Below, one piece after another: positions 1 through 64,000 of a DNA stretch of 64,000 nt (the first letter of the stretch is position 1; each line of letters starts with the position of its first letter). Below the pieces are notes generated by a model, which worked only from the letters and a program-made list of their open reading frames with translations, ran no database searches and had not been told where the DNA came from. The translations under genes were made by a program, and so were the position numbers. The stretch is from Bacteroidaceae bacterium (GTDB lineage Bacteria; Bacteroidota; Bacteroidia; Bacteroidales; Bacteroidaceae): assembly GCA_017547385.1 (NCBI GenBank), contig JAFYPU010000014.1, positions 17,615 to 81,614 on the forward strand, given 5' to 3'.

Positions 1-122
1 AAGTGCGAGCCTGGAGTTGGCAGGGATTGGAAGCGGCAGTCGGACGCGCCAAGTTGTGGCAGAAGGGCAGGAGAGAGCAACCTGCCGAAGCCGAACAACC
101 CTCATCCCATCAATCGCAGTGA
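1..122 (+). CDS. possible 3' end of an unidentified gene
   Basis: The window opens inside sequence that is open in all three plus-strand frames, stopping at about 122, 170 and 204. A plus-strand terminator at 216-248 implies a plus-strand transcript ends here, so one of these frames is probably a gene tail. The frame ending at 122 reads like ordinary protein (about 39 residues, rich in Trp, Ala, Gln and Glu near its end), but I do not recognise it and cannot exclude the other two frames. Confidence 0.25.
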   Translation, partial: VRAWSWQGLEAAVGRAKLWQKGRREQPAEAEQPSSHQSQ

Positions 123-215
123 TGCCCGAGTGCACCCCGACAGCTTCCCGGCGTTCTACAGAAAAACGCTAAGGTCTTTCCCGACCTTTTACCCTGCAAC
201 ATAACAAAATGAGTA

Positions 216-248
216 TGCGGTTTCAATGATTTGGAACCGCATTTTTTT
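216..248 (+). terminator. rho-independent terminator
   Basis: A 9-bp stem (TGCGGTTTC pairing with GGAACCGCA, one G-U pair), an 8-nt loop and a run of seven T on the plus strand. It closes whatever plus-strand gene enters from the left edge. A small 6-bp hairpin (AAGGTC/GACCTT, 171-188) lies just before it. Confidence 0.75.
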
Positions 249-315
249 GTATTCCGGAAGCCATGTGTTTCCTCTTGAAACGGTAGATAAGCAAATCCGC
301 ACTGCCTTTCGGTAA

Positions 316-443
316 AGTATCACGCCTTGACACTACAGTATCACGCCTTGACACTGAAGTCTCAAGCACTTGACACAAAAGTATCATGCGCTTGACACAA
401 AAATATCAACGCCGTGAGACAAAAGTATCATGCCGAAGATACT
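316..443. repeat. six-unit intergenic stem-loop array, period 21-22 bp
   Basis: Units begin at 316, 337, 358, 380, 402 and 424, so the spacing is 21, 21, 22, 22, 22. Each unit resembles AGTATCAnGCcnTTGACAC, an imperfect palindrome (GTATCA against TGACAC, small loop). The last unit has perfect GTATC/GATAC arms. It lies between the convergent left-edge gene and lpdA. It appears to be the most diverged member of the dispersed array family also seen at 7681, 17020, 27079, 38531 and 42306. Confidence 0.7.
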
Positions 444-513
444 GCACCTGAAAGCCGTTTAGATTTCTTTTCTCGCTTTTTCGTAGCAAGCATCAGCCTT
501 TCGGACAAAAGAA

Positions 514-542
514 AGCCCTTTTGCAAAAGTCGCAAAAGGGCT
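514..542 (-). terminator. terminator of the glycine cleavage operon
   Basis: A perfect 11-bp stem (AGCCCTTTTGC with GCAAAAGGGCT) around a 7-nt loop, 38 bp past the lpdA stop on the minus strand and followed on that strand by a T-rich stretch (TTCTTTTG). Confidence 0.7.
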
Positions 543-579
543 TGTCGGGTGTAAGTTATGCTTTTCCGAAACGGCACCA

Positions 580-1938
580 TCAGGCATGGGCGGCCGAAAG
601 CAGTATTTCGCTCAGGGCAGGGTGGGCATGGATGCAGCGCGAAAGGTCGCTCAGGCTGGCATCTGCATTCATCAGCACCGCCACTTCGTGTATCAGGTCG
701 GCTGCATGTGCTCCCAGAATGTGAGCTCCGATGATGCGGCCCTGTTCGTCGCACAGGATTTTGGCCAGACCGTCGTCGGCTTCCATGGTGAGGGCTTTGC
801 CGTTGGCGCGATAGAAAGCCTTGTGCGCTGTGTAGGCTATGCCGCGCTCCGCTGCCTGCTCCTCGGTCAGGCCCACGCAAGCGGCTTCGGGCACCGTGAA
901 GACGGCAGCCGGCACAATGTCCAGGCGGATTTCGTCAGCCTTTTCGCAGATGTGGTTCACGGCACGGAAACCTTGGAAAGTGGCAGCGTGGGCCAACTGG
1001 CAGAGGCCGTTGATGTCGCCGATGGCATAGACGCCCGGCACGTTGGTCTGCATGTTTCCGTCCACGATGATGCCGCGCGGTGTGTGTGCCACACCGATGT
1101 CGTCAAGGTTGAGCGAAGAGAGGTTGGCAGCACGTCCCACAGCCATCAGCACGAGGTCGGCTTCGCAAGCGGCTTCTTTGCCTTTCTCCTCATAGCACAC
1201 GGTATATCCCCCGTCCGTGGGGCGAACGGCCGTAACGGCTGCACCGGTCTTGAAGGTGATGCCGCGCTTCTTCAGAGAGGTGCGCAGACGCTTGGCAATG
1301 TCGCGGTCGAACTGGGGGAGTATTTCTTTGCAAAACTCCACCACGGTTACGTCGCTGCCGAAACTGTGGTAGATGCTTGCAAACTCCAGGCCGATAACGC
1401 CGCCACCGATGACGCAGAGGCGTGCCGGCACTTCCGGGAGGTTGAGCATCTCGGTGGAAGTTACCACTCCCTCGCAGTGCGCTCCTTCGATGGGCAGGAA
1501 CTTCGTTTGGCTACCGGTGGCAATGATGATGGCGGGAGCGGTGAAAGTCTGTTCGCCCTCGGCCGTTTCGGCCACCACGGTGTGAGCGTCGGCAAAGCGT
1601 GCCTTGCCTTTCACCAGGGTGATGCCGGGCGTTTTCATCAGCATTTCGATGCCTCCCACAAGCTTTGCCACCACTTCGTTTTTGCGTTCCACGGCCTTCG
1701 AGAGCGAGAAACTGATTTCGCCCCCCGTGCTGATGCCGTAGCGTTCGGCCTCACGCACATCGTCAAGCACCTCGGCGTTGCGGCAAAGGCATTTGGTGGG
1801 GATGCAACCCGAGTTAAGGCATGTTCCGCCCAACTCGGCAGCCTCGATGAGCACCACCTGTCGGCCGGTTTTGGCAGCATGAACGGCAGCTTCGTATCCA
1901 CCGGGACCTGCGCCTATGATGATAATGTCTGTTTGCAT
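580..1938 (-). CDS. lpdA: dihydrolipoyl dehydrogenase (L-protein of glycine cleavage)
   Basis: FAD flavoprotein that reoxidises dihydrolipoyl-GcvH with NAD+. From the chosen start (452 aa) the N-terminal FAD motif GAGPGG is at about residues 9-14, the redox disulfide GGTCLNSGC at about 37-45 (C40 and C45), an NAD-binding GGGVIGLEFA follows mid-protein, and the C-terminal HAHPALSE supplies the His-Glu pair. The reading frame is open 33 bp further upstream, but residues start to look like the family only at MQTDIIIIGAG, so I start at 1938. It is the last gene of the gcv operon, 75 bp after gcvPB and followed by a terminator. It could also serve 2-oxoacid dehydrogenases, but the position argues for glycine cleavage. 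Confidence 0.95.
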   Translation of the reverse strand: MQTDIIIIGAGPGGYEAAVHAAKTGRQVVLIEAAELGGTCLNSGCIPTKCLCRNAEVLDDVREAERYGISTGGEISFSLSKAVERKNEVVAKLVGGIEMLMKTPGITLVKGKARFADAHTVVAETAEGEQTFTAPAIIIATGSQTKFLPIEGAHCEGVVTSTEMLNLPEVPARLCVIGGGVIGLEFASIYHSFGSDVTVVEFCKEILPQFDRDIAKRLRTSLKKRGITFKTGAAVTAVRPTDGGYTVCYEEKGKEAACEADLVLMAVGRAANLSSLNLDDIGVAHTPRGIIVDGNMQTNVPGVYAIGDINGLCQLAHAATFQGFRAVNHICEKADEIRLDIVPAAVFTVPEAACVGLTEEQAAERGIAYTAHKAFYRANGKALTMEADDGLAKILCDEQGRIIGAHILGAHAADLIHEVAVLMNADASLSDLSRCIHAHPALSEILLSAAHA

Positions 1939-2013
1939 GTTTGAAATGTTTGGGGTGAAACTACGGGCCAACCGAAGCGCGTGGCTCGATTGGCCCGAGT
2001 AGATACGTTTTTC

Positions 2014-3495
2014 TTAAAGCATTGCGAAAGTGAACTTAGGCTCTTTCACCGCCTTCACATCGTCAAGACGACGCACCGGCGTGGAGTGCGGAGCCGTCTT
2101 GAGCAGTTCGCGATTGTCGCGAGCTTCGATGGCGATGGTCTTCATCACTTCGATGAATTCGTCCAACGTGTCCTTGCTTTCTGTTTCCGTGGGCTCAATC
2201 ATCATGGCTTCGTGGAAGAGCAACGGAAAATAGATGGTGGGAGCGTGGAAACCGTAGTCGAGCAAACGCTTGGCCACATCGAGTGTGGTTACATGCCCTG
2301 CATCATGATGGTCGCCGCCATATTCTTCACGCAGACCGTCGAACACAAATTCGTGCTTGCACAAGCCGTCGATGGGAAGCTTGTAGTATTCCTTCAAGCA
2401 TTCCTTTATATAATTGGCATTGAGCACTGAGAGTTTTCCGGCCAAAGGCACATTCTCCTTGCCCAGTGACAACAGATAAGCATAAGCACGCACCACAACG
2501 GCATAGTTGCCGAAGAGGGGCGACACAGCACCAAGCGATTGCTCGTTCATCCGGATGGAGAAGCTGCCGTCGGCATTCTTCACCACCTGCGGATTGGGCA
2601 GATATTCCTCCAAGCCGGCGCGAACACCCACCGGACCGCTGCCGGGACCGCCACCGCCGTGCGGCGTTGAGAATGTCTTGTGCAGATTGATGTGCATCAC
2701 GTCAAAGCCCATGTCGCCGGGACGGCAAACACCCAGCATGGGATTCAGGTTGGCACCATCGTAATACATGAGGCCGCCGCATTCGTGAACGAGACGCGCA
2801 ATCTCAGGTATTTTCTTTTCGAAGATACCCAGCGTGTTGGGGTTGGTCATCATCATGCCGGCAATGTCGTCTCCCAACAACGGCTTCAGGTCTTCCACAT
2901 CCACGGTTCCATCGGCTGTGCTCTTCACCTGCACAATCTGCAGTCCGCATACGGCAGCCGAAGCCGGGTTGGTGCCGTGAGCAGAGTCGGGCACGATGAT
3001 TTTGGTGCGTCCGGTGTCGCCGCGCATTTCGTGATACTTGCGAATTACCATCAGACCGGTCAATTCGCCGTGTGCTCCGGCATACGGATTAAGCGTGAAG
3101 GCACTCAGACCGGCGATTTCCGAGAGTGTGCGTTGCACCTCCCAATACAGCTCCAGCGCACCTTGTGTTGTGCATTCGCATTGTGCGGGATGAAGATTGG
3201 TGAAGCCTTTCAGCGCAGCCATCTCCTCGTTTATCTTCGGGTTATACTTCATGGTGCAACTTCCCAAGGGGTAGAAGCCTGTGTCCACACCGAAGTTGTT
3301 ATTACTCATGTTGGTGTAATGACGCACGGCAGTGAGTTCGTCCACTTCGGGAAGGCCCAAAGGCTTTTCGCGCAACAATGCAGAGGGCAGTTCATCCATG
3401 CTGTGGTTTCTCATGGTGCTCTCGGGCAATGAATATCCGGTACGTCCGGGTTTTGAAAGTTCGAATATCAACTTTCCGTAGTATGTCTTGTTCAT
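2014..3495 (-). CDS. gcvPB: glycine dehydrogenase (decarboxylating) subunit 2
   Basis: PLP-carrying half of the P-protein, which decarboxylates glycine and passes the aminomethyl group to the lipoyl arm of GcvH. At 493 aa it is the usual size of the subunit-2 form. The PLP lysine is K273 in HINLHKTFSTPHGGGG, followed by the Gly-rich GPGSGPVGV. It lies 30 bp after gcvPA, so the two halves are made together, as expected for the alpha2-beta2 enzyme. The split arrangement is typical of Firmicutes, Thermus and archaea; the Bacteroidales examples I recall have one P-protein of about 950 aa. Confidence 0.95.
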   Translation of the reverse strand: MNKTYYGKLIFELSKPGRTGYSLPESTMRNHSMDELPSALLREKPLGLPEVDELTAVRHYTNMSNNNFGVDTGFYPLGSCTMKYNPKINEEMAALKGFTNLHPAQCECTTQGALELYWEVQRTLSEIAGLSAFTLNPYAGAHGELTGLMVIRKYHEMRGDTGRTKIIVPDSAHGTNPASAAVCGLQIVQVKSTADGTVDVEDLKPLLGDDIAGMMMTNPNTLGIFEKKIPEIARLVHECGGLMYYDGANLNPMLGVCRPGDMGFDVMHINLHKTFSTPHGGGGPGSGPVGVRAGLEEYLPNPQVVKNADGSFSIRMNEQSLGAVSPLFGNYAVVVRAYAYLLSLGKENVPLAGKLSVLNANYIKECLKEYYKLPIDGLCKHEFVFDGLREEYGGDHHDAGHVTTLDVAKRLLDYGFHAPTIYFPLLFHEAMMIEPTETESKDTLDEFIEVMKTIAIEARDNRELLKTAPHSTPVRRLDDVKAVKEPKFTFAML

Positions 3496-3525
3496 TGTTA
3501 TGGCTTTAGAATGTTTCTACCCTGT

Positions 3526-4863
3526 TTACACTAACTTGGCCACTGCTGCCACAAAAGCGTCAATTTGTTGTTGACTGTTCTGCTCTGTTGCTGCAAAAAC
3601 AACAAGTTGCTCTGCTTCGTTGGCCACAACGCCGGCGAGATAACCCTCGGCAGTCAGCTTTTTGCGAAGCTCGTTCAGCGGTGTCTTGCCGGTATAGCGG
3701 AGTGTGAACTCGTTGAGGAAAGGAACTTCGTGCACCTTCTCAAATGCACCTGTACCGATGAGCGCATCCTGAAGGTAGTGGGCGGCTTCGTAAGACAATT
3801 GGTTGACTTCGCGCAAGCCCTTCGGTCCCATCAACGACAAGTATGAAGCCACGTAGAGGCACATGAAACCTTGCGCTGTGCAGATGTTGGAAGTGGCCTT
3901 CTCGCGACGAATGTGCTGCTCGCGAGCCTGCATTGTCAAGACGAAGCATCGTTTTCCTTCGGCATCGGTGGTGGCACCCACAAGACGGCCGGGCATTTTG
4001 CGGATTAGGGCCGAAGTGGTGCACAAATAGCCGATGTAAGGACCGCCGTAGCCCATGGGAATTCCCAGACTCTGTGCATCACCGCACGCAATGTCTGCTC
4101 CCCATTCGCCGGGCGACTTCAAAACACCCAAGGCGGAAGCCACGGAATTGATGACGAGCAATGCTTTTTCTGCATGGCATGCATCAGCCAGTCCGCTGAA
4201 GTCTTCGATGTTGCCAAAATAGTTGGGTTGTGCCACCATCACACCGGCAACGTCGCCACCGGCCAACAACTCGTTGATAGCGGCTTTGTCGGTAACTCCA
4301 TCCTTGGCAGGAACTTCCACGAGTTCCACACCATGATATTTTGCATAGGTGCGCACCACTCGGAGCACGTCAGGGTTGAACGTAGATGAGATGAGCACTT
4401 TTCTGCGCTTCTTGGCAGCAGCCACACACATCATCATCGCTTCTGCAGTGGCCGTTGCACCATCGTACATACTGGCATTCGAAATTTCCAAACCCGTCAA
4501 CTCGGCCATCATGCTCTGATACTCGAAAATATACTGCAAGGTGCCTTGCGAAATCTCGGCTTGGTAAGGAGTGTATGAGGTGGAAAACTCAGAGCGCGAT
4601 GCGATGTAGGGAATTACGCTCGGTGTGTAGTGGTTGTAAGTGCCGCATCCGGCAAAGCATACCAGCTGTTTGTTGCGGGCAGCCATGCCTTCAATGATTT
4701 CGCGCACTTCAATCTCGGATTTGGCCGAGGGCATGTCGAGTTCGCCGACGAACTTCAGTTCTTCCGGGATCTCGGCATAGAGTTCTTCCAACGAACCCAC
4801 GCCAATCACTTTCAGCATTTCGCTGATGTCTTGTTGGGTGTGGGGAAAATACTTATAGGACAT
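3526..4863 (-). CDS. gcvPA: glycine dehydrogenase (decarboxylating) subunit 1
   Basis: N-terminal half of the P-protein as a separate 445-aa chain, the usual length of GcvPA. It begins MSYKYFPHTQQDISEML, a typical subunit-1 opening, and contains the conserved blocks CFAGCGTYNHYTPSVI (about residues 68-83) and ISQGTLQYIFEYQSMMAELTG. It has the aminotransferase fold but no PLP lysine, which sits in GcvPB. It lies 115 bp after gcvH, the widest gap in the operon, and that gap contains a 12-bp hairpin. Confidence 0.95.
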   Translation of the reverse strand: MSYKYFPHTQQDISEMLKVIGVGSLEELYAEIPEELKFVGELDMPSAKSEIEVREIIEGMAARNKQLVCFAGCGTYNHYTPSVIPYIASRSEFSTSYTPYQAEISQGTLQYIFEYQSMMAELTGLEISNASMYDGATATAEAMMMCVAAAKKRRKVLISSTFNPDVLRVVRTYAKYHGVELVEVPAKDGVTDKAAINELLAGGDVAGVMVAQPNYFGNIEDFSGLADACHAEKALLVINSVASALGVLKSPGEWGADIACGDAQSLGIPMGYGGPYIGYLCTTSALIRKMPGRLVGATTDAEGKRCFVLTMQAREQHIRREKATSNICTAQGFMCLYVASYLSLMGPKGLREVNQLSYEAAHYLQDALIGTGAFEKVHEVPFLNEFTLRYTGKTPLNELRKKLTAEGYLAGVVANEAEQLVVFAATEQNSQQQIDAFVAAVAKLV

Positions 4864-4905
4864 AGATTTTTGTTTAGTGAGTTAGTGAAAATGAGCCTTG
4901 AAATG

Positions 4906-4957
4906 CAAAATGTGTCAATGGCCTGATGGATTTTCACCGGCGCACTGACACATTTTG
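4906..4957. other. hairpin between gcvH and gcvPA
   Basis: Perfect 12-bp arms (CAAAATGTGTCA with TGACACATTTTG) around a 28-nt loop in the largest gap of the operon. No T-run follows on the minus strand, so it does not look like a terminator. A stability or processing hairpin, or an operator, fits better. Confidence 0.5.
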
Positions 4958-4978
4958 TGAGGGCACATTGCCAATTGT

Positions 4979-5356
4979 TTAGTGGCAGATGGCTTCGTAG
5001 GCAGCAACGTCCATCAGTGCTTCCACTTCGGCAGGATCGCTGAGCTTCACTTTCATAATCCAGTTGGCGAAGGCGTCTTTGTTCACAAGCTCAGGAGCGT
5101 CTTCCAACTCTTCGTTGATTTCAACCACAGTGCCGCTCACAGGTGAGATGAGGTCGCTGGCAGCTTTCACACTCTCGACGGCACCGAATTCTTCACCGGC
5201 TGTAACTTCATCATCCACTTCGGGCATATCTACGTATACCACGTTGCCGAGTTGGTCTTGCGCGTAGTCGGTAATTCCGACGTATCCGTATTCGCCTTCA
5301 ATCTTTACGTATTCGTGGCTCTCGCTGTAGTAGAGTCCTTCAATCACTTTTGCCAT
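4979..5356 (-). CDS. gcvH: glycine cleavage H-protein
   Basis: Lipoyl carrier that shuttles the aminomethyl intermediate between P-, T- and L-proteins. At 125 aa it is full length; the lipoylated lysine is K64 in the motif AVESVKAAS, and the preceding VGITDYAQDQLGNVVYVDMP is a family signature. It sits 34 bp after gcvT. A lipoate ligase at the head of the operon is the likely source of its lipoyl group. Confidence 0.97.
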   Translation of the reverse strand: MAKVIEGLYYSESHEYVKIEGEYGYVGITDYAQDQLGNVVYVDMPEVDDEVTAGEEFGAVESVKAASDLISPVSGTVVEINEELEDAPELVNKDAFANWIMKVKLSDPAEVEALMDVAAYEAICH

Positions 5357-5390
5357 TTTTGTTGTGTTTTTAGATAGTTATTAAATAGTA

Positions 5391-6482
5391 TTATTTCTTG
5401 TAGTTCTTCTCATAGAAGCGTTTCTTCGTAACAACTCCGTCTTGCAGTTTGCGGTGTATGCGCACCTGAACGGGAGTGCCAAGTTTGGCATAGGCAATGT
5501 CAATAAGTGCCATGCAGACGCTCTTGCCTGTTGATATGGAGTTGTAGCCTGTTGTTACGGTTCCGATAACCTTGCCTTCGGCTTCAACATCGTATCCGTG
5601 GCGCGGAATGGCGCGGCCGGCGAGCTCGATACCCACAATCTTGCGGCTGACACCCTCAGCTTTCTGTTTGGCCACGGCTTCTTTGCCGATGAATTCTTCT
5701 TTCTCCACTTTGACAAACATGCCAAGGCCTGCTTCGATGGGCGAAAGCTCGTCGGTGAGTTCGTCGCCATAGAGCGGAAGTCCCACTTCGAAGCGGAGTG
5801 TGTCGCGACAGCCCAGGCCGCAGGGTTTCACCTCTCCGGAATTCACCAAAATGTCCCAAGACTTTTGGATGTAGGCGTGGCTGCCGTATATCTCAAATCC
5901 GTCTTCTCCTGTATAGCCTGTGCGGCTCACAATGAGGGTTTCGCCATCAACGTCGATGGTCTTGAAAGTATAGAAAGCCAATTCGGCACATTCCAATCCG
6001 AGGAGTTTCTCGGTCAGAGCTTCTGCCTGAGGACCCTGAACGGCCAACTGGCCATACTGTTCGCTTTGGTTGATCACTGCAACGTCCATGCCGTCTTTCT
6101 GCGCCAACATCCAAGCGTAGTCCTTGTCGATGTTGGCTGCGTTGATGACGAGGAAAAATTTCTGCTCAGCCATTTTATACACCAAAAGGTCGTCCACGGT
6201 TCCGCCGTGTGGGTGCAGCATCATGCCGTAATAAATCTTGCCAATGGGAGCGCCGGCTACGTCGTTGGTGAAGATGTGTTGAACGTAGCGTTCGGCATCG
6301 GGGCCTTCCACTAACACTTCGCCCATGTGGCTCACATCGAACACGCCGCAGGCTTGTCGCACGGCGTTGTGCTCATCTGCGATGTCGGTGTATTGGATAG
6401 GCATTTCAAATCCGCCGAATGGCACCATCTTGGCACCGAGTGCGACGTGCTTTTCGTAAAGACAGGTTCTTTTTTCTGACAT
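5391..6482 (-). CDS. gcvT: aminomethyltransferase (T-protein)
   Basis: Tetrahydrofolate-dependent T-protein that releases ammonia and forms 5,10-methylene-THF from the aminomethyl group on GcvH. At 363 aa it is normal length. Recognisable blocks are VPFGGFEMPIQY near the N-terminus, GVFDVSHMGEV, SRTGYTGEDGFEIY in the centre and GCRDTLRFEVGLPLYG. It starts 14 bp after the lipoate ligase stop, so the two are almost certainly co-transcribed. Confidence 0.96.
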   Translation of the reverse strand: MSEKRTCLYEKHVALGAKMVPFGGFEMPIQYTDIADEHNAVRQACGVFDVSHMGEVLVEGPDAERYVQHIFTNDVAGAPIGKIYYGMMLHPHGGTVDDLLVYKMAEQKFFLVINAANIDKDYAWMLAQKDGMDVAVINQSEQYGQLAVQGPQAEALTEKLLGLECAELAFYTFKTIDVDGETLIVSRTGYTGEDGFEIYGSHAYIQKSWDILVNSGEVKPCGLGCRDTLRFEVGLPLYGDELTDELSPIEAGLGMFVKVEKEEFIGKEAVAKQKAEGVSRKIVGIELAGRAIPRHGYDVEAEGKVIGTVTTGYNSISTGKSVCMALIDIAYAKLGTPVQVRIHRKLQDGVVTKKRFYEKNYKK

Positions 6483-6496
6483 GTTGTATTAGGTTT

Positions 6497-7564
6497 TTAA
6501 GGATTGGTATTTTCGCTTTTAGGATATGCGTTTGTTTCTTTCTGCTCGATGTTCAGGAGTTTCCTGAGTGCTTGTGTACTGAAATTTCTTATGCTTTCTT
6601 CGGGGTGAAGTGTATCGATGATTTCTCTCATGGAATCAGCATGATAGCTTGCTCCTATGAAAGCTTTGCTGAAAGCCTCTTCTGCATTCCCGCACTCGAA
6701 GAAGTCACCCGTGAGCCGCACTTCAGTGATGGTGTTTCCGCACAATGAGAAATGTATTTCCACGCTGCCGCAACCGGCAATGCGGTCGCTATGTGTGATG
6801 TGTGTGTGTCGGGATTTGCCATACAGAAACTCAGGGTTCCGATAGGCTTTCTCGTTCTCGAAAATGCGCTTCACATCTTCATGCGTTAGGTGCACTTCCT
6901 TGTTGCATAGACTTGTTTCTATGGCCGTGCGCAATTGATGGATGTCAATGCTGAGCACATCTTTCAGCAGTCCGATGCGGCTTTTCACGCTCGCCACGCC
7001 GGCTTTGCTGAGCTTGGCTGCATCGGGCGTGATGGCGTTTTGCATATTCACGGCTTGCGTATCGAAGAGCATGGTGCCGTGTACAATGTTGCGCTTGGGC
7101 AGATGGTAGAAAGCGTTGCCGCATATTTTTCTGCCGTCCGCCAGACAGATGTCGTTGCGTCCGGTGGTGATAACGGCTGCCCCGAGTTGGTTCAAGGCCT
7201 GTGCCACTGTGGTGGCATATTCGGCAAAGAGCGTTTCCACGGCGCGGCTCGGTGTGATGAGACTCAGCATCAAGTTACCCTCGTCGGCATAGATGCATCC
7301 GCCTCCGCTTTTGCGGCGCACCACGTCTATGCCGTGTGTGTGGCAATAGTCCAGATTGATTTCGGCATGAGCCACTTGGTTGCGTCCCATCACCACGGTG
7401 GGCGAAAGCTGCCAGGTGAAAAAATAATTTCCTTCGGGCAAGTGTTCGGCTACATACTCCTCTGCTGCCAACCAAAACGTGGCGGCTTGCCGATCCATGT
7501 TTAGCGGAAAGCGTACATGGCAGGCCGGAAATGCCGAGGCTTTTATGTCGGTTTTTGAGTTCAT
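6497..7564 (-). CDS. lplA: lipoate-protein ligase, first gene of the gcv operon
   Basis: Member of the biotin/lipoate ligase family (355 aa). The lipoate-binding block VVRRKSGGGCIYADEGNLMLS is present, then GRNDICLADGRKICGNAFYH with the catalytic lysine region, and a C-terminal accessory domain as in bacterial LplA. It should activate lipoate with ATP and load it on GcvH. Being first in the glycine cleavage operon makes GcvH the obvious target. A role in lipoyl transfer rather than scavenging is possible, since the sequence alone does not separate the subgroups. Confidence 0.88.
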   Translation of the reverse strand: MNSKTDIKASAFPACHVRFPLNMDRQAATFWLAAEEYVAEHLPEGNYFFTWQLSPTVVMGRNQVAHAEINLDYCHTHGIDVVRRKSGGGCIYADEGNLMLSLITPSRAVETLFAEYATTVAQALNQLGAAVITTGRNDICLADGRKICGNAFYHLPKRNIVHGTMLFDTQAVNMQNAITPDAAKLSKAGVASVKSRIGLLKDVLSIDIHQLRTAIETSLCNKEVHLTHEDVKRIFENEKAYRNPEFLYGKSRHTHITHSDRIAGCGSVEIHFSLCGNTITEVRLTGDFFECGNAEEAFSKAFIGASYHADSMREIIDTLHPEESIRNFSTQALRKLLNIEQKETNAYPKSENTNP

Positions 7565-7589
7565 CGGAGGTGTTGCCTGATATCACCGC

Positions 7590-7620
7590 CAAAATTAAAG
7601 AAAGGTGTGAGAAATCCCAA
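7590..7620 (-). promoter_or_regulatory. promoter of the glycine cleavage operon
   Basis: On the minus strand a -7 box TAATTTTG (7590-7597) lies 19 nt from TTGG (7617-7620), one mismatch from the -33 TTTG. It would start a short leader ahead of lplA. No glycine riboswitch is visible in the space. Confidence 0.5.
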
Positions 7621-7680
7621 CTAAGCTGTCGGTTTTTTTGGCTTTCAAGGATAAAAAATCTTGCAGCGATTGCGTGAAAA

Positions 7681-7764
7681 TCTACAAGGCGTTTAGAAGT
7701 TTCTACAAGCACTGCAGAAATTTCTAAACGCCTTGTAAATTTTTGTAAGCCCCATGTGCCTTTT
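7681..7764. repeat. 21-bp stem-loop array between menCE and lplA
   Basis: Units begin at 7681, 7702 and 7723, exactly 21 bp apart, with a weaker fourth at 7744. Unit 2 is the family core TTCTACAAGCACTGCAGAA. Units 1 and 3 are reverse complements over 16 bp (7683-7698 with 7722-7737) and enclose unit 2. On the minus strand the large hairpin is followed by GATTTTC, so it could also help end the menaquinone transcript, which stops at 7798. Confidence 0.8.
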
Positions 7765-7797
7765 TCTGACAAAAGGTAAGCATTTGTGCGTTGTGGC

Positions 7798-9840
7798 TTA
7801 TTTCTTTCTGAGTGCCTCTGCTGCCATTCGGCGAGCCTCGGCTCGAGCCGGTTTTCCGGTGTCAGTAAACGGAAGATGCTCCACCGATAAATAGTGTTTG
7901 GGACGCTCGTGCGATGTGAGCCTTTCGTGGCAAAGTGCTTGCAGTGTTGGCAGATGTTCGGGCGTGTCGGTGATGAGCGTGAGGGCTTCGCCGAATTTGG
8001 CATCGGGCACAGCGGTCAGCTGCATCCGATAAGGATTTGCAAGACGTGCTTCAAGCGTTTCGATTTGCAGTTTCAGTCCTCCTGAGCATACCACATTGTC
8101 GCGGCGTCCAAGCACTTCGAAAGTGCCGTCCTCCAACAAGCGGGCATGGTCATTGGTGTGAAGCGTTTCGGGGCACACTTCGGGTGCATCAATGATTAGA
8201 CAATCATTTTCGTCAATGCTGACTTTTACTTTAGGTAATGGTTGATAACCCGTTGGCGATGCTGTGTTTATGCGTCGCAGTGCAATGTGTGAAAGCGTTT
8301 CCGTCATGCCGTAAGTGCTCCACACATTGTGCGGAAATGAGCGAAGCATGTCTTCAAGTTCAGCACTCATAGCTCCGCCGCCGATGATGAGTTGACGCAC
8401 TTGCCGCAGCATTTCAGCCTCGCGTGGCACGCGTAGTGTTTCCCACACCTGCATGGGGGTCATGGCGGCAAACACAGGGGGGCGGTGCAGGCGTGCCAAG
8501 GGGTGTGCCGAAGGGGCACTTGTGATGAGCTGCAAGTCTTGCGTGAAAGCACGCACAGCCATCATCATGCCGGCAATGCGATGCAGCGGCAGGCAGAGCA
8601 GGGCCGTATCACCGGCTTGCAGGTTCAGAATTTTGCAAGTGGCTTTTGCACTGTTACGCATTCGTTGTTTCTCCACAACAAGTGGCTTGGGCTTCCCTGT
8701 CGAACCGGAGGTGTGCACCGTGAGTGTGGGGCAGTTGTCTTCCCACACTGAGCGGAATTTCTGTAAGTCAGTGCAGAAATCGCGCTCTTCCTTTTTGTCA
8801 ATCCACAGGTGCTCTCCTTCGATTTGAAGTTGTGTTTCTTCAAAATTGTCTGTGAAGAGTTGTCCGGTGCCGAGTCCTTGTGGCAACATGTTGCTGTGCT
8901 TCTCCACGTGTGAGGTCCATTGTGCGATGGCGTTCAGTCCCACGTTGCTTTCGAGTGCACTGGTTACCCAATGTCCGATACCGCGTTTGTCGGCTTCTGC
9001 CATCCACTCTTCAGCACCCGCAAGGCCTCCGTGCAACGACGGCTTGAGGATGATGAATGACGGACGCACCGTGTCAAGCAATCGCTGCTTTTCTGCCGGT
9101 GTGTTGATGCCGATAAGTTCCTCATCCAGTGCGATGGGGAGCGGCGATGTGCGACATAATTCAGCCATTTCCGCCCATTGGCCGGCCCGAATGGGTTGCT
9201 CAATGCTGTGAATGCCCAGTGCAGACAGTCTGGCCAGGCGTTCGGGTGCTTCGGCCGGCGTGAATGCTCCATTGGCATCCACTCGGAGTTGCACTTCATC
9301 AGGTGTGTAGCGTTGGCGAAGCCGTTCGAGCAAATCCATCTCGCGCTCAAAGTCGATGGCACCGATTTTCAATTTTATGCACTTGAAGCCTGCTTTGAGC
9401 TTTTCCTCCATGCGCAAAAGCATTTCCTCGTAGTTGCCCATCCAAACAAGCCCGTTGATGGGTATGCCGTGCGTTCCGCGCGTAAAGGGAGTGTCATAGA
9501 GTTTCAGGTAATGCCCTTTGAGGGAGGCTTGAAACGAAAGGAGAGCCGTTTCAAAGCCGAAAAGAATGGAGGGGAAAGCTCGTAGCGTTTCGTGGTCTAT
9601 GCTTTGTCTTTGCTCCAGTGCGTGTGCAAATTTCCGAAGATGCTCTTCATAGTCGGGACAAGCATCACAACTGAGGTCGGGCAGGGGGGCACATTCGCCC
9701 AACCCCAGGGCATAAGGGTCAGCGGTTGATGTGAGGCGCACATACCACGAGCGGCGGGTATAATAAATGCCGCGCGACGTTCCAGCAGGTTGCTTGAAAT
9801 GGAACGTGCGCGGCTCTATGCAGACTTTGAAAGGTATCAT
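7798..9840 (-). CDS. menC-menE: fused o-succinylbenzoate synthase / o-succinylbenzoyl-CoA synthetase
   Basis: One 680-aa frame carries two consecutive menaquinone steps. Residues 1 to about 350 are MenC of the enolase superfamily: KLK at 156-158, VDAN with D188 and N190, E214, D239 and K266 in ILKPSL, all expected active-site residues. Residues from about 350 are an AMP-forming acyl-CoA ligase: TSGSTGKPK at 377-385, STYGMTET, a hinge block EVLGRRDNVVCSGGLK, and the C-terminal TDTGKPAR with the catalytic lysine. The ligase half is about 330 aa, shorter than many MenE, because little precedes the phosphate loop. Product passes from dehydration to CoA ligation, then to MenB encoded 18 bp upstream. 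No stop or frameshift interrupts the junction. Confidence 0.9.
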   Translation of the reverse strand: MIPFKVCIEPRTFHFKQPAGTSRGIYYTRRSWYVRLTSTADPYALGLGECAPLPDLSCDACPDYEEHLRKFAHALEQRQSIDHETLRAFPSILFGFETALLSFQASLKGHYLKLYDTPFTRGTHGIPINGLVWMGNYEEMLLRMEEKLKAGFKCIKLKIGAIDFEREMDLLERLRQRYTPDEVQLRVDANGAFTPAEAPERLARLSALGIHSIEQPIRAGQWAEMAELCRTSPLPIALDEELIGINTPAEKQRLLDTVRPSFIILKPSLHGGLAGAEEWMAEADKRGIGHWVTSALESNVGLNAIAQWTSHVEKHSNMLPQGLGTGQLFTDNFEETQLQIEGEHLWIDKKEERDFCTDLQKFRSVWEDNCPTLTVHTSGSTGKPKPLVVEKQRMRNSAKATCKILNLQAGDTALLCLPLHRIAGMMMAVRAFTQDLQLITSAPSAHPLARLHRPPVFAAMTPMQVWETLRVPREAEMLRQVRQLIIGGGAMSAELEDMLRSFPHNVWSTYGMTETLSHIALRRINTASPTGYQPLPKVKVSIDENDCLIIDAPEVCPETLHTNDHARLLEDGTFEVLGRRDNVVCSGGLKLQIETLEARLANPYRMQLTAVPDAKFGEALTLITDTPEHLPTLQALCHERLTSHERPKHYLSVEHLPFTDTGKPARAEARRMAAEALRKK

Positions 9841-9858
9841 CAGATGCGTGAGAGGGTA

Positions 9859-10677
9859 TTAAGGAAGTTTGGGATACTTCTTGAAGTCGGGCTTGCGCTT
9901 TTCCAAAAAAGCACGACCGCCTTCGTGAGCTTCGTCAAGCATGTAATAAAGCATCGTGGCATCTCCGGCCAATTCTTGAATACCGGCCTGACCATCCAAT
10001 TCGGCATTCAGCCCGGCCTTAATCATGCGCAGCGCCAGCGGAGACAATTCCATCATCTGTTCAGCCCATGCCACGGTTTCGTTCTCCAATTCCTCGATAG
10101 AAACTACCTTGTTGACCATTCCCATGCGTTCGGCTTCGGCTGCACTGTATTTGCGGCAGAGGAACCAAATTTCGCGCGCCTTTTTCTGGCCGACGATGCG
10201 AGCCAAATATGATGCGCCGAAACCGGCATCAAAACTGCCGACGCGAGGCCCTGTCTGCCCGAAGATAGCATTCTCGGAAGCTATGGTGAGGTCGCACATC
10301 AGGTGCAGAACGTGTCCGCCGCCGATGGCAAATCCGTTCACCATGGCTATCACAGGCTTCGGCAAGGAACGAATTTGCTTCTGCACGTCCAGCACATTCA
10401 GACGTGGAACGCCATCTCCGCCAACATATCCTCCACGCCCCTTGACGTGCATGTCGCCTCCTGCGCAGAAGGCTGTGTCGCCCGCACCGGTAAGCACAAC
10501 AACGCAAACCTCTTGTGCTTCTCGACAATAGCGCAACGCATCGCTCATCTCGGCCACTGTGAGTGGTGTGAAGGCGTTGCGATAACGCGGACGGTTGATG
10601 GTGATACGGGCGATGCCGTTCCAGAAATCGAACAAGATTTCTTCATATTGTTTGATACATTCCCAGTTTCTTTCCAT
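9859..10677 (-). CDS. menB: 1,4-dihydroxy-2-naphthoyl-CoA synthase
   Basis: Crotonase-fold enzyme that cyclises o-succinylbenzoyl-CoA. At 272 aa it is normal length. The oxyanion-hole blocks [18 protein letters not shown] and [13 protein letters not shown] are clear, and [15 protein letters not shown] is the MenB-specific stretch. It is located 59 bp after menD and 18 bp before menCE. Confidence 0.96.
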
Positions 10678-10736
10678 AATATATTAAATATGTGTAGTTG
10701 GTATTTCGTGATGGGGGATGGCTGTGCCGAAATGTT

Positions 10737-12335
10737 TTATTGCTCCGTGAAAACTTCCACAAGCACGGGGCGTGTGGCTTCTGTTTGCATTAAAAACTCA
10801 ATGGCGGTTTCCAGCTTTTCGTATTTGTTCACAGATTGATAATGCAAGCCATAAGTTTCTGCCAGACCACGCGCACAGAAATTATGACCGGCGGCTACAT
10901 ACTTTTGCAGCGCAGCAGAGGAGTTCAAACCAGCAATCTGATGGAAGATGCCTCCTCCTCCGTTATTGATGAGCAGTATGCGCAGATTTCCTGAGAGCTC
11001 CGGATTGCAAAGGGCATTGCTGTCGTAGAAAAAGCTCAGGTCTCCCAAAATCACTACGGTGTTTCCGGATGTTCCCAATGCGTGTCCGGCTGCGGCCGAA
11101 AGGGTTCCTTCTATTCCGTTGGTGCCTCTGTTGCAATGCACGGGGTATTCGCCACCTTCAATAAAGCGCGAAGCCATGCGCACGGTGCTGCTATTGGCCA
11201 AATGGAGGGAAGCCGATTCTTGTTGAAGCACAGCCGAGCAGCACAACTGAACTGCACGAAGGGCTGTGTGGTTCTCGGGAGAAAGGAAGTTGAGTTGACG
11301 AGCTTCAATCTTGTGCGTTTCAAGTATTTCTTTCCATCGCAGAACTTCGGGCTTGGTGTCTTTGATTTCGCAAAGTTGTTCCACCAATTCGGGCAAACCG
11401 CAGCGAACCACAGTCTGCAGGTGGCAGAATGTGTCGGGGCATTCGCCGTATTCATCGATGCGGATGACGGGGCACGTTGGTGCTTTTCGCAACATCAGTT
11501 TGGTGCGTTTGTGAACCAAGTTGCCTCCGGCATGAATGATGAGGTCCGGCTGAAATTCGGGCAAACCCTCTGCATATTCCATCACTGCAGTGCGCCATGC
11601 GCAGGGAGCGTTGGCAAGATGTTCCGGCAAGATGAGAATATTGTGATTGGCTTCCAAATTCTCAATGTAGGGAAGCGCCTCTTCGTTCTGACCAATGAGG
11701 AGCACCGGCAATCGGGCAGCTGTGATTTGTTGCACAAGGTCATCGCTCAGAGGATGCTTTGCGATGGGGCGGTGTTCGGTGAAAATTCTTTCCTGTGGCA
11801 GCTGTGCTTCTGTGAATTGGAAGAGCGGTTCGCTCAGTGGCAGATTGATATGTACGGGTTGCTTACGCGAAACGCAGAGCAGTGCTTCGTTGGCTTGGCG
11901 ATTGGCATACCAATGTTCGGATGGGGTGTTGACTTCCGGCACAACAAAGGAGGTGGCATAGGGTTGGAGTGCTCCCATTTGGGGAAGCGTTTGGCCATCC
12001 AGTTGTCCAATCCATTCTGGCGGACGGTCGGCAGAGATAATCAGCAAAGGCAAGTGGCGCATCGCAGCCTCGGCTACGGCCGGCAGAGTTCCCAATAAGG
12101 CAGAACCGGATGTAACGCAGACGGCTACGGGGCGCTTGGTGGCTTCGATAAGTCCGATGGCCACAAATGCGGCACTGCGTTCGTCGGTTACGGCATGGCA
12201 GCGGAATTTCGGACACTCGTTGAAGTTGTGTACCAAAGCCCCATTGCGCGAACCGGGACACACCACCACATCGCGCAGACCATGTCCGGCCATCACGGCA
12301 GTGAGTATGTTGATATTTGTTTTGTGACTATACAT
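10737..12335 (-). CDS. menD: SEPHCHC synthase (menaquinone, ThDP-dependent)
   Basis: ThDP enzyme that joins isochorismate and 2-oxoglutarate. The frame is open to 12509, but that part overlaps menF; family similarity starts at MYSHKTNINILTAVMAGHG, so I place the start at 12335 (532 aa), 22 bp after menF. N-terminal block VVVCPGSRNGALV with DERSAAFVAIG (catalytic Glu), and C-terminal GDLSFFYDSN...LINNGGGGIF for ThDP/Mg binding. Full length. Confidence 0.95.
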   Translation of the reverse strand: MYSHKTNINILTAVMAGHGLRDVVVCPGSRNGALVHNFNECPKFRCHAVTDERSAAFVAIGLIEATKRPVAVCVTSGSALLGTLPAVAEAAMRHLPLLIISADRPPEWIGQLDGQTLPQMGALQPYATSFVVPEVNTPSEHWYANRQANEALLCVSRKQPVHINLPLSEPLFQFTEAQLPQERIFTEHRPIAKHPLSDDLVQQITAARLPVLLIGQNEEALPYIENLEANHNILILPEHLANAPCAWRTAVMEYAEGLPEFQPDLIIHAGGNLVHKRTKLMLRKAPTCPVIRIDEYGECPDTFCHLQTVVRCGLPELVEQLCEIKDTKPEVLRWKEILETHKIEARQLNFLSPENHTALRAVQLCCSAVLQQESASLHLANSSTVRMASRFIEGGEYPVHCNRGTNGIEGTLSAAAGHALGTSGNTVVILGDLSFFYDSNALCNPELSGNLRILLINNGGGGIFHQIAGLNSSAALQKYVAAGHNFCARGLAETYGLHYQSVNKYEKLETAIEFLMQTEATRPVLVEVFTEQ

Positions 12336-12357
12336 TTCAGGGAAGGTATGTGGAGAA

Positions 12358-13446
12358 TTATGCCTTGGGATTGAGCACTTGCAACATGGTTTGCAATTTT
12401 CGTTCGGTCTCTTCCCATTCTTCAATTTCGACACTGGACGACAACAGACCGCCTCCGGCATAGAGTGTGATGGCTTTCTCATGAATTGAAAGACATCGCA
12501 GAGATACATAAAAATGAGTTTGACCTTCGGTTGTCAGCATTCCGCTATATCCGGCATAGTATCTGCGCGGCTCTGCTTCTGCTTCCAGAATGGCTTCCAA
12601 GGCTTTGTGGCGTGGCACACCGCATACGGCAGGTGTAGGATGCAGGTCTTCTATTATATTATATGGTGTGGCTGTTGGCTTTAAGGTAAAGCGAAAATCG
12701 GTACGCAAATGTACCACGCTGCCGGCGCGACAAGGATAAGTGGGCGATGCTTCCAACTCTTGTACATAAGGGCGCAGACATTCGGCCACTTCGTCTGCCA
12801 CCAGTTGTTGCTCACGGCGATTTTTGTGGCTCCAACGCTCAATGTCGGCCACGGCTGTTCCATTGTTCCATGCCTCAGTGCCGGCCAACGCCATGGTGTG
12901 CCAATGATGGCCGTCGCTTTCGAGCAGCACTTCCGGTGTAGCTACGAGCCACAGACCGGTTTCGTCTGTCCACCACAAGGCCACGTAATGATTGGGGTGG
13001 GCAAGGCAGGCATTTAGAAACAAACTCACAGGATGCGGAGCAGCTTCGGCTGTGAGTTGCATGCTTCGGGCAAGCACAATCTTTTCGCATACACCGGTAG
13101 TCAGCAAGTGATGGCAATGGGCAAAAGCATTTGCATATTGCTTCCTGCCGTTGTCAGTTATGGTAGTTTTGATTGAGTAATTTTGAATGTCGAGCGGAAT
13201 TTCGCAGGTTTCGTGAAGGTCAGGTGCTATCAGCAAAGCGGGTATGGAAGAGTGCGAATGGAAAGGAGCTACCACATAGCCCGATTTTCCACAACAATCA
13301 TGCAAATTCTGTATGTGTTGCGGCCGGTCAGCCTGTGCCATATAGTGATATACGGTTGCTCCCGGCAGACGGCAGAAAGCGTATCCGCCGCCGTTGAAAT
13401 GATTTTCGACCAGAGCTTGTTGGCTGATATGTTTGTTAGCTTGCAT
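12358..13446 (-). CDS. menF: isochorismate synthase
   Basis: Chorismate-binding family member (362 aa) that commits chorismate to menaquinone. The C-terminal part has the family blocks LHPTPAVCGVPRHKALEAI, RRYYAGYSG and LYAGGGLLSSSVEIEEWEET. The N-terminal part is short, as is common in Bacteroidetes MenF. It starts 15 bp after mazG and is followed 22 bp later by menD. No siderophore genes are near, which supports the menaquinone role. Confidence 0.93.
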   Translation of the reverse strand: MQANKHISQQALVENHFNGGGYAFCRLPGATVYHYMAQADRPQHIQNLHDCCGKSGYVVAPFHSHSSIPALLIAPDLHETCEIPLDIQNYSIKTTITDNGRKQYANAFAHCHHLLTTGVCEKIVLARSMQLTAEAAPHPVSLFLNACLAHPNHYVALWWTDETGLWLVATPEVLLESDGHHWHTMALAGTEAWNNGTAVADIERWSHKNRREQQLVADEVAECLRPYVQELEASPTYPCRAGSVVHLRTDFRFTLKPTATPYNIIEDLHPTPAVCGVPRHKALEAILEAEAEPRRYYAGYSGMLTTEGQTHFYVSLRCLSIHEKAITLYAGGGLLSSSVEIEEWEETERKLQTMLQVLNPKA

Positions 13447-13461
13447 GAAGTATCTTTGCCT

Positions 13462-14289
13462 TTACTTTTCGTCTTGACGTTCTGATTGTTTGGCTTCTTC
13501 CCATATGGCATCCATTTCAGCCAGTGTCATATCTGTGAGTTTACGACCTTGTTTGAGCGTTTGCTCCTCTAAGTATCCGAAACGGCGCATGAATTTTCGG
13601 TTGGTGCGCTCCAAAGCATTGTCGGGATTTATCTTGTAGAGGCGTGCCGCATTGATGAGTGAAAACATCACGTCGCCGAATTCGGCCTCAGCCTTGTCCT
13701 TGTCCATGTGTTCCACTTCAGCCTCAAATTCTGATATTTCCTCTTTCACTTTTTCCCACACTTGTGAGCGTTCTTCCCAATCGAAGCCAACGTTGCGTGC
13801 TTTGTCTTGGATGCGGTAAGCCTTGATGAGCGAGGGTAGGGCAGCGGGAACGCCGCTCAGCACCGTCTTGTTGCCGTCCTTTTCGCGCTGTTTGATTTGT
13901 TCCCATTGCTCGCTCACTTGTTGGGCGGTTGTTACGGAATTTTGCGAGCGGTTTTCACCGGCCTCTTGTTGAGGTGGAAAAACGTGTGGATGGCGGAATA
14001 CTAATTTGTCACAGAGTTTATGGCAAACGTCTGCAATATCGAAATCTTTCGACTCCGAACCTATTTTGGCATAGAAGCACACGTGCAGTAGCACATCGCC
14101 CAATTCTTTACAGATGTCGGCTTTGTTGTTATTGATTAGTGCATCGCAGAGTTCGTAAGTCTCTTCAATGGTATTGGGACGCAGGCTTTCGTTGGTCTGC
14201 TTGCGGTCCCATGGACACTTCTCTCGCAGTTCGTCAAGCACATCGAGCAGACGGCCGAATGCCTCCAGTTTTTCTTCGCGTGTATGCAT
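13462..14289 (-). CDS. mazG: nucleoside triphosphate pyrophosphohydrolase MazG
   Basis: All-alpha NTP pyrophosphatase (275 aa). The first MazG domain has CPWDRKQTNESLRPN and the metal-binding EETYE...ELGDVLLHV; a second copy has KVKEEISEFEAE and EFGDVMFSL. This duplicated form hydrolyses NTPs to NMPs in housekeeping or stress roles. It heads the menaquinone run with only 15 bp to menF, so it is probably transcribed with it, from a promoter carried by a dispersed repeat. Confidence 0.94.
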   Translation of the reverse strand: MHTREEKLEAFGRLLDVLDELREKCPWDRKQTNESLRPNTIEETYELCDALINNNKADICKELGDVLLHVCFYAKIGSESKDFDIADVCHKLCDKLVFRHPHVFPPQQEAGENRSQNSVTTAQQVSEQWEQIKQREKDGNKTVLSGVPAALPSLIKAYRIQDKARNVGFDWEERSQVWEKVKEEISEFEAEVEHMDKDKAEAEFGDVMFSLINAARLYKINPDNALERTNRKFMRRFGYLEEQTLKQGRKLTDMTLAEMDAIWEEAKQSERQDEK

Positions 14290-14315
14290 TTTTCCAGTTT
14301 TTCTAAATAGTATGG

Positions 14316-14346
14316 CAAAAGTAGTGCAAGGCGAGCGGAGAACAAA
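14316..14346 (-). promoter_or_regulatory. repeat-borne promoter of mazG-men operon
   Basis: Read on the minus strand: TTTG (14343-14346), exactly 19 nt, TACTTTTG (14316-14323). This is a perfect Bacteroidetes housekeeping promoter about 20-25 nt before the mazG start. Its spacer is nearly the same as those before DUF4494 and dnaG. Confidence 0.75.
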
Positions 14347-14403
14347 GAAAAAGCCCGATTTTTCTTTTGTCTCCCGAGCCGCAGTCTACTTTGGGCGCAT
14401 GCC
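14316..14403 (-). repeat. promoter-carrying quasi-palindromic element, single copy
   Basis: Related in sequence to the elements at 19505-19765 and 38700-38783. The left part shares GTGCAAGGCGAGCG with the DUF4494 copy, the centre is a hairpin (AAAGAAAAA with TTTTTCTTT), and the right part reads GAGCCGCAGTCTACTTTGGGCGC, matching CCGCCTAACTTGGGC of the other locus. The left end contains the mazG promoter. Confidence 0.7.
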
Positions 14404-14473
14404 AAAATTCGTAATGCAGCAAGGAAATCGTAGAAAAAACTTTTGTCTCGTTAGTTCTTTCAAAAGAAACCCT

Positions 14474-14481
14474 TACCTTTG
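14474..14481 (+). promoter_or_regulatory. -7 box upstream of the TPP riboswitch
   Basis: TACCTTTG matches TAnnTTTG and lies about 15 nt before the riboswitch core. No good -33 TTTG is at the right distance, so only the -7 element is supported. Confidence 0.4.
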
Positions 14482-14494
14482 CCCTCGACTTTTA

Positions 14495-14577
14495 CTAAGG
14501 GGTGCTCAATTATATTGTTGGGCTGAGATCATACCCAAGTACCTGAACCGGATAATGCCGGCGTAGGAAATGGTAGA
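14495..14577 (+). promoter_or_regulatory. TPP riboswitch (THI element)
   Basis: The conserved THI-box pieces occur in order: GGGGTGCTC, then GGGCTGAGAT, ACCC, ACCTGAACCGGATAATGCC and GGCGTAGGAA. These form the pyrimidine-sensing and pyrophosphate-sensing helices that bind thiamine pyrophosphate. It ends about 100 nt before the TonB-dependent receptor and should turn that gene off when thiamine is plentiful. The 14578-14678 interval probably holds the expression platform, but I cannot draw its alternative stem with confidence. Confidence 0.95.
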
Positions 14578-14678
14578 AGGTCTTGTGCAGATTTGTAGCA
14601 GCATGCCGGCTGCTCGCTGCTGATTCTCACATCACCATCTAGATCCCCCTTTTCATTATTCACTTAATCATTACGATA

Positions 14679-16910
14679 ATGAAAAGAATTGTTTCAACTG
14701 CGGCCCTTGTCGTGGGCCTGATTCCTTGTGTCGCACAGACAGAAGGAGACTCTATCCATCAAATTTTGGGTGAAGCGAGTGTCATAGCGACGCGTGCCAC
14801 TTCCACTACTCCCATCGCTTTTACTAATCTTTCGCGTGAGCAAATTTCTCGGTCTAATCACGGGCAGGACATCCCGTATCTGCTGAGCGTAACTCCGTCC
14901 GTGGTTGTTACGAGTGATGCCGGTGCGGGTATCGGTTACACTTCGTTGCGTATCCGCGGTGTTGATGCCACGCGCATCAATGTAACTGCCAATGGCATTC
15001 CGGTCAATGATGCTGAGAGCCACACGGTATTTTGGGTAAACATGCCCGACTTCGCATCGAGTGTGAAAGACCTCCAATTGCAACGCGGTGTGGGTACCTC
15101 GACCAATGGCGCGGGTGCATTCGGTGCGAGTCTGAATTTGCAGACCGCAGATTTTTCGTACAAACCTTATGCAGAACTGAGTGCTTCTATGGGTTCGTTT
15201 CTCACGCACAAGCAAACTTTGCGTATTGGTACAGGATTGCTGAAAGACCATTGGACATTTGATTTGCGCTTGTCTAACATCGGCACAGATGGTTATATCG
15301 ATCGAGCTGCGGCTAAACTCCATTCATTCTACACTCAGGCTGCTTGGGTGGGCACTTCGACTTCTGCTCGCCTCATTGCTTTTGGTGGCAAGGAGCAGAC
15401 CTATCATGCGTGGAACTATGCCAGTCGCGAGGAGATGGAAGCGTATGGACGCCGATACAACTCGTGTGGTTACATGTACACAGACTCTGTAGGCGTGCAG
15501 CACTTCTATGACGATCAGACCGACAACTATGTGCAGACCAATGTTCAGTTGCTTCTTGACCATCGCTTCACCAATCGTTGGAGTGCACACCTCGGGGCAC
15601 ACTATACCAAGGGAGATGGTTATTATCAGGAGTACAAGACGGACCGCAAGCTGATTGAGTATGGCATGCAACCCTACGAAGTGAATGGTGAGACGGTGAA
15701 GCGTGCCGACTTGGTGCGCAAAAAGGCGATGGACAACCATTTTTCCGGTGCCGTGTTCTCCGTAAATTATCGCGACACTAAATTACGCGCATCCTTGGGT
15801 GGAGCGGCCAATAAATACGTCGGCGACCATTTCGGAAAGGTGCTTTGGGTGAAAAACTACCTTGGAATGCTTGATCCCAATGACGATTACTATCGCAACG
15901 AAGCACGCAAGACAGATGCCAATGTTTATGCCCGTGCGGAGTATCTCTTTGCCAAGGGACTCACAGCCTATGCTGATTTGCAATATCGCTACATTCGTTA
16001 TCGCATGGAGGGAACAAATGATAAGTATAATTCATACACAGGTGTCGGCATGCAAGGTTTGGATATGGACGAGCACTTTCATTTCTTTAATCCCAAGGCT
16101 GGAGTAAATTGGCAAATCAGTCCTCGTTGGCGCCTCTATGCTTCCGTGGCTCAGGCGCACAAAGAGCCTACGCGCAACAACTATACCGATGGCTACTTCA
16201 CAGAGCGTCCGCGTGCCGAGCGTCTGACAGACTATGAAGTGGGTGCCGCGTATCAAGCTTCCAAATGGCATGTTGCAGCCAACCTCTACATGATGGATTA
16301 TCACAACCAGTTGGTGCTGACGGGCGAACTGAATGAAATCGGCGAAGCTGTCTCTGCCAACGTGCCGAGAAGTTATCGAGCCGGTGTGGAATTGCAAGGC
16401 GGTTTTTCTCTGCCTTGTGGTTTGGAATGGACGGCCAATCTCACCCTCTCTCGCAACCGTATCCGCGATTTCAAGGAGACCATCTATGGTTACGATGATG
16501 AGTGGAACGATTTGCCGGGAGTGATTGTCGATCATGGCGATACGCACATCGCTTTCTCGCCCGAGGTCATCGCCGGCAGCCGTTTGGCGTATACTTTCAA
16601 AGGGCTGCGTGCCGAACTTCAAACCCAATATGTGGGCAAGCAGTATATGAGCAACGCAGATGTGCGCGAGCACCAATTGGACGACTATTGTGTTTCGAAC
16701 CTTGACCTCAGCTACACCTTTGAGCCGCGTCGCTATGTCAAGAGCATTCGTGTGGGGGTGGCTGTTTACAATCTGTTTAATGCCGAGTATGAAACCAATG
16801 GTTGGGCATCGTCGTCCTATCTCAATACGCCCGACAACCGTGTCAACTACACCGGTTATGCCGCGCAAGCCGGCACCAACTTCCTTGCCAATCTGACATT
16901 GCGCTTCTGA
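14679..16910 (+). CDS. TonB-dependent outer membrane receptor, probably for thiamine
   Basis: 743-aa receptor with signal peptide (MKRIVSTAALVVGLIPCVAQ), a plug domain at about residues 30-150 (SVIATRATSTT, then LRIRGVDATRINVTANGIPVND and ...GAGAFGASLNLQT) and a beta-barrel to the C-terminal Phe (NFLANLTLRF). The TPP riboswitch directly upstream implies thiamine or a precursor as substrate. In Bacteroides thetaiotaomicron a TPP-riboswitch-linked TonB receptor serves thiamine uptake, which supports the assignment. No SusD partner follows, consistent with a vitamin rather than glycan receptor. Confidence 0.9.
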   Translation: MKRIVSTAALVVGLIPCVAQTEGDSIHQILGEASVIATRATSTTPIAFTNLSREQISRSNHGQDIPYLLSVTPSVVVTSDAGAGIGYTSLRIRGVDATRINVTANGIPVNDAESHTVFWVNMPDFASSVKDLQLQRGVGTSTNGAGAFGASLNLQTADFSYKPYAELSASMGSFLTHKQTLRIGTGLLKDHWTFDLRLSNIGTDGYIDRAAAKLHSFYTQAAWVGTSTSARLIAFGGKEQTYHAWNYASREEMEAYGRRYNSCGYMYTDSVGVQHFYDDQTDNYVQTNVQLLLDHRFTNRWSAHLGAHYTKGDGYYQEYKTDRKLIEYGMQPYEVNGETVKRADLVRKKAMDNHFSGAVFSVNYRDTKLRASLGGAANKYVGDHFGKVLWVKNYLGMLDPNDDYYRNEARKTDANVYARAEYLFAKGLTAYADLQYRYIRYRMEGTNDKYNSYTGVGMQGLDMDEHFHFFNPKAGVNWQISPRWRLYASVAQAHKEPTRNNYTDGYFTERPRAERLTDYEVGAAYQASKWHVAANLYMMDYHNQLVLTGELNEIGEAVSANVPRSYRAGVELQGGFSLPCGLEWTANLTLSRNRIRDFKETIYGYDDEWNDLPGVIVDHGDTHIAFSPEVIAGSRLAYTFKGLRAELQTQYVGKQYMSNADVREHQLDDYCVSNLDLSYTFEPRRYVKSIRVGVAVYNLFNAEYETNGWASSSYLNTPDNRVNYTGYAAQAGTNFLANLTLRF

Positions 16911-17019
16911 TAAACATACGGCTTGCTTCGGTGCTGATTCCTGCTTTCTGTGTCAAGCAGAGATAGGGGGAAATTTCCTTGAATTATGGGGGAGAGTGAA
17001 GCAAGCGCATGGGCAAAAA

Positions 17020-17083
17020 TCCGCAGTGCTTGCAGAATTTTCTGCGAGCACTGCGGAAAATTCTGCAAGCACCGGAGATTTTT
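17020..17083. repeat. 21-bp stem-loop array between the TonB receptor and rnz
   Basis: Three units start at 17020, 17041 and 17062, exactly 21 bp apart: TCCGCAGTGCTTGCAGAA, TTCTGCGAGCACTGCGGAA and TTCTGCAAGCACCGGAG. Unit 1 is the reverse complement of unit 2 with one mismatch, so they can form one long hairpin. The remaining part of 16911-17219 holds the rnz promoter; I see no clear terminator for the receptor gene. Confidence 0.8.
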
Positions 17084-17138
17084 GCGCAATGCCATCTCTA
17101 ATTTCAACTGCTTGTGAGGTATCTTTCGGAAAGCCTTT

Positions 17139-17167
17139 TTTGTTTACGTTTTTATTCCCTAAATTTG
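17139..17167 (+). promoter_or_regulatory. promoter of rnz
   Basis: TTTG (17139-17142), 17 nt, TAAATTTG (17160-17167). The -7 box is perfect; the spacer is slightly short of the usual 19-21 nt. The start codon at 17220 would leave a leader of about 45 nt. Confidence 0.55.
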
Positions 17168-17219
17168 CACGGAAAGCATCCGTTTCGTGAGTGATGGGTG
17201 CGGAAAACAGGTAATAGGT

Positions 17220-18134
17220 ATGGAAAAATTCGAAGTGTATGTCCTCGGTTGCGGCAGTGCTCTGCCCACCATGCGTCATTATCCCTCGTCGCAAGTGATC
17301 AGTCTGCGCGAAAAGCTGTTTATGGTCGACTGTGGCGAAGGTGCACAGTTGCAGTTGCGGCGTTCGCGTTTGCGCTTTTCGCGGCTGAACCATATTTTCA
17401 TCACGCACCTCCATGGCGACCACGTGTTCGGTTTGCCGGGATTGGTTTCCACCTTTGCCTTGTTGGGACGCACGGCCGATATGCACGTTTACGGACCGGC
17501 TGATTTGGAAAAGGTGATGCAACCCATGTTAAACTACTTCTGTTCGGGCATTCCTTTTACGGTGCATTTCCACACCGTGGATACGACCGTGGGCGGTAAG
17601 GTTTACGAAGATCGCAGTGTGATTGTCGAGGCTTTTCCGTTGCAGCATCGCAAACCTTGTGTGGGTTATTTGTTTCGTGAAAAGCCTGCGCTGCCGCACA
17701 TCAAGCGTGATATGATTGATTTCCTGGAAATACCGCATTTTGCCATCAATGATATCAAAGCCGGTGGCGGATGGACCACTGCGGATGGTGTGTTCTATCC
17801 TCACGAAAGGCTCGTTACACCGGCTGAACCACCACGCAGTTATGCCTATTGCAGCGACACACGTTTCGTGCCCGAATTGGCAGAAACATTGCGTGGGGTT
17901 GACTTGCTGTTCCACGAAGCCACTTTTGCCGAAACCGATGCAGCGCGTGCGGCCGAGACCATGCACAGCACGGCGCAACAAGCGGCAACATTGGCCAAGA
18001 TGGCTGAAGTGCGACGCTTGCTGATTGGCCACTTCTCAGCGCGATATGAGGATGAAAGCGTGTTGCTGAAAGAGGCACAAAGCATCTTTGCCGATACATT
18101 GTTGGCACGCGAAGGGCTGTGTTTGGCTTTATGA
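17220..18134 (+). CDS. rnz: ribonuclease Z
   Basis: Metallo-beta-lactamase-fold endonuclease that trims tRNA 3' trailers. From the chosen start (304 aa) the zinc motif HLHGDH is at residues 63-68, GCGSALPT near residue 10 and later DTRFVPELAE and HSTAQQAATLA, all typical of RNase Z. The frame is open 33 bp further upstream, but MEKFEVYVLGCGSALPT is the usual family start. Confidence 0.94.
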   Translation: MEKFEVYVLGCGSALPTMRHYPSSQVISLREKLFMVDCGEGAQLQLRRSRLRFSRLNHIFITHLHGDHVFGLPGLVSTFALLGRTADMHVYGPADLEKVMQPMLNYFCSGIPFTVHFHTVDTTVGGKVYEDRSVIVEAFPLQHRKPCVGYLFREKPALPHIKRDMIDFLEIPHFAINDIKAGGGWTTADGVFYPHERLVTPAEPPRSYAYCSDTRFVPELAETLRGVDLLFHEATFAETDAARAAETMHSTAQQAATLAKMAEVRRLLIGHFSARYEDESVLLKEAQSIFADTLLAREGLCLAL

Positions 18135-18165
18135 GCAATGCCAAATTGAATTAAGAGTAAACTTT

Positions 18166-18230
18166 AACGCCGGATTTGTTTCGCTGAAAGCACTTTTGAC
18201 TTTTCGGGAAACAAATCCGGCGTTATTTTT
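18166..18230. terminator. bidirectional terminator between rnz and yggS-type gene
   Basis: Perfect 16-bp arms (18166-18181 with 18209-18224), outer sequence AACGCCGGATTTGTTT, followed by ATTTTTATG on the plus strand and preceded by TTTAC on the left. The two genes converge here. The 27-nt loop contains GAAAGCACTTTTGAC, resembling one unit of the 21-bp repeat family. Confidence 0.85.
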
Positions 18231-18253
18231 ATGGGTAAAAGAAGATAGAGAAG

Positions 18254-18922
18254 CTATCCTCGAATGCCGAAGAGGCGTGAGCCGATGCGCACCATGTTAC
18301 TGCCTTCGTGGGTGGCCAAGGGATAATCATCACTCATGCCCCACGAACGTATGGAAAACGAAGGTTCGTCAGCGAAATAGGCTTCTTTGATTTCCTCAAA
18401 CAAACGGGCTGCTGCGCGGAAATCCTGCCGTATTCGCTCCTCATCGTCTGTGTTTGTGGCCATGCACATCAAGCCGCAGATGCGAACATGTGGCATTTTT
18501 TTCCATTCGCCTTCTGCCAACAATGCACGGCATTCGTCGGGAGTGAAACCAAACTTGGTCTCTTCTGCCGCCACATGCAGTTGCAGCAAACAGTCGATGC
18601 AACGATTGGCCTTGGCTGCCTGTTTTTCAATTTCGCGCAATAGCTTGGCGGAATCCACGGCGTGAATCAGCGAAACGAAAGGAGCGATGTATTTCACCTT
18701 GTTGGGTTGCAGGTGTCCGATGAAGTGCCATTCGATGTCGGTGGGCAGAACTTCCTGCTTGGCACACAATTCCTGTGCCCGGCTTTCACCGAAAATGCGC
18801 TGACCGGCATCATAGGCCTCTTGCAGCCGTTCGGCCGGATGAAACTTGGAGACGGCCACCAACCGAACATGCGGCGGCAATGAGGAAAGCACTTCCTGCA
18901 AGTTAAGAGCGATTTCAGACAT
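18254..18922 (-). CDS. PLP homeostasis protein (YggS/PROSC family)
   Basis: 222-aa single-domain alanine-racemase-fold protein that binds PLP and balances B6 pools; no catalytic activity is known. PLP lysine K26 in VAVSKFHP, then FGESRAQELCAK, WHFIGHLQPNKVKYI and near the C-terminus SFSIRSWGMSDDYPLA and GSNMVRIGSRLFGIRG. Normal length. It starts 50 bp after the DUF4494 gene and may share its transcript. Confidence 0.93.
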   Translation of the reverse strand: MSEIALNLQEVLSSLPPHVRLVAVSKFHPAERLQEAYDAGQRIFGESRAQELCAKQEVLPTDIEWHFIGHLQPNKVKYIAPFVSLIHAVDSAKLLREIEKQAAKANRCIDCLLQLHVAAEETKFGFTPDECRALLAEGEWKKMPHVRICGLMCMATNTDDEERIRQDFRAAARLFEEIKEAYFADEPSFSIRSWGMSDDYPLATHEGSNMVRIGSRLFGIRG

Positions 18923-18972
18923 GAATTGCAGTGCTTAAGCGGTGATACAGGTGGGGAGGGGAGATGTGATTA

Positions 18973-19443
18973 TCAGTCCTCAGACTTTTTAGCAAACTCG
19001 GGCGCAGCTTCGCGATATTTGTAAACATCCACAATCTGCGTTTCAGCCACTGAGGCAATGGTGTAATCCATCATCGAATCCTTCATACCCTCGTCCAGAC
19101 GCTTCACAGCTCCACGCAAATCGGCAGCCTGAACCAATACGTTCTGCGATGTTTTCTTCTCAGCACCGCTCTTTTCATCAAGCGTGATAAACACAAGTTT
19201 CACCTTGAACCAGCGATCGGCCGATTCCTCGGGTGTTTCAAACAACTCGGCGTAGCGGGCACGCTTGATGTCGCTCACCTCGAATTCGCCCGTCATGAAA
19301 GGCGTTACTTCTTCAATGATTCTTTTTTCAGCTTCGGTGAAACTGATGGCATCCACCAAGTAGGGTTCTGTAACCTTCTTGACTGCTCCGTTCTCCAGTG
19401 TTTTCTCGTACTTGATTTTGGTTTCAAACCATTCGTGCATCAT
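18973..19443 (-). CDS. DUF4494 family protein
   Basis: 156 aa, no signal peptide or membrane segment. The opening MHEWFETKIKYEKTLENG and the block VSDIKRARYAELFE are typical of DUF4494, a small soluble family of Bacteroidetes with no established function. Two Met codons begin the frame; either could be used. Transcription would start from a perfect promoter at 19505-19535 in the nearest copy of the tandem repeat. Neighbour yggS follows on the same strand. Confidence 0.85.
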   Translation of the reverse strand: MMHEWFETKIKYEKTLENGAVKKVTEPYLVDAISFTEAEKRIIEEVTPFMTGEFEVSDIKRARYAELFETPEESADRWFKVKLVFITLDEKSGAEKKTSQNVLVQAADLRGAVKRLDEGMKDSMMDYTIASVAETQIVDVYKYREAAPEFAKKSED

Positions 19444-19504
19444 GTAAGTAAATTTTTATGTTGTTTCTAAATATATTCCTATGCCTTTTCGTGATTTGGC
19501 GAAG

Positions 19505-19535
19505 CAAAGTTAGTGCAAGGCGAGCGCAAAGCAAA
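19505..19535 (-). promoter_or_regulatory. repeat-borne promoter of the DUF4494 gene
   Basis: On the minus strand: TTTG (19532-19535), 19 nt, TAACTTTG (19505-19512). Perfect match to the Bacteroidetes consensus; leader about 55-60 nt. It lies at the gene-proximal end of the first of three tandem repeat copies; the more distal copies have lost the TA of the -7 box. Confidence 0.75.
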
Positions 19536-19765
19536 AGGAAAACCCCTTTTTCTTTTGCTTTGCCGAGCCGCCGCCTAACTTGGGCAAAGCCAAAGTGTGC
19601 AAGGCTCGGCAAAGCAAAAGGAAAATCCTTTTTTCTTTTGCTTTGCCGAGCCGCCGCCTGACTTGGGCAAGGCCAAAGTGAGCAAGGCGAGCGCAAAGCA
19701 AAAGGAAAATCCTTTTTTCTTTTGCTTTGCCGAGCCGCTGCGCCAGACTTGGGCGAAGCCGAAGT
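19505..19765. repeat. three tandem copies of the ~84-bp promoter-carrying element
   Basis: GCAAGG landmarks at 19515, 19599 and 19682 give periods of 84 and 83 bp. Each copy has a strong hairpin (GCAAAGCAAAAGG with CTTTTGCTTTGC arms) flanked by GAGCCGCCGCCTAACTTGGGC on one side and GCAAGGCGAGCG on the other. It fills the 19,444-19,814 gap between DUF4494 and the TlpA-like gene, which otherwise holds only a terminator. Confidence 0.85.
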
Positions 19766-19814
19766 GTGATTTAGAACAGTCCGGGCGTGTGGTTCTGAGC
19801 GTAGTTAAATTGAT

Positions 19815-19848
19815 AATCCCATCCTCACAGCTTTTGTGGGATGGGATT
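19815..19848 (-). terminator. terminator of the TlpA-like gene
   Basis: Arms AATCCCATCC and GGATGGGATT plus CAC/GTG with one bulged base, 7 bp past the stop on the minus strand. The following T-run is weak (ATCAATTTAAC). Confidence 0.5.
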
Positions 19849-19855
19849 GAAGGAG

Positions 19856-22231
19856 TCAGTGAATGCTTTTTACAAGTTCCTCAAAGCGGTTGAGGTCGCG
19901 CGGGTCGGCATTGATGTCGAGGCGTTGGCCGTTGCGGTCGAAGAGAAAGTAAGAGGGATAGTGGGGAACTTTGAGGTGCAGCTCAACGGCTCGTTGCTGT
20001 TCGGCCGGTAGGTTATAGTGAATCACGTTCTCGCCCAACACATTGTTTTCCTTGATAACATTTTCCCAAGAGGATTTGTCGGAGCGGTTGGCCAGATAGA
20101 TGAACACCATGTCGTGGGGCTGCATGCGTTGGTAGAGTTCTTGGCTATGCTTCAATGCAGCTTTGCAGGGACCGCACCACGTTCCCCACACATCGATGAG
20201 GATGAGTTTGCCTTGATGGGGCTCGATGATTTTTTGCAAAATCTTTTCGCCATCGCTCAGTTGGGATACATCTTCGGCCGAGCGCAGTGAGGACGAGCCC
20301 GAAATGTCGCGGCGAGACAGGGCTTCGTATTTCTCGTTCTGTGCCAGCACCTGTTGGATAAAACCTGTTGTTTTCAGTTCGCTCTTCATCCACTCCACCA
20401 TGTGCGCCGGCAGTGCGCGGCGGTTGTCGTCGATGTAATCGTAGAGTTCGCGTGCGATGTAGAGTTCGTATAAGGTTTTGTCGGAAGCCACGCTGTCGAG
20501 TCCGTGCTTTAATTTTCGGCGCAACAACTCGGTAGAGATGTCGTACTGGTATTTGCTGAAGAGGCCATTGAGGATGGCCACGAGTTCGCTATTGTTGAAG
20601 GCATCAATCAGGGCTTGCTTTTGGGTTTTGTCTTCGGTGGCATCGATGTTGCTGTTTAGCAGTTCTATTTCTGCTTCAAAGCGGCCGAGGGCAGAGGCTT
20701 CTTTTTCGTTGAGCGAGATTTTTCCTTGCTCTGCCATCTCTTGTATCATGGGTAGTAGGGAAGTCTTGCTGCTCTTTCTATCCGCGTTGCGCACATCGAT
20801 GTAGTCTCTCATGAAGGTGCTGAATTCGCGGTGCAGCGTGTAGGGTTTGCCGTGTTGCAACCAAAGGTTCTGGCTCACGTAGTCCACATATCCTTTGGGC
20901 AACTGAAATTTGTCTACATAATAGCGGGCCTGCATCAGGTTGCGTCCCAAATCTACCAGAAAGTTATTGCGCAGGAATTCTTCGAATCGCAGAGAGAGGG
21001 TGGGGTGAGCCAAAAGGGTGGAGTCGAGTTTGGCATTGGTGGCTGCCAACTCCCGTTTGCCCTCTTCGAGATAAGCCATGGCCTCTTCGGCTGTGCTGTG
21101 GTCATTCTGTAATGTGGGAAAATTCAAGTATAAGACGTGTGCCAGCAACTCGTTTTGCAAACGTGCGTCTTTGCCCATGAAAAGCTCATGCCCCGTCTTG
21201 CAATCGTACAAGTAGAAGTAGGTCTCGCCGGGTTCGAGTATGGTATGGGTATTGATGCTTCTGTTGAGTCCGGACATAAAGATATATGATGTGTTGAGCA
21301 GGGGTACTTTTATGCAGAAGCGCCCCAAAGAGTCCAACGAGGTGTTGAAGGTTTCCTGCTCGTCGGAGATAAAGTTTTCGATGAATACCTCGAGGGAATT
21401 GTTGCCTCCGTTTCCTTTTACCGATGCAGGAATGTCTTTAATCCAGCCCATGATAGTCGCACTGTCGCCGGCTTGATAGCCGTTGTCCTTGAAGTCGCGG
21501 CGCAAGTCGCGTGAGGGATAATCGGGCAGTGTTCCGGTGGTGATGGGACGGCATGCAATGGCTCTGTTCTCCCCAATGCCGATTTTGCGCATGCCTTTCT
21601 TCATCTTGCTCACGCTCACGGAGAGTTTTTCCTTACCCTTGCTAGCCACGAAGGTATAGCTGTCTTTCTTCTCCGTCTGCGAAAGAATGTCCCACACACA
21701 ATTATTATATATAATATGGTGTTCGGCAAAGCCTATCAACCACTCGCCCGTTGCTTCGTTGCGCCAATAGGTGTCTGTGAGTCCTTGGGGCAGAACGTTG
21801 CCGGGATGGATGTTAAAAAACTGCCAACCGGCGGGTTCTATCAAGTCGAAGTGCGTGGTTCCTTTGGGCAGGGCGTCGAACACGCATACGAAGTCCACCT
21901 GTCCGCTCTCGGGCATAACGAATTGTTGGTCAAGCTCTATGAGAGTAGTTCCCACCTCGGCCCATATCGGCATATTTTTGCGAATGGGGTAGCGCTCGCT
22001 GCCCACTTGTAAATAGGAGGTAGCTTTCATGCGAATCCACTCCCCGGGGCGATAGTCGATGTGCATTGTTACCTCGGTGCGTTCATCGCCCATTTTTACC
22101 TTGGTGATGTTGACCACGTGGCTGTGGCTGTTGAAACCTGTCTGCACATTCCCCCAAATGGTGTGGGGAGTTTGTGCATATGCGACCAATGCAAGAAGTG
22201 AAAAAAGGAGTGTGAAGATTTTTGCTTTCAT
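19856..22231 (-). CDS. secreted protein with C-terminal TlpA-like thioredoxin domain
   Basis: 791 aa with a signal peptide (MKAKIFTLLFSLLALVAYAQ), so periplasmic or outer-membrane exposed. Residues of about 20-640 have no domain I can name, apart from a central stretch (about 260-380) that resembles the carboxypeptidase-regulatory-like region often placed before TlpA domains. The last 140 residues are a thioredoxin fold: DVWGTWCGPC with active-site C686/C689 and the cis-Pro region VPHYPSYFLFD. It probably reduces or exchanges disulfides in exported proteins. Large TlpA-like proteins of this layout are frequent in Bacteroidetes. It is monocistronic, with repeats downstream. Confidence 0.85.
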   Translation of the reverse strand: MKAKIFTLLFSLLALVAYAQTPHTIWGNVQTGFNSHSHVVNITKVKMGDERTEVTMHIDYRPGEWIRMKATSYLQVGSERYPIRKNMPIWAEVGTTLIELDQQFVMPESGQVDFVCVFDALPKGTTHFDLIEPAGWQFFNIHPGNVLPQGLTDTYWRNEATGEWLIGFAEHHIIYNNCVWDILSQTEKKDSYTFVASKGKEKLSVSVSKMKKGMRKIGIGENRAIACRPITTGTLPDYPSRDLRRDFKDNGYQAGDSATIMGWIKDIPASVKGNGGNNSLEVFIENFISDEQETFNTSLDSLGRFCIKVPLLNTSYIFMSGLNRSINTHTILEPGETYFYLYDCKTGHELFMGKDARLQNELLAHVLYLNFPTLQNDHSTAEEAMAYLEEGKRELAATNAKLDSTLLAHPTLSLRFEEFLRNNFLVDLGRNLMQARYYVDKFQLPKGYVDYVSQNLWLQHGKPYTLHREFSTFMRDYIDVRNADRKSSKTSLLPMIQEMAEQGKISLNEKEASALGRFEAEIELLNSNIDATEDKTQKQALIDAFNNSELVAILNGLFSKYQYDISTELLRRKLKHGLDSVASDKTLYELYIARELYDYIDDNRRALPAHMVEWMKSELKTTGFIQQVLAQNEKYEALSRRDISGSSSLRSAEDVSQLSDGEKILQKIIEPHQGKLILIDVWGTWCGPCKAALKHSQELYQRMQPHDMVFIYLANRSDKSSWENVIKENNVLGENVIHYNLPAEQQRAVELHLKVPHYPSYFLFDRNGQRLDINADPRDLNRFEELVKSIH

Positions 22232-22313
22232 TGTGGTGTGTTTTGTTATGCTTCTTATTGTTTCATGAGTGCGTAGTAAACATTCAAATTAGGATGTGTT
22301 TTGATGTATGTCG

Positions 22314-22321
22314 CAAAGATA
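22314..22321 (-). promoter_or_regulatory. -7 box for the TlpA-like gene
   Basis: TATCTTTG on the minus strand matches TAnnTTTG, about 85 nt before the start codon. No -33 TTTG at the proper distance. Confidence 0.35.
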
Positions 22322-22835
22322 TTTTCTTTTTGTGGTTTTTACCCCCCCCAATCATAATATATGTTAATTCTAAAGGCATTCTTCATTTGGGGGAATGCAA
22401 GAACCGAAGTTGTTCAAGGGAATCCGACAATAAGGGCCGGCCTTCACTTAGTATTAACACATGAGGCAGCGTTTTGTTACATGGAGAGGGGAATTTTTAG
22501 AGATTTTTTAGAAAAGTCGTCGGGCTTGTTGGCCTTCATCACCGGCTGGTGAGAGCACAGGTGCGCAGAATATGAAAGTGAAATGGCATTTAATGGGACT
22601 CAAACCCCCATCTCGTTGAATTATTATGCATGATAATTCAGATAAACGCCGTTTCGACGGAAGTCGGAAGCTGTCTGCTTGGCTTCTGTACGGCTTGTCG
22701 GATGATGGCCGAACACGTTTCATGCAGTGCTGCAATGCCGTGCCGAAGAGATATGACAGAGGCGGAAAATCACATTTCATACCTCGTGCTCTGAAACTTA
22801 TGCGCCAATTATTCGCCTATGTATTAAAGGTTTCT

Positions 22836-22843
22836 TAACTTTG
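22836..22843 (+). promoter_or_regulatory. promoter of the kinase gene
   Basis: TAACTTTG is a perfect -7 box; TTCG lies 20 nt upstream (22812-22815), one mismatch from the -33 box. The start codon is 23 nt downstream. Confidence 0.5.
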
Positions 22844-22865
22844 CGGCAGGAATTATTAAAACAGA

Positions 22866-24395
22866 ATGACAAACAACGATAGGAGCGGTTTGTTGCCCGT
22901 GGGAACACTCCTCAACAGTGGCAACTATCGCATCGAAAAACATTTGGCCTCCGGCGGATTTGGCAACACCTATGTGGCGACCCACATCGGACTGGATGAG
23001 CGTGTGGCCATCAAGGAGCTTTTTCTTAAAGGCATCTGCAACCGCTTGGATGCGGATGGCAGCATTACCATCACCATTGCTGAAAATCGTCGACTCTACG
23101 ACTCGCAGTTGGCAAAGTTCAAGAAAGAAGCCCTGCGCTTGCGCAAACTTAACAACCGGCACATTGTGCGTGTGCTCAACTATTTCGAGGAAAACGGAAC
23201 GGCCTATTATGTGATGGACTTCCTCAAGGGTGAAAGCCTCTCTGCACGCATGAAGCGCACACACCGCCCCCTCACAGAGCAGGAAGTGCTGCACTTTTTG
23301 CCGCAAGTGCTCGACGCGCTCGAGGAATCGCATGCAGCCAACATTTGGCACCTTGACCTGAAACCGGGAAACATCATGGTGAACGACAAAGGCGAAGCCG
23401 TGCTCATCGACTTCGGTGCCAGCAAGCAGGTGAGCAACACCGACACGGAGGGAGCCACCACGTCGACAGCCAACTGCTATACACCGGGATACGCGCCCAG
23501 CGAACTGACCGAAGGAGCCATCGAAAAGTTTGGCCCGCACACTGACATGTATTCGCTTGGTGCCACCATCTATGCGCTGCTCACACACCTCTCGCCGCCC
23601 TCGCCCTCGGTGGTGATGGAAGACGGACTTCCGCCATATGCAGTGCCCGTGAGCGATGCTATGCAGCGCCTGGTGAAATGGATGATGCAATATGCCAGAA
23701 ACGCCCGTCCGCAGAACGTGGAAGCAGTGCGCAAGTATCTCAAGGAAAACTTTGGCGAAGTAGCTCCTCCCGAGCCCGTGGTTATTCCCGAAGAGCCGGA
23801 AGAAGTTACCGTGGTGGAAGTGGAAGTATCGAGAGAGAACCCCCAACAAAACGCCAAGAAAGAAGAAGAGATTTCAGTGCATGTGGATGATGAGCCGGCA
23901 CCCAAAAAGAAATGGAAATGGGTGGTGGCAGGCATCGTGGCAGTGGCTGCCATCAGCGGCATTGTGGCTACCAACTTCGGAAAAGAGGATGCAAAAACGT
24001 CCGGTGGCGAAACTGTTGCCCTTGCTGACTCCGTGGAGGTGGACAAAGTGCGCGTGGCCGTCAAGTCGCAATTCTCACAAGACAGCATCGTTTACAGCTA
24101 CACCGGCAAGATGGTGAACGGACTTCCGCAAGGCCGAGGACGTGCTGTGCAAGAGGATGGACACGTTTACGAAGGCCTCTTTGTGGACGGACTATATGAG
24201 GACGACAATGGCACCATGTATATGAAAAACGGAGATAAGTATGTGGGTACATTCCGCAGTTGCTATTTCCATGGTCCGGGTGCTTACTACTTCCAATTGA
24301 ACGGCAACAGCTACAAAGGAAAGTTCATTAAGGGGCAGCCCTCTCCCGGTACCGTTGTTTACGACTCCGGTGGTAAAGTCATCAATAAGTTCTGA
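22866..24395 (+). CDS. serine/threonine protein kinase with membrane anchor and MORN-like repeats
   Basis: 509 aa. Residues 20-290 are a Hanks-type kinase: glycine loop SGGFGN (29-34), K50 in AIKE, E88, catalytic loop HLDLKPGN with D164, and DFG at 182-184. The loop has Leu where most have Arg (HRD), making it a non-RD kinase. A Pro/Glu-rich linker is followed by one membrane segment (about 350-367, after KKKWKW) and an outside part with MORN-like motifs (about 400-500: YTGKMVNGLPQGRG, YEGLFVDGLYE, YVGTF...GPGAYYF, YKGKFIKGQPSPG). This suggests a receptor-like kinase with an external repeat domain. The target is unknown. Confidence 0.88.
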   Translation: MTNNDRSGLLPVGTLLNSGNYRIEKHLASGGFGNTYVATHIGLDERVAIKELFLKGICNRLDADGSITITIAENRRLYDSQLAKFKKEALRLRKLNNRHIVRVLNYFEENGTAYYVMDFLKGESLSARMKRTHRPLTEQEVLHFLPQVLDALEESHAANIWHLDLKPGNIMVNDKGEAVLIDFGASKQVSNTDTEGATTSTANCYTPGYAPSELTEGAIEKFGPHTDMYSLGATIYALLTHLSPPSPSVVMEDGLPPYAVPVSDAMQRLVKWMMQYARNARPQNVEAVRKYLKENFGEVAPPEPVVIPEEPEEVTVVEVEVSRENPQQNAKKEEEISVHVDDEPAPKKKWKWVVAGIVAVAAISGIVATNFGKEDAKTSGGETVALADSVEVDKVRVAVKSQFSQDSIVYSYTGKMVNGLPQGRGRAVQEDGHVYEGLFVDGLYEDDNGTMYMKNGDKYVGTFRSCYFHGPGAYYFQLNGNSYKGKFIKGQPSPGTVVYDSGGKVINKF

Positions 24396-24423
24396 GCAAA
24401 TTTTCTTACGATCAACAATCTTC

Positions 24424-24455
24424 AGCCGCGCAACCTGAGTTGTGCGGCTTTTGTT
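24424..24455 (+). terminator. terminator of the kinase gene
   Basis: AGCCGCGCAAC pairs with GTTGTGCGGCT (one G-U) around CTGA, followed by TTTTGTTTG; 28 bp after the stop. Confidence 0.75.
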
Positions 24456-24541
24456 TGTCTGCATATCAGTTTGTTGGGGATACTCCTTCGTTCTGTCTGA
24501 ATGATTATTGTTCGGGAAGGAATCCTTCCGTTCGCCGTTAA

Positions 24542-24581
24542 CGAAAAAAGGGTGTGCCGAGATAATTTTCGGCACACCCTT
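24542..24581 (-). terminator. terminator of the EF-G2-like gene
   Basis: Perfect 13-bp stem (AAGGGTGTGCCGA with TCGGCACACCCTT) followed on the minus strand by TTTTTTCG; 50 bp past the stop at 24632. Confidence 0.85.
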
Positions 24582-24631
24582 GATGGTTTTTGCTCGGGGG
24601 AAGTTTCCCTCGCAATAATAGGTAGATAAAT

Positions 24632-26785
24632 TTATTCTTCGTTTTGCTTTTCGAAGTCCGCGATAAGTTTGTTTTGCAAGTCGCCGGGCACAAGTTCGTA
24701 GCTCGCAAACTTCATGATGAATGAGGCGCGGCCACCGGTGAGTGAGCTGAGCGAAGTGGAGTAAGTGCCCATTTCCTTGAGAGGCACCTTGGCCTGAAGT
24801 TTCTCATAGCCGTTTTCGCTGCTCATGCCCACAATCATACCTCTGCGTCCTTGGAGGTCGCTCATCACGTCGCCCATCTTGTCGGCGGGAACAAACACTT
24901 CAACGTCGTAGATAGGTTCGAGAATCTTCGGACCTGCTTCCTTAAATGCCTGGCTGAAGGCGTTGCGACCTGCCAGCATGAAGGAGAGTTCGTTGGAGTC
25001 AACCGGGTGCATCTTTCCGTCGTAAACGATGACGCGAACGTCGCGAGCGTAGCTTCCGGTGAGCGGTCCCTGTTCCATGCGACTCATTACGCCTTTCAGG
25101 ATGGCGGGCATGAAGCGAGCGTCAATGGCTCCGCCCACAACAGAGTTGATGAATACGAGTTTGCCACCCCATTCCAAAGGTATTTCTTCCTTACCCTTGA
25201 GGTTGATGCGGATTTCCTGATTGCCAAACTTGTAAACAGTGGGATCGGGCATGTCTTCGTAATAAGGCTCAACAATGAGGTGAACTTCACCAAACTGTCC
25301 GGCACCACCGCTCTGCTTCTTGTGGCGATAGTCAGCGCGTGCAGCCTTGGTGATTGTCTCACGATAAGGAATGCGCTGCTCATAGAACTCGATGTTGATC
25401 TTATCGATGTTTTCGAGACGCCACTTCAGGGTGCGCAGGTGGAACTCTCCTTGTCCGTGCACCAAGATTTGACGCAACTCCTTGCTTTGTTCAACTTCCC
25501 AAGTGGGATCTTCCTGACGCATGCGGTTGAGGGCCGACATCATCTTTTCGGTTTCGGCTTCGTTCACGGCACGGATGGCGCGTGTATACTTGGGGTTGGG
25601 ATATTTAATAAAGTTGAAGCGGTGGTCGCAGTCCTTGCTGTTGAGCGTGTTGCCCGTGCGCACATCTTTCAGTTTGACGGTGCAACCGATGTCGCCGGCT
25701 TGCAAACTTTCCACCTTTTCGCGGTTGGCTCCGGAACAAACAAAGATTTGTGCCATGCGCTCTTTCGAACCTCTGTCGGCATTGGTCAGATCGTCGCCTT
25801 CCTTCAGCGTTCCGCTCATCACTTTGAAGTATTGCACTTCACCGATGTGCGGTTCTACGCCGGTCTTGAAGAAATAGATAGAAGTCGGTCCGTCAACTGT
25901 CGGGGGCACTTCCACACCGCGTGTGTTGTGTACGGAGGGCATTTCGTCCACGAACGGAACCACGTTGCCGAGGAATTCCATCAAACGGCCTACACCCATG
26001 TTTTTGCCGGCGCACACGCAGAACACGGGGAAGATGCTGCGCGTAACCATACCCTTGCGGATACCTTCACGCATCTCATCTTCGGTGAGGTGTTCGGTTT
26101 CAAAGAATTTTTCCATCAAACCTTCGTCATTCTCTGCGGCAGCTTCCACCAGCACGCGGTGCATGGCTTCTGCTTTCTCCATTTCTTCGGCCGGAATGTC
26201 CTCAATGGTAGCTTCGCCACCGTCGGGGCCCCAAGTGAGCTTCTTCATCAAAATGATGTCAATCAAGCTGTTGAAATCGGGACCGGTGGTTACGGGATAC
26301 TGCACGGGAACCACTTTTGAGCCATAGATGCTCTGAAGTTCGTCCAACACCTTATCGTAGTCGCAGTTCTCACTGTCGAGTTGGTTCACCAGGAAGATGA
26401 CAGGCTTGCCCAGCTTTTCGGTGTAACGGAAGTGGTTTTGCGTTCCCACTTCAGGGCCGAACTGTCCGTTGAGCAGGAGCAGGGCGGTGTCGGTTACGTT
26501 GAGGGCTGTCATGGCTGCGCCGACAAAGTCGTCAGAACCCGGGCAGTCGATGATATTGAGCTTTTTGCCATTGCGCTCTACGTGGAATACGGTTGAGAAC
26601 ACTGAATAGCCGTAGTCTTGCTCCACGGGGAAGTAGTCCGACACGGTGTTCTTGGCCGTGATGCGTCCTCTGCGTTTGATTTGTCCGTTTTCAAAAAGCA
26701 GGGCTTCGGTCAGTGTTGTTTTACCGGAGCCGTCGTTTCCCAAGAGTGCGATGTTTTTGATTTCGCGAGAATTGTAAACTTTCAT
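24632..26785 (-). CDS. fusA2: EF-G2-like translation elongation factor paralogue
   Basis: 717 aa, EF-G-like throughout: G1 loop GNDGSGKT (16-23), G3 region IIDCPGSDDF, G4 NQLD (134-137), then domains II-V (GQGEFHLRTLKWRLE, YRHKKQSGGAGQFGEVHL in domain IV). It differs from housekeeping EF-G: the G3 motif DTPGH has become DCPGS, so the His that positions water for GTP hydrolysis is Ser84. A Bacteroides EF-G2 has been reported to support translation without GTP hydrolysis under starvation; the missing His fits that class. It is not in a str-type operon. Assignment to EF-G2 rather than a FusA2 or tetracycline-protection paralogue is by these features only. Confidence 0.85.
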   Translation of the reverse strand: MKVYNSREIKNIALLGNDGSGKTTLTEALLFENGQIKRRGRITAKNTVSDYFPVEQDYGYSVFSTVFHVERNGKKLNIIDCPGSDDFVGAAMTALNVTDTALLLLNGQFGPEVGTQNHFRYTEKLGKPVIFLVNQLDSENCDYDKVLDELQSIYGSKVVPVQYPVTTGPDFNSLIDIILMKKLTWGPDGGEATIEDIPAEEMEKAEAMHRVLVEAAAENDEGLMEKFFETEHLTEDEMREGIRKGMVTRSIFPVFCVCAGKNMGVGRLMEFLGNVVPFVDEMPSVHNTRGVEVPPTVDGPTSIYFFKTGVEPHIGEVQYFKVMSGTLKEGDDLTNADRGSKERMAQIFVCSGANREKVESLQAGDIGCTVKLKDVRTGNTLNSKDCDHRFNFIKYPNPKYTRAIRAVNEAETEKMMSALNRMRQEDPTWEVEQSKELRQILVHGQGEFHLRTLKWRLENIDKINIEFYEQRIPYRETITKAARADYRHKKQSGGAGQFGEVHLIVEPYYEDMPDPTVYKFGNQEIRINLKGKEEIPLEWGGKLVFINSVVGGAIDARFMPAILKGVMSRMEQGPLTGSYARDVRVIVYDGKMHPVDSNELSFMLAGRNAFSQAFKEAGPKILEPIYDVEVFVPADKMGDVMSDLQGRRGMIVGMSSENGYEKLQAKVPLKEMGTYSTSLSSLTGGRASFIMKFASYELVPGDLQNKLIADFEKQNEE

Positions 26786-27078
26786 AGTATTGTTTGTTTA
26801 GGTTTTTACTGTGTGATTGCACAAATCGAGGCGCAAATTAGCGAGAAAATGCATTCTGCGCAAATAGCCCGATTATGTTGTTCAGCATTCTTTTGGACGC
26901 AGTGTGTATTCTGATAGAGCCGTTGCGGAACAGAAAATGCATTGTTTGATAAAATGTAAGCCAATGGCATATTTGTGCTTACACATTGTCATATTGTTAA
27001 TTAAGCGTAAAAGAATTCGCACGCCTTGCAGACGTTTTTTGCTTGGGCGGCACATTCCGGATTAAGGCAGCGGAAAAA

Positions 27079-27141
27079 TTTGCAAAGCCTCCGAAATTTT
27101 CGCCTGTGCTTCCGGAAAATTCTGCAGTGCTTGCAAAAAAT
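27079..27141. repeat. 21-bp stem-loop array upstream of hemW
   Basis: Units begin at 27079, 27100 and 27121: TTTGCAAAGCCTCCGAAAT, TTCGCCTGTGCTTCCGGAA and TTCTGCAGTGCTTGCAAAA. Period exactly 21. Unit 3 carries AGTGCTT, the complement of the family loop AAGCACT. Confidence 0.75.
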
Positions 27142-27173
27142 GCCGTTTCCGAGGCCTTGGAGAGGGGTGGGGG

Positions 27174-27211
27174 AACAAAAAAGGAAGAAGCGCAGGCAGT
27201 GCTTCTTCCTT
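27174..27211 (-). terminator. terminator-like hairpin with no assigned gene
   Basis: Perfect 11-bp stem (AAGGAAGAAGC with GCTTCTTCCTT) followed on the minus strand by TTTTTTGTT. No minus-strand gene ends here. It could end a small minus-strand RNA, or act as a leader hairpin of hemW on the plus strand. Confidence 0.5.
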
Positions 27212-27376
27212 TGTGAGACGAATTTACGAAAAACTTTCCGGATGACCAAATGCCCCTGTTTGCAACGTTCTGACATTCTGTCGCAAAAATGCTTGTTGCG
27301 ATGGATTTTTGACAAAGTCGCTTGTGCATGCACATCGTATGTGTTAACTTCGCGCAAAATCCCCAAGCCGTTAGTT

Positions 27377-28504
27377 ATGGACATAGGTTTATATATTCAT
27401 ATTCCCTTTTGCAAAAGTCGTTGCCTATATTGTGATTTCTATTCCACCACTTGCAACGAGTCTCTCTATGATACCTATTTAAAGGCGGTGCTGCTTGAAA
27501 TCACGATGCGCCTTTGTTTAGACAGAAAAGTGCGCATCGGCACCATTTATATGGGAGGGGGCACTCCCTCTTGCCTGGGCGGAAAGCGCATAGCGGATAT
27601 GTTGGATTACATCTGCAATATGTTGGATGTGGCAGAGGGGGCTGAAATCACGGTGGAAGCCAATCCTGACGACGTTACGCCGGAACTGGTGGGCCACTTG
27701 GTAAGAGCGGGTGTCAATCGTGTGAGCTTGGGCGCACAGACCTTTGATGACCAAATGCTTGCGCTGCTCAACCGTCGCCACAGTGCTCAACAAACTCTGC
27801 AGGCCGTGCGTTGGTTGAACGAAGGCGGAATTTGGAATGTGAGCCTTGACCTGATATATGGCTTGCCGGGACAGACCTTGGCAGCCTTCGAGTATGATGT
27901 TCACGAAGTGCTCTCCACGCATGTTCCTCACGTTTCGGCTTATTCGCTCATGGTGGAAGAGGGAACGCCCTTGGCACGACGCGTGGCGCGTGGCGAACTC
28001 ACACCTGCCGACGACGATTTGAGCCGCGCCATGTTTGAACGTATGCTCGACATCCTCGAGTCCGAACATTTTGAGCAGTACGAAATTTCCAACTTCGCCC
28101 AATTCGGTCATCGCTCGCAGCACAATTCGTCCTATTGGAAAGGGGTGCCCTATGTGGGCATTGGCCCCGGAGCGCACTCCTTCGATGGTAGAAATCGTCG
28201 CTTCAATCTCCCTGATTTGCAGGCGTATTTCAAAAACCCGGCACGTCCGCCTCACGAAGTGGAAGAACTCACACCGATGGAGCGTGCCAATGAGGCAGTG
28301 ATGGTTTCGCTCCGCACAAAAGAGGGCCTTCACCTTGGTGCTTTTCAGGATGTGCACGGCTGTGCCGCGTTTCAGTATGTGATGCGCGAAGCTGAGCCCT
28401 TGTTGCAGCAAAAGCTGTTGCAACAAACGGACGGTCGTCTCTCGCTGACGCGTGAAGGCATCTTTGTGAGCGACATGGTGATGAGCAAACTCATGCAGGT
28501 GTAG
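27377..28504 (+). CDS. hemW: radical SAM protein HemW (heme chaperone family)
   Basis: 375 aa from the chosen ATG. It opens MDIGLYIHIPFCKSRCLYCDF: radical SAM cysteines C12, C16 and C19 in the HemW spacing CX3CX2C. Then GGGTPSCLGG, NPDDVTPELV, GVNRVSLGAQTFDD and WNVSLDLIYGLPGQT, all HemW/HemN blocks. HemW is now viewed as a heme chaperone rather than a coproporphyrinogen oxidase. The longer frame upstream reads low-complexity sequence through the repeat array and is unlikely to be translated. Confidence 0.93.
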   Translation: MDIGLYIHIPFCKSRCLYCDFYSTTCNESLYDTYLKAVLLEITMRLCLDRKVRIGTIYMGGGTPSCLGGKRIADMLDYICNMLDVAEGAEITVEANPDDVTPELVGHLVRAGVNRVSLGAQTFDDQMLALLNRRHSAQQTLQAVRWLNEGGIWNVSLDLIYGLPGQTLAAFEYDVHEVLSTHVPHVSAYSLMVEEGTPLARRVARGELTPADDDLSRAMFERMLDILESEHFEQYEISNFAQFGHRSQHNSSYWKGVPYVGIGPGAHSFDGRNRRFNLPDLQAYFKNPARPPHEVEELTPMERANEAVMVSLRTKEGLHLGAFQDVHGCAAFQYVMREAEPLLQQKLLQQTDGRLSLTREGIFVSDMVMSKLMQV

Positions 28505-28589
28505 GGAATTTCAGTGTGAGTATTACCACTTCAGAATATCTAATCTCTAAAAGTTGAGACGCATTCGGTGTGTCTTCAAAGTTTTTCCT

Positions 28590-28597
28590 TACTTTTG
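28590..28597 (+). promoter_or_regulatory. -7 box of the M6 protease gene
   Basis: TACTTTTG matches TAnnTTTG, about 120 nt before the start. The -33 position is poor (TTCG at 22 nt). Confidence 0.4.
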
Positions 28598-28717
28598 CAA
28601 GCCTCATCGCGTATATTATATAATGTGTGCGAACGACCATAACGGGGCATTTCATGTAGCTGCAATGCGTGAAGATGCGCCTGCATTCTTTGAGAAAAAT
28701 CAAAAATCAAAAACAAT

Positions 28718-30544
28718 ATGAAAAGAATTCTGTGTTTATTTATCCTCGTTGCAGGTCTTGTGGGACAGGCAGCATGGGCAGTCAATCCGCAACGCCGTGT
28801 GTTTGGTGTGAAACAAGCTGACGGCACCGTGGTAAACGTGAGCAAAGTCGGTAACGGCCACTTCTGTTTTCTCGTAACGGAGGACGGTGTGGCATTGGTG
28901 CGTGAAGAAGGCAGCAGCCGCCTTTGTTATGCCACCATGGTGGATGGCAAAATGTGCAGCACGGGGCAGTTGGCTCACAACGCAGAGGCACGCACAGCCG
29001 ATGAGCGCGAATTTGTGCGTACACTCAATGTGGATGTTCGTCAGGCTTATCGCACGTTGGCTGCCAACAACAAGCGTTCTTCACGTGCGGCTTCACGTAC
29101 GCTCAGTTCTGCTGATGGCTTGGGCAAATACGGACAGAAGTCCGACGGAGTGGTGCCCAGCATCGGCGAAGTGGTGATACCCGTCATCATGGTGCAGTTT
29201 CCGGACATGAAGTTCCTCGAAACAACTACCGTCGATAAGGTGAGCCGCACACGCAATGAGTCTGGCTATTCAGATGAAGTGCAGGCCGTGGGTTCGGTTC
29301 GTGATTACTACATCGCACAGAGCGACAGCCTTTTTCAGCCCACATTCGATGTGCTTGGCATCGTAACCCTCTCAAAAGGTTACGCCTACTATGGTGCGGA
29401 TGGAAGCAACGACATCGACCTGAATTGTAACAAAATGATTCAAGAAGCAGTCGACTCGATGGTGGCACGCGGTGTGGATTTCTCTCAATATGCTATCAAC
29501 GGCATTGTGCCTAATGTGAGCATCTATCATGCCGGACCCGGTGCGCACCAGTCGTATGAAGAGGGATGGGAAGACTATCTTTGGGCGCACTTCACCGACT
29601 ATTATACTTTCAAGGCCGGTGATGTGAAAATCAATTCCTATTTCGTAGGTTGCGAAGTCATGCAAGATTACACTGTTCTGAGCGGTGAATATATCGTAAC
29701 CGGTGCTTACTTTGACGGCTTTGGTGTGTTTGTTCACGAGATGAACCACGCCTTGGGTTTGCCCGATTTCTATTGCACCGACTACAGTGTGGAAAAAGGT
29801 ACACCCGACATTTGGAGCGTTATGGACTATGGCCAATATCTGGGCGACACATGGCAACCCGTTGGCTTCAATGCATACGAACGTGCCTACATGGGATGGC
29901 TTGATGTGAAGCAACTGGGCGACGAAGCGCAGCACTGCACACTTTATCCCTTCGGCTCAAAAGAAGGCCCGACTGCTTATTGCATCAAGAACCCGGCCAA
30001 CGAAAAAGAGTATTTCCTCCTGGAAAATCGCCAGCCTTCTACCTGGTATCCTGAAAATATGGGACACGGAATGCTGATAACACACGTTGATTATAACAGC
30101 ACACGTTGGTATTGGAACGACCTGAACAACGATCCCGACCACTTGCGCTTCACCGTTGTGCATGCCGATAACACTTGGGATGGTTACTATGACGGCATTC
30201 GTTGGTCGCGCTTCCAAAATGACCTCTTCCCCGGTGGGAAAAAAGTAACCTCTTTCACGGATGACACAACACCGGCCTCGGATGTGTTCACGGGTGGCAA
30301 ATTGGGCCGTCCCATTTATAACATCACCGAAACCGATGGTGTGATTACTTTCTCTTATCTTGACGCAAACGAAACAGCCATCCACAAACTCGAAGCACAA
30401 GGAGCAACTACCGCTTCTGTGTATAGCATCGATGGTCGCCTGCTTCAATCGTCTATGGAGCTTTCTGCCATTCGCCACTTGCTGCCTGCCGGTGTTTATA
30501 TTGTGAAAACAATTGCCGGAACGCAAAAGTGGAGCGTGCGATAA
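28718..30544 (+). CDS. secreted M6-family metalloprotease with type IX-like C-terminal tail
   Basis: 608 aa. Signal peptide MKRILCLFILVAGLVGQAAWA. The zinc motif HEMNHALGLPD (HExxHxxGxxD) is near residue 340, followed by the Met-turn region WSVMDYG, as in immune-inhibitor-A-type M6 peptidases. A likely propeptide covers about residues 22-140. The last 70 residues (VYSIDGRLLQS...LPAGVYIVKT...KWSVR) resemble the sorting domain used by the type IX secretion system. Probably exported to the surface or medium to degrade proteins. Monocistronic or followed at 47 bp by DUF4923. Confidence 0.88.
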   Translation: MKRILCLFILVAGLVGQAAWAVNPQRRVFGVKQADGTVVNVSKVGNGHFCFLVTEDGVALVREEGSSRLCYATMVDGKMCSTGQLAHNAEARTADEREFVRTLNVDVRQAYRTLAANNKRSSRAASRTLSSADGLGKYGQKSDGVVPSIGEVVIPVIMVQFPDMKFLETTTVDKVSRTRNESGYSDEVQAVGSVRDYYIAQSDSLFQPTFDVLGIVTLSKGYAYYGADGSNDIDLNCNKMIQEAVDSMVARGVDFSQYAINGIVPNVSIYHAGPGAHQSYEEGWEDYLWAHFTDYYTFKAGDVKINSYFVGCEVMQDYTVLSGEYIVTGAYFDGFGVFVHEMNHALGLPDFYCTDYSVEKGTPDIWSVMDYGQYLGDTWQPVGFNAYERAYMGWLDVKQLGDEAQHCTLYPFGSKEGPTAYCIKNPANEKEYFLLENRQPSTWYPENMGHGMLITHVDYNSTRWYWNDLNNDPDHLRFTVVHADNTWDGYYDGIRWSRFQNDLFPGGKKVTSFTDDTTPASDVFTGGKLGRPIYNITETDGVITFSYLDANETAIHKLEAQGATTASVYSIDGRLLQSSMELSAIRHLLPAGVYIVKTIAGTQKWSVR

Positions 30545-30591
30545 AGACAAACGAAAACCCATAAGTATCAGCAATAATCACAAATACACTT

Positions 30592-31224
30592 ATGAAAGAA
30601 ATTATATTGAAAGCAACACTTCTGATGGCCGTGGCATTGGCTCTGCCTCAAGTGTCGGCTGCGCAAAATGTTTTGGGAAATTTGTTGGGAGGCTTGACCG
30701 GAAACAGCAATACCGGCAGTGCCGTCACCAATGTGCTGGGAGCTATGGTGGGAAACAAGGAAGTTTCGCAGCAAACTCTTGTCGGAACTTGGACCTACAA
30801 TGAACCTGCCATCGCCTTCCAAAGTGAAAATATCGCCAACCAAGTGGGAGGTGCTTTGGCTGCAGCACAAGCAGAGAAAAAGCTTGGTGCGGCACTTTCG
30901 AAATATGGTGTAACAGCCGGTAAAGTGCAACTGACTTTCAACGAAGACGGCACTTACACTTGTGTCATTGGAAAGAGAAAAGTCAGTGGCAAGTATACCG
31001 TTTCCGGCAGTACGCTTTCGCTCACCAAGTTGGGTGTCAAGAGCGTAAAGACCAATGTGAAAATCACCGGTAATGAGTTACAACTCACGGCCGATGCTTC
31101 CAAATTGCTCGCATTGGTGCAGTCGTTGGGTAATGTGGCCGGTAGCAATTCATCGCTCAGCACATTGACTTCTCTGTTGAACGGTTTTGATGGTGTGAAT
31201 TTGGGACTGAAACTCACGAAATAG
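30592..31224 (+). CDS. DUF4923 family exported protein
   Basis: 210 aa with signal peptide (MKEIILKATLLMAVALALPQVSAAQ). A Gly/Asn-rich segment (NVLGNLLGGLTGNSNTG) precedes a lipocalin-like core beginning LVGTWTYNEPAIAFQSENI and ending in NGFDGVNLGLKL, the DUF4923 pattern of Bacteroidetes. Function unknown; probably periplasmic or outer-membrane associated. It is 10 bp from the next gene. Confidence 0.8.
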   Translation: MKEIILKATLLMAVALALPQVSAAQNVLGNLLGGLTGNSNTGSAVTNVLGAMVGNKEVSQQTLVGTWTYNEPAIAFQSENIANQVGGALAAAQAEKKLGAALSKYGVTAGKVQLTFNEDGTYTCVIGKRKVSGKYTVSGSTLSLTKLGVKSVKTNVKITGNELQLTADASKLLALVQSLGNVAGSNSSLSTLTSLLNGFDGVNLGLKLTK

Positions 31225-31234
31225 ACCTGCGAAA

Positions 31235-31876
31235 ATGATTACGGAACTCGAAAGACAAGCCAACAAAGATAAGTTTATCGCATATTGCCGTGAATTTATC
31301 GGTGGGCGCGAAGGATTGGAACGGCTTTTGACCTATATGGATGAAAGCGGCTTCTACACTGCTCCCAGTTCCACGAATTTCCATCTGAATGTTGAAGGCG
31401 GTTTGTGCAAACACTCGCTGAATGTCTTTGAAACGGCACGCGATATTTACACAAACATATTGGAACCCAAACGAGTGGCAGGCGAAACATCCTTTACCCA
31501 ACCCATCAATATCGAAAGCATAGCCATATCCACGCTCTTCCATGATTTATGCAAAATGCAAATGTATCAGAAAGCTGAGAAATGGAAGAAAGACGAAGCA
31601 GGTCGTTGGGTGAGTTATCCGGGCTATGAAGTGAAAGATGATTTTCCCTTCGGTCATGGCGAAAAGTCGTGTTTCATCATCGAACGCTTCATGCGGCTGA
31701 AGAAGAGTGAACTTCTGGCCATTCGTTGGCACATGTGCATGTTTGATGTGCCCGAGCAGGGCAGTGCCGGACGCTTTTCGCTCAGAGCTGCCATGGAGGC
31801 TGAACCGCTTGTCTCGCTTGTGCAAATGGCAGACCTGCTTTCCGCTAACTGTTTAGAGGTAACAACAAAATACTGA
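31235..31876 (+). CDS. HD-domain phosphohydrolase
   Basis: 213 aa. The HD metal ligands appear as CKHSLNVFE, then LFHDLCKM (the HD pair), then FGHGEKSC and IRWHMCMFD. This pattern is close to HD hydrolases related to YhaM-type exoribonucleases, but the OB-fold domain of YhaM is missing, so the substrate (nucleotide or RNA) is open. Only 10 bp after the DUF4923 gene, so likely co-transcribed. Confidence 0.8.
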   Translation: MITELERQANKDKFIAYCREFIGGREGLERLLTYMDESGFYTAPSSTNFHLNVEGGLCKHSLNVFETARDIYTNILEPKRVAGETSFTQPINIESIAISTLFHDLCKMQMYQKAEKWKKDEAGRWVSYPGYEVKDDFPFGHGEKSCFIIERFMRLKKSELLAIRWHMCMFDVPEQGSAGRFSLRAAMEAEPLVSLVQMADLLSANCLEVTTKY

Positions 31877-31894
31877 ACGCCATTTCATAAACAT

Positions 31895-31936
31895 AAAATC
31901 CCGTTTCAATGTTTAAGCATCGAAACGGGATTTTTC
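31895..31936. terminator. bidirectional terminator
   Basis: AAAATCCCGTTTC pairs perfectly with GAAACGGGATTTT; T-run on the plus strand, A-run on the left. It separates the convergent HD gene and the helicase gene. Confidence 0.85.
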
Positions 31937-31955
31937 TGTTCACACACAAGACTTT

Positions 31956-34900
31956 TTACGAAAGCCGTTTCGAGGCATCAATCAAGGCATTATAGATGGA
32001 CGAACGCCGCAGAAGTTGTTCGTTGCCCACCATAATAAATTGTTGACGGGCACGCGTGATGGCCACATTGAGTTTACGGTCCACCCATTGCCCTTCAACA
32101 AAATGAGGTTCGGAGAGCAGATTGAGCTGATAGGGCTGTGATATAGTGGTCGAGAACACCACAAATTCACGTTGGCTTCCCTGATAACATTCCACGGTAT
32201 CAATGGTGAATTTATCGGCATCCTCAATTCCCAGTGTGCGCAGTCGGTTTCTTACCAAAGCAATTTGCGCACGGAAGGGCACAATGATACCAATGTCGCA
32301 GGAGGCATTGAAATTGGATCTGTTGTTTCCGTGCAATTTCACGAGGCTTTTCACAATCAGAGCAACGGCTTCCGCTTCGGCCGCATTGCTTTTCGTGGAA
32401 TGAGATGTGGGGGTGGGCAGTGGGCAGTTGAGGAACAAAAGACGTGATTCGGACAACCAATTTTCGATGTCGCTTTCCGGAATACCGAAAGTGCTTAGCG
32501 CACCTTTCTGGTGCTCAAGTGAAAGGCTTCCCAAACGCTCTGAATAAAAATGTTTGCTCACAAAATCGCAGATGTCGGGATGCATGCGTCCCTGCCGGCT
32601 CAGCATGCCTATGCAATGAGGACTTTGTTTTACGAATATGCGGTGCAGGCGTTCGAAGAGTGAAGTGCGCAAATCGTGGATGCCGATGTCAGAAAGTGCT
32701 TCTTGTGTTTGCAAATTGGCGGAATGTTTGGGCGATTGCATCACTACGGCCGGCAGTTGTTTGTGGTCGCCGATGAGAATGAATTTCTCGATAGCGGGAG
32801 TTTGCGGATGCTGTGGGAATGTGGCACAAAACAAGGGTAGCATTTGCGGTTCCAATACTTGTGAGGCTTCGTCGATGATAGCGGCACGGAAACTGCGAAG
32901 ACGGAAAATCTCGGTGTGAGCAGAAAGGGTGAGCAACGAGCCTACGATGATGGGTGTGCCGGCTATGAGTGTTGCCACATCGTTGCGGTTGGTCATCGAG
33001 GATGCTGCGTTTTCGAGCAAGCGATGTCGGAATTTCGCTGAGCATGTCTGTTCATTTCCGATGCGTATATATGAAAATGTGGTTTCCTCTGAGAGTTTCT
33101 CAAGCATGCCGCAGATTTCGTCAACGGCACGGTGCGTATATGCCGTCAGCATCAATGCTTTCTTCTCTTGCGTGTGGGGATATTCAAGTAGGAATTCCTG
33201 CACCATCGACCGAAGGGCCACATTGGTCTTTCCTGTTCCCGGTGGTCCGACAAGCAAATAAAAATCGTTGGCTTGTTTGGCTGCCAGCACAATGGCATTC
33301 ATTGTTTCTCCATAATCGCCCCGCAGGTTCAGTGAAGCATTGTGAGTGGCTTCGCGTTGGTTCAGCCAGAGTTGCTGACGGTTTTCGGGGGCTCGCAACA
33401 GGCTGTGCAGTCCGCGGTAAGCCAATGAAAAAGTTGCGTCAGTGCTGTCTTTCTCGATGGCATAGCGTTGGTGAACGTCAAAAAGGTGCTTATTGCGTTG
33501 AGGATAGTTCAGGCGAAGTTTCAGATGCCCGGCTCCCATCTCTGCAATGGTGCCACGTGTCAGTTGAGTGGTAGCCACGGAGTCGTTGTCGGTGTTACGA
33601 CAATATAGCTGCACCATTTCGCCTTCGTTAAAGTTGGGTGTAAAGTTTTCGTAATGCTTCGGAAATGTAAAGGTCAGCCTCTCTATGCCCTTGTCGGTGC
33701 TTATGAATTCTTCTATTTGCAAGTCGTGCATAATTTCGCCGGCTTGCAACTTCGTGGCAAAAGGGGCCGTCCATGTGCGGGAGAAGCCTCGCATGGATCC
33801 TGGACGTGTGTCGGAAGTTTTAGAAAGGAATAACTCTCGTGCCAAGAAACTGCAGAAAGTTTTGAAATAGGCCGCAAGATGTGGAGAAGCCTGCATGTTG
33901 TGCAAAGGTGCGATGAGGACTTGCAGTTGTGGCTTAAGGTAATCATCAAAAAAACGTCCCTGCATTCGATGGATGTTGAGCGCATCAATGCTGATGGCAG
34001 GCAGTATTTCTTCCCAGCGTTCTTGACGCATCAAACTTTGGTGACGGATAATCTCATTGCGCAAAATGAGTATTTCCCGCATGGCTTGCGCTGAGGTGCG
34101 TTGGTCGAACAATTTTCCGTGAGCACTGTAAAACAAGAAAGAACGCACGGTGTCGCGTGGCTGTCCCAAGCAAAAATGTATCATCTCCTTATAAAGCGAC
34201 ATTTGCAGCACATGCTCGATTTTTGGACTATTGCCAAAATTGTCTGCCTTGCCACTCTTGAGCTCAAGCACGCGCTGATGGTCCGTGGTCATCACATCAA
34301 AGCGGCCTCTCAACCCCAGAGCCGGACAAATAAAAGCCGGTTCGAGCACCACTTTCTGCTTGTCGATATCCACCTCCGGGCTTGCAAAAGTTGTTTGCAC
34401 GGTGTGGCGAATGTTGTGGAAGTGATTTTCTGCTTTGTCAAAATACTCACGAGTGATGGGCGTGTCGCATCCCAGATAACTGAGCATGGATTGATGAAAA
34501 TCCTGGCGGATGGAACGAAGAAACAATTGCTTTTCATCCGCTTCTGAAAGGGCAGCCTCGCTTTCGTGAAGGCAATCATCCATAAATCGGTTGGCTGCAT
34601 TACCGAGTAGGATGGGTTGTGTGATTTCTTTCGGTGCAAGTTGCGAAAGCCAATAGTGCAGGGCGTGTGCTCCATACGGCTTGACGCAAGCGCAGAGTGT
34701 GCTCACATCGATAAGGAAGTCTGGTTCGAGAATAACGATGCGTGCTTCCCAATGTTCTCCCTTGCGGCGCAAACCGATGAGTGAAGCTTGCATACCTTCT
34801 TCGGCTTGTTCGGCCAATTCGGGTTGTGTTTCTATATATATTATTAAATGTGTGCCGTCGCCTCTTGATGGGATGACGGTCAATCGGTCGGCATTTACTC

Positions 34901-35342
34901 CGACAATGAGTGCGCGTTCGGCTTCTTGCGGAAAGGATGTGTCGCTTTTCTCTCCTGATTTCTCTTCTCTTTCAATCTCTTCCGGAAGTGCTTCAACTGT
35001 TGGCGTAGGTCTTTGTGCGCCGGTCAGTTCGGTGATAAAGTGCGTCAGCAGTTTTACGTCCTGCTCAAAGGCCTTTTCGGAAGGCTTCGCTTCACCTTTC
35101 AGCACCCTTCGGGCATTTCGGCGAAAGCGGTCGGCTGCATGATAATCCACATTTGCAGCTTTGCAGACGGCGTATAGCTTTGAAAAAAGTCCCGAGTATT
35201 GTGTCTGAAAATCGGCAGAGAGTTCTGCGCAAAGCCTTTCGAGCATGGCGTAGAGCCTCTCGTAGCGTGCTTGCAGCGGAAAGGAAGGGTTGCAAGCAAC
35301 CTGTATTTCTTCATACAGCTCGTCGGCAGTTTGTGAAAGCAT
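31956..35342 (-). CDS. Dna2-like nuclease-helicase (PD-(D/E)XK plus superfamily 1 helicase)
   Basis: 1128 aa from the chosen start. N-terminal half contains a RecB/Cas4-like nuclease core: GRFDV, LELKSGKADN and HVLQMSLYKEM at about residues 346-385. C-terminal half is an SF1B helicase: Walker A GPPGTGKT at about 699-706, IIDEASQVLEPQ (motif II), LIGDHKQLPAVV (motif III), DTVECYQGSQREFVV (motif V) and KLNVAITRARQQFIMVG (motif VI). This is the layout of eukaryotic Dna2 and of common Bacteroidetes homologues; a DNA-repair role is likely. The frame is open to 35507, but that start would overlap the upstream gene by 143 bp; MLSQTADELYEEIQ at 35342 leaves 22 bp. Confidence 0.88.
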   Translation of the reverse strand: MLSQTADELYEEIQVACNPSFPLQARYERLYAMLERLCAELSADFQTQYSGLFSKLYAVCKAANVDYHAADRFRRNARRVLKGEAKPSEKAFEQDVKLLTHFITELTGAQRPTPTVEALPEEIEREEKSGEKSDTSFPQEAERALIVGVNADRLTVIPSRGDGTHLIIYIETQPELAEQAEEGMQASLIGLRRKGEHWEARIVILEPDFLIDVSTLCACVKPYGAHALHYWLSQLAPKEITQPILLGNAANRFMDDCLHESEAALSEADEKQLFLRSIRQDFHQSMLSYLGCDTPITREYFDKAENHFHNIRHTVQTTFASPEVDIDKQKVVLEPAFICPALGLRGRFDVMTTDHQRVLELKSGKADNFGNSPKIEHVLQMSLYKEMIHFCLGQPRDTVRSFLFYSAHGKLFDQRTSAQAMREILILRNEIIRHQSLMRQERWEEILPAISIDALNIHRMQGRFFDDYLKPQLQVLIAPLHNMQASPHLAAYFKTFCSFLARELFLSKTSDTRPGSMRGFSRTWTAPFATKLQAGEIMHDLQIEEFISTDKGIERLTFTFPKHYENFTPNFNEGEMVQLYCRNTDNDSVATTQLTRGTIAEMGAGHLKLRLNYPQRNKHLFDVHQRYAIEKDSTDATFSLAYRGLHSLLRAPENRQQLWLNQREATHNASLNLRGDYGETMNAIVLAAKQANDFYLLVGPPGTGKTNVALRSMVQEFLLEYPHTQEKKALMLTAYTHRAVDEICGMLEKLSEETTFSYIRIGNEQTCSAKFRHRLLENAASSMTNRNDVATLIAGTPIIVGSLLTLSAHTEIFRLRSFRAAIIDEASQVLEPQMLPLFCATFPQHPQTPAIEKFILIGDHKQLPAVVMQSPKHSANLQTQEALSDIGIHDLRTSLFERLHRIFVKQSPHCIGMLSRQGRMHPDICDFVSKHFYSERLGSLSLEHQKGALSTFGIPESDIENWLSESRLLFLNCPLPTPTSHSTKSNAAEAEAVALIVKSLVKLHGNNRSNFNASCDIGIIVPFRAQIALVRNRLRTLGIEDADKFTIDTVECYQGSQREFVVFSTTISQPYQLNLLSEPHFVEGQWVDRKLNVAITRARQQFIMVGNEQLLRRSSIYNALIDASKRLS

Positions 35343-35364
35343 GGTGTGCAAATGCGGGATGATT

Positions 35365-36591
35365 TTAATCTTCCAATTGGTTGAATTCGGGATCGTCGGG
35401 ACCGTATATCTTTGTTCCTTTCGTAAATCGGTTGGGTTTGGCAGGGCTTCCGCCTCTTTCGCTGCTGTTGGGAATGTAGGCACCCGGCATATCGGGATTT
35501 CCGCCATAGCCGCGCCACAAGTCCATGATGCGCTCCACGTAGTTGGCAGTCTCGTTTCCGATCATGTATCCATACTTCACCGAAGGGTCGCGGTAGTATT
35601 CAGGCAAGCTCAAATTGCGCACATAAACACTTACGTCTGCCCAGCGTTCGGGATTTCCACCGTGCTTGCGTGTCAGCGTCATGGCATCGCGAATGTGTCC
35701 GTAGCCACCGTTGTAGGCTGCCAGCACAAAGCGTTGTTTCTCGCTGCGGTTGCGAATGTCTGAAAACTTTCCACTGAGTTCTTTGATGAGCTTGGCGGCC
35801 GCTGCCACGTTGTCGGAAGGTGAAAAGATGCGATCGGCCGGTAACCCCAGTTGCTCGGCAGTGCCGGGCATGATTTGCATCAGTCCGCGAGCACCGGCCC
35901 AAGAAATGGCATTGGGGTCGAAACCCGACTCCTGATAGCATTGGGCTGCCAGCAAACGCCAGTCCCAACCGGTGGTCTGCGCTGCCTGTTTGAACAGATG
36001 GTCATAGGTGGAAATGATACCCTTTTCGCGTGAAATGTATGGTGCCTGCACTTTTCTGCGGACGCGTTGTTGGGGCAGGGCAGTGCGGTGGCTGTTTTCG
36101 ATGCGGCTTTCGGTGTAAGTGGAGTGCCAACTGTCGAGTGCTTCGGCCAAGGCTTTGTTGTCGCATACGGCCCACGAGGTTTTCAGCGAGTCAATGGTTG
36201 CTCCTGCCGGTGTGAGATTGTTCTCTTCAATGAAGTGTGTGGGCAGTTGCAAGGCAATGATGTCGGCATCGCCGTTCTTCAGCAGCTTGATAAGTTCGGT
36301 GGTGTCGTGAGCCAATTCCACTCGCACACTCAGGCCGTGCTCTGCCGCAAAGTCTTCGGCCAAGGCATATTGTCGGCCCATGGGTCGGCCGTTATAGTCG
36401 AAGTAGGTATCAGGACCGCTCAAGGTGGTGATAATGAGCTCGCTGCTTTCCAGAATTTTGTCAAAGGCATCCCCATCGGCAGAGGTCGACTTTTCGGGGG
36501 CAAAGGCACCATTGTCGGCTTTGCGCTCCGTGGGAGCGGAGCAAGCACAGAGCCATGTGAGGAGTATAAAAAGGAAAATATGAAGGCGCAT
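35365..36591 (-). CDS. lytic transglycosylase lipoprotein, MltF type
   Basis: 408 aa. Lipoprotein signal MRLHIFLFILLTWLCAC with lipobox LCAC (C17). Then a solute-binding-protein-3-like domain (about residues 60-190, RVELAHDTTELIKLLKNGDADIIALQLP) and a C-terminal SLT domain with catalytic Glu in YQESGFDPNAIS, then GARGLMQIMPGTAEQLG and LAAYNGGYGHI. This two-domain layout is that of MltF, a membrane-bound murein lyase. Starts 6 and 48 bp further upstream are possible, but the signal peptide fits this Met. Confidence 0.9.
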   Translation of the reverse strand: MRLHIFLFILLTWLCACSAPTERKADNGAFAPEKSTSADGDAFDKILESSELIITTLSGPDTYFDYNGRPMGRQYALAEDFAAEHGLSVRVELAHDTTELIKLLKNGDADIIALQLPTHFIEENNLTPAGATIDSLKTSWAVCDNKALAEALDSWHSTYTESRIENSHRTALPQQRVRRKVQAPYISREKGIISTYDHLFKQAAQTTGWDWRLLAAQCYQESGFDPNAISWAGARGLMQIMPGTAEQLGLPADRIFSPSDNVAAAAKLIKELSGKFSDIRNRSEKQRFVLAAYNGGYGHIRDAMTLTRKHGGNPERWADVSVYVRNLSLPEYYRDPSVKYGYMIGNETANYVERIMDLWRGYGGNPDMPGAYIPNSSERGGSPAKPNRFTKGTKIYGPDDPEFNQLED

Positions 36592-36662
36592 GACCATGTT
36601 TTGAATTCGAATAACTATCTTCGCTGCGCGAAAATACATTAAATAACTTAATCCGAAAGCGT

Positions 36663-36962
36663 ATGGTGAAACATATTGTGCTCTTCAAGCTCAAAAATGA
36701 ACTGTCGGCAGAAGCCTGCACCGAAGTGATGAACTCGTTCAAACAAGGCATTGAAAACCTCGTGGGGCGCATCGAAGAAATTCGTAGCATCGAGGTGGGC
36801 TTTAACTGCAATGACGATGAAGCGTGGCACATCTGTCTGAATGCCACCTTCGACACCATGGATGCGCTCCGCACTTATGCCACTCATCCCTTGCATCTGG
36901 CAGTGGCAGGAGCATTGAAACCGCATGTCGAAGCACGCAGTTGTGTGGATTATGAGGTGTGA
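36663..36962 (+). CDS. Dabb (stress-responsive A/B barrel) family protein
   Basis: 99 aa starting MVKHIVLFKLKNE, the usual opening of the Dabb dimeric alpha/beta-barrel family, with the core HPLHLAVAGALKPHVE. Function in bacteria unclear. It is divergent from the transglycosylase gene; 22 bp separate it from nhaC. Confidence 0.88.
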   Translation: MVKHIVLFKLKNELSAEACTEVMNSFKQGIENLVGRIEEIRSIEVGFNCNDDEAWHICLNATFDTMDALRTYATHPLHLAVAGALKPHVEARSCVDYEV

Positions 36963-36984
36963 TAAGTTGCAGAAAGCCACCGCA

Positions 36985-38295
36985 ATGACCAAGAAGCAAT
37001 CCTCCACAAAACGCCGCCCTCGCCGCAATGGTTGGCTCGCAGTGAGTCCGTTGTTGGTGCTGGTGGGCTTGTTGGTGGGCTTGAGTCTCATCACCGGCGA
37101 CCCTTACAAGGTTTCGCTGCCGGTGGTGTTTATTGCCACGGCAGCCTATGCTCTGTTTACCACACGCGGTTTGTCCATCGATGAGCGGCTGACGCAATTT
37201 TCGCGCGGTGCAGGCAGCTCCGGGCTGTTGCTGATGGTGTGGATTTTTGTGCTGGCCGGTGCATTTGCCGAGAGTGCCAAGCAGATGGGAGCTATCTCTG
37301 CCACGGTGGACCTCACACTCCTGTTGCTGCCCGAGGGAATGCTGTTGGCCGGTCTCTTTCTGGCTGCATGCTTTGTCTCATTGGCCATCGGCACTTCGGT
37401 GGGAACAATTGTGGCACTGGTGCCTGTGGCCGTCGGCTTGGCATCGCGCACCGACATGAGTCTGCCGCTGATAACGGCCTCGGTGGCGGGCGGTGCTTTC
37501 TTTGGAGACAACCTTTCGTTCATCTCAGACACAACGGTGGCTGCCACTCGCACGCAGGGCTGCCGGCTGAGTGATAAGTTCAGGGTGAACTTCCGCATTG
37601 TGTTGCCGGCAGCCATCATCACCTTCATGGCTTATGTGGTGATGGGGCAGGGCGGAGCACCTCTGCCCGAAGCCGGAAGCGTGGATTGGCTCAAGGTGTT
37701 GCCCTATGTGGCCGTGCTGCTCACAGCGGTGATGGGCTTGAACGTGACGGTGGTGCTGATGATGGGATGTCTGCTCACCGGAGCGGTGGGCATGGCCATG
37801 GGTTGCTATGACCTCATGGGCTGGATGCAATCAATGGCTTTGGGTATCGGCGGTATGGGCGAGCTGATAGTGATTTCGCTTCTGGCCGGTGGTTTGCTCG
37901 AACTCATTCGCTACAACGGCGGCATCACTTTTCTGTTGCGCATGCTCACACGGCGCATTCGCGGCAAGCGCGGTGCCGAACTCAGCATTGCCGCCCTTGT
38001 TTCGATTACCAATGTGTGTACGGCCAACAACACCATAGCCATTCTTTCGGTGGGAAAACTGGCCAACGACATTGCCGAGCGATATGGGGTTGACAAACGC
38101 AAGAGTGCGAGCCTGCTCGACACGTTTTCTTGCTGTGTGCAGGGACTGTTGCCCTATGGAGCGCAAATGTTGATGGCCGCCGGTTTGGCTTCGGTCAGTC
38201 CGATGGAGATTATTCCATACTTATATTATCCCATGGTGATGGGCTTCATAGCGTTGCTTGCCATCTTTTTGCGCTATCCGCGACGCTACAGCTGA
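36985..38295 (+). CDS. nhaC: Na+/H+ antiporter, NhaC family
   Basis: 436 aa integral membrane protein with about 11-12 hydrophobic segments and a Lys/Arg-rich N-terminus (MTKKQSSTKRRPRRNG). The blocks GTSVGTIVALVPVAVGLA, GAFFGDNLSFISDTTVAATRTQG and the late TNVCTANNTIAILS...LLDTFSCCVQGLLPYGAQ are typical of PF03553. The acidic residue in GDN and SDT fits ion exchange. The frame is open 60 bp upstream, but that part overlaps the Dabb gene, so I start at 36985. Confidence 0.92.
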   Translation: MTKKQSSTKRRPRRNGWLAVSPLLVLVGLLVGLSLITGDPYKVSLPVVFIATAAYALFTTRGLSIDERLTQFSRGAGSSGLLLMVWIFVLAGAFAESAKQMGAISATVDLTLLLLPEGMLLAGLFLAACFVSLAIGTSVGTIVALVPVAVGLASRTDMSLPLITASVAGGAFFGDNLSFISDTTVAATRTQGCRLSDKFRVNFRIVLPAAIITFMAYVVMGQGGAPLPEAGSVDWLKVLPYVAVLLTAVMGLNVTVVLMMGCLLTGAVGMAMGCYDLMGWMQSMALGIGGMGELIVISLLAGGLLELIRYNGGITFLLRMLTRRIRGKRGAELSIAALVSITNVCTANNTIAILSVGKLANDIAERYGVDKRKSASLLDTFSCCVQGLLPYGAQMLMAAGLASVSPMEIIPYLYYPMVMGFIALLAIFLRYPRRYS

Positions 38296-38530
38296 TGCAC
38301 CGAGTGGCTGTTAATGCTTTGTTAATCCATGATTGAAATTTCACAAGAGCGTAAAGAAAAAGTCTTTGCGCTCTTTTCTTTTGTGTTCAAGCTTTCCCAT
38401 GCATAGCGTGAGCCATCCCGTTGGTTTTGTTGGCGTTTCGGGAGTAAACACTTAGGTTTTCCTGCATTGTCCGTACATTGCTGAAAACGCACCGGCCTTT
38501 CACTGATTTTTCTGAAGCCTTGCTGCAAAA

Positions 38531-38594
38531 GTGGCAGGCCTTGCCACTTTTGTGGCAGTGCTCGCCACTTTTGTGGCAAGGCCTGCCACTTTTG
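38531..38594. repeat. 21-bp stem-loop array upstream of dnaG
   Basis: Units begin at 38531, 38552 and 38573. Each has perfect GTGGC/GCCAC arms and a 7-nt loop (AGGCCTT, AGTGCTC, AAGGCCT). Unit 1 is the exact reverse complement of unit 3, so the array can also fold as a long hairpin with unit 2 in the loop, as at 7681. Confidence 0.85.
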
Positions 38595-38699
38595 ATGAGA
38601 AGCCTTCGGAAATCTTTATGTAGGCTTTTGCTTATTCATGAAAGCCTCTATTCTTTCACTCTGTTGCTTTTTGTTTTTCTTGCACCTTGCATTCATTTT

Positions 38700-38783
38700 G
38701 CATTGCGCAAGTCAGGTGGTTTGGGATAAAAGGCTGAAAACTTTGTTTTCGTTTTGTACTCCGCTCACCTTGCACTAACTTTG
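38700..38783 (+). repeat. promoter-carrying quasi-palindromic element, inverted copy
   Basis: Reverse-complement relative of the elements at 14316 and 19505. Its right end reads CCGCTCACCTTGCACTAACTTTGC, matching CGCTCGCCTTGCACTAACTTTGC before DUF4494. Its left end GCATTGCGCAAGTCAGGTGG corresponds to the far arm of the others. It carries the dnaG promoter. Confidence 0.7.
38753..38783 (+). promoter_or_regulatory. repeat-borne promoter of dnaG
   Basis: TTTG (38753-38756), 19 nt, TAACTTTG (38776-38783). The dnaG ATG is at 38792, so transcription should start within a few bases of the start codon, giving a nearly leaderless mRNA. Confidence 0.75.
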
Positions 38784-38791
38784 CTCCCACG

Positions 38792-40738
38792 ATGATAGAC
38801 AGACAGACCATAGACCGCATAAACGCAGCCACCGACATTGTGGACGTTGTCAAGGAGTTCGTAACACTGCGCAAGGCAGGTGTGAACTTCAAAGGCTTGT
38901 GCCCGTTTCACGACGAGAAGACACCGAGTTTCGTTGTTTCGCCCTCGAAGCAGCTCTACAAGTGTTTCAGTTGCGGAAAGGGGGGCAGTGCCGTTCACTT
39001 TGTGATGGAACACGAACAGATGTCTTATCCAGAAGCGCTGAAGTGGTTGGGAAAAAAGTATGGCATCGAGGTGGAAGAACGCGAACTCTCCGACGACGAA
39101 CGCAAGGCCGAGAGTGAGCGCGAAAGTATGTTTGTGCTCAACGAATGGGCTTGCAAGTATTTCTCGGAAACCTTGCACGGTCATGTCGACGGCATCGCGG
39201 TGGGTATGGCCTATTTCCGCAGTCGTGGTTTCCGCGACGACATCATCCGCAAGTTCGGGTTGGGATTTTCGTTGCCGACCCGCGATGCTTTGGCTCGCGC
39301 CGCTCGTGAGAAGGGATACAAGGACGAATATCTTGAAAAGACCGGCCTTTGCTATCGCACCGATGACGGCCGCTTGCTCGACCGATACCACGGCCGCGTC
39401 ATCTTTCCCGTGCACACGGTGTCGGGAAAGGTGGTGGCTTTCGGCGGACGCACGCTTTCCACCGACAAGAAGGTGGCAAAATATGTCAACTCTCCGGAAT
39501 CCGAAATCTATCATAAGAGCAACGAACTCTATGGCATCTATTTTGCCAAGCACGCCATAGTGAAGCAAAACCGTTGTTTCCTTGTTGAAGGTTACACCGA
39601 CGTTATCTCCATGCATCAGAGCGGCATCGAGAATGTGGTGGCATCATCTGGAACTTCGCTCACCACCGGCCAGATACGCCTGCTGCATCGCTTCACGCCC
39701 AACATCACCGTGCTCTACGATGGCGACAGTGCCGGCATCAAGGCCAGCCTTCGAGGCATCGACATGCTGCTGTCCGAAGGGCTGAACATCAAAGTGGTGC
39801 TCTTGCCCGACGGCGAGGACCCCGACAGTTTCGCTCGCTCTCACAATGCTGCGGCTTTTCAGGAATACATTGAGAAAAACCAAGTGGACTTCATACGTTT
39901 CAAGACCGATTTGCTGATGCGCGATACAGCCAACGATCCTGTGAAGCGTGCTTCCTTGGTGCAGGACATCGTGAAGAGCATTGCCGCCATTCCCGATGCC
40001 ATTGTTCGGCAAATGTATGTGAGAGAATGTGCCGCCATGATGAATGTGGGCGAACCGCTCATCCTTGACGAAATACGCCGACAGCGAAAAGAACGGCAGG
40101 GCGAACGTCCGGCAACTTCCGAGGAGGAAAAATCTGTAGCCGAAGTGCAGAGCACGCCTTCAGTCGAGAACTTGAACGATTCCAAGGCTGAGCGCGAGGA
40201 AAGGCTGCTGATGAGTTTGGTGGTGCGTTATGGCGACCGTCCGATGTATGCCGAAAACGAATTGGCCGAGGGCGAAGAAAACATGAGTGTGGCGGAGTTT
40301 GTCCAAAACGAATTGCAAAACGATGGATTGCAACTGCGCATTCCACTCTACCGTCGGGTGCTCGAAGAAGCCGTTGCCGGATTTTCGCGTCCCGATTTCC
40401 ATACGCAGAACTACTTCATCAGCCATCCCGACCCCGAGTTGAGCCGATTGGCAGCCGAAGTGGCGGAGGATAAATACCAACTCAGCCGTTATCACTTCAA
40501 GCAGCAGAAAATGGTGATGGATGAGGAACGCTTGGCCGAGTTGGCTCCACGCCTAGTGAACGACTATAAACATTTTGTGGTGCGTGAGGAAATGGCTTCC
40601 TTGCTGCGCGAATTGGCTCGTCCCGAAGTGGCAGCCAACGAGGTGCGTTGTCGGGAACTGATGAACCGTTATCGCGATTTGGCCAACGTGGCCCAGTGTT
40701 TTGCACAGGTGTTGGGCGATCGTGTGGTATCACCTTGA
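38792..40738 (+). CDS. dnaG: DNA primase
   Basis: 648 aa. N-terminal zinc ribbon: CPFHDEKTPSFVVSPSKQLYKCFSCGKGG-type with C37, H40, C58 and C61. RNA polymerase core domain follows (LGFSLPTRDAL, GRVIFPVHTVSGKVVAFGGR), then TOPRIM with FLVEGYTDVI and VLYDGDSAGIKA, and a helical C-terminal helicase-binding region from about residue 440. It synthesises primers at the replication fork. The start MIDRQTIDRINAATDIVDVV matches the family. No rpoD or rpsU is next to it, unlike the macromolecular synthesis operon. Confidence 0.96.
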   Translation: MIDRQTIDRINAATDIVDVVKEFVTLRKAGVNFKGLCPFHDEKTPSFVVSPSKQLYKCFSCGKGGSAVHFVMEHEQMSYPEALKWLGKKYGIEVEERELSDDERKAESERESMFVLNEWACKYFSETLHGHVDGIAVGMAYFRSRGFRDDIIRKFGLGFSLPTRDALARAAREKGYKDEYLEKTGLCYRTDDGRLLDRYHGRVIFPVHTVSGKVVAFGGRTLSTDKKVAKYVNSPESEIYHKSNELYGIYFAKHAIVKQNRCFLVEGYTDVISMHQSGIENVVASSGTSLTTGQIRLLHRFTPNITVLYDGDSAGIKASLRGIDMLLSEGLNIKVVLLPDGEDPDSFARSHNAAAFQEYIEKNQVDFIRFKTDLLMRDTANDPVKRASLVQDIVKSIAAIPDAIVRQMYVRECAAMMNVGEPLILDEIRRQRKERQGERPATSEEEKSVAEVQSTPSVENLNDSKAEREERLLMSLVVRYGDRPMYAENELAEGEENMSVAEFVQNELQNDGLQLRIPLYRRVLEEAVAGFSRPDFHTQNYFISHPDPELSRLAAEVAEDKYQLSRYHFKQQKMVMDEERLAELAPRLVNDYKHFVVREEMASLLRELARPEVAANEVRCRELMNRYRDLANVAQCFAQVLGDRVVSP

Positions 40739-40802
40739 AAGTTTTATTTCACCGTTTCTTAATTCCCACAAAGACAGCAGTGTAATGTTGATGTGTTACA
40801 TA

Positions 40803-40848
40803 AAAACAAAAACGGCAGTCTCATGAGTAAGACTGCCGTTTTTGTTTT
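40803..40848. terminator. bidirectional terminator between dnaG and the porin gene
   Basis: 18-bp perfect stem (40803-40820 with 40831-40848; GC core ACGGCAGTC) flanked by A- and T-rich ends. Works for both converging genes. Confidence 0.9.
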
Positions 40849-40867
40849 CAAGAAATGCGCCTCGGAA

Positions 40868-42058
40868 TTAGAAGCGTGCCGTTACTTGAACGTCGAGTGT
40901 GTTGTAATATCTGTCGCCTGTGGTGGCGCGGTCGTCCGTAAAGATGTAGTTGAGTTGGAACACGAAGTTCTTGCTCAGATAGTAGTTGGCCGAAAGTGCC
41001 CAATCCGTTTTCATGGAACTCCAAGTCTTGGCATCGCGATAGCAGTCCCATTTGCCATAGAGCTTAAAGTTCTTGAAGAGCGGTGCGCCCACTGCTGCAT
41101 ACCATGCATCGCTCTTGGTGGGTTTTCTGTAGTCGGTAACCACACCGCCCACGGAGTGCATATATTCGGCACGCACGGTCCATTTGTCTTCATACTTCAA
41201 GCCGGCGCCCCAACGCTTGCGGTCAATCTTTTTCTGCTGATAATAGGGCTCGGAGGTGTTTTGCGCTTTCTTGGCATCGTATTTTTCGTTCACGTATGTG
41301 CCGTTCCAACCAAATCCGCCGATGCTCAAATTCTTGATGGGCGACACCCAAAGTCCGCCGATGATGTCTTTGGATTTGTCTTTGTCAGTGTGGTTGATGC
41401 CTTGGCCGTTGAAAACTCCTACCTGATAGTGCAACCAAGGATGGCCGTCCTTTTTCGAACGGAAGAGATCACCCTGAAGTTGCAGACCCACGTCGCGGCC
41501 TCCGCTCTTGTGCTCTCCGCAACGGTCGCTCATGCCGGTGATTTTTGAGGTGGCCTGAGAGTAGCTGCCAAATCCCACATCAATGGGGTTGTAGGGGTTT
41601 TCAAATCCGTAGGGACGCTTGAACTGTCCCAGCTTAACACGCAGGAAATCATATTTCTGCCACTCGATGAATGCATCCACGATGCGCGGACCTTTGTCCT
41701 CGCCCGGAGCACCATTCACTTCGAGTTGGAAACGGTAATAGAAGTCTTTGAAAGCGTAGCCGTTGGCATACAAACGCAGATAACGCAAGTCAAAACCACC
41801 ATTGCTCTCCTGGCCGGCGCGGTCGTTCCATGAGTATTTTCCCATGATGTAACCTCCGAATTTGATGCTCGGGTTGAAGGCTTTCATAAAGCGACTGGCA
41901 GCTGTGCTCTTGGTTGTGGAAGTTGCAGAGTCGACTTTTAAGGTGGGCATGGCAGTCGGCTCAGCAGTGGAAACCGCCATGGTGCTGTCGGCCTCGGTGG
42001 CTTGTGCGCTAAGAACGGTGCAGCCCAAAAGCGCAAGTGTGAGATAAATTTTCTTCAT
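40868..42058 (-). CDS. porin O/P family outer membrane protein
   Basis: 396 aa with signal peptide (MKKIYLTLALLGCTVLSAQA), a Ser/Thr-rich linker, then a beta-barrel starting at about residue 65 (IKFGGYIMGKYSWND) and ending in the aromatic C-terminus VQVTARF. Blocks LRYLRLYANGYAFKDFYYRFQLE and VKLGQFKRPYGFENPYNP are typical of phosphate-selective porin O/P (OprP/OprO). Substrate selectivity cannot be inferred; no phosphate genes are adjacent. Confidence 0.88.
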   Translation of the reverse strand: MKKIYLTLALLGCTVLSAQATEADSTMAVSTAEPTAMPTLKVDSATSTTKSTAASRFMKAFNPSIKFGGYIMGKYSWNDRAGQESNGGFDLRYLRLYANGYAFKDFYYRFQLEVNGAPGEDKGPRIVDAFIEWQKYDFLRVKLGQFKRPYGFENPYNPIDVGFGSYSQATSKITGMSDRCGEHKSGGRDVGLQLQGDLFRSKKDGHPWLHYQVGVFNGQGINHTDKDKSKDIIGGLWVSPIKNLSIGGFGWNGTYVNEKYDAKKAQNTSEPYYQQKKIDRKRWGAGLKYEDKWTVRAEYMHSVGGVVTDYRKPTKSDAWYAAVGAPLFKNFKLYGKWDCYRDAKTWSSMKTDWALSANYYLSKNFVFQLNYIFTDDRATTGDRYYNTLDVQVTARF

Positions 42059-42305
42059 GATTATTTTATGAATAATGTGATTTGTCGCGAAATCTGTTCG
42101 TTAACGGCTGCAAAATTAAGGATTATTTAAAAAATATGAAGCGAGCAAGCAGAGAATACTTTGGTGGATTTCTGTTTCTTGCAAAGCACCGGAGCATCTT
42201 TTTCGAGTATTGAACGAGTTTTAGTTGCGCCTGTAATCATGCGAAACTGTGGTGATAAACGATGTCTTAAGCATGGTTATTTGTTGTGCCGGCTTTTGCG
42301 AAAAA

Positions 42306-42400
42306 TCCGGAAGCATTGTAGGAAATTCTACAAGCACTGCAGAATTTTCTACAAGCACTGCAGAAAAATCCGGAAGCACTGCAGATTTCTGTGCTCCCAT
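42306..42400. repeat. 21-bp stem-loop array, best-conserved copy
   Basis: Units begin at 42306, 42327, 42348 and 42369, exactly 21 bp apart; a partial fifth unit follows at 42388. Cores: TCCGGAAGCATTGTAGGAA, TTCTACAAGCACTGCAGAA (twice) and TCCGGAAGCACTGCAGA. Each has six-base arms and a 7-nt loop AAGCACT (AAGCATT in unit 1). It ends 23 bp before the DUF1599 promoter. Confidence 0.9.
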
Positions 42401-42422
42401 TGCGCGAAATATGCCTGTGCTT

Positions 42423-42453
42423 TTTGCGCGTCGCGGAAAAATGCGTAATTTTG
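42423..42453 (+). promoter_or_regulatory. promoter of the DUF1599-tpiA operon
   Basis: TTTG (42423-42426), 19 nt, TAATTTTG (42446-42453): perfect consensus and spacing. Leader of about 85-95 nt to the first ATG. Confidence 0.75.
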
Positions 42454-42547
42454 CGGCATTCCGAGCACTGATGGTGAGGTTAACGGCAGGTGAGGCTCTT
42501 GTGCTGCTGCATGTGTCATCGTCGGAAAGGAATTTTATGGTACACAC

Positions 42548-43096
42548 ATGGTAGAAATGAACACGAAAGAACAGTTTGAGAGCGTGATGCGCTCATGTCG
42601 TGAACTGTTTATTAAAAAAATGCATGATTATGGTACAGCTTGGCGCATCATGCGTCCGGCTTCCATCACCGACCAGCTGTATATCAAAGCCAATCGCATC
42701 CGAACGCTTCAGGTGAAAGGACACGCAATGGTGGACGAGGGAATTGTTCCCGAGTTTGTGGCCATCGTGAACTATTGCATCATGGGAATGGTGCAACTCG
42801 AATTGGGATTTTCGGAAGGTAGCGATTTGAACGATGACGAAGCTTTGGCACTCTATGACAAGCATGCCACGGCATCGCTGGAATTGATGCTGAAGAAAAA
42901 TCATGACTACGATGAGGCTTGGCGTGGCATGCGTGTCGGCTCGTATACCGACCTCATTCTGATGAAGATATTCCGCACCAAGCAAATTGAGGACCTGGAA
43001 GGCGATACGTTGGTGTCGGAAGGCATTACCGCCAATTATATGGATATGCTCAACTATGCCGTGTTCGGCTTAATCAAACTTACCCTTGAAGCATAA
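42548..43096 (+). CDS. DUF1599 protein with internally duplicated domain
   Basis: 182 aa. The pattern [13 protein letters not shown]...IKxxRIxxL...VxEGIxxxxxxxxNYxxxG occurs twice (about residues 24-85 and 116-178): [14 protein letters not shown] and [14 protein letters not shown]. This is the DUF1599 / nucleotide-modification-associated type 1 family; biochemical role unknown. ATGs at 42548 and 42557 are both possible. Gene order DUF1599, BT_3928-like, tpiA, SPOR, folE is one I recall as common in Bacteroidales. Its stop overlaps the proposed TTG start of the next gene by 11 bp. Confidence 0.88.
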
Positions 43097-45116
43097 GCAC
43101 ATTTACACCTCCTTGGTGCCGGCCATGGTGGCCCGTTGGGTGTTGGCCGCTGTGTTTCTCTTTTCGGGATTTGTGAAAGCAGCCGATCCCAGTGGAATGG
43201 CATTGAAGCTGAATGCCTATCTGCGCTATGTAGGAGGAAATCTTCCCGATGATAGTCTGTGTCTGCTGGGTGCTTCGGTGCTGCTTGCCACAGTGGAATT
43301 TATGCTCGGTGTGTATCTGTTGTTGGGCATTCGTCGCCGCTTCACAGTGAAGTGCACGCTGCTCATCATGTTGCTGATGACTGCGGTTACGGCATGGATA
43401 TATGCTTTTGACCCGGTGCCCGATTGTGGTTGCTTTGGTGAGGCGCTGAAACTGAGCCATGGACAGACATTGGTCAAAAATGTGGTGTTGCTCTTGTTGG
43501 CCATGTTTTTGCAACATCGGCGATGGGCACCCCGTCGTTTCATTTCGGAACGCCATCAGTGGGTGGTGTCGGTGTATTCGATATGCTACATTGTGGTGTT
43601 GGGAATATATGCCGCCCATTATTTGCCGCCCATCGATTTCACGCCTTATCGGCTCGGTACACATTTGCCTACAGCCATGCGGGGCGAAATGCACACTCTC
43701 TTTATCTATGAGAAGGATGGGGAGCAACGTGAATTTAGTGAGGATGCTTTGCCAGAAGAACCGTGGCAGTTTGTAGATGCTCGCACAGAAGTGCTGAAAG
43801 CTCCGGATGTGGTTGATTTCAGTCTCTCTTCTTTCGGACAAGCCGAAGACCTTACGGAACAGGTACTTTCGGATAGCGGATACACCTTTCTGCTCACGCT
43901 TCCGCATGCAGAGACCGCTGACGACGGGAACACCGATCGCATCAATGATATTTATGACTTCTGCCGAGATGCCGGCCACGCATTTTATGGCTTGACTGCA
44001 TCGGGAGAAGAGGCCGTGGAGAATTGGAAAGACCGCACAGGAGCTGCTTATTCCTTTCTGTGCAGTTCGGACGAAACCATCAAAGCCATGGTGCGTGCCA
44101 CCCCGGGATTGATGCTCCTACACGAAGGACGCATCGTGGGAAAGTGGAGCCACAATGCTTTGCCCGAAGATATAGAAACGGGAGGGATTGAACGATTGGA
44201 GCGTGAACAAATGTCAGAAGGAGGACTTTCGCCAAGCCTGCGTTTGCTGTTGCTCTATGTGGGACCGCTGCTCTTTGTCCTTCTGTTCGATGCCCTTTGG
44301 GTGGGAAGCAAGTATTACAAACGATATACCATTAAGAAACATTTAAATCAAAAGAAAATGAGAAAGAAAATTGTAGCAGGAAACTGGAAAATGAACCTGA
44401 ACCTGCAAGAAGGTGTGGCTCTTGCCAAGGAACTCAATGCAGCTCTCACTGCCGACAAGCCCAATTGCGACGTGGTGATTTGCACTCCCTTTATCCACCT
44501 TGCCAGTGTGGCCGGTGAGCTTACCGAAGGTCTGATTGGCCTCGGAGCTGAAAACTGTGCCGATAAGGTGTCTGGTGCTTACACCGGAGAAGTGAGCGCA
44601 GCTATGGTGAAATCCACCGGTGCTCAGTATGTAATCCTTGGACACAGTGAACGTCGTTCTTACTATGGCGAAACAGAAGAAATTCTGAAGGAAAAAACCA
44701 ACTTGGCACTTGCTAATGGTTTGAAAGTGATTTTCTGCATCGGTGAGGTGCTGGAAGAGCGCGAAAGCGGCAAGCAAAACGAAGTTGTGAAAGCACAGAT
44801 CGAAGGTTCTCTGTTCGACTTGAGCGTTGAAGAACTCTCAAACATCATCTTGGCTTACGAACCCGTTTGGGCAATCGGTACCGGCAAAACTGCCACAGCC
44901 GAACAAGCTGAAGAGATGCACGCTTTCATTCGTGGTGTCATTGCTGAGAAGTTTGGTGCTGAAGCAGCCGAAAACATTTCTATCCTTTACGGCGGAAGCT
45001 GCAAACCCAGCAACGCTAAGGAAATCTTCTCTAAGGAAAATGTGGATGGTGGTCTCATTGGTGGTGCAGCCCTCAAGGTTGCAGACTTCAAGGGCATCAT
45101 CGACGCTTGGAAGTAA
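43086..45116 (+). CDS. tpiA: BT_3928-like membrane protein read through into triosephosphate isomerase
   Basis: One 676-aa frame. Residues 1-424: a DoxX/MauE-like membrane protein (segments near 13-30, 55-80, 85-105, 137-180), motif [23 protein letters not shown], a thioredoxin-like periplasmic part without a CxxC, and a last membrane segment (about 396-415). Residues 425-676: complete TpiA, starting [13 protein letters not shown], with K at 12, catalytic HSERR and [13 protein letters not shown], and loop [10 protein letters not shown]. No stop separates them. TpiA could also start at ATG 44358, which is preceded by an A-rich stretch. The upstream start is probably TTG 43086 (ATG 43125 is an alternative). 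If fused, TpiA would be tethered on the cytoplasmic face. Confidence 0.9.
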
Positions 45117-45127
45117 GCCTACTCATG

Positions 45128-45168
45128 GCCAATGCCTCGTGCCGCGAGGCATTGGCTTTTCCTTTTTT
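45128..45168 (+). terminator. terminator after tpiA
   Basis: GCCAATGCCTCG pairs with CGAGGCATTGGC, then TTTTCCTTTTTTC. It lies 11 bp past the stop and would separate tpiA from the SPOR gene, at least partly. Confidence 0.85.
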
Positions 45169-45194
45169 CATAAACTCCACACTCAAATTTCGAC

Positions 45195-45728
45195 ATGCGA
45201 AAGCCATTCTTTATTCTCTTGATATGCATGCTTGCGGTGAGCAGTGCCAAAGCTCAGAGCACCTATACGGAGCATCTCACAGACTCGACCACGGGCAGTG
45301 GCCGTGTGGTGATAGTTCAGGACTCAGTGCTGCACGATTTGGTGAATAACACAGGAAAATATGCCAACATCAATGTGGCAGCCGGAGGGCGTGGCGTAAA
45401 TTCGGGGCATGGTAAGTCACGAAATTCACGCACTGCCGGAACTGTGGGTACGCGCACTCGACACAAGGAGCAGGGATATCGGGTATTGGTGTTTACGGGT
45501 AACAACACCCGTGAGGGACGTTTGGGTGCTGAGAAGATGCAACGAAAGGCGAAAGCCACGTTTGCAGAACTTTCGGCCTATGTGCAGTTGCGCAACTCGC
45601 GATGGGTTTGTTTGATTGGAGATTTTCGCAAAAGAGAAGATGCGGAGAACTATATGCGCCGTTGCATGTCGTCCGGATTGTCGAATGAGGTGCGAATTAT
45701 CCGAAGCGAAGTGTCGGTTCCCGACTGA
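45195..45728 (+). CDS. exported SPOR-domain protein
   Basis: 177 aa with signal peptide ([21 protein letters not shown]). A Gly/Arg/Thr-rich middle (about 65-90) is followed by a SPOR domain (about 94-172: [23 protein letters not shown]...[19 protein letters not shown]). SPOR domains bind denuded peptidoglycan, so this is probably envelope-located. Its TGA overlaps the ATG of folE (TGATG), suggesting coupled translation. Confidence 0.87.
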
Positions 45729-46324
45729 TGATTGAAGAATATTCGATAACACATAGCGTCATGGATGCAACGAAGATTGAAAAGCTGGCTGCCCATTGCA
45801 AAGAAATTCTTTCACTCTTGAACGAAGATGTGGAGCGCGAGGGATTGCTGAAAACGCCTGAGCGAGTGGCCAAAGCCATGCTGACACTTACGCGTGGTTA
45901 TGACATGGACCCGGTGGCCGTGCTTAATTCTGCCAAGTTCAGTGAACCATACAACCAAATGGTGATTGTGAAAGACATAAAGTTCTATTCACTTTGTGAA
46001 CACCACATGCTGCCTTTCTATGGCAAGGTGCATGTGGCTTATATCCCCAACGGATATATCACAGGGCTTTCGAAAATTGCCAGAGTGGTTGATATATTTT
46101 CACACCGCCTTCAAGTGCAAGAGCGCATGACTTTGCAAATCAAGGAATGCATTGAGCAAGCTCTCAATCCGCTCGGTGTAATGGTGGTGGTGGAGGCTCA
46201 ACACATGTGTATGCAGATGCGAGGTGTTGAGAAGGACGACTCAGTTACCACGACAAGCGATTTTACAGGTGCTTTTCAGCAGGCCAAAACACGTGCAGAG
46301 TTTTTACAATTAATCGGAAAGTAG
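45728..46324 (+). CDS. folE: GTP cyclohydrolase I
   Basis: 198 aa, normal length. Zinc and active-site region [13 protein letters not shown] (C90, H92, H93), [23 protein letters not shown], and [11 protein letters not shown] with the second Cys. Converts GTP to dihydroneopterin triphosphate, the first step of folate synthesis. Start overlaps the SPOR stop. THF made from this pathway is the cofactor of GcvT elsewhere in the window. Confidence 0.96.
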
Positions 46325-46357
46325 TGCAAATAAGAATGCAATACTTGCAGAGATGCT

Positions 46358-46433
46358 GCGGCAGTAGCTCAGTTGGTAGAGCGTCGGCTTCCCAAGCCGA
46401 AAGTCGCGGGTTCGAGTCCCGTTTGCCGCTCCA
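46358..46433 (+). tRNA. tRNA-Gly (anticodon CCC)
   Basis: All four arms fold: acceptor GCGGCAG with TTGCCGC, D-arm GCTC/GAGC, anticodon stem TCGGC/GCCGA with loop TTCCCAA (anticodon CCC), and T-arm GCGGG/CCCGT. The 3' CCA is encoded. It lies 33 bp after folE. Confidence 0.95.
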
Positions 46434-46548
46434 ACAAAGTGAAGATAACACACAATGAGGCGAGACACCGGTTTGAACGAGTAACACTCGCTCTCCGTGT
46501 TTCGCTTGTTTTGTTTAACACATTTATAAATATAATAAAGAGAAACGG

Positions 46549-47931
46549 ATGTCAATCGTTATTGCGTTGATTGTGGTGTTGGGGATTTTCTTCATTGCTA
46601 CTGAAAATGTGAATCGCATGAACAAGTCGGCTGTTGCCATGTTTGTGGGTGTGCTCTGTTGGTTGCTATATATCATCGACGGAAGTCATTTGTTGGCAGC
46701 CGAACATTCGAACAGTTTTTCTGCTTTCCTGGATGGCAGAGCCGAGAGTGGAGTTTTGGTGAAAGACTTTATTGCCAATTCCTTGTTCCTTAAATATATG
46801 GCGCGTGCTGCTGAAGTGGCGCTTTTCTTGTTTGGAACAATGACTACGCTGGATGTGCTTACCGGTAATGGTTGCTTTGATTTTCTTCCCGAATGGTTGC
46901 GTACGCGCAATCCGCGTCGCTATTTGTGGTGGTTGGCGGGATTTACGTTTCTTCTTTCTGCCAATTTGGACAATCTCATCACCGTTTGCATGATGCTAGC
47001 AGTGATGCACACCATGGTGGCTGATGCACGGTTGCGAATGATATATGGAGCCGTGATAGTGCTGGCAGCCAATTGTGGCGGTGCTTTCACGGTGATAGGT
47101 GACGTGAGCAGTTTGACGCTTTGGATGGAGGGACTCGTAACTCCTACGTGCTATGCCGGAATGTTGGTGCTTCCGTCACTTGTGGCACTTGTGGTGGTGT
47201 TGTTGCTCGTGATGCGCGAACTGCCTCGCCGTTTGGATGTGGTGCAGACTGCGCCGCCTTATCGTGGTGATGACACCATCCTGACACGTTGGCAGCGTCT
47301 GCTGATGCTCATTGTGGGTATCGGTGGTTTGTGGTTCATTCCCACTTTTCATCGTATCACTCATCTGCCTCCGTTTGTGGGGGTGCTGTGTGTGCTTTCG
47401 TTCTTGTGGATTGTGGACGAACTCTGCAACCGGTCGCTCTTGGGCAGTGACCGCATGGTGCGCAAACGCCAACCGATGGCTTTGCAGTATGCCAACATGC
47501 AGCACATTTTGTTTTATATTGGTTTGACGTTTGCTTTCGGAGCTGTGGCCGAAACAGGTTTGCTGACCAAGTTGTTGGGTTATACGGCAGCTTGCACGGA
47601 TCATCTGTATGGACACGGAATTATGTTGGGTGCTTTGTCATCTCTTGTCGGCAATTTGTCGGTAGTTCTGTCGGGGGTTGCACTTTTTTCGGATGCTTCA
47701 TTGCCGGCTTCGGCTGAGTTGGGAAGAGCATTCCTGCCCGACGGTGCTTTTTGGCCGCTTCTCAGTTACACTTCAGCTTTGGGTGGAACATTGCTTCCCG
47801 TGGGCACACTCGCCGGTTGTGCTTTGATGCGCATGGAGGAAGTAAGTCTGAAGTGGTATGTACGTCATTTCACAGGCAAAGTACTATTGGCATGGCTGAT
47901 AGGTCTTTTGGTGTTTTTCTTGTTGGTGTAG
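46549..47931 (+). CDS. nhaD: Na+/H+ antiporter, NhaD family
   Basis: 460-aa integral membrane protein with about 12 hydrophobic segments. NhaD features include LLSANLDNLITVCMMLA (the acidic/Asn ion-binding helix), AANCGGAFTVIGDVSSLTLWMEG and SLVGNLSVVLSGVALF, with a late TSALGGTLLPVGTLAG. Probably exports Na+ in exchange for H+. Second sodium antiporter in the window. Confidence 0.9.
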   Translation: MSIVIALIVVLGIFFIATENVNRMNKSAVAMFVGVLCWLLYIIDGSHLLAAEHSNSFSAFLDGRAESGVLVKDFIANSLFLKYMARAAEVALFLFGTMTTLDVLTGNGCFDFLPEWLRTRNPRRYLWWLAGFTFLLSANLDNLITVCMMLAVMHTMVADARLRMIYGAVIVLAANCGGAFTVIGDVSSLTLWMEGLVTPTCYAGMLVLPSLVALVVVLLLVMRELPRRLDVVQTAPPYRGDDTILTRWQRLLMLIVGIGGLWFIPTFHRITHLPPFVGVLCVLSFLWIVDELCNRSLLGSDRMVRKRQPMALQYANMQHILFYIGLTFAFGAVAETGLLTKLLGYTAACTDHLYGHGIMLGALSSLVGNLSVVLSGVALFSDASLPASAELGRAFLPDGAFWPLLSYTSALGGTLLPVGTLAGCALMRMEEVSLKWYVRHFTGKVLLAWLIGLLVFFLLV

Positions 47932-47981
47932 CGCAAAAATCTGAGTTTTCCCAAATATATCGGATACATTAGATAGAAAGT

Positions 47982-48024
47982 GAGCCCCGAAGTTTGCTTG
48001 TGAAACTTCGGGGCTCTTCTTCTG
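47982..48024. terminator. terminator after nhaD
   Basis: Perfect 14-bp stem (GAGCCCCGAAGTTT with AAACTTCGGGGCTC), 7-nt loop, followed by TTCTTCTG on the plus strand. It could also serve sdaA, which converges. Confidence 0.85.
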
Positions 48025-48081
48025 TCTTTGCTTATCTTGGCAGTAAACGTCTTAGGAGTTTCGGTAAGGATGTCCTAAGTG

Positions 48082-49290
48082 TCAGTGTGTGTGCTTTCCA
48101 AATTCTTTTGCAAGGCCTCCTTCGCTTGTTTCGCGATAGAGTGAGGGGAGATCGTGTCCTGTTTGCTTCATCACCTCAACAGCTTTGTCGTAGGAAATGC
48201 GGTGAATGCCTTCTGCGTAAGTGGCATAGATGTTTGCATCAAGGGCGCGAGCCGCCGCGTGAGCGTTGCGCTCGATGCAGGGAATTTGCACAAGTCCGCA
48301 AACGGGATCGCAAGTCATGCCGAGATGGTGTTCAAGCCCCATCTCTGCAGCATATTCAGTAGCAGCGAGGCTTCCTCCAAACAGATAGTTGGCTGCTGCT
48401 GCAGCCATGGCACATGCCACACCCACTTCGGCTTGACATCCGGCTTCTGCTCCGCTGATGCTGGCACGTGCCTTGGCAATGTTTCCAACGAGTCCGGCTG
48501 TGGCCAACGCATGCAGCATGCGCTTCAAGGGGAAGCGTCGCGTTTTGTGCAAATGATACAGCACTGCCGGTAACACGCCGCTGGCACCGCACGTGGGGGC
48601 TGTGACGATACGCCCTCCCGAAGCATTCTCTTCACTCACGGCCAAGGCATACGAAAACACCAAGCCTCTGCTTTGCAGGTTAGGGCCGTAGCCCACGGCT
48701 TTGATGAAGTATTGTGGTGCTTTTCTACGCAGATTGAGTCCGCCGGGCAGCACACCTTCGTGCTCGATGCCACGTTCCACGGCTTGGCACATCACATTCC
48801 ACACTTCTTCAAGATAGTCCCAAATGTCGTTTTCTTCACAATGTTGCACGTATTCCCAATAGCTCTTACCTCGCTCTTCGCACCATTGTTTGATGTCAAG
48901 CAGGTGGTCGAGTTCGTAGATGTCGGGGCTTTGCAACGTGTGTTTGCCCTCTTCCGCCAGTGCGCCGCCTCCCACGCTATATACGGTCCATGCATCATGG
49001 CATCGGCCCTCGGCATCGACGGCTTCGAACTTCATGCCGTTCGGATGGAATGCGGGGACAATTTCGGGACACCAAACAATCTCCGTGCGCTCTTTGCCTA
49101 GCACGTTTGTAATGGCCCAATCGGTGAGGTGCCCCTTGCCGGTGGCAGCCAGACTTCCGTAGAGGGTTACGCGGAAGCGGAGGGCTGCGGGGTGTCTTTC
49201 AAGATATTTTTCAGCGGCAGCGCGCGGCCCCATGGTGTGACTGCTGCTGGGGCCGGAGCCGATGCGATATAATTCTTTCAGAGTTTTCAT
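48082..49290 (-). CDS. sdaA: L-serine ammonia-lyase, iron-sulfur type
   Basis: 402 aa, single-chain form: beta domain first ([20 protein letters not shown], serine-binding), then alpha domain with cluster cysteines in TAPTCGASG and [16 protein letters not shown]. Deaminates serine to pyruvate with an oxygen-sensitive [4Fe-4S] cluster, consistent with an anaerobe. Located 55 bp after fbp on the same strand, possibly co-transcribed. Confidence 0.95.
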
Positions 49291-49345
49291 GTTTTGAGAA
49301 GTTTATTTGAAAAAAACTTGTGTCGTAAGACTGCTCGTGGGTTTA

Positions 49346-51343
49346 TCAACTCTCTTTGATCAATCCTTTGCGATAGGCCTTGAAGAGTTTTTGCAGATCG
49401 TTGATTTGTATGCGTATCTTCTCACCCACATCCGTGTCACTTACCATTTCGCGTCGTCCGGTCATCTCAACAATCTGCGTGGTGCTGCGGATGTCGGTAC
49501 CTTGGCGTATTGCCTCTTCGGTGGAGTGGAAAGGCTCGTGTTGCACAAGCTGAAACCCTCGGCTGTGATATACAAGTGTGTAGCCGGCAATGCCCGTGGT
49601 GTCGTGATAAGCCTTGGCGAAACCACCGTCAATCACCATGAGTCGCCCGTCGGCTTTGATGGGGTTCTCGCCCTTGCCGGCTCTCACGGGCACGTGTCCG
49701 TTAATGATGTGGCGATGCTTTCCCTTGACTTCAAAATCATCGAGAATGGCATCGCAGATAGAGGCATTGTCGCGCAACTTGTAATACCATCCCTTTTCTT
49801 CCATGTGTGTGTGTTTGTCGGCAATGAGATAGCGTTCGAAGGTGGCCATTTTTCCCTTGTCGAAAAGCGGAGAGTCCTTGCCGCACCAGAGATACCAGAA
49901 ATAATCTCGGGCATATCCCTGTTCCCCCTCCTCGGCTGCGTCGTCGAAGGCTGTGCGCACCATTTGTTCCACACGCATCATCAGTTCGCGCCCTTTTACA
50001 GTCGTGCCGCAAATTTGCACTTCTCGCAGCGAGCCATCCTCGTTCAGTGGCACGGAAGCGTGGAAAAGCAGATTGGAATTGAATACAGAGAACATGCCGC
50101 CGCGCGACAGCAGGCAGGTCACGTGGCGCTGCAGGCGTTCGGAAATCATGAACGAACGGCGAAGACGCTCCATTAGTTCGTTTTCCTCCGGTGTGAGCAC
50201 TTCAGGATGTGAAGCGTTTAGCGTGGGTAAATGCTTGTCGCGCAGCTCGTAATCCTTTCCTTCTATGTTCACCGTGCCTGCTTCAGGATTGATGTGTTTC
50301 ACCAAGCATCGATCCGTCATGCACCATTCGGGGTGAGTCTCATACATTTGTGCCTCCAACTTGAATTGTATCACAGTGATGGCTTTGTGCATCTGTGCAA
50401 TGAGGCGCAAATCCTTTTCTCCCAGCTCCGTGCCGAACTGTTCCACTTTAGGCACGAATATCTCACACGGGTCATCGGCATAGGTCTCCATGGCAAATCG
50501 CGCCAGGGGTACCATGTTGATGCCATAACCCTCTTCAAGCGTCCGAGTATTGGCATATCTCAGCGATAAGCGCAGCACGCCGGCAATGCAACACAAGTTG
50601 CCGGCAGCAGCACCCATCCACAGCACATCGTGATTGCCCCATTCGATGTCGAGGTGGTGATAATCGCACAGCGTGTCCATGATGAGGTGTGCGCCGGGGC
50701 CTCGGTCGTAGATGTCGCCTAAGATGTGCAGGCGGTCAATGGAGAGGCGCTGAATGAGATGACACATGGCAGCGATGAAGTTGTCGGCTTGGCGTGTGAG
50801 GATAACACTTTGCACAATGGCGTTGAGATAATCCTGCTTGTTGCGGTCGTCGGTCGTTTCGTGCAGCAACTCTTCAATGATGTAAGCAAATTCTTCGGGC
50901 AGGCTTTTTCGCACCTTGGAGCGAGTGTATTTTGACGATACGCTACGGCACACGGTGATGAGCCTGCCGAGCGTAGTTTCGTAATAGTCCGTGAGGTGCG
51001 TGTTCGATTGCTTCACGAGTTCCAACTTCTGCTCCGGATAATAGATCAGTGTGCATAGCTCCTTTTTATCGTGCGCTGTGAGCGTCCCCGCAAAAAGTTC
51101 GTTCACCTTTCGTTTGATGTTACCTGAGGCGTTGCGCAGCACATGCAGAAACGCCTCGTGCTCTCCGTGCAAGTCAGCCATGAAGTGCTCCGTGGGTTTG
51201 GGCAGATGGCGGATAGCCTCCAGGTTAATGATTTCCGTCGTTACGCGTGAGATGGTGGGAAAATCGCGTGCCAGGAGGCGCAGATAGCGCAAGTCATCCT
51301 TCACGCTTTTCAGGGATGTGTGCGATGCAGACATAAAATTCAA
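49346..51343 (-). CDS. fbp: fructose-1,6-bisphosphatase class III
   Basis: 665 aa, the length of the class III (Firmicutes/Bacteroidetes) enzyme. Calcineurin-like metal blocks are MADLHGEHEAF, LHILGDIYDRGPGAH, IEWGNHDVLWMGA and INGHVPVRAGKGENP. Runs the gluconeogenic step from FBP to F6P. Starts near MNFMSASHTSLK; the second Met is equally possible. It is the last clearly core gene before the AT-rich region. Confidence 0.95.
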   Translation of the reverse strand: MNFMSASHTSLKSVKDDLRYLRLLARDFPTISRVTTEIINLEAIRHLPKPTEHFMADLHGEHEAFLHVLRNASGNIKRKVNELFAGTLTAHDKKELCTLIYYPEQKLELVKQSNTHLTDYYETTLGRLITVCRSVSSKYTRSKVRKSLPEEFAYIIEELLHETTDDRNKQDYLNAIVQSVILTRQADNFIAAMCHLIQRLSIDRLHILGDIYDRGPGAHLIMDTLCDYHHLDIEWGNHDVLWMGAAAGNLCCIAGVLRLSLRYANTRTLEEGYGINMVPLARFAMETYADDPCEIFVPKVEQFGTELGEKDLRLIAQMHKAITVIQFKLEAQMYETHPEWCMTDRCLVKHINPEAGTVNIEGKDYELRDKHLPTLNASHPEVLTPEENELMERLRRSFMISERLQRHVTCLLSRGGMFSVFNSNLLFHASVPLNEDGSLREVQICGTTVKGRELMMRVEQMVRTAFDDAAEEGEQGYARDYFWYLWCGKDSPLFDKGKMATFERYLIADKHTHMEEKGWYYKLRDNASICDAILDDFEVKGKHRHIINGHVPVRAGKGENPIKADGRLMVIDGGFAKAYHDTTGIAGYTLVYHSRGFQLVQHEPFHSTEEAIRQGTDIRSTTQIVEMTGRREMVSDTDVGEKIRIQINDLQKLFKAYRKGLIKES

Positions 51344-52164
51344 CTTTTGTGCGTTTTGGAAGCGAAGATAATGAAACCTTGCCGAAAAACGTACAAAAAA
51401 TCTCCGGAATGTTGCGCTTGCTCTTGCAGCACATAAGTGCAGCTGAGTTTAAAGACCCTGTGTATGGCACAGAGAGGATTAAAGGTGAGCTGTGGAAGCC
51501 CTATTCCTGCTGGTTTGGTTCGCGGAGAAAACTTTGAGGTCTCTAATGAAGATGGCGCACTGGTGTATTCCGTTCAGTGGGAAAGCCCTGTGCAAGGCTT
51601 GATGGATGGTAGAGAAAAACAAAAGGTATATGACGGTTCTTGAAGAGTAAAGACTTCGAGGTTGTAAGATTTATTCAATCAAAAGGGTAAGACCCGAAGA
51701 TGCCCGTGTTACAAGCAGGAGAGTTTGCTGAAACTGGAGAGTATGACATCATTTTTATAGACCTTCCAGCTTCTATGGATGTTTCAGGAGTTTTGCTGAC
51801 TATCTTCAATGTGGATTATGTTGTATAACGACTATGATATGCCAATGACAATCACTATTTTGGGTCAATTGCTATATTATTGCCTTATTTTTTTGTATAC
51901 TTTAATGTTATTCTTTACAGATAATATATATCTTATATACATAGTATATAACCTTATACTCAATACATTATATTCAAAAATATCTATCCTGGAATAGAAG
52001 AGGTTTAGATAAAAATCACGATCTTTGTACCCGATTTAGAAACAATAAAAACGAAATGCAGCAAAATAGAATGAACACAACAGCAACAAATATGTGTTGA
52101 GGCTCAAAACGCTTTGATGGTGTGCTGTGTGCTACTATTTCAAGCATTGTGTCATTCGATAACA
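51344..52164. other. gene-poor stretch at the left border of the accessory region
   Basis: From about 51,830 the sequence is strongly AT-rich. A 59-codon frame (51464-51643) reads as plausible protein (SCGSPIPAGLVRGENFEVSNEDG) but is unrecognised and closed by stops. A ParA-like fragment sits at 51700-51828. A minus-strand frame (52016-52276, two hydrophobic stretches) overlaps the plus-strand remnant 52165-52393 and I cannot decide between them. I read the stretch as decayed mobile-element sequence. Confidence 0.5.
51700..51828 (+). pseudogene. fragment of a ParA-family ATPase gene
   Basis: 42 codons ending at TAA. The stretch EYDIIFIDLPASMDVSG...VDYV strongly resembles the ParA/TraA Walker B region, where the usual text is YDIIFIDLPG...GV...VDYVF. 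The Walker A half and the rest of the protein are missing, and the flanks have stops in this frame. ParA genes are common at the ends of Bacteroidetes conjugative and mobilizable elements, so this is probably a relic of one. Confidence 0.5.
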
Positions 52165-52393
52165 TAGGGAAAACTATCCAACAGAAACATACGCTGACAA
52201 GGATATTATAGATGCAAATATCCTCGTTAGCAAAATAAATAACAAATCGTTGGAAAGACCCTACCAAACTTTTCAACGATTTTTGTTTATGCCCATTGGT
52301 GACGATCTTCCTCTCCGTCTATTCCGTCCAATGGCAATCAACGAATCAATTATTAACTACGCAGCGATGCGTACTAAAGAAGAACTATTATGA
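52165..52393 (+). pseudogene. 3' end of an unidentified gene, probably truncated
   Basis: Frame open from a TAA at about 52162 to TGA at 52391-52393, about 75 codons without a good start. It reads NKSLERPYQTFQRFLFMPIGDD near the centre and RTKEELL at the end. Its TGA overlaps the ATG of the next gene (ATGA), as in a true operon. The preceding frame (RFDGVLCATISSIVSFDNIG, 52095-52205) may be its continuation after a frameshift. I do not recognise the family. Confidence 0.35.
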
Positions 52394-52932
52394 GTGAATA
52401 TACCACTGTTTATTTGAGGAGTAAGGCAACTCCTTTATTGGATTACAGAGAACAACCATCTTGGGAGGAAATTCAAAATCTTTCTGAAGACGAGTTGAAT
52501 CAAATAAGGAATGAGATAAAGGAACATAACAAGAATGTTGATAGGTCATTAGGCTGCGAACTGTTTTATCTTTCTACTACTCCAAGTCGCCATTTGAATA
52601 TACTCCATTGGAGCCCTTCACCAAAAAACTTGACCACAGAGTTGCTAGATGAGGTGTTAGAGTTCTATAATGAGGAAATCGAGGATTACAAGAAGAGCAT
52701 TGCATGGTACAAGGCAACTATTGCTAAGTTGGAAACTCGCATACTCAAGGCTAATGTAGAACTCTACGATAAGATTAGTAAGGATATTGATGAATACAAT
52801 GAAAGCATTGGCTTTTTGGAAGAAGATCTTGAAAACAAGCAATATCTGTATAACAAGTTCTATTTTGCAAAGGGCATATTAGATAACAAGTCTAATGCTG
52901 ATGATTATGAATTGGTTTACACAAAATGTTAA
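52390..52932 (+). CDS. hypothetical coiled-coil protein
   Basis: 180 aa, soluble, rich in Glu, Lys, Asn and Tyr. Residues of about 88-165 are mostly helical with heptad-like spacing (LLDEVLEFYNEEIEDYKKSIAWYKATIAKLE-type, broken here for length), suggesting a coiled coil. No known domain. ATG overlaps the stop of the preceding fragment by ATGA, so translation was coupled. Followed 15 bp later by the deleted phosphoesterase gene. Confidence 0.6.
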   Translation: MSEYTTVYLRSKATPLLDYREQPSWEEIQNLSEDELNQIRNEIKEHNKNVDRSLGCELFYLSTTPSRHLNILHWSPSPKNLTTELLDEVLEFYNEEIEDYKKSIAWYKATIAKLETRILKANVELYDKISKDIDEYNESIGFLEEDLENKQYLYNKFYFAKGILDNKSNADDYELVYTKC

Positions 52933-52947
52933 GAGGAGATAAGTTAT

Positions 52948-53206
52948 ATGAAGATACAATACGCATCTGCCATCGTTAGCAGTTGTGGCTCCACAGAATA
53001 AAGGCAGGCTACTTAATAGTGCATTTGCAACTGAACTGGGTGACTTCATTGCTGATAGCCGTATAGATGCGTGGATTTTCGGACACCCACATGCTAATGA
53101 GGAGGCAACCATCGGCAATACACGCCTCGTCTGCAATCAGCTTGGCTATGTTTCCTACGAAGAGCATCTTGGAGGCTTTGATGGAGGTAAATTTATTGAG
53201 ATATAG
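52948..53206 (+). pseudogene. metallophosphoesterase with an internal deletion
   Basis: Starts MKIQYAS, the usual first residues of a small calcineurin-like phosphoesterase family (MKIQYASDLHLEF). It then jumps, out of frame, to the C-terminal part APQNKGRLLNSAFATELGDFI...WIFGHPHAN...TRLVCNQLGYV, which carries the last metal motif GHPH. The middle with the other metal ligands (DxH, GDxxD, GNHE) is gone. The junction is near 52970. Inactive as it stands. Confidence 0.75.
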
Positions 53207-53240
53207 AAGTGTTTATTTAAGAAATAAAGAATAAGATATT

Positions 53241-53489
53241 ATGAGCAATCAGCCAGATTTAACAAAATTTCGTGGCGCGATATTTTGGGATACAGTAATA
53301 GAGAATATTGACTTTACAGCGCATCGTGGTTATGTTATAAACCGTATTTTCGAGCGAGGTAATGAGGAGCAGATATTGGAGATAATTCGTTTTTATGGTA
53401 TTGGAACTATTAAGAACGAAATACGACTCGATAGTAAATCTCCATTTGAAAGAAAGATTCGCGAGAACTTAGATAAGTACATTTACTAA
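53241..53489 (+). CDS. small DUF6922-like protein
   Basis: 82 aa. The core FRGAIFWDTVIENIDFTAHRGYVINRIFERGNEEQ resembles the short Bacteroidetes family with FWD...ID...H..YII.RI.E.G (DUF6922-like), often found beside toxin-antitoxin nucleotidyltransferases. No such partner is adjacent, and the Fic gene converges from the right. Function unknown; an antitoxin-like role is only a guess. Confidence 0.6.
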   Translation: MSNQPDLTKFRGAIFWDTVIENIDFTAHRGYVINRIFERGNEEQILEIIRFYGIGTIKNEIRLDSKSPFERKIRENLDKYIY

Positions 53490-53492
53490 TAA

Positions 53493-53540
53493 ATATGCTC
53501 CACATATGATGGTTTCCTGCTATCATAGTGGAGCATATAT
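53493..53540. terminator. bidirectional terminator between the small protein and fic
   Basis: ATATGCTCCAC pairs with GTGGAGCATAT; an inner ATGAT/ATCAT pair extends it. Flanked by A/T-rich sequence on both sides. Confidence 0.65.
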
Positions 53541-53577
53541 TAAAGACAATTTAATGTTAAACTATTGGAGTGGTATG

Positions 53578-54690
53578 CTATTTCGAAAGTTCCTTATATG
53601 CAGCTAACCCCTTAACAGTTAATAAATACTTTTGGCGGGGGTGACGCGGAGCATCAGGATATAGCATACGAACATATCCTTCCTGCATAGCAGGAGAAAG
53701 AGAATATTCGATAAAATTGGGTCTATCCTTTAATCCTACGGCAGCCATCATTTCCTTTACCGATAGCTGTTTCTCCGCAATAGCACTAATTAAACGCTTA
53801 ACATTTTCGCTCTCTGGGATGACACTTGTTGGGGTGCTTGTTGGGGTACTTGCTTGGGTAGCCCCATCAAGTAATACTTTTGCCTTGACATGAAGATGCC
53901 TGTTCATAAGAACATTTTCTTCGCCCATCAAAAGGTTGCGGAAAAAGTGTTCAAGATGAATAGTTTCCTTATATATCCCTTTCTGAAGATTCTGGTAATT
54001 GGCACGCACAAGAGCATTGCGGAAGTACCATGAATTCTTCTCAAAAGTGGTATTATTCACGTCGAACCCAAGTGAGCGTAGATACTTGATGATAAATACT
54101 GCTATTGTTCTTGTATTACCTTCACAGAATGGATGAATTTGCCAGATATCTGAAGTAAATTGAGCTATATGCTTAACAATTTCTGACATATCCATACCTG
54201 TATACTTGAAATCTCGCTCTCTCTGAATGTCGTGTGACAAAGCACCTTTGAGCTCAAAGGCAAATCCATATGAAACAGATGCTCCATCCAATACCCATTC
54301 TTTCTTAGATATTTCGTAGTCACGCAAGATACCGGCATGTTTGAATATCCCTGTAAAAATTCTTTTGTGAATAGATGTCAATCCATGAAGGGAGAATGTG
54401 AACGATGGCTCATTTATAATTTTGGTAATGTTTGCAGCAGCCTTATCTGCCTCCTCTTTTTCATCATCTTCTGGAGTTCTTGCAGTCTTTGATTGATAAT
54501 AAGTATCGATGAGTTCCTTTACTTGTTCAATGGTAATATCCCCCTCAATATGCTTTGCAGCAGTTTCGTTCAGGTACTCAGAAGTCTTGAGTCCATCCAC
54601 AGCCTGCAAACCAATCGCAGTTTTCCACGCCTCGGCTCTCTCTTTACCACCAGGCTCACCCATTTTTATGTATGTATCAAAGTCAATCAT
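53578..54690 (-). CDS. Fic family protein (AMP-transferase-like)
   Basis: 370 aa. The Fic core motif HPFCEGNTRT (186-195) has the catalytic His, Gly-Asn and Arg; the consensus HPFxxGNGR has Gly where this has Thr. A preceding helix KHIEGDITIEQV (about 46-57) resembles the inhibitory helix region of this class, but without the usual S/T four residues before Glu. A winged-helix-like C-terminus (about 300-370: IAEKQLSVKEMMAAVGL) may bind DNA. Such proteins modify targets with AMP or act as toxins. It follows the STAND-like gene on the same strand by 95 bp. Confidence 0.88.
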   Translation of the reverse strand: MIDFDTYIKMGEPGGKERAEAWKTAIGLQAVDGLKTSEYLNETAAKHIEGDITIEQVKELIDTYYQSKTARTPEDDEKEEADKAAANITKIINEPSFTFSLHGLTSIHKRIFTGIFKHAGILRDYEISKKEWVLDGASVSYGFAFELKGALSHDIQRERDFKYTGMDMSEIVKHIAQFTSDIWQIHPFCEGNTRTIAVFIIKYLRSLGFDVNNTTFEKNSWYFRNALVRANYQNLQKGIYKETIHLEHFFRNLLMGEENVLMNRHLHVKAKVLLDGATQASTPTSTPTSVIPESENVKRLISAIAEKQLSVKEMMAAVGLKDRPNFIEYSLSPAMQEGYVRMLYPDAPRHPRQKYLLTVKGLAAYKELSK

Positions 54691-54785
54691 ATTGCAATGT
54701 TAATTATATTAATCCGTTTTATTCCCAAACAGCTAGCACCTCATAGTCATTATAGAATCTGATGGATATTTTTGACATACAATAT

Positions 54786-57521
54786 TTATCGTTTAATTTG
54801 AGATGAGCTTTGAATGTATCGTTGTGTTTCCATAGACAAACCAAGATTCAAATTAGTAATTTGGGATCTAGTTGTATGGTCAATATCAAAACGATACATG
54901 TGGTGCACGACAAGGTCTCGCAATATCGTGTGACACATTTTATTGTCTGACATATCTTCACTATATTGTTTAATCAAATTATATGGTATACCAGGATAAT
55001 TTAATTCGATGGATGCATTAATCAACTTATAAGAATTATAAGGGTTCGCATCTAAAACCTTACTAAAAGTAGGTTTTAGATTCTCATCTCCAACAGAAAA
55101 TGATACTCGTCTGATAATAGCAATAGACAACAGATATGACCAACTAATAATAAAATTCCTAGCTGATGCGACAATCTTTTCCTTATTTAGTGTAGGGTCC
55201 CATTCATCACATTTGTCCTTTATATATTTATCTATTACTATTTTCTTAATATGCTCTGTTATGTCCTCCTTATTGTCCCATAATAGCTTAAGATTTAAAC
55301 TTAGTATTCGTAGACCTAAATTATAAGCTGCACTAACAATATTAAGTTTATCTGCAGATTCTAATTCGCCCCAATACTTAATACCTAATTGACCTAAAAG
55401 GTCAATTGATTTTAGGGCTAAGTTCATTTTTGCTAATAAGTCTATATTTGTGACATCATCGTCCAAAGAAAACGATGTATAGTTCGTGTTGTCTTCATCA
55501 AATTCTTTTTGCTTCTCTTCCAATTCTGTTTCTAATCTGAGTTGATCATCTCTCTCTTTATCTACATCGATTTCTCGAATAACCTTATTTGGAATCTCTA
55601 GAATAAGTTTATTGATATTCTCTATCTCAGATTCCAATTTACTTGGCTCAAATTCACTGAATATGTCGTTTGCATTATTGACGAGTTCTTGTATGATCAT
55701 CGGACTCTTTGATAGGTGAGTAATGAACATAATAATATTAGCAAACTCATTTTTGAAAATTCGCTTACAAAGTTTCTTAACTATATCAATAATTTCGACC
55801 TTATCAATATTTTCTGCTATATACTTAGCAACAAAAAAGTAATAGACATACTTGTGTCCTAATGTTACTTCTGAATTAAAATGTAATAGTTTGGATTTTT
55901 TTAAAGTCGTTTTAACCTCTTTTTTTCCTATATTCCTAACATCGTGTTCATTGCAATAGGTTTCGTAAAAATAGTCAAATTCATCAATTGAAATTCTTTT
56001 TCTATTTTCATGAAAAAAACTATAACATAGTACAGTTAAAAACTTGCGATAAAATCCAATATTTTTGGGGTTTTCAACGGCTTGAAATAGTGCATCATTA
56101 ATCAAATGTTCATAGTAGAAACCATGTAAAGAATAATTTTCACTACCCGACTTCGCTCCTTCTAATGATTGTAAAATACCCAATATGTATACTGGGTATG
56201 AAGGAATGAAATTCTTACCTAATATAGTTTTAATATACTTACTTGCATCATCAACTTTTTTACGCATCTCATTTCTAGACTCTAGTGAAGTGTCCAGCCC
56301 AATAGAATACCATTTTTCAATGAGCTTACTTCTAAAATCCGCACCAAATTCAAGAATGCTGAATTTGGTAAAATTTACAAAAGGCGGATTTGCCGACAAC
56401 TCATTGCTGGGGGATAACATATCTCCCACAATAACTATATTAGTAAACAGGGTCTCAAGATTTGATACCAATAATTTCCAATATTTATCATTTCCCTTTG
56501 CGGATTTCTGGAAATCATCAATGATCAGTATAAACGAATCATTTTTAGATTTATCAAGAGTCGTAGCTTTGGCTATTTGCTTATATTGCTCGCCAATCTT
56601 CTCATTAATAATTCTAATTATATTGTCCTTTCTAATATTGGCATTTATATCAGATCCATTGATTAGAATAGGGTATAATTCTTGGTTATAATATCTTTTG
56701 AAAATATATTTACATAGTGATGTTTTACCAGATGATTCTCCACCTACAATGTTATAAAGAATACCACTCCCTTCTATAGCACTTGTAAGTATCTCAATAT
56801 TGGTTCGTTTGTCTGTTTTAGACTCACTATCAATAATTCTTAAGTTCAAAGGTACGTATATATCATCTAATGTTATGTCTAACCCTGATGGATGCGTAAA
56901 TAGATTTCCAGAAGAATTTAGGTAAATATTAAACTCTTCTGATAATAATGTTGAAGTATATTGTTCTTCCACTATCTCCGCTTTTTCTATATGTCGTCTA
57001 AACAAATCTGTCAGACACTTATTTAGAGATATTCTTAGAGTGGATTCAAATCTGCTGCTATCTTCGTATTCTTTGTAGTAAATGCCTTTTTTCCCGATTT
57101 TAGTCTTAAAGTCTAAAACCTTCTTGAATTGATCAAAATCACTATTCTGAGGTAAACTTTCTTTGCTAAAAAAGAGCATTAAGTTTTTACAACTACCATC
57201 ATTTTTGAAATTATCATATGCTCGATTAAACTCTTCTTCAGTTCCTGATTCCGCAGCTTGTGTAGGAGTACCAAATTTATGTTTCATTATGCCAACAAAG
57301 ATGTCATACTCTCCAATTTGTTTATTAATGATATCTTGTGAGTATTCCCCTATTGCAGGATAAGTGTCTTTCTCCCACTTTTTGGTTTCTAATCGTATTC
57401 CATATGTATCACCTATGGTGGTGTTTAATTCTTTTACAACTTCTTCAGCTAATGCTCGTTCACTTTGGACATCAGATGGAGATGCTACGAAAATTCGGAC
57501 TAGATTTCTTGTTTCAGCCAT
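54786..57521 (-). CDS. DUF4062-like / STAND-like ATPase, candidate defence sensor
   Basis: 911 aa. Residues 8-105 fit DUF4062, a TIR-like domain: VRIFVASPSDVQSERA, KKWEKDTYPAIGE, QIGEYDIFVGIMKHKFGTPT, GTEEEFNRA. A P-loop ATPase follows: Walker A VGGESSGKTS (260-268) and Walker B FILIIDDF (330-337), with a helical region after it as in STAND/NACHT proteins. The last 500 residues are helical, probably sensing repeats, and include a Glu-rich coiled coil near 635-670. DUF4062 fused to STAND ATPases is a known architecture in bacterial immune-type proteins; a role in phage defence is inference. Very AT-rich, 34 bp downstream of the membrane coiled-coil gene. Confidence 0.75.
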   Translation of the reverse strand: MAETRNLVRIFVASPSDVQSERALAEEVVKELNTTIGDTYGIRLETKKWEKDTYPAIGEYSQDIINKQIGEYDIFVGIMKHKFGTPTQAAESGTEEEFNRAYDNFKNDGSCKNLMLFFSKESLPQNSDFDQFKKVLDFKTKIGKKGIYYKEYEDSSRFESTLRISLNKCLTDLFRRHIEKAEIVEEQYTSTLLSEEFNIYLNSSGNLFTHPSGLDITLDDIYVPLNLRIIDSESKTDKRTNIEILTSAIEGSGILYNIVGGESSGKTSLCKYIFKRYYNQELYPILINGSDINANIRKDNIIRIINEKIGEQYKQIAKATTLDKSKNDSFILIIDDFQKSAKGNDKYWKLLVSNLETLFTNIVIVGDMLSPSNELSANPPFVNFTKFSILEFGADFRSKLIEKWYSIGLDTSLESRNEMRKKVDDASKYIKTILGKNFIPSYPVYILGILQSLEGAKSGSENYSLHGFYYEHLINDALFQAVENPKNIGFYRKFLTVLCYSFFHENRKRISIDEFDYFYETYCNEHDVRNIGKKEVKTTLKKSKLLHFNSEVTLGHKYVYYFFVAKYIAENIDKVEIIDIVKKLCKRIFKNEFANIIMFITHLSKSPMIIQELVNNANDIFSEFEPSKLESEIENINKLILEIPNKVIREIDVDKERDDQLRLETELEEKQKEFDEDNTNYTSFSLDDDVTNIDLLAKMNLALKSIDLLGQLGIKYWGELESADKLNIVSAAYNLGLRILSLNLKLLWDNKEDITEHIKKIVIDKYIKDKCDEWDPTLNKEKIVASARNFIISWSYLLSIAIIRRVSFSVGDENLKPTFSKVLDANPYNSYKLINASIELNYPGIPYNLIKQYSEDMSDNKMCHTILRDLVVHHMYRFDIDHTTRSQITNLNLGLSMETQRYIQSSSQIKR

Positions 57522-57555
57522 ATTCGTTTCGTTATAATATAGTTTATAATTTGCA

Positions 57556-58905
57556 TTATTTGTTTATTGCGGATTGTAGTAAAGTTATAACTTTTTCTAT
57601 CAATCCTGCAGAGTCTTTATTAAGTGTAAAGTCTTCTTTATCCTTTCCTCTCTTTCTCAATGGGTCTTGATGAATCTCCCTCAAGATAGTGGATATATAC
57701 TCAGCGTACCTTTCTGGGTCTTTACTTCTCAATTCTTCTGAGAATGCAATTATTGATTTAGCAATTGTTGTTTTATATGCATAATCCTCAATGATGTTTT
57801 TCTGTTTTGTATACTGGTTTGCACAAAATATTGCTCCAGCTATGGTAAATGGGATCATACTTAGTCTACCAACTAGATTTAAAATCATTTGGTTTTGATC
57901 TACACTTTCATTAAGCCCCCAACCTGTAACTATCCATATTCCTATGGACAAAGTAGCCTGAATAAAGATTATAGCTCCTCCTAGCCACCATAATCTAGCA
58001 TGTTTATTGCTTGCAGTGTCCAGTTGGTGACTAAAAGCCGCACTTAGTCCCTCTGCATTTTTATAGTGTAATGCAGTTTTTGCCTCTCCAATAAGTTGTT
58101 TTGCCTCTTCTAATTTGGTAATATGCTCTAGTGTATATTCATTTAATTTAGACTCATATGTTGTTGTAGATACAGCCTGTTTTGCCAAAGTTTGCTCTCG
58201 CTCGTCAATTCTAGTTATAAATTCATTAAATTTTACCAAATTCTTATTAGCGGACTCTAGGCTTGTGGCAATCTCAGTTTCGTTATTTTTTGCTTTCTTT
58301 GTTAGTTCCTTATACTCACCAAATTCAGTAGTAAACACATTGAGTTCCTCAATAAAAGAGTCTTTTGTTGAAGTTAATTCAGAGATAATAGTGTTATATT
58401 CTTCTTGTTTGGATTGTATTTCCGAATAAGTAGATCCAACTTCACTTAATCTTTGTTGAGTCTTTTTAATCTCGTCCTCCAACAAAATTGCTTTGCGACG
58501 TAATTCATCAATCTCAGTATTAAAATCGAGATATCTATCTCGATCAAGTCGTAAACAATATGTTCGAAGATTACTTTTTAGCCAATCTAATTCAGAAACA
58601 ATATTTGCAGTATTCCTATTCTTTAGGTATGTATTAATATTTGTTAGATGACTTTTAATATCATTACGATTTGCGTATGTAGATAATTTTAAAAACAGAT
58701 TATGAGATCTGGTCAAATAACCTAAATCAGTTAAAATATTCTTTACGCCCGCGATTAGACTTTTAATGCAATACTCTTGCTCTGAGCCATAAGAGCAAGC
58801 ATCCATATCAGTATTATTATCTTTGTGATATTGCTGATATGTATCTAAATTTTCTTGCACTTGAAGAAGTAAATTCTTGATGGCTACAATGCTTGCTGTT
58901 TCCAT
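57556..58905 (-). CDS. coiled-coil protein with two membrane segments
   Basis: 449 aa. A helical N-terminus (1-120), a long coiled coil (about 127-275, many Glu/Lys/Thr heptads), two membrane segments (about 306-327 and 342-362), and a soluble C-terminus of about 85 residues (EDYAYKTTIAKSIIAFSEEL...DPLRKRGKDK). No signal peptide, so the coiled coil and tail are likely both cytoplasmic with a hairpin in the membrane. Not a family I can name. Thirty-four bp before the DUF4062-STAND-like gene on the same strand, suggesting they work together, for example as membrane effector and sensor. Confidence 0.7.
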   Translation of the reverse strand: METASIVAIKNLLLQVQENLDTYQQYHKDNNTDMDACSYGSEQEYCIKSLIAGVKNILTDLGYLTRSHNLFLKLSTYANRNDIKSHLTNINTYLKNRNTANIVSELDWLKSNLRTYCLRLDRDRYLDFNTEIDELRRKAILLEDEIKKTQQRLSEVGSTYSEIQSKQEEYNTIISELTSTKDSFIEELNVFTTEFGEYKELTKKAKNNETEIATSLESANKNLVKFNEFITRIDEREQTLAKQAVSTTTYESKLNEYTLEHITKLEEAKQLIGEAKTALHYKNAEGLSAAFSHQLDTASNKHARLWWLGGAIIFIQATLSIGIWIVTGWGLNESVDQNQMILNLVGRLSMIPFTIAGAIFCANQYTKQKNIIEDYAYKTTIAKSIIAFSEELRSKDPERYAEYISTILREIHQDPLRKRGKDKEDFTLNKDSAGLIEKVITLLQSAINK

Positions 58906-58955
58906 ATGTTTGTTGAATTTATTATTGTCTGTAATTATAATAATTTAGAGTAACC

Positions 58956-59288
58956 TTATTCATTGTACTTCACTTCCACATCTGCAACAAGCCCCAATTG
59001 CTGTGGCTTGCACATTTGTATGATATCAGCATAATTAACACTCCAATTCGGTTTGCTAAAATACTTCTCAATACAACCATATTCAGAAACTCGCTCGCAA
59101 ATTTCTAATGGTTGACTGATTATTGCATCTTTTGCAAGAATATCAATACTTGGATACTCTCTATCATTCTCCGCGCCCACAACTCGCTCTTTCTCCAAAG
59201 CGACCCAAATGGTGTCGTTATCGGGACTTTGATACATTCTTCCAGCAAATGAATAAAAATGTGTTCGCACTAGCTTTTCAAGGTTCAT
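58956..59288 (-). CDS. hypothetical protein, 110 aa
   Basis: Soluble, no signal or membrane segment. Opens MNLEKLVRTHFYSFAGRMYQSPDNDTIWVALEKE. The frame runs only seven codons further upstream to a TAG. It may be a complete small protein or the C-terminal piece of a larger one. Position 50 bp before the coiled-coil gene on the same strand suggests membership of that cluster. I do not recognise it. Confidence 0.55.
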   Translation of the reverse strand: MNLEKLVRTHFYSFAGRMYQSPDNDTIWVALEKERVVGAENDREYPSIDILAKDAIISQPLEICERVSEYGCIEKYFSKPNWSVNYADIIQMCKPQQLGLVADVEVKYNE

Positions 59289-59377
59289 GCCTCCAGCTCG
59301 CTGCTTAACCTATTGAAACTAAATTAGATTCTAAGGTTGTTGCATTATCCATTTGAATAATCAACAGATATTTAGTA

Positions 59378-59887
59378 TTACTGATATATTTGATTTATTT
59401 TTGCTTCTGCATATTCACTAACATTTTTATGATTTGGCACCGAAGCACCATCAAAAAAATCAGTAATATCAAAATAAATATCTTTCTTAATATTGCCATT
59501 CCTTATGGGAAGTATATCAAATGTTCTCGTTCCCTGTTTGGTTTCAATATGAGTTAATATCTGCATATTATTTTCGTATCCAGGATATTTCTTATTCAAC
59601 CATTCTCGTTCGGCTCGTACACCAAGCACATGTGTTGTTACATTGATTTTAATTATATCAAAGTTTTGGCTTATCAATTTCTCTTCGAAGGTTATTATTT
59701 CATCCGCATATTCAATAACAAACTCTTTTTGATTATTTTTAGGCCAAAACAGTCTAATTATAAGTACAATTCCATCTCTCACCTGTGGTATTGCAATTAG
59801 AATGGTACATATTACTACGATGATGGATATTATAGGATTATTTAATGCCCATTGTACTATTTTGTCATATGTTGTTATTTGTTCCAT
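59378..59887 (-). CDS. hypothetical membrane-anchored protein
   Basis: 169 aa. One membrane segment (about 18-36: NPIISIIVVICTILIAIP) plus a weaker hydrophobic stretch, then a soluble domain (about 55-165) with beta-rich appearance (KEFVIEYADEIITFEEKLI, GTRTFDILPIRNG). No family recognised. Same strand as the nuclease upstream (46 bp) and the small protein downstream (89 bp). Confidence 0.6.
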   Translation of the reverse strand: MEQITTYDKIVQWALNNPIISIIVVICTILIAIPQVRDGIVLIIRLFWPKNNQKEFVIEYADEIITFEEKLISQNFDIIKINVTTHVLGVRAEREWLNKKYPGYENNMQILTHIETKQGTRTFDILPIRNGNIKKDIYFDITDFFDGASVPNHKNVSEYAEAKINQIYQ

Positions 59888-59933
59888 TATAGTGATTTAA
59901 ATACAAAGTTTCTTATTAATAACGACTTGTTCA

Positions 59934-60704
59934 TTAGTTATGTGTCGCAAAAATATTATCTATGTGATAGATTAAAAAAGCGGGGTTCGGATTATGCTTA
60001 TTGGGCAACATAATAGGAGTATCCTCAATTGAAGCAAAATAATCCGGATAGAAATCCCTGTTTTTATAACTCTTTAACTCCTTGGAGATTATTACGGTGT
60101 AATCATCAGGTCGAATACCTATATATCCTTTATCAAATGCTTTATCATATAGCGGCGATAAACAAATACCGTTAGTGGGGTTAAGGCGATTATTTACATC
60201 ATCCGACCAAGGTACAATATGACTTGCGATTAGTAACTGAGGAATGCATATGCCAGAGATTGCACACTGTTCATTGTAATTAGCCAAGATAACCGCCCTG
60301 AAAGCATTTTGATTGATTCTTTGCTTAATGACAGCCTCCTTCTCTTTGCCGATAAAATCCGAGTAATTAAGTTTTAGAATTTCTTCAACAGGTTTTGCCA
60401 GCATTGAGGCTCTAATGTTCTCTGCCTGCAAAAACAACTCTTCCGTATTGTCGACATAATGATCCCAGAATGGTTTGCACTTGCCAATTCCTGAAACCAT
60501 TCCCTTTCTACCTCTATTAACTATATATGGATCACAGGCCGCATAATTCACGAGACGTAATGCAACTGAACTAGGAGTGCGCCCTATCAATGCAGCCAAT
60601 TCTCTCACCTCAGGAGTATGTTGATTTAATCGCCCGAAGGGAAGTTTATAATAGAGATCCAATGATAATATCATCTCCTCATCTGACCAGGCTCTTCTAT
60701 CCAT
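59934..60704 (-). CDS. HNH endonuclease
   Basis: 256 aa. N-terminal part (about 1-60: WSDEEMILSLDLYYKLPFGR..., RTPSSVALRLVNY) looks like a DNA-binding helix-turn-helix. The HNH core is at about 135-195: AFRAVILANYNEQCAISGIC, then SHIVPWSDD and NPTNGICLSPLYDKAFDKG, the form seen in restriction-type HNH proteins. It probably cleaves DNA. First gene of the minus-strand cluster; a possible -7 box TAACTTTA lies at 60717-60724. Confidence 0.85.
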   Translation of the reverse strand: MDRRAWSDEEMILSLDLYYKLPFGRLNQHTPEVRELAALIGRTPSSVALRLVNYAACDPYIVNRGRKGMVSGIGKCKPFWDHYVDNTEELFLQAENIRASMLAKPVEEILKLNYSDFIGKEKEAVIKQRINQNAFRAVILANYNEQCAISGICIPQLLIASHIVPWSDDVNNRLNPTNGICLSPLYDKAFDKGYIGIRPDDYTVIISKELKSYKNRDFYPDYFASIEDTPIMLPNKHNPNPAFLIYHIDNIFATHN

Positions 60705-60801
60705 AGTAAATACATTGTAAAGTTAGTATATGTACAACAGCAAAGCCTTCAAACACCCTTATAATATTTCTTTTTGCCATGTTTTAGCCTCCACCTATAA
60801 T

Positions 60802-61077
60802 TTATGTATGCTCTGCAATCTTGAGTCGAACTTCTTTGTTATCCTCGATGGCTTGTTTGCAATACTTTTTCATTTCTCTAACAGCATCTGCGTATAATGA
60901 TTTACGGCGATGCTTTTGGGCATCATCTAAAAACATATCACAATCTATACTTTGATCATGCCCGTCTTTGATCGTTTGCATTATGCACTCAATCATCACA
61001 TCGTCGACATTGATGCCTCTTCGTGATTTCTCTACTAAATCGTAAAATTCCTTGGCCAGTTCGTATATATTATTCAT
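60802..61077 (-). CDS. hypothetical protein downstream of an XRE regulator
   Basis: 91 aa, soluble, mainly helical, acidic and basic residues mixed (YELAKEFYDLVEKSRRGINVDDVM). Its ATG overlaps the end of the XRE gene by 8 bp, so translation is coupled. This arrangement recalls toxin-antitoxin pairs with an XRE antitoxin, but no toxin family is visible. Confidence 0.5.
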   Translation of the reverse strand: MNNIYELAKEFYDLVEKSRRGINVDDVMIECIMQTIKDGHDQSIDCDMFLDDAQKHRRKSLYADAVREMKKYCKQAIEDNKEVRLKIAEHT

Positions 61078-61276
61078 TATTATCTTCTATAAGTTCTTTG
61101 GGATTTACATTCAATATTTTTGCAATCTCAAATAGAACATCTAAACTTGGTTGGCGGCGGTTACATACATATGAGTTCACTATGCAGAAACTCTTTCCAA
61201 GTCGCTCAGCAAGCCAAGTTTGTTTTATTCCGCGCTCTTCGAGCACCTCTTTTATGCGATTTTTGGGTTTATCCAT
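61070..61276 (-). CDS. XRE-family helix-turn-helix regulator
   Basis: 68 aa from MDKPKNRIKEVL. The HTH fits Cro/C1: IKEVLEERGIKQTWLAERLGKS...VNSYVCNRRQPSLDVLFEIAKILNV. Eight further codons upstream are possible but overlap the preceding gene spacing. Coupled to the 91-aa protein downstream and 11 bp after the 238-aa protein upstream, so it probably regulates this small operon. Confidence 0.85.
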   Translation of the reverse strand: MDKPKNRIKEVLEERGIKQTWLAERLGKSFCIVNSYVCNRRQPSLDVLFEIAKILNVNPKELIEDNNE

Positions 61277-61287
61277 ATTGTTTGTTT

Positions 61288-62004
61288 TTACTTTTTGCAA
61301 AAGAAATCTATTGCCAAATCAACCATTATTGCAGTTATGGTAACATCGCGCTTAGCCTTATCATCCTTAATAGATGATTTTACGACTGATGATATAAAAC
61401 TAGTAGCTAAGTGTAGCATTTTGTTGATAGGCTTATCTTCGGGGCTATTGTTGAGTATTGCATCAATGCCTTGAAAAACTGTAATTGCAGCACTAGCTTT
61501 TGCATACTCCTCATTGCTGGGATCTATTGCCTCAGCGACACTCACAGCATACTTCGACACAGCAAGGAAGTCCGCAACCTTTAACTGGTGACCTTGGGTG
61601 TTCTGATATAGTACCTCTTCCTGTTGAAAAGAATGAGTCGGTCTATATAAAACGCTTTGGGCGTATGTGTATTGAGAGGAATAAATATTGTGTCTACCAA
61701 GTTCCTCCTTTAATGCGTTTAGGCAACCTTGAACATTCATTCGCAGCAAAGCGTCATCCTTTATGTCATATATAGATGTTGATAGTGTATTAGGGATTAC
61801 TCCATTAGCAAGCATTGTCTGCTTAGTGTTAAGAAAGATGCTGTCTGTAAAATATGGAATATTTACATTGCCTACGGCAACATACTTGGCAATCATATCC
61901 TCTCTATTATCAGACATATATGCCAAATATAAATTAGAATATGCTATTTCTAATCTTAAAACTTCATCAGCACGTTGTTGCTCAAATATATCAATCGCAT
62001 TCAT
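61288..62004 (-). CDS. hypothetical protein, 238 aa
   Basis: Soluble, helical. Opens MNAIDIFEQQRADEVLRLEIAYSNLYLAYM; C-terminal IMVDLAIDFFCKK. No known domain. A perfect -7 box TAACTTTG on the minus strand (62033-62040) would start a leader of about 20 nt, so it heads the XRE operon. Confidence 0.65.
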   Translation of the reverse strand: MNAIDIFEQQRADEVLRLEIAYSNLYLAYMSDNREDMIAKYVAVGNVNIPYFTDSIFLNTKQTMLANGVIPNTLSTSIYDIKDDALLRMNVQGCLNALKEELGRHNIYSSQYTYAQSVLYRPTHSFQQEEVLYQNTQGHQLKVADFLAVSKYAVSVAEAIDPSNEEYAKASAAITVFQGIDAILNNSPEDKPINKMLHLATSFISSVVKSSIKDDKAKRDVTITAIMVDLAIDFFCKK

Positions 62005-62032
62005 AATATAACACTATTCACTTATAGTGTAG

Positions 62033-62040
62033 CAAAGTTA
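62033..62040 (-). promoter_or_regulatory. -7 box of the XRE operon
   Basis: TAACTTTG on the minus strand, 29 nt before the start at 62004. No TTTG at the -33 position. Confidence 0.45.
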
Positions 62041-62189
62041 TAAAATAATATGCAATATAAACAGAAATAGAGGGAGAAAAACACCTACCCATTGTGGAAT
62101 AATGTGCATTTTGCCTTATAGATTGTAAGTAAGATGGGGGTTAGCTTATACATAAGGCGTAAACAAGAGGGGATTAAGTTGGTAAAGTA

Positions 62190-62424
62190 TCATTTGTCCG
62201 ACGGTTACAAAATTTATTTGTAAGCCTCGGAAAAATGCTCAGAATAGATTGGTGTTTCAGAATAAATACCATTTGTCCGAATCAATTAGAAAAATTCTAA
62301 TACCCTCGGACAAATGCACTGTAGATGTCTCTAATGCTGGAGTACACTTGTCAATCTTAGTACAGAAAGAATCCCATTTGTCCGATACTATCCGAAAAAA
62401 TTGGATACCTCTGGACAAATGGGG
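62190..62424. repeat. three tandem nested-hairpin units
   Basis: Units at about 62190-62238, 62268-62317 and 62372-62424 (offsets about 78 and 104 bp). The outer arms are conserved, CATTTGTCCGA with TCGGACAAATG (perfect in unit 2, one mismatch in units 1 and 3). The inner arms differ in sequence yet stay complementary: GGTTACAAA/TTTGTAAGCC (one bulge), ATTAGAA/TTCTAAT and TATCC/GGATA. It fills much of the gap 62041-62466, between the XRE promoter and the 3' end of the mobilization operon. The interval 62041-62189 shows nothing else. Confidence 0.85.
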
Positions 62425-62466
62425 TTCTCATTCTAATGGTACTCAATCGCCACACATCAATCTCTT

Positions 62467-62850
62467 TTAATGGTGCTCCATAGTTGCAATGGAGTCCCTA
62501 AAGCCGCGTTTGGTGCAGGGGAGGTTGAGCGTTTGGTAATACTTGTAGTCGTCATCCTCGGTGCAGAGATACTTATACCCGTAGCGGGGCATATACTCCT
62601 TGAAGAATCGTAGAAGGTCTTTGAGGAGTTCGAAGCGGTTCTCTCGCAGTTCATCACGAAACTCGCAGCGGGCGATGATGATGCTCCAGTCGGGGTAGTT
62701 ACCCACGCCCTTGCTGTTCTCCCAGAAGCGGATATAGATATCCAAACTTCCTTTGTGAATACTGATGCAGATGCCATTCTCGTTCCACATAACACTCACT
62801 GCACGCATTTCTGTAACCATATCTCTCGCATAGGTAGAGATTGAAGTCAC
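62467..62850 (-). CDS. hypothetical protein next to mobA, start uncertain
   Basis: 127 aa as drawn, beginning at GTG 62850. The C-terminal 100 residues read as real protein (MWNENGICISIHKGSLDIYIRFWENSKGVG, LLKDLLRFFKEYMPRYGYKYL). The first 20 residues are less convincing. A second minus-strand frame (62887-62699) starts at ATG and gives a good N-terminus (MYSYKANYNDLISDFNLYLC) but then loses sense, so a frameshift near 62800 may have split one gene. Family unknown. Confidence 0.5.
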   Translation of the reverse strand: MTSISTYARDMVTEMRAVSVMWNENGICISIHKGSLDIYIRFWENSKGVGNYPDWSIIIARCEFRDELRENRFELLKDLLRFFKEYMPRYGYKYLCTEDDDYKYYQTLNLPCTKRGFRDSIATMEHH

Positions 62851-62920
62851 TAATCAAGTCATTGTAATTAGCTTTGTACGAATACATAATACTTAAATTT
62901 TAGGGTTTAACAATAATTTA

Positions 62921-63874
62921 TCACAATCTGAATCCACGCTTGCGCTGTGGCTTCTTTTTCTTCTTTACATATTGCTTTGCCAACATCTCCTCTTCAGGAT
63001 CGGTGGCAGAGGCTGTTGCGAGGTCGAGCAAGCCAGCAGTTAGGCTACTCTCTTCGTTTGGCTCTTGGCGAACAATCTCTTGGCGAGGTTCCTCTCGCTG
63101 TTGGGTAGGAGTGCTGCTGCGTCTTGGGTAGATACCTGCATCAAAGGCGTTCTCTTCGAGTCGGCAAGCGATATTGACAAAACTGAATTGGCGGTCAATC
63201 TTGGACCCACTGAATTTATACCCGTTACAGATGAACTTTACACCCTCAGCTTCGCCCGTTCTGCGATTCAACTTAAATTCTGTATCAATCTTGTAGCGTC
63301 TCAATGCCCGCCTTAGCTCGCTCCAGCTTACCGCTTTCAGAACTTCGTGTCTGAGTACGTGGTAAATGTAATGCTTCACCTGGTCGTGTTTACGCAGACT
63401 GTCAAACTTTACATTTTTCTTACCCTCGGAAAAGTGCAGACGGTAGCGAGCAGTCAGCATCTTGCACACCTTCTCGTTTCGGAAACGGTCATTCTTGTCG
63501 CTTATCGTTCGCCCGTCATTATCCACTCGATTATAGACGATGTGGCAATGCGAATGGTCGCGGTCGATGTGTCGGACAATGATAAATTTGGTATTCTCGA
63601 TACCCATCAACTTCATATAGTCGTGGGCGATTTTGAGCATCAGTTTGTCATCGGTTGCGAGCATTGCCGCATTCTCCGCAGAGAAGTTCAGCGATATGTG
63701 GCCGATTGTGTTTTTTACTTTATCGTTGAGCAGCGTTTGTAGTTCAAATTGCTCTGCCATTTCCGATGGTGATCCCTCCACTCCGACAGCCTCCAACAGG
63801 CGCGATTTTTCTTCTTTCAGCACATAGTTCACGCACCCGCCGAACGATGTGCCTTTTACAATTTTACCTATCAT
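62921..63874 (-). CDS. relaxase / mobilization nuclease (MOBP-type)
   Basis: 317 aa. Opens MIGKIVKGTSFGGCVNYVL, the common start of Bacteroidetes MobA/BmgA-like relaxases. Three-histidine metal motif HIDRDHSHCHIV with H102, H107, H109 and H111. A basic C-terminal tail (KKKKKPQRKRG). It nicks at oriT to start conjugal transfer when a helper element supplies the transfer machine. Overlaps the MobC-like gene by 11 bp (ATGA-type overlap). Confidence 0.92.
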   Translation of the reverse strand: MIGKIVKGTSFGGCVNYVLKEEKSRLLEAVGVEGSPSEMAEQFELQTLLNDKVKNTIGHISLNFSAENAAMLATDDKLMLKIAHDYMKLMGIENTKFIIVRHIDRDHSHCHIVYNRVDNDGRTISDKNDRFRNEKVCKMLTARYRLHFSEGKKNVKFDSLRKHDQVKHYIYHVLRHEVLKAVSWSELRRALRRYKIDTEFKLNRRTGEAEGVKFICNGYKFSGSKIDRQFSFVNIACRLEENAFDAGIYPRRSSTPTQQREEPRQEIVRQEPNEESSLTAGLLDLATASATDPEEEMLAKQYVKKKKKPQRKRGFRL

Positions 63875-64000
63875 CTTTTATCCGTTTTATCAGTTGTGAA
63901 ATCTTCAATGCTGTGGCCTGGCACTCGTCACGAACTCGGAAAAATCCTTGCTTGTTTGCCTGCTTTGCCAGCTGGTTCAGGTTAGTACTTTCACCTATCA
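63864..64000 (-). CDS. MobC-like relaxosome protein, cut by the window end
   Basis: The final 45 codons on the minus strand are visible, ending TAA at 63864-63866. They read GESTNLNQLAKQANKQG...FRVRDECQATALKISQLIKR. NLNQLAKxxN is the hallmark of MobC, the accessory protein that helps the relaxase at oriT. The start is beyond the window. Confidence 0.8.
   Translation of the reverse strand, partial: IGESTNLNQLAKQANKQGFFRVRDECQATALKISQLIKRIKDDR

Follow-up and report, generated by a model that had tools for sequence, protein, structure and literature searches.

The genome to which this DNA belongs carries, between its genes, a system of helically phased arrays, each typically made of three palindromic units that follow one another at exactly 21 bp; the arrays avoid each other and are spaced more regularly along the chromosome than random placement would give. 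We confirm that the arrays are real and that those of the window, the 64,000-bp stretch analysed here, are part of a genome-wide system.

The window corresponds to C34:17615-81614 of a 2.35-Mb draft genome in 34 contigs (labelled G000), whose closest named relative found is the Bacteroidaceae MAG RGIG4240 from roe deer colon (67% protein identity, for a single 791-aa query). Gene calls were made with our own script rather than with a standard caller. We note that minus-strand centres were 2 bp off in the palindrome-scan, density, gap-spacing, orthologous-gap, cut-off and G016 analyses, which leaves the conclusions unaffected.

Anatomy and helical phase of the arrays

An earlier note on this DNA had reported six arrays in the window, and all six were recovered at the same places, with steps of 21 bp in five of them. 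The array at 316-443 has six units of a separate class (such as AGTATCACGCCTTGACACT), at steps that we counted as 21, 21, 22, 22 and 22 bp; it has a TRF score of 138 and was missed by our element model, which was started from 24 three-unit seeds and then refined on stronger matches. The model detected the other five. The array at 7681-7764 (score 68.4) is a K-class triplet, with its core at 7681-7739, accompanied by a degenerate fourth unit, and that at 17020-17083 (74.6) is a T-class triplet whose first unit, with an AGTGCTT core, is inverted with respect to units 2 and 3. A degenerate triplet lies at 27079-27141 (48.5), and a G-class triplet, GTGGCAGGCCTTGCCAC ... GTGGCAAGGCCTGCCAC, in which units 1 and 3 are exact reverse complements, at 38531-38594 (44.5). 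The last array, at 42306-42400 (55.4), is located between divergent genes and is of the T class, with four units and a triplet core at 42327-42385.

The typical element consists of three 21-bp units, each formed by a 17-bp palindrome (TCTGCAAGCACTGCAGA in one common class) and a 4-bp A/T spacer, and both flanks carry weaker units and A/T tracts in phase. Unit classes were named T (AAGCACT core), K (AAGGCGTTTAGA, with variants) and G (GGCAAGGCCTGCC). AAGCACT, which had been proposed as a core shared by the arrays, is just one core among several, that of the T class; K and G units are common as well, and the array at 38531-38594 is itself of the G class. A rarer S class is found at 316-443 and at two other loci, and a rarer A class in the related genome G008 forms a 21-bp array with ATATAT spacers and CTTGCAA cores (L027:4808-5012, L054:7159-7355). 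Column frequencies of 49 aligned elements indicate that a left extension like GCTGACACTTTGC is common to about half of them, and no common tail was seen past the fourth weak unit in the same alignment.

The 21-bp period is strict. Frame boundaries in G000 were 21 bp apart in 75 cases, 22 bp apart in two and 20 bp apart in none; a spacing of 21 bp was counted 72 times in G008, 6 times in G005 and 23 times in G016, that of 20 bp never and that of 22 bp in G000 alone, and 200 kb of G004 contained no frame-boundary spacing at 21 bp. Between matches with up to two mismatches in 460.6 kb, a distance of 21 bp was counted 58 times and one of 42 bp 31 times, and distances of 20 or 22 bp never occurred. 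The same period emerged from clusters of intergenic self-similarity, with 42 at lag 21 in G000 (8 or fewer, the maximum being at lag 22, for other lags between 12 and 39) and 73 at lag 21 in G008 (1 or fewer at other lags).

The element model found 52 elements, two of them weak, in 460.6 kb of G000, and 105 at a score of at least 25 (114 in all) in 858.2 kb, which extrapolates to approximately 290 in the entire genome. Over the whole genome, GCAAGCACTGC with at most one mismatch was matched 256 + 241 times, and the reversed pattern 12 + 14 times, making the former some 19 times as frequent (497 versus 26). The comparison with the rest of the genome and with shuffled sequence, suggested in the earlier note, revealed arrays genome-wide and, in a scan for the palindrome layout that is blind to the cores, 94 positions with a score of at least 40 versus none in one mononucleotide-shuffled copy; at a score of 38 the counts were 137 and 3.

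Several other features of the window were recorded. An 83-bp repeat is present in three tandem copies at 19513-19768 (TRF score 417), and sequence resembling it was seen by eye in gaps next to elements at C9 165084 and C4 154454. The single reading frame at 7798-9840 combines an AMP-binding domain with an enolase-like one of the MenC type, in an apparent fusion, while that at 43086-45116 carries a MauE/DoxX-type membrane domain followed by an entire triosephosphate isomerase domain. A TPP riboswitch (14488-14587) immediately precedes a gene for a TonB-dependent receptor.

Symmetry at two levels

Every unit is a palindrome by itself, and units 1 and 3 are often reverse complements of each other; several arrays also form one long palindrome, a feature that was absent from the earlier note. 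Of 204 elements, 104 have their first and third units in inverted orientation (68 K..k, 29 t..T and 7 T..t), and the remainder comprises 11 T..T elements with both units in the same direction, 23 K..T and other mixed-class elements, 24 G..G elements, which carry no direction score, and symmetric or unclassified ones. When 49 elements were aligned, 86.0% of the cells of the long palindrome were paired, with a covariation of 0.384 (0.177 when shuffled) and double changes in 24 of 27 pairs, and the three small hairpins were 86.5% paired, with a covariation of 0.329 (0.182 when shuffled).

Pairing and covariation above those of shuffles would be expected if the elements acted through base pairing of the DNA itself, as cruciforms or hairpins that require no protein dedicated to them and could, for instance, absorb negative supercoils. 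Since kinship among rows inflates covariation scores, we also compared orthologous elements of G000 and G008. Here, 41 concerted changes of units 1 and 3 were counted versus 11.0 in shuffles (sd 4.5, highest of 1000 shuffles 34), in agreement with pairing, but they are confined to 13 of 45 orthologous elements and, over the 765 cells compared, are outnumbered by one-sided changes that create or abolish a pair, of which there are 137. For the whole long palindrome, the excess in orthologues (50 concerted changes versus 23.4) only equals the highest shuffle, which also reached 50, and the small hairpins display no clear excess (15 versus 9.1, highest shuffle 19).

The arms of K..k elements carry the same variant in 67 of 68 cases at five variable positions (AAGGC in 45, ACGGC in 12, TCGGC in 8 and GCGGC in 2). 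Within classes, the own pairing of elements exceeds that of shuffles for K..k (0.926 versus 0.850, highest 0.872) and for G..G (0.924 versus 0.853, highest 0.897), and G016 also shows a coupling of units 1 and 3 (0.659 versus 0.556, with 0.666 as the maximum in 1000 shuffles, n = 38). Against a role of base pairing, the t..T class shows little coupling (0.917 versus 0.905, highest shuffle 0.927), and in G005 units 1 and 3 are uncoupled (0.522 versus 0.555 when shuffled, n = 15). In addition, cruciforms would not need an exact 21-bp period, and template-switch correction during replication could produce the same matching of the arms. We regard an action through base pairing, independent of a dedicated protein, as distinctly unlikely.

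Position along the chromosome

Nearly all elements are intergenic, in gaps of every gene orientation; at a score of at least 25, only 1 of 105 elements in G000 and 5 of 107 in G008 could not be assigned to a gap of at least 100 bp. Among gaps of this size, G000 has 33 of 65 occupied between divergent genes, 55 of 212 between tandem genes and 15 of 58 between convergent genes; the corresponding counts for G008 are 26 of 65, 54 of 168 and 19 of 60. In a first sample of 460.6 kb, divergent gaps had appeared enriched (20 elements in 35 divergent gaps and 4 in 33 convergent ones, for gaps of at least 80 bp). In the larger samples, the number of elements per kb of intergenic DNA differs little with gene orientation (for tandem, convergent and divergent gaps, respectively, 0.66, 0.85 and 0.89 in G000 and 0.90, 0.92 and 0.83 in G008), and a promoter or divergent-gap function was dropped for this reason; the early enrichment is mostly explained by small-sample noise and by longer gaps.

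RNA hairpins had been put forward in the earlier note as a possible role for the arrays. Terminators or mRNA-stabilising hairpins would fit stem-loops flanked by A/T, as well as the median distance to stop codons, which is 114 bp in G000 and 120 bp in G008 (272 and 247 bp to start codons). For elements between genes of the same direction, oriented by transcription (106 elements of the two genomes G000 and G008, with orthologues counted once per genome), selection on RNA is expected to leave more G-U than A-C mismatches. On the transcribed strand, however, G-U mismatches were not in excess over A-C in either the long palindrome (120 versus 123) or the small hairpins (130 versus 139), and an RNA-hairpin role is therefore unsupported. 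Divergent gaps are similarly dense in elements, convergent gaps being no denser, the arrays of the window have no match in Rfam, and a strict 21-bp phase has no obvious use in RNA. The elements show neither the convergent-gap enrichment nor the RNA-strand pairing preference of intrinsic terminators, a candidate that was rejected, and we consider RNA elements of any of these kinds very improbable.

Along the chromosome, the elements keep a distance from each other. Intervals between elements were compared with those obtained by placing the same number of elements randomly in the intergenic regions of the same contigs. The 98 intervals of G000 (median 6282 bp) are more regular than random ones (CV 0.612 versus 0.874, 0 of 3000), with 5.1% of them shorter than 3 kb versus 24.2% expected (0 of 3000). 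For the 87 intervals of G008 (median 5762 bp), the CV was 0.628 versus 0.801 (15 of 3000), the share below 3 kb 5.7% versus 23.6% and the MAD/median ratio 0.259 versus 0.478 (0 of 3000 for both). Varying the intergenic cut-off (120, 200 or 250 bp) left the share below 3 kb and the MAD/median ratio at 0 of 2000 in both genomes; the CV of G008 weakened as the cut-off became stricter, with 25 and 7 of 2000 simulations at 200 bp and with 138 and 145 at 250 bp. The 35 intervals of G016 include 2.9% below 3 kb versus 20.1% expected (5 of 3000), with 23 of 3000 for MAD/median and a CV that was not significant (484 of 3000).

Intervals in G005 measure 9.7, 11.5, 9.1, 12.2, 5.4, 8.5 and 11.2 kb in one stretch of 80 kb, 6.5, 18.8 and 22.3 kb in 60 kb, and 7.7 and 8.1 kb in 20 kb. 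Long parts of G000 C26 and G008 C2 have nearly identical series of intervals. Contig C6 of G008 (150 kb, 40 kb of which entered the spacing test) is irregular, its 9 elements being separated by 7.8, 18.8, 48.6, 9.5, 2.1, 8.4, 5.4 and 35.3 kb; intervals reach 28.6 kb on G000 C4, and per 100 kb the contigs of G000 carry between 6.9 and 16.0 elements. In a search for an origin-to-terminus gradient, the dnaA gene was placed on C6 of G008, a contig poor in elements, and the element-free 48.6 kb (C6:38890-87445, L116-L119) start approximately 5 kb past it. At the start of G000 C26 there is a change in GC skew, but no origin markers were found among 10 proteins. Mutual avoidance below 3 kb and near-even spacing on several contigs are firm observations, and avoidance could also be obtained through recombination that removes close copies.

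The comparison of G000 with G008 shows that, in this species pair, position is kept while sequence is replaced. The two genomes share 314 reciprocal best hits with a median protein identity of 90.7%, and 147 orthologous gaps could be compared. An element is present in both genomes in 47 of these gaps, in G000 only in 11, in G008 only in 1 and in neither in 88 (Fisher 1.4e-26). For 45 one-to-one pairs of elements, the median difference in distance to the flanking gene is 7 bp on the left and 4 bp on the right. Ungapped identity amounts to 50.2 of 63 bases for orthologous elements and 43.2 for non-orthologous ones, and to 24.7 of 48 bases for the flanks. The class of the units often differs at the same orthologous place; the G008 gap that corresponds to 7681-7764 carries a G-class triplet about 20 bp away, and an element is also present in the gap that corresponds to 42306-42400. 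G005 has little synteny with either genome, and its comparison with G000 yielded one gap occupied in G005 alone and five without an element in either genome, that with G008 three of the latter kind.

Other species, known repeats and a possible chromosome role

From species to species, the layout is constant and the sequence of the palindromes differs. A first pattern, TCTRC-N7-GYAGA-N4-TCTRC-N7-GYAGA with 2 mismatches, was run on 58 genomes of the genus and matched 17 of them, but only four have more than 10 matches (316 in G000, 209 in G008, 58 in G005 and 52 in G065); G064 has 6, G066 has 3, G004 also has 3, which are unlike array units by eye, and the rest have at most 2. The reversed control gave at most one match per genome, in seven genomes. 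A second pattern restricted to the frame, AGAAWWTTCT-N11-AGAAWWTTCT with 1 mismatch, matched 26 of 399 genomes of the family, with 162 matches in G000, 97 in G008, 55 in G065, 55 in G016 (where the first pattern had none), 19 in G005, 9 in G030, 7 each in G069 and G106, 3 each in G064 and G137, and 1 or 2 in 16 others; its control matched three genomes, once each. Two of the matched genomes, G106 and G137, are from other genera and are represented by these counts only. A covariance model had matches in 10 of 61 genomes, with at least 72 each in G000 and G008, 15 in G005, 7 in G023, 4 in G001, 2 each in G015, G035 and G059, and 1 each in G009 and G029; among the weak ones, stretches of G001, G005 and G023 were inspected.

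The cores are GTGGGAC in G005, CTCAGAG in G064, of several kinds in G065, and of the TCTATCGCAGCGATAGA and ACAAGTGTAGTCCCAGA types in G016, where 38 of 39 model matches in 400 kb are intergenic. No comparable triplets were seen in the stretches of G001 (20 kb), G004 (200 kb) and G023 (20 kb). The first of these has four lag-21 clusters that are unlike array units, the second has no lag-21 cluster and five palindrome-scan positions at scores of 40-42, and the third has a single 21-bp tandem locus. Adjoining tandem arrays of 22 and 21 bp, with units TACACAAAG... and GCAAGGCTTACGGATTGATTT, were observed at L045:5398-5700 of G023 and are similar in style.

Species-specific cores within a common frame could represent the dialects of a self-recognition or DNA-uptake signal, whose core would be read in natural transformation and be spread by drive to about one copy per transferred fragment, thereby becoming evenly spaced. 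As in the DNA uptake sequences of Haemophilus and Neisseria, the core is over-represented, spacing is even and groups differ; even spacing is reported for uptake sequences, at a level that is less even than compaction would need (PMC1939737). Uptake sequences are short and often coding, with 65% in reading frames in Haemophilus and 35% in gonococcus (PMC1939737), whereas here the core is part of a phased triplet, which uptake would not require, and is found almost only within elements. Indeed, exact GCAAGCACTGC lies outside elements in just 3 of 74 cases in G000 and 5 of 81 in G008, and in coding DNA in 2 of 74 and 3 of 81. The latter counts speak against an identity as uptake sequences, which are dispersed also in coding DNA, and we give an uptake or self-recognition signal a slim chance.

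We found no description of such arrays in the open-licence literature, nor in Rfam, which was searched with the window; the view of the earlier note that this is an intergenic repeat system not previously described is supported, and extends to a genome-wide, helically phased one. The note had also named the BrickBuilt MITE of Porphyromonas gingivalis as a possible analogue. The likeness is a loose one: BrickBuilt, whose host belongs to the Bacteroidota as does the present genome, is intergenic and has a tandem unit of about two helix turns. It is composed of 23-nt direct repeats, in 19 copies with 1 to 22.8 units, and has a leader and a tail with terminal inverted repeats (PMC4596501), in contrast to arrays of 21-bp units, typically three. 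Membership in BrickBuilt was rejected, the arrays lacking its combination of terminal inverted repeats and variable 23-nt direct repeats.

The elements could derive from REPIN- or MITE-like repeats that a transposase formerly dispersed and that are now immobile, fixed and decaying, retained in harmless gaps. They are intergenic and present in many copies, and REP, REPIN and BIME sequences (GTAG- and CGTC-tagged families associated with RAYTs) are likewise short multicopy extragenic palindromes that form inverted pairs, as do the palindromic units of the 104 elements described above; the two-level palindrome (the unit, and unit 1 with unit 3) resembles REPINs and counts in favour of this possibility. 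Moreover, 12 of the 59 occupied orthologous gaps are filled in one species only, and G000 has one RAYT-type Y1-transposase gene, the sole one found (L022:1402-1857, 151 aa, HVH motif). However, the 3336-bp locus of this gene contains no 11-base core within 1 mismatch, and the unit ends carry neither a GTAG nor a CGTC tag but read TCT...AGA in the consensus of 49 elements. Y1_Tnp is present in 28 of 58 genomes (incomplete drafts), most of which have no arrays by the patterns used, and was not found in the array-bearing drafts of G005 (85% complete) and G065 (95%). RAYT mobilisation was rejected because Y1 genes occur in array-less genomes and are absent from two array-bearing ones, in addition to the lack of a core at the locus. 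Avoidance, over-regular spacing, a fixed 21-bp phase over three units and positions conserved despite diverged flanks would not be expected of such repeats either, and the genome analysis described with RepRanger detected no clear clustering or periodicity of REPs (PMC12306157). An origin as immobilised repeats therefore appears unlikely to us.

Gyrase cleaves the BIME-2 elements of E. coli, which may have a part in organising the genome (PMC6379681). Strong gyrase sites are, like the arrays, long symmetric elements in which A/T and G/C content is phased with the helix, but the E. coli gyrase motif is degenerate, covers 130 bp and has a period of 10.75 bp (PMC6379681), versus a period of 21 bp with specific cores here. 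As gyrase sites, the arrays match only in part, through symmetry and A/T phasing, and this candidate was set aside.

Protein-binding sites, the other role named in the earlier note, remain the best reading of the arrays, on the indirect grounds of exact phase, spacing and position. The exact two-turn spacing of sequence-specific palindromes points to a dimeric protein on DNA, and the avoidance between elements, their near-even spacing and their conserved positions suggest a function for the chromosome rather than for single genes; the absence of a strong dependence on gene orientation and of an RNA signature is consistent with both. We propose, with a confidence that falls a little short of even, that each element is a DNA-level docking array for a putative cooperative dimeric protein, and that the arrays mark or insulate chromosome segments of approximately 5-10 kb. 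Each 17-bp palindromic unit would bind one putative dimer, and the 4-bp A/T spacer would place the units exactly two helix turns apart, so that three dimers could bind cooperatively on one face of the DNA. Intergenic clusters every 5-10 kb or so might then punctuate the chromosome as supercoil barriers, loop anchors or nucleoid tether points, while the A/T frame is common to species of the genus and the species-specific core would track a fast-changing recognition domain. Domains of 10 kb are named in PMC3420936, and the median element spacing near 6 kb is of that order.

The main feature for which a docking array has no use is the matching of the arms, which in K..k elements exceeds what a dimeric binder would require, and which fits a cruciform or copying during replication. 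Also against a docking array, most genomes of the genus are array-less by the patterns used, and regularity and density are uneven.

To our knowledge, what determines the size of small supercoiling domains in bacterial chromosomes is unsettled, and few regularly placed chromosomal sequence elements are known. The arrays may constitute a sequence-encoded chromosome ruler, in which a boundary element with a conserved two-turn frame and fast-replaced species cores recurs every 5-10 kb and is read by a putative fast-evolving architectural protein; we advance this broader proposal tentatively, as one that would more readily fail than hold. If true, domain boundaries would be predictable from sequence in several species with different cores. 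The arrays also provide an instance of conserved position and layout combined with replacement of the sequence that is recognised.
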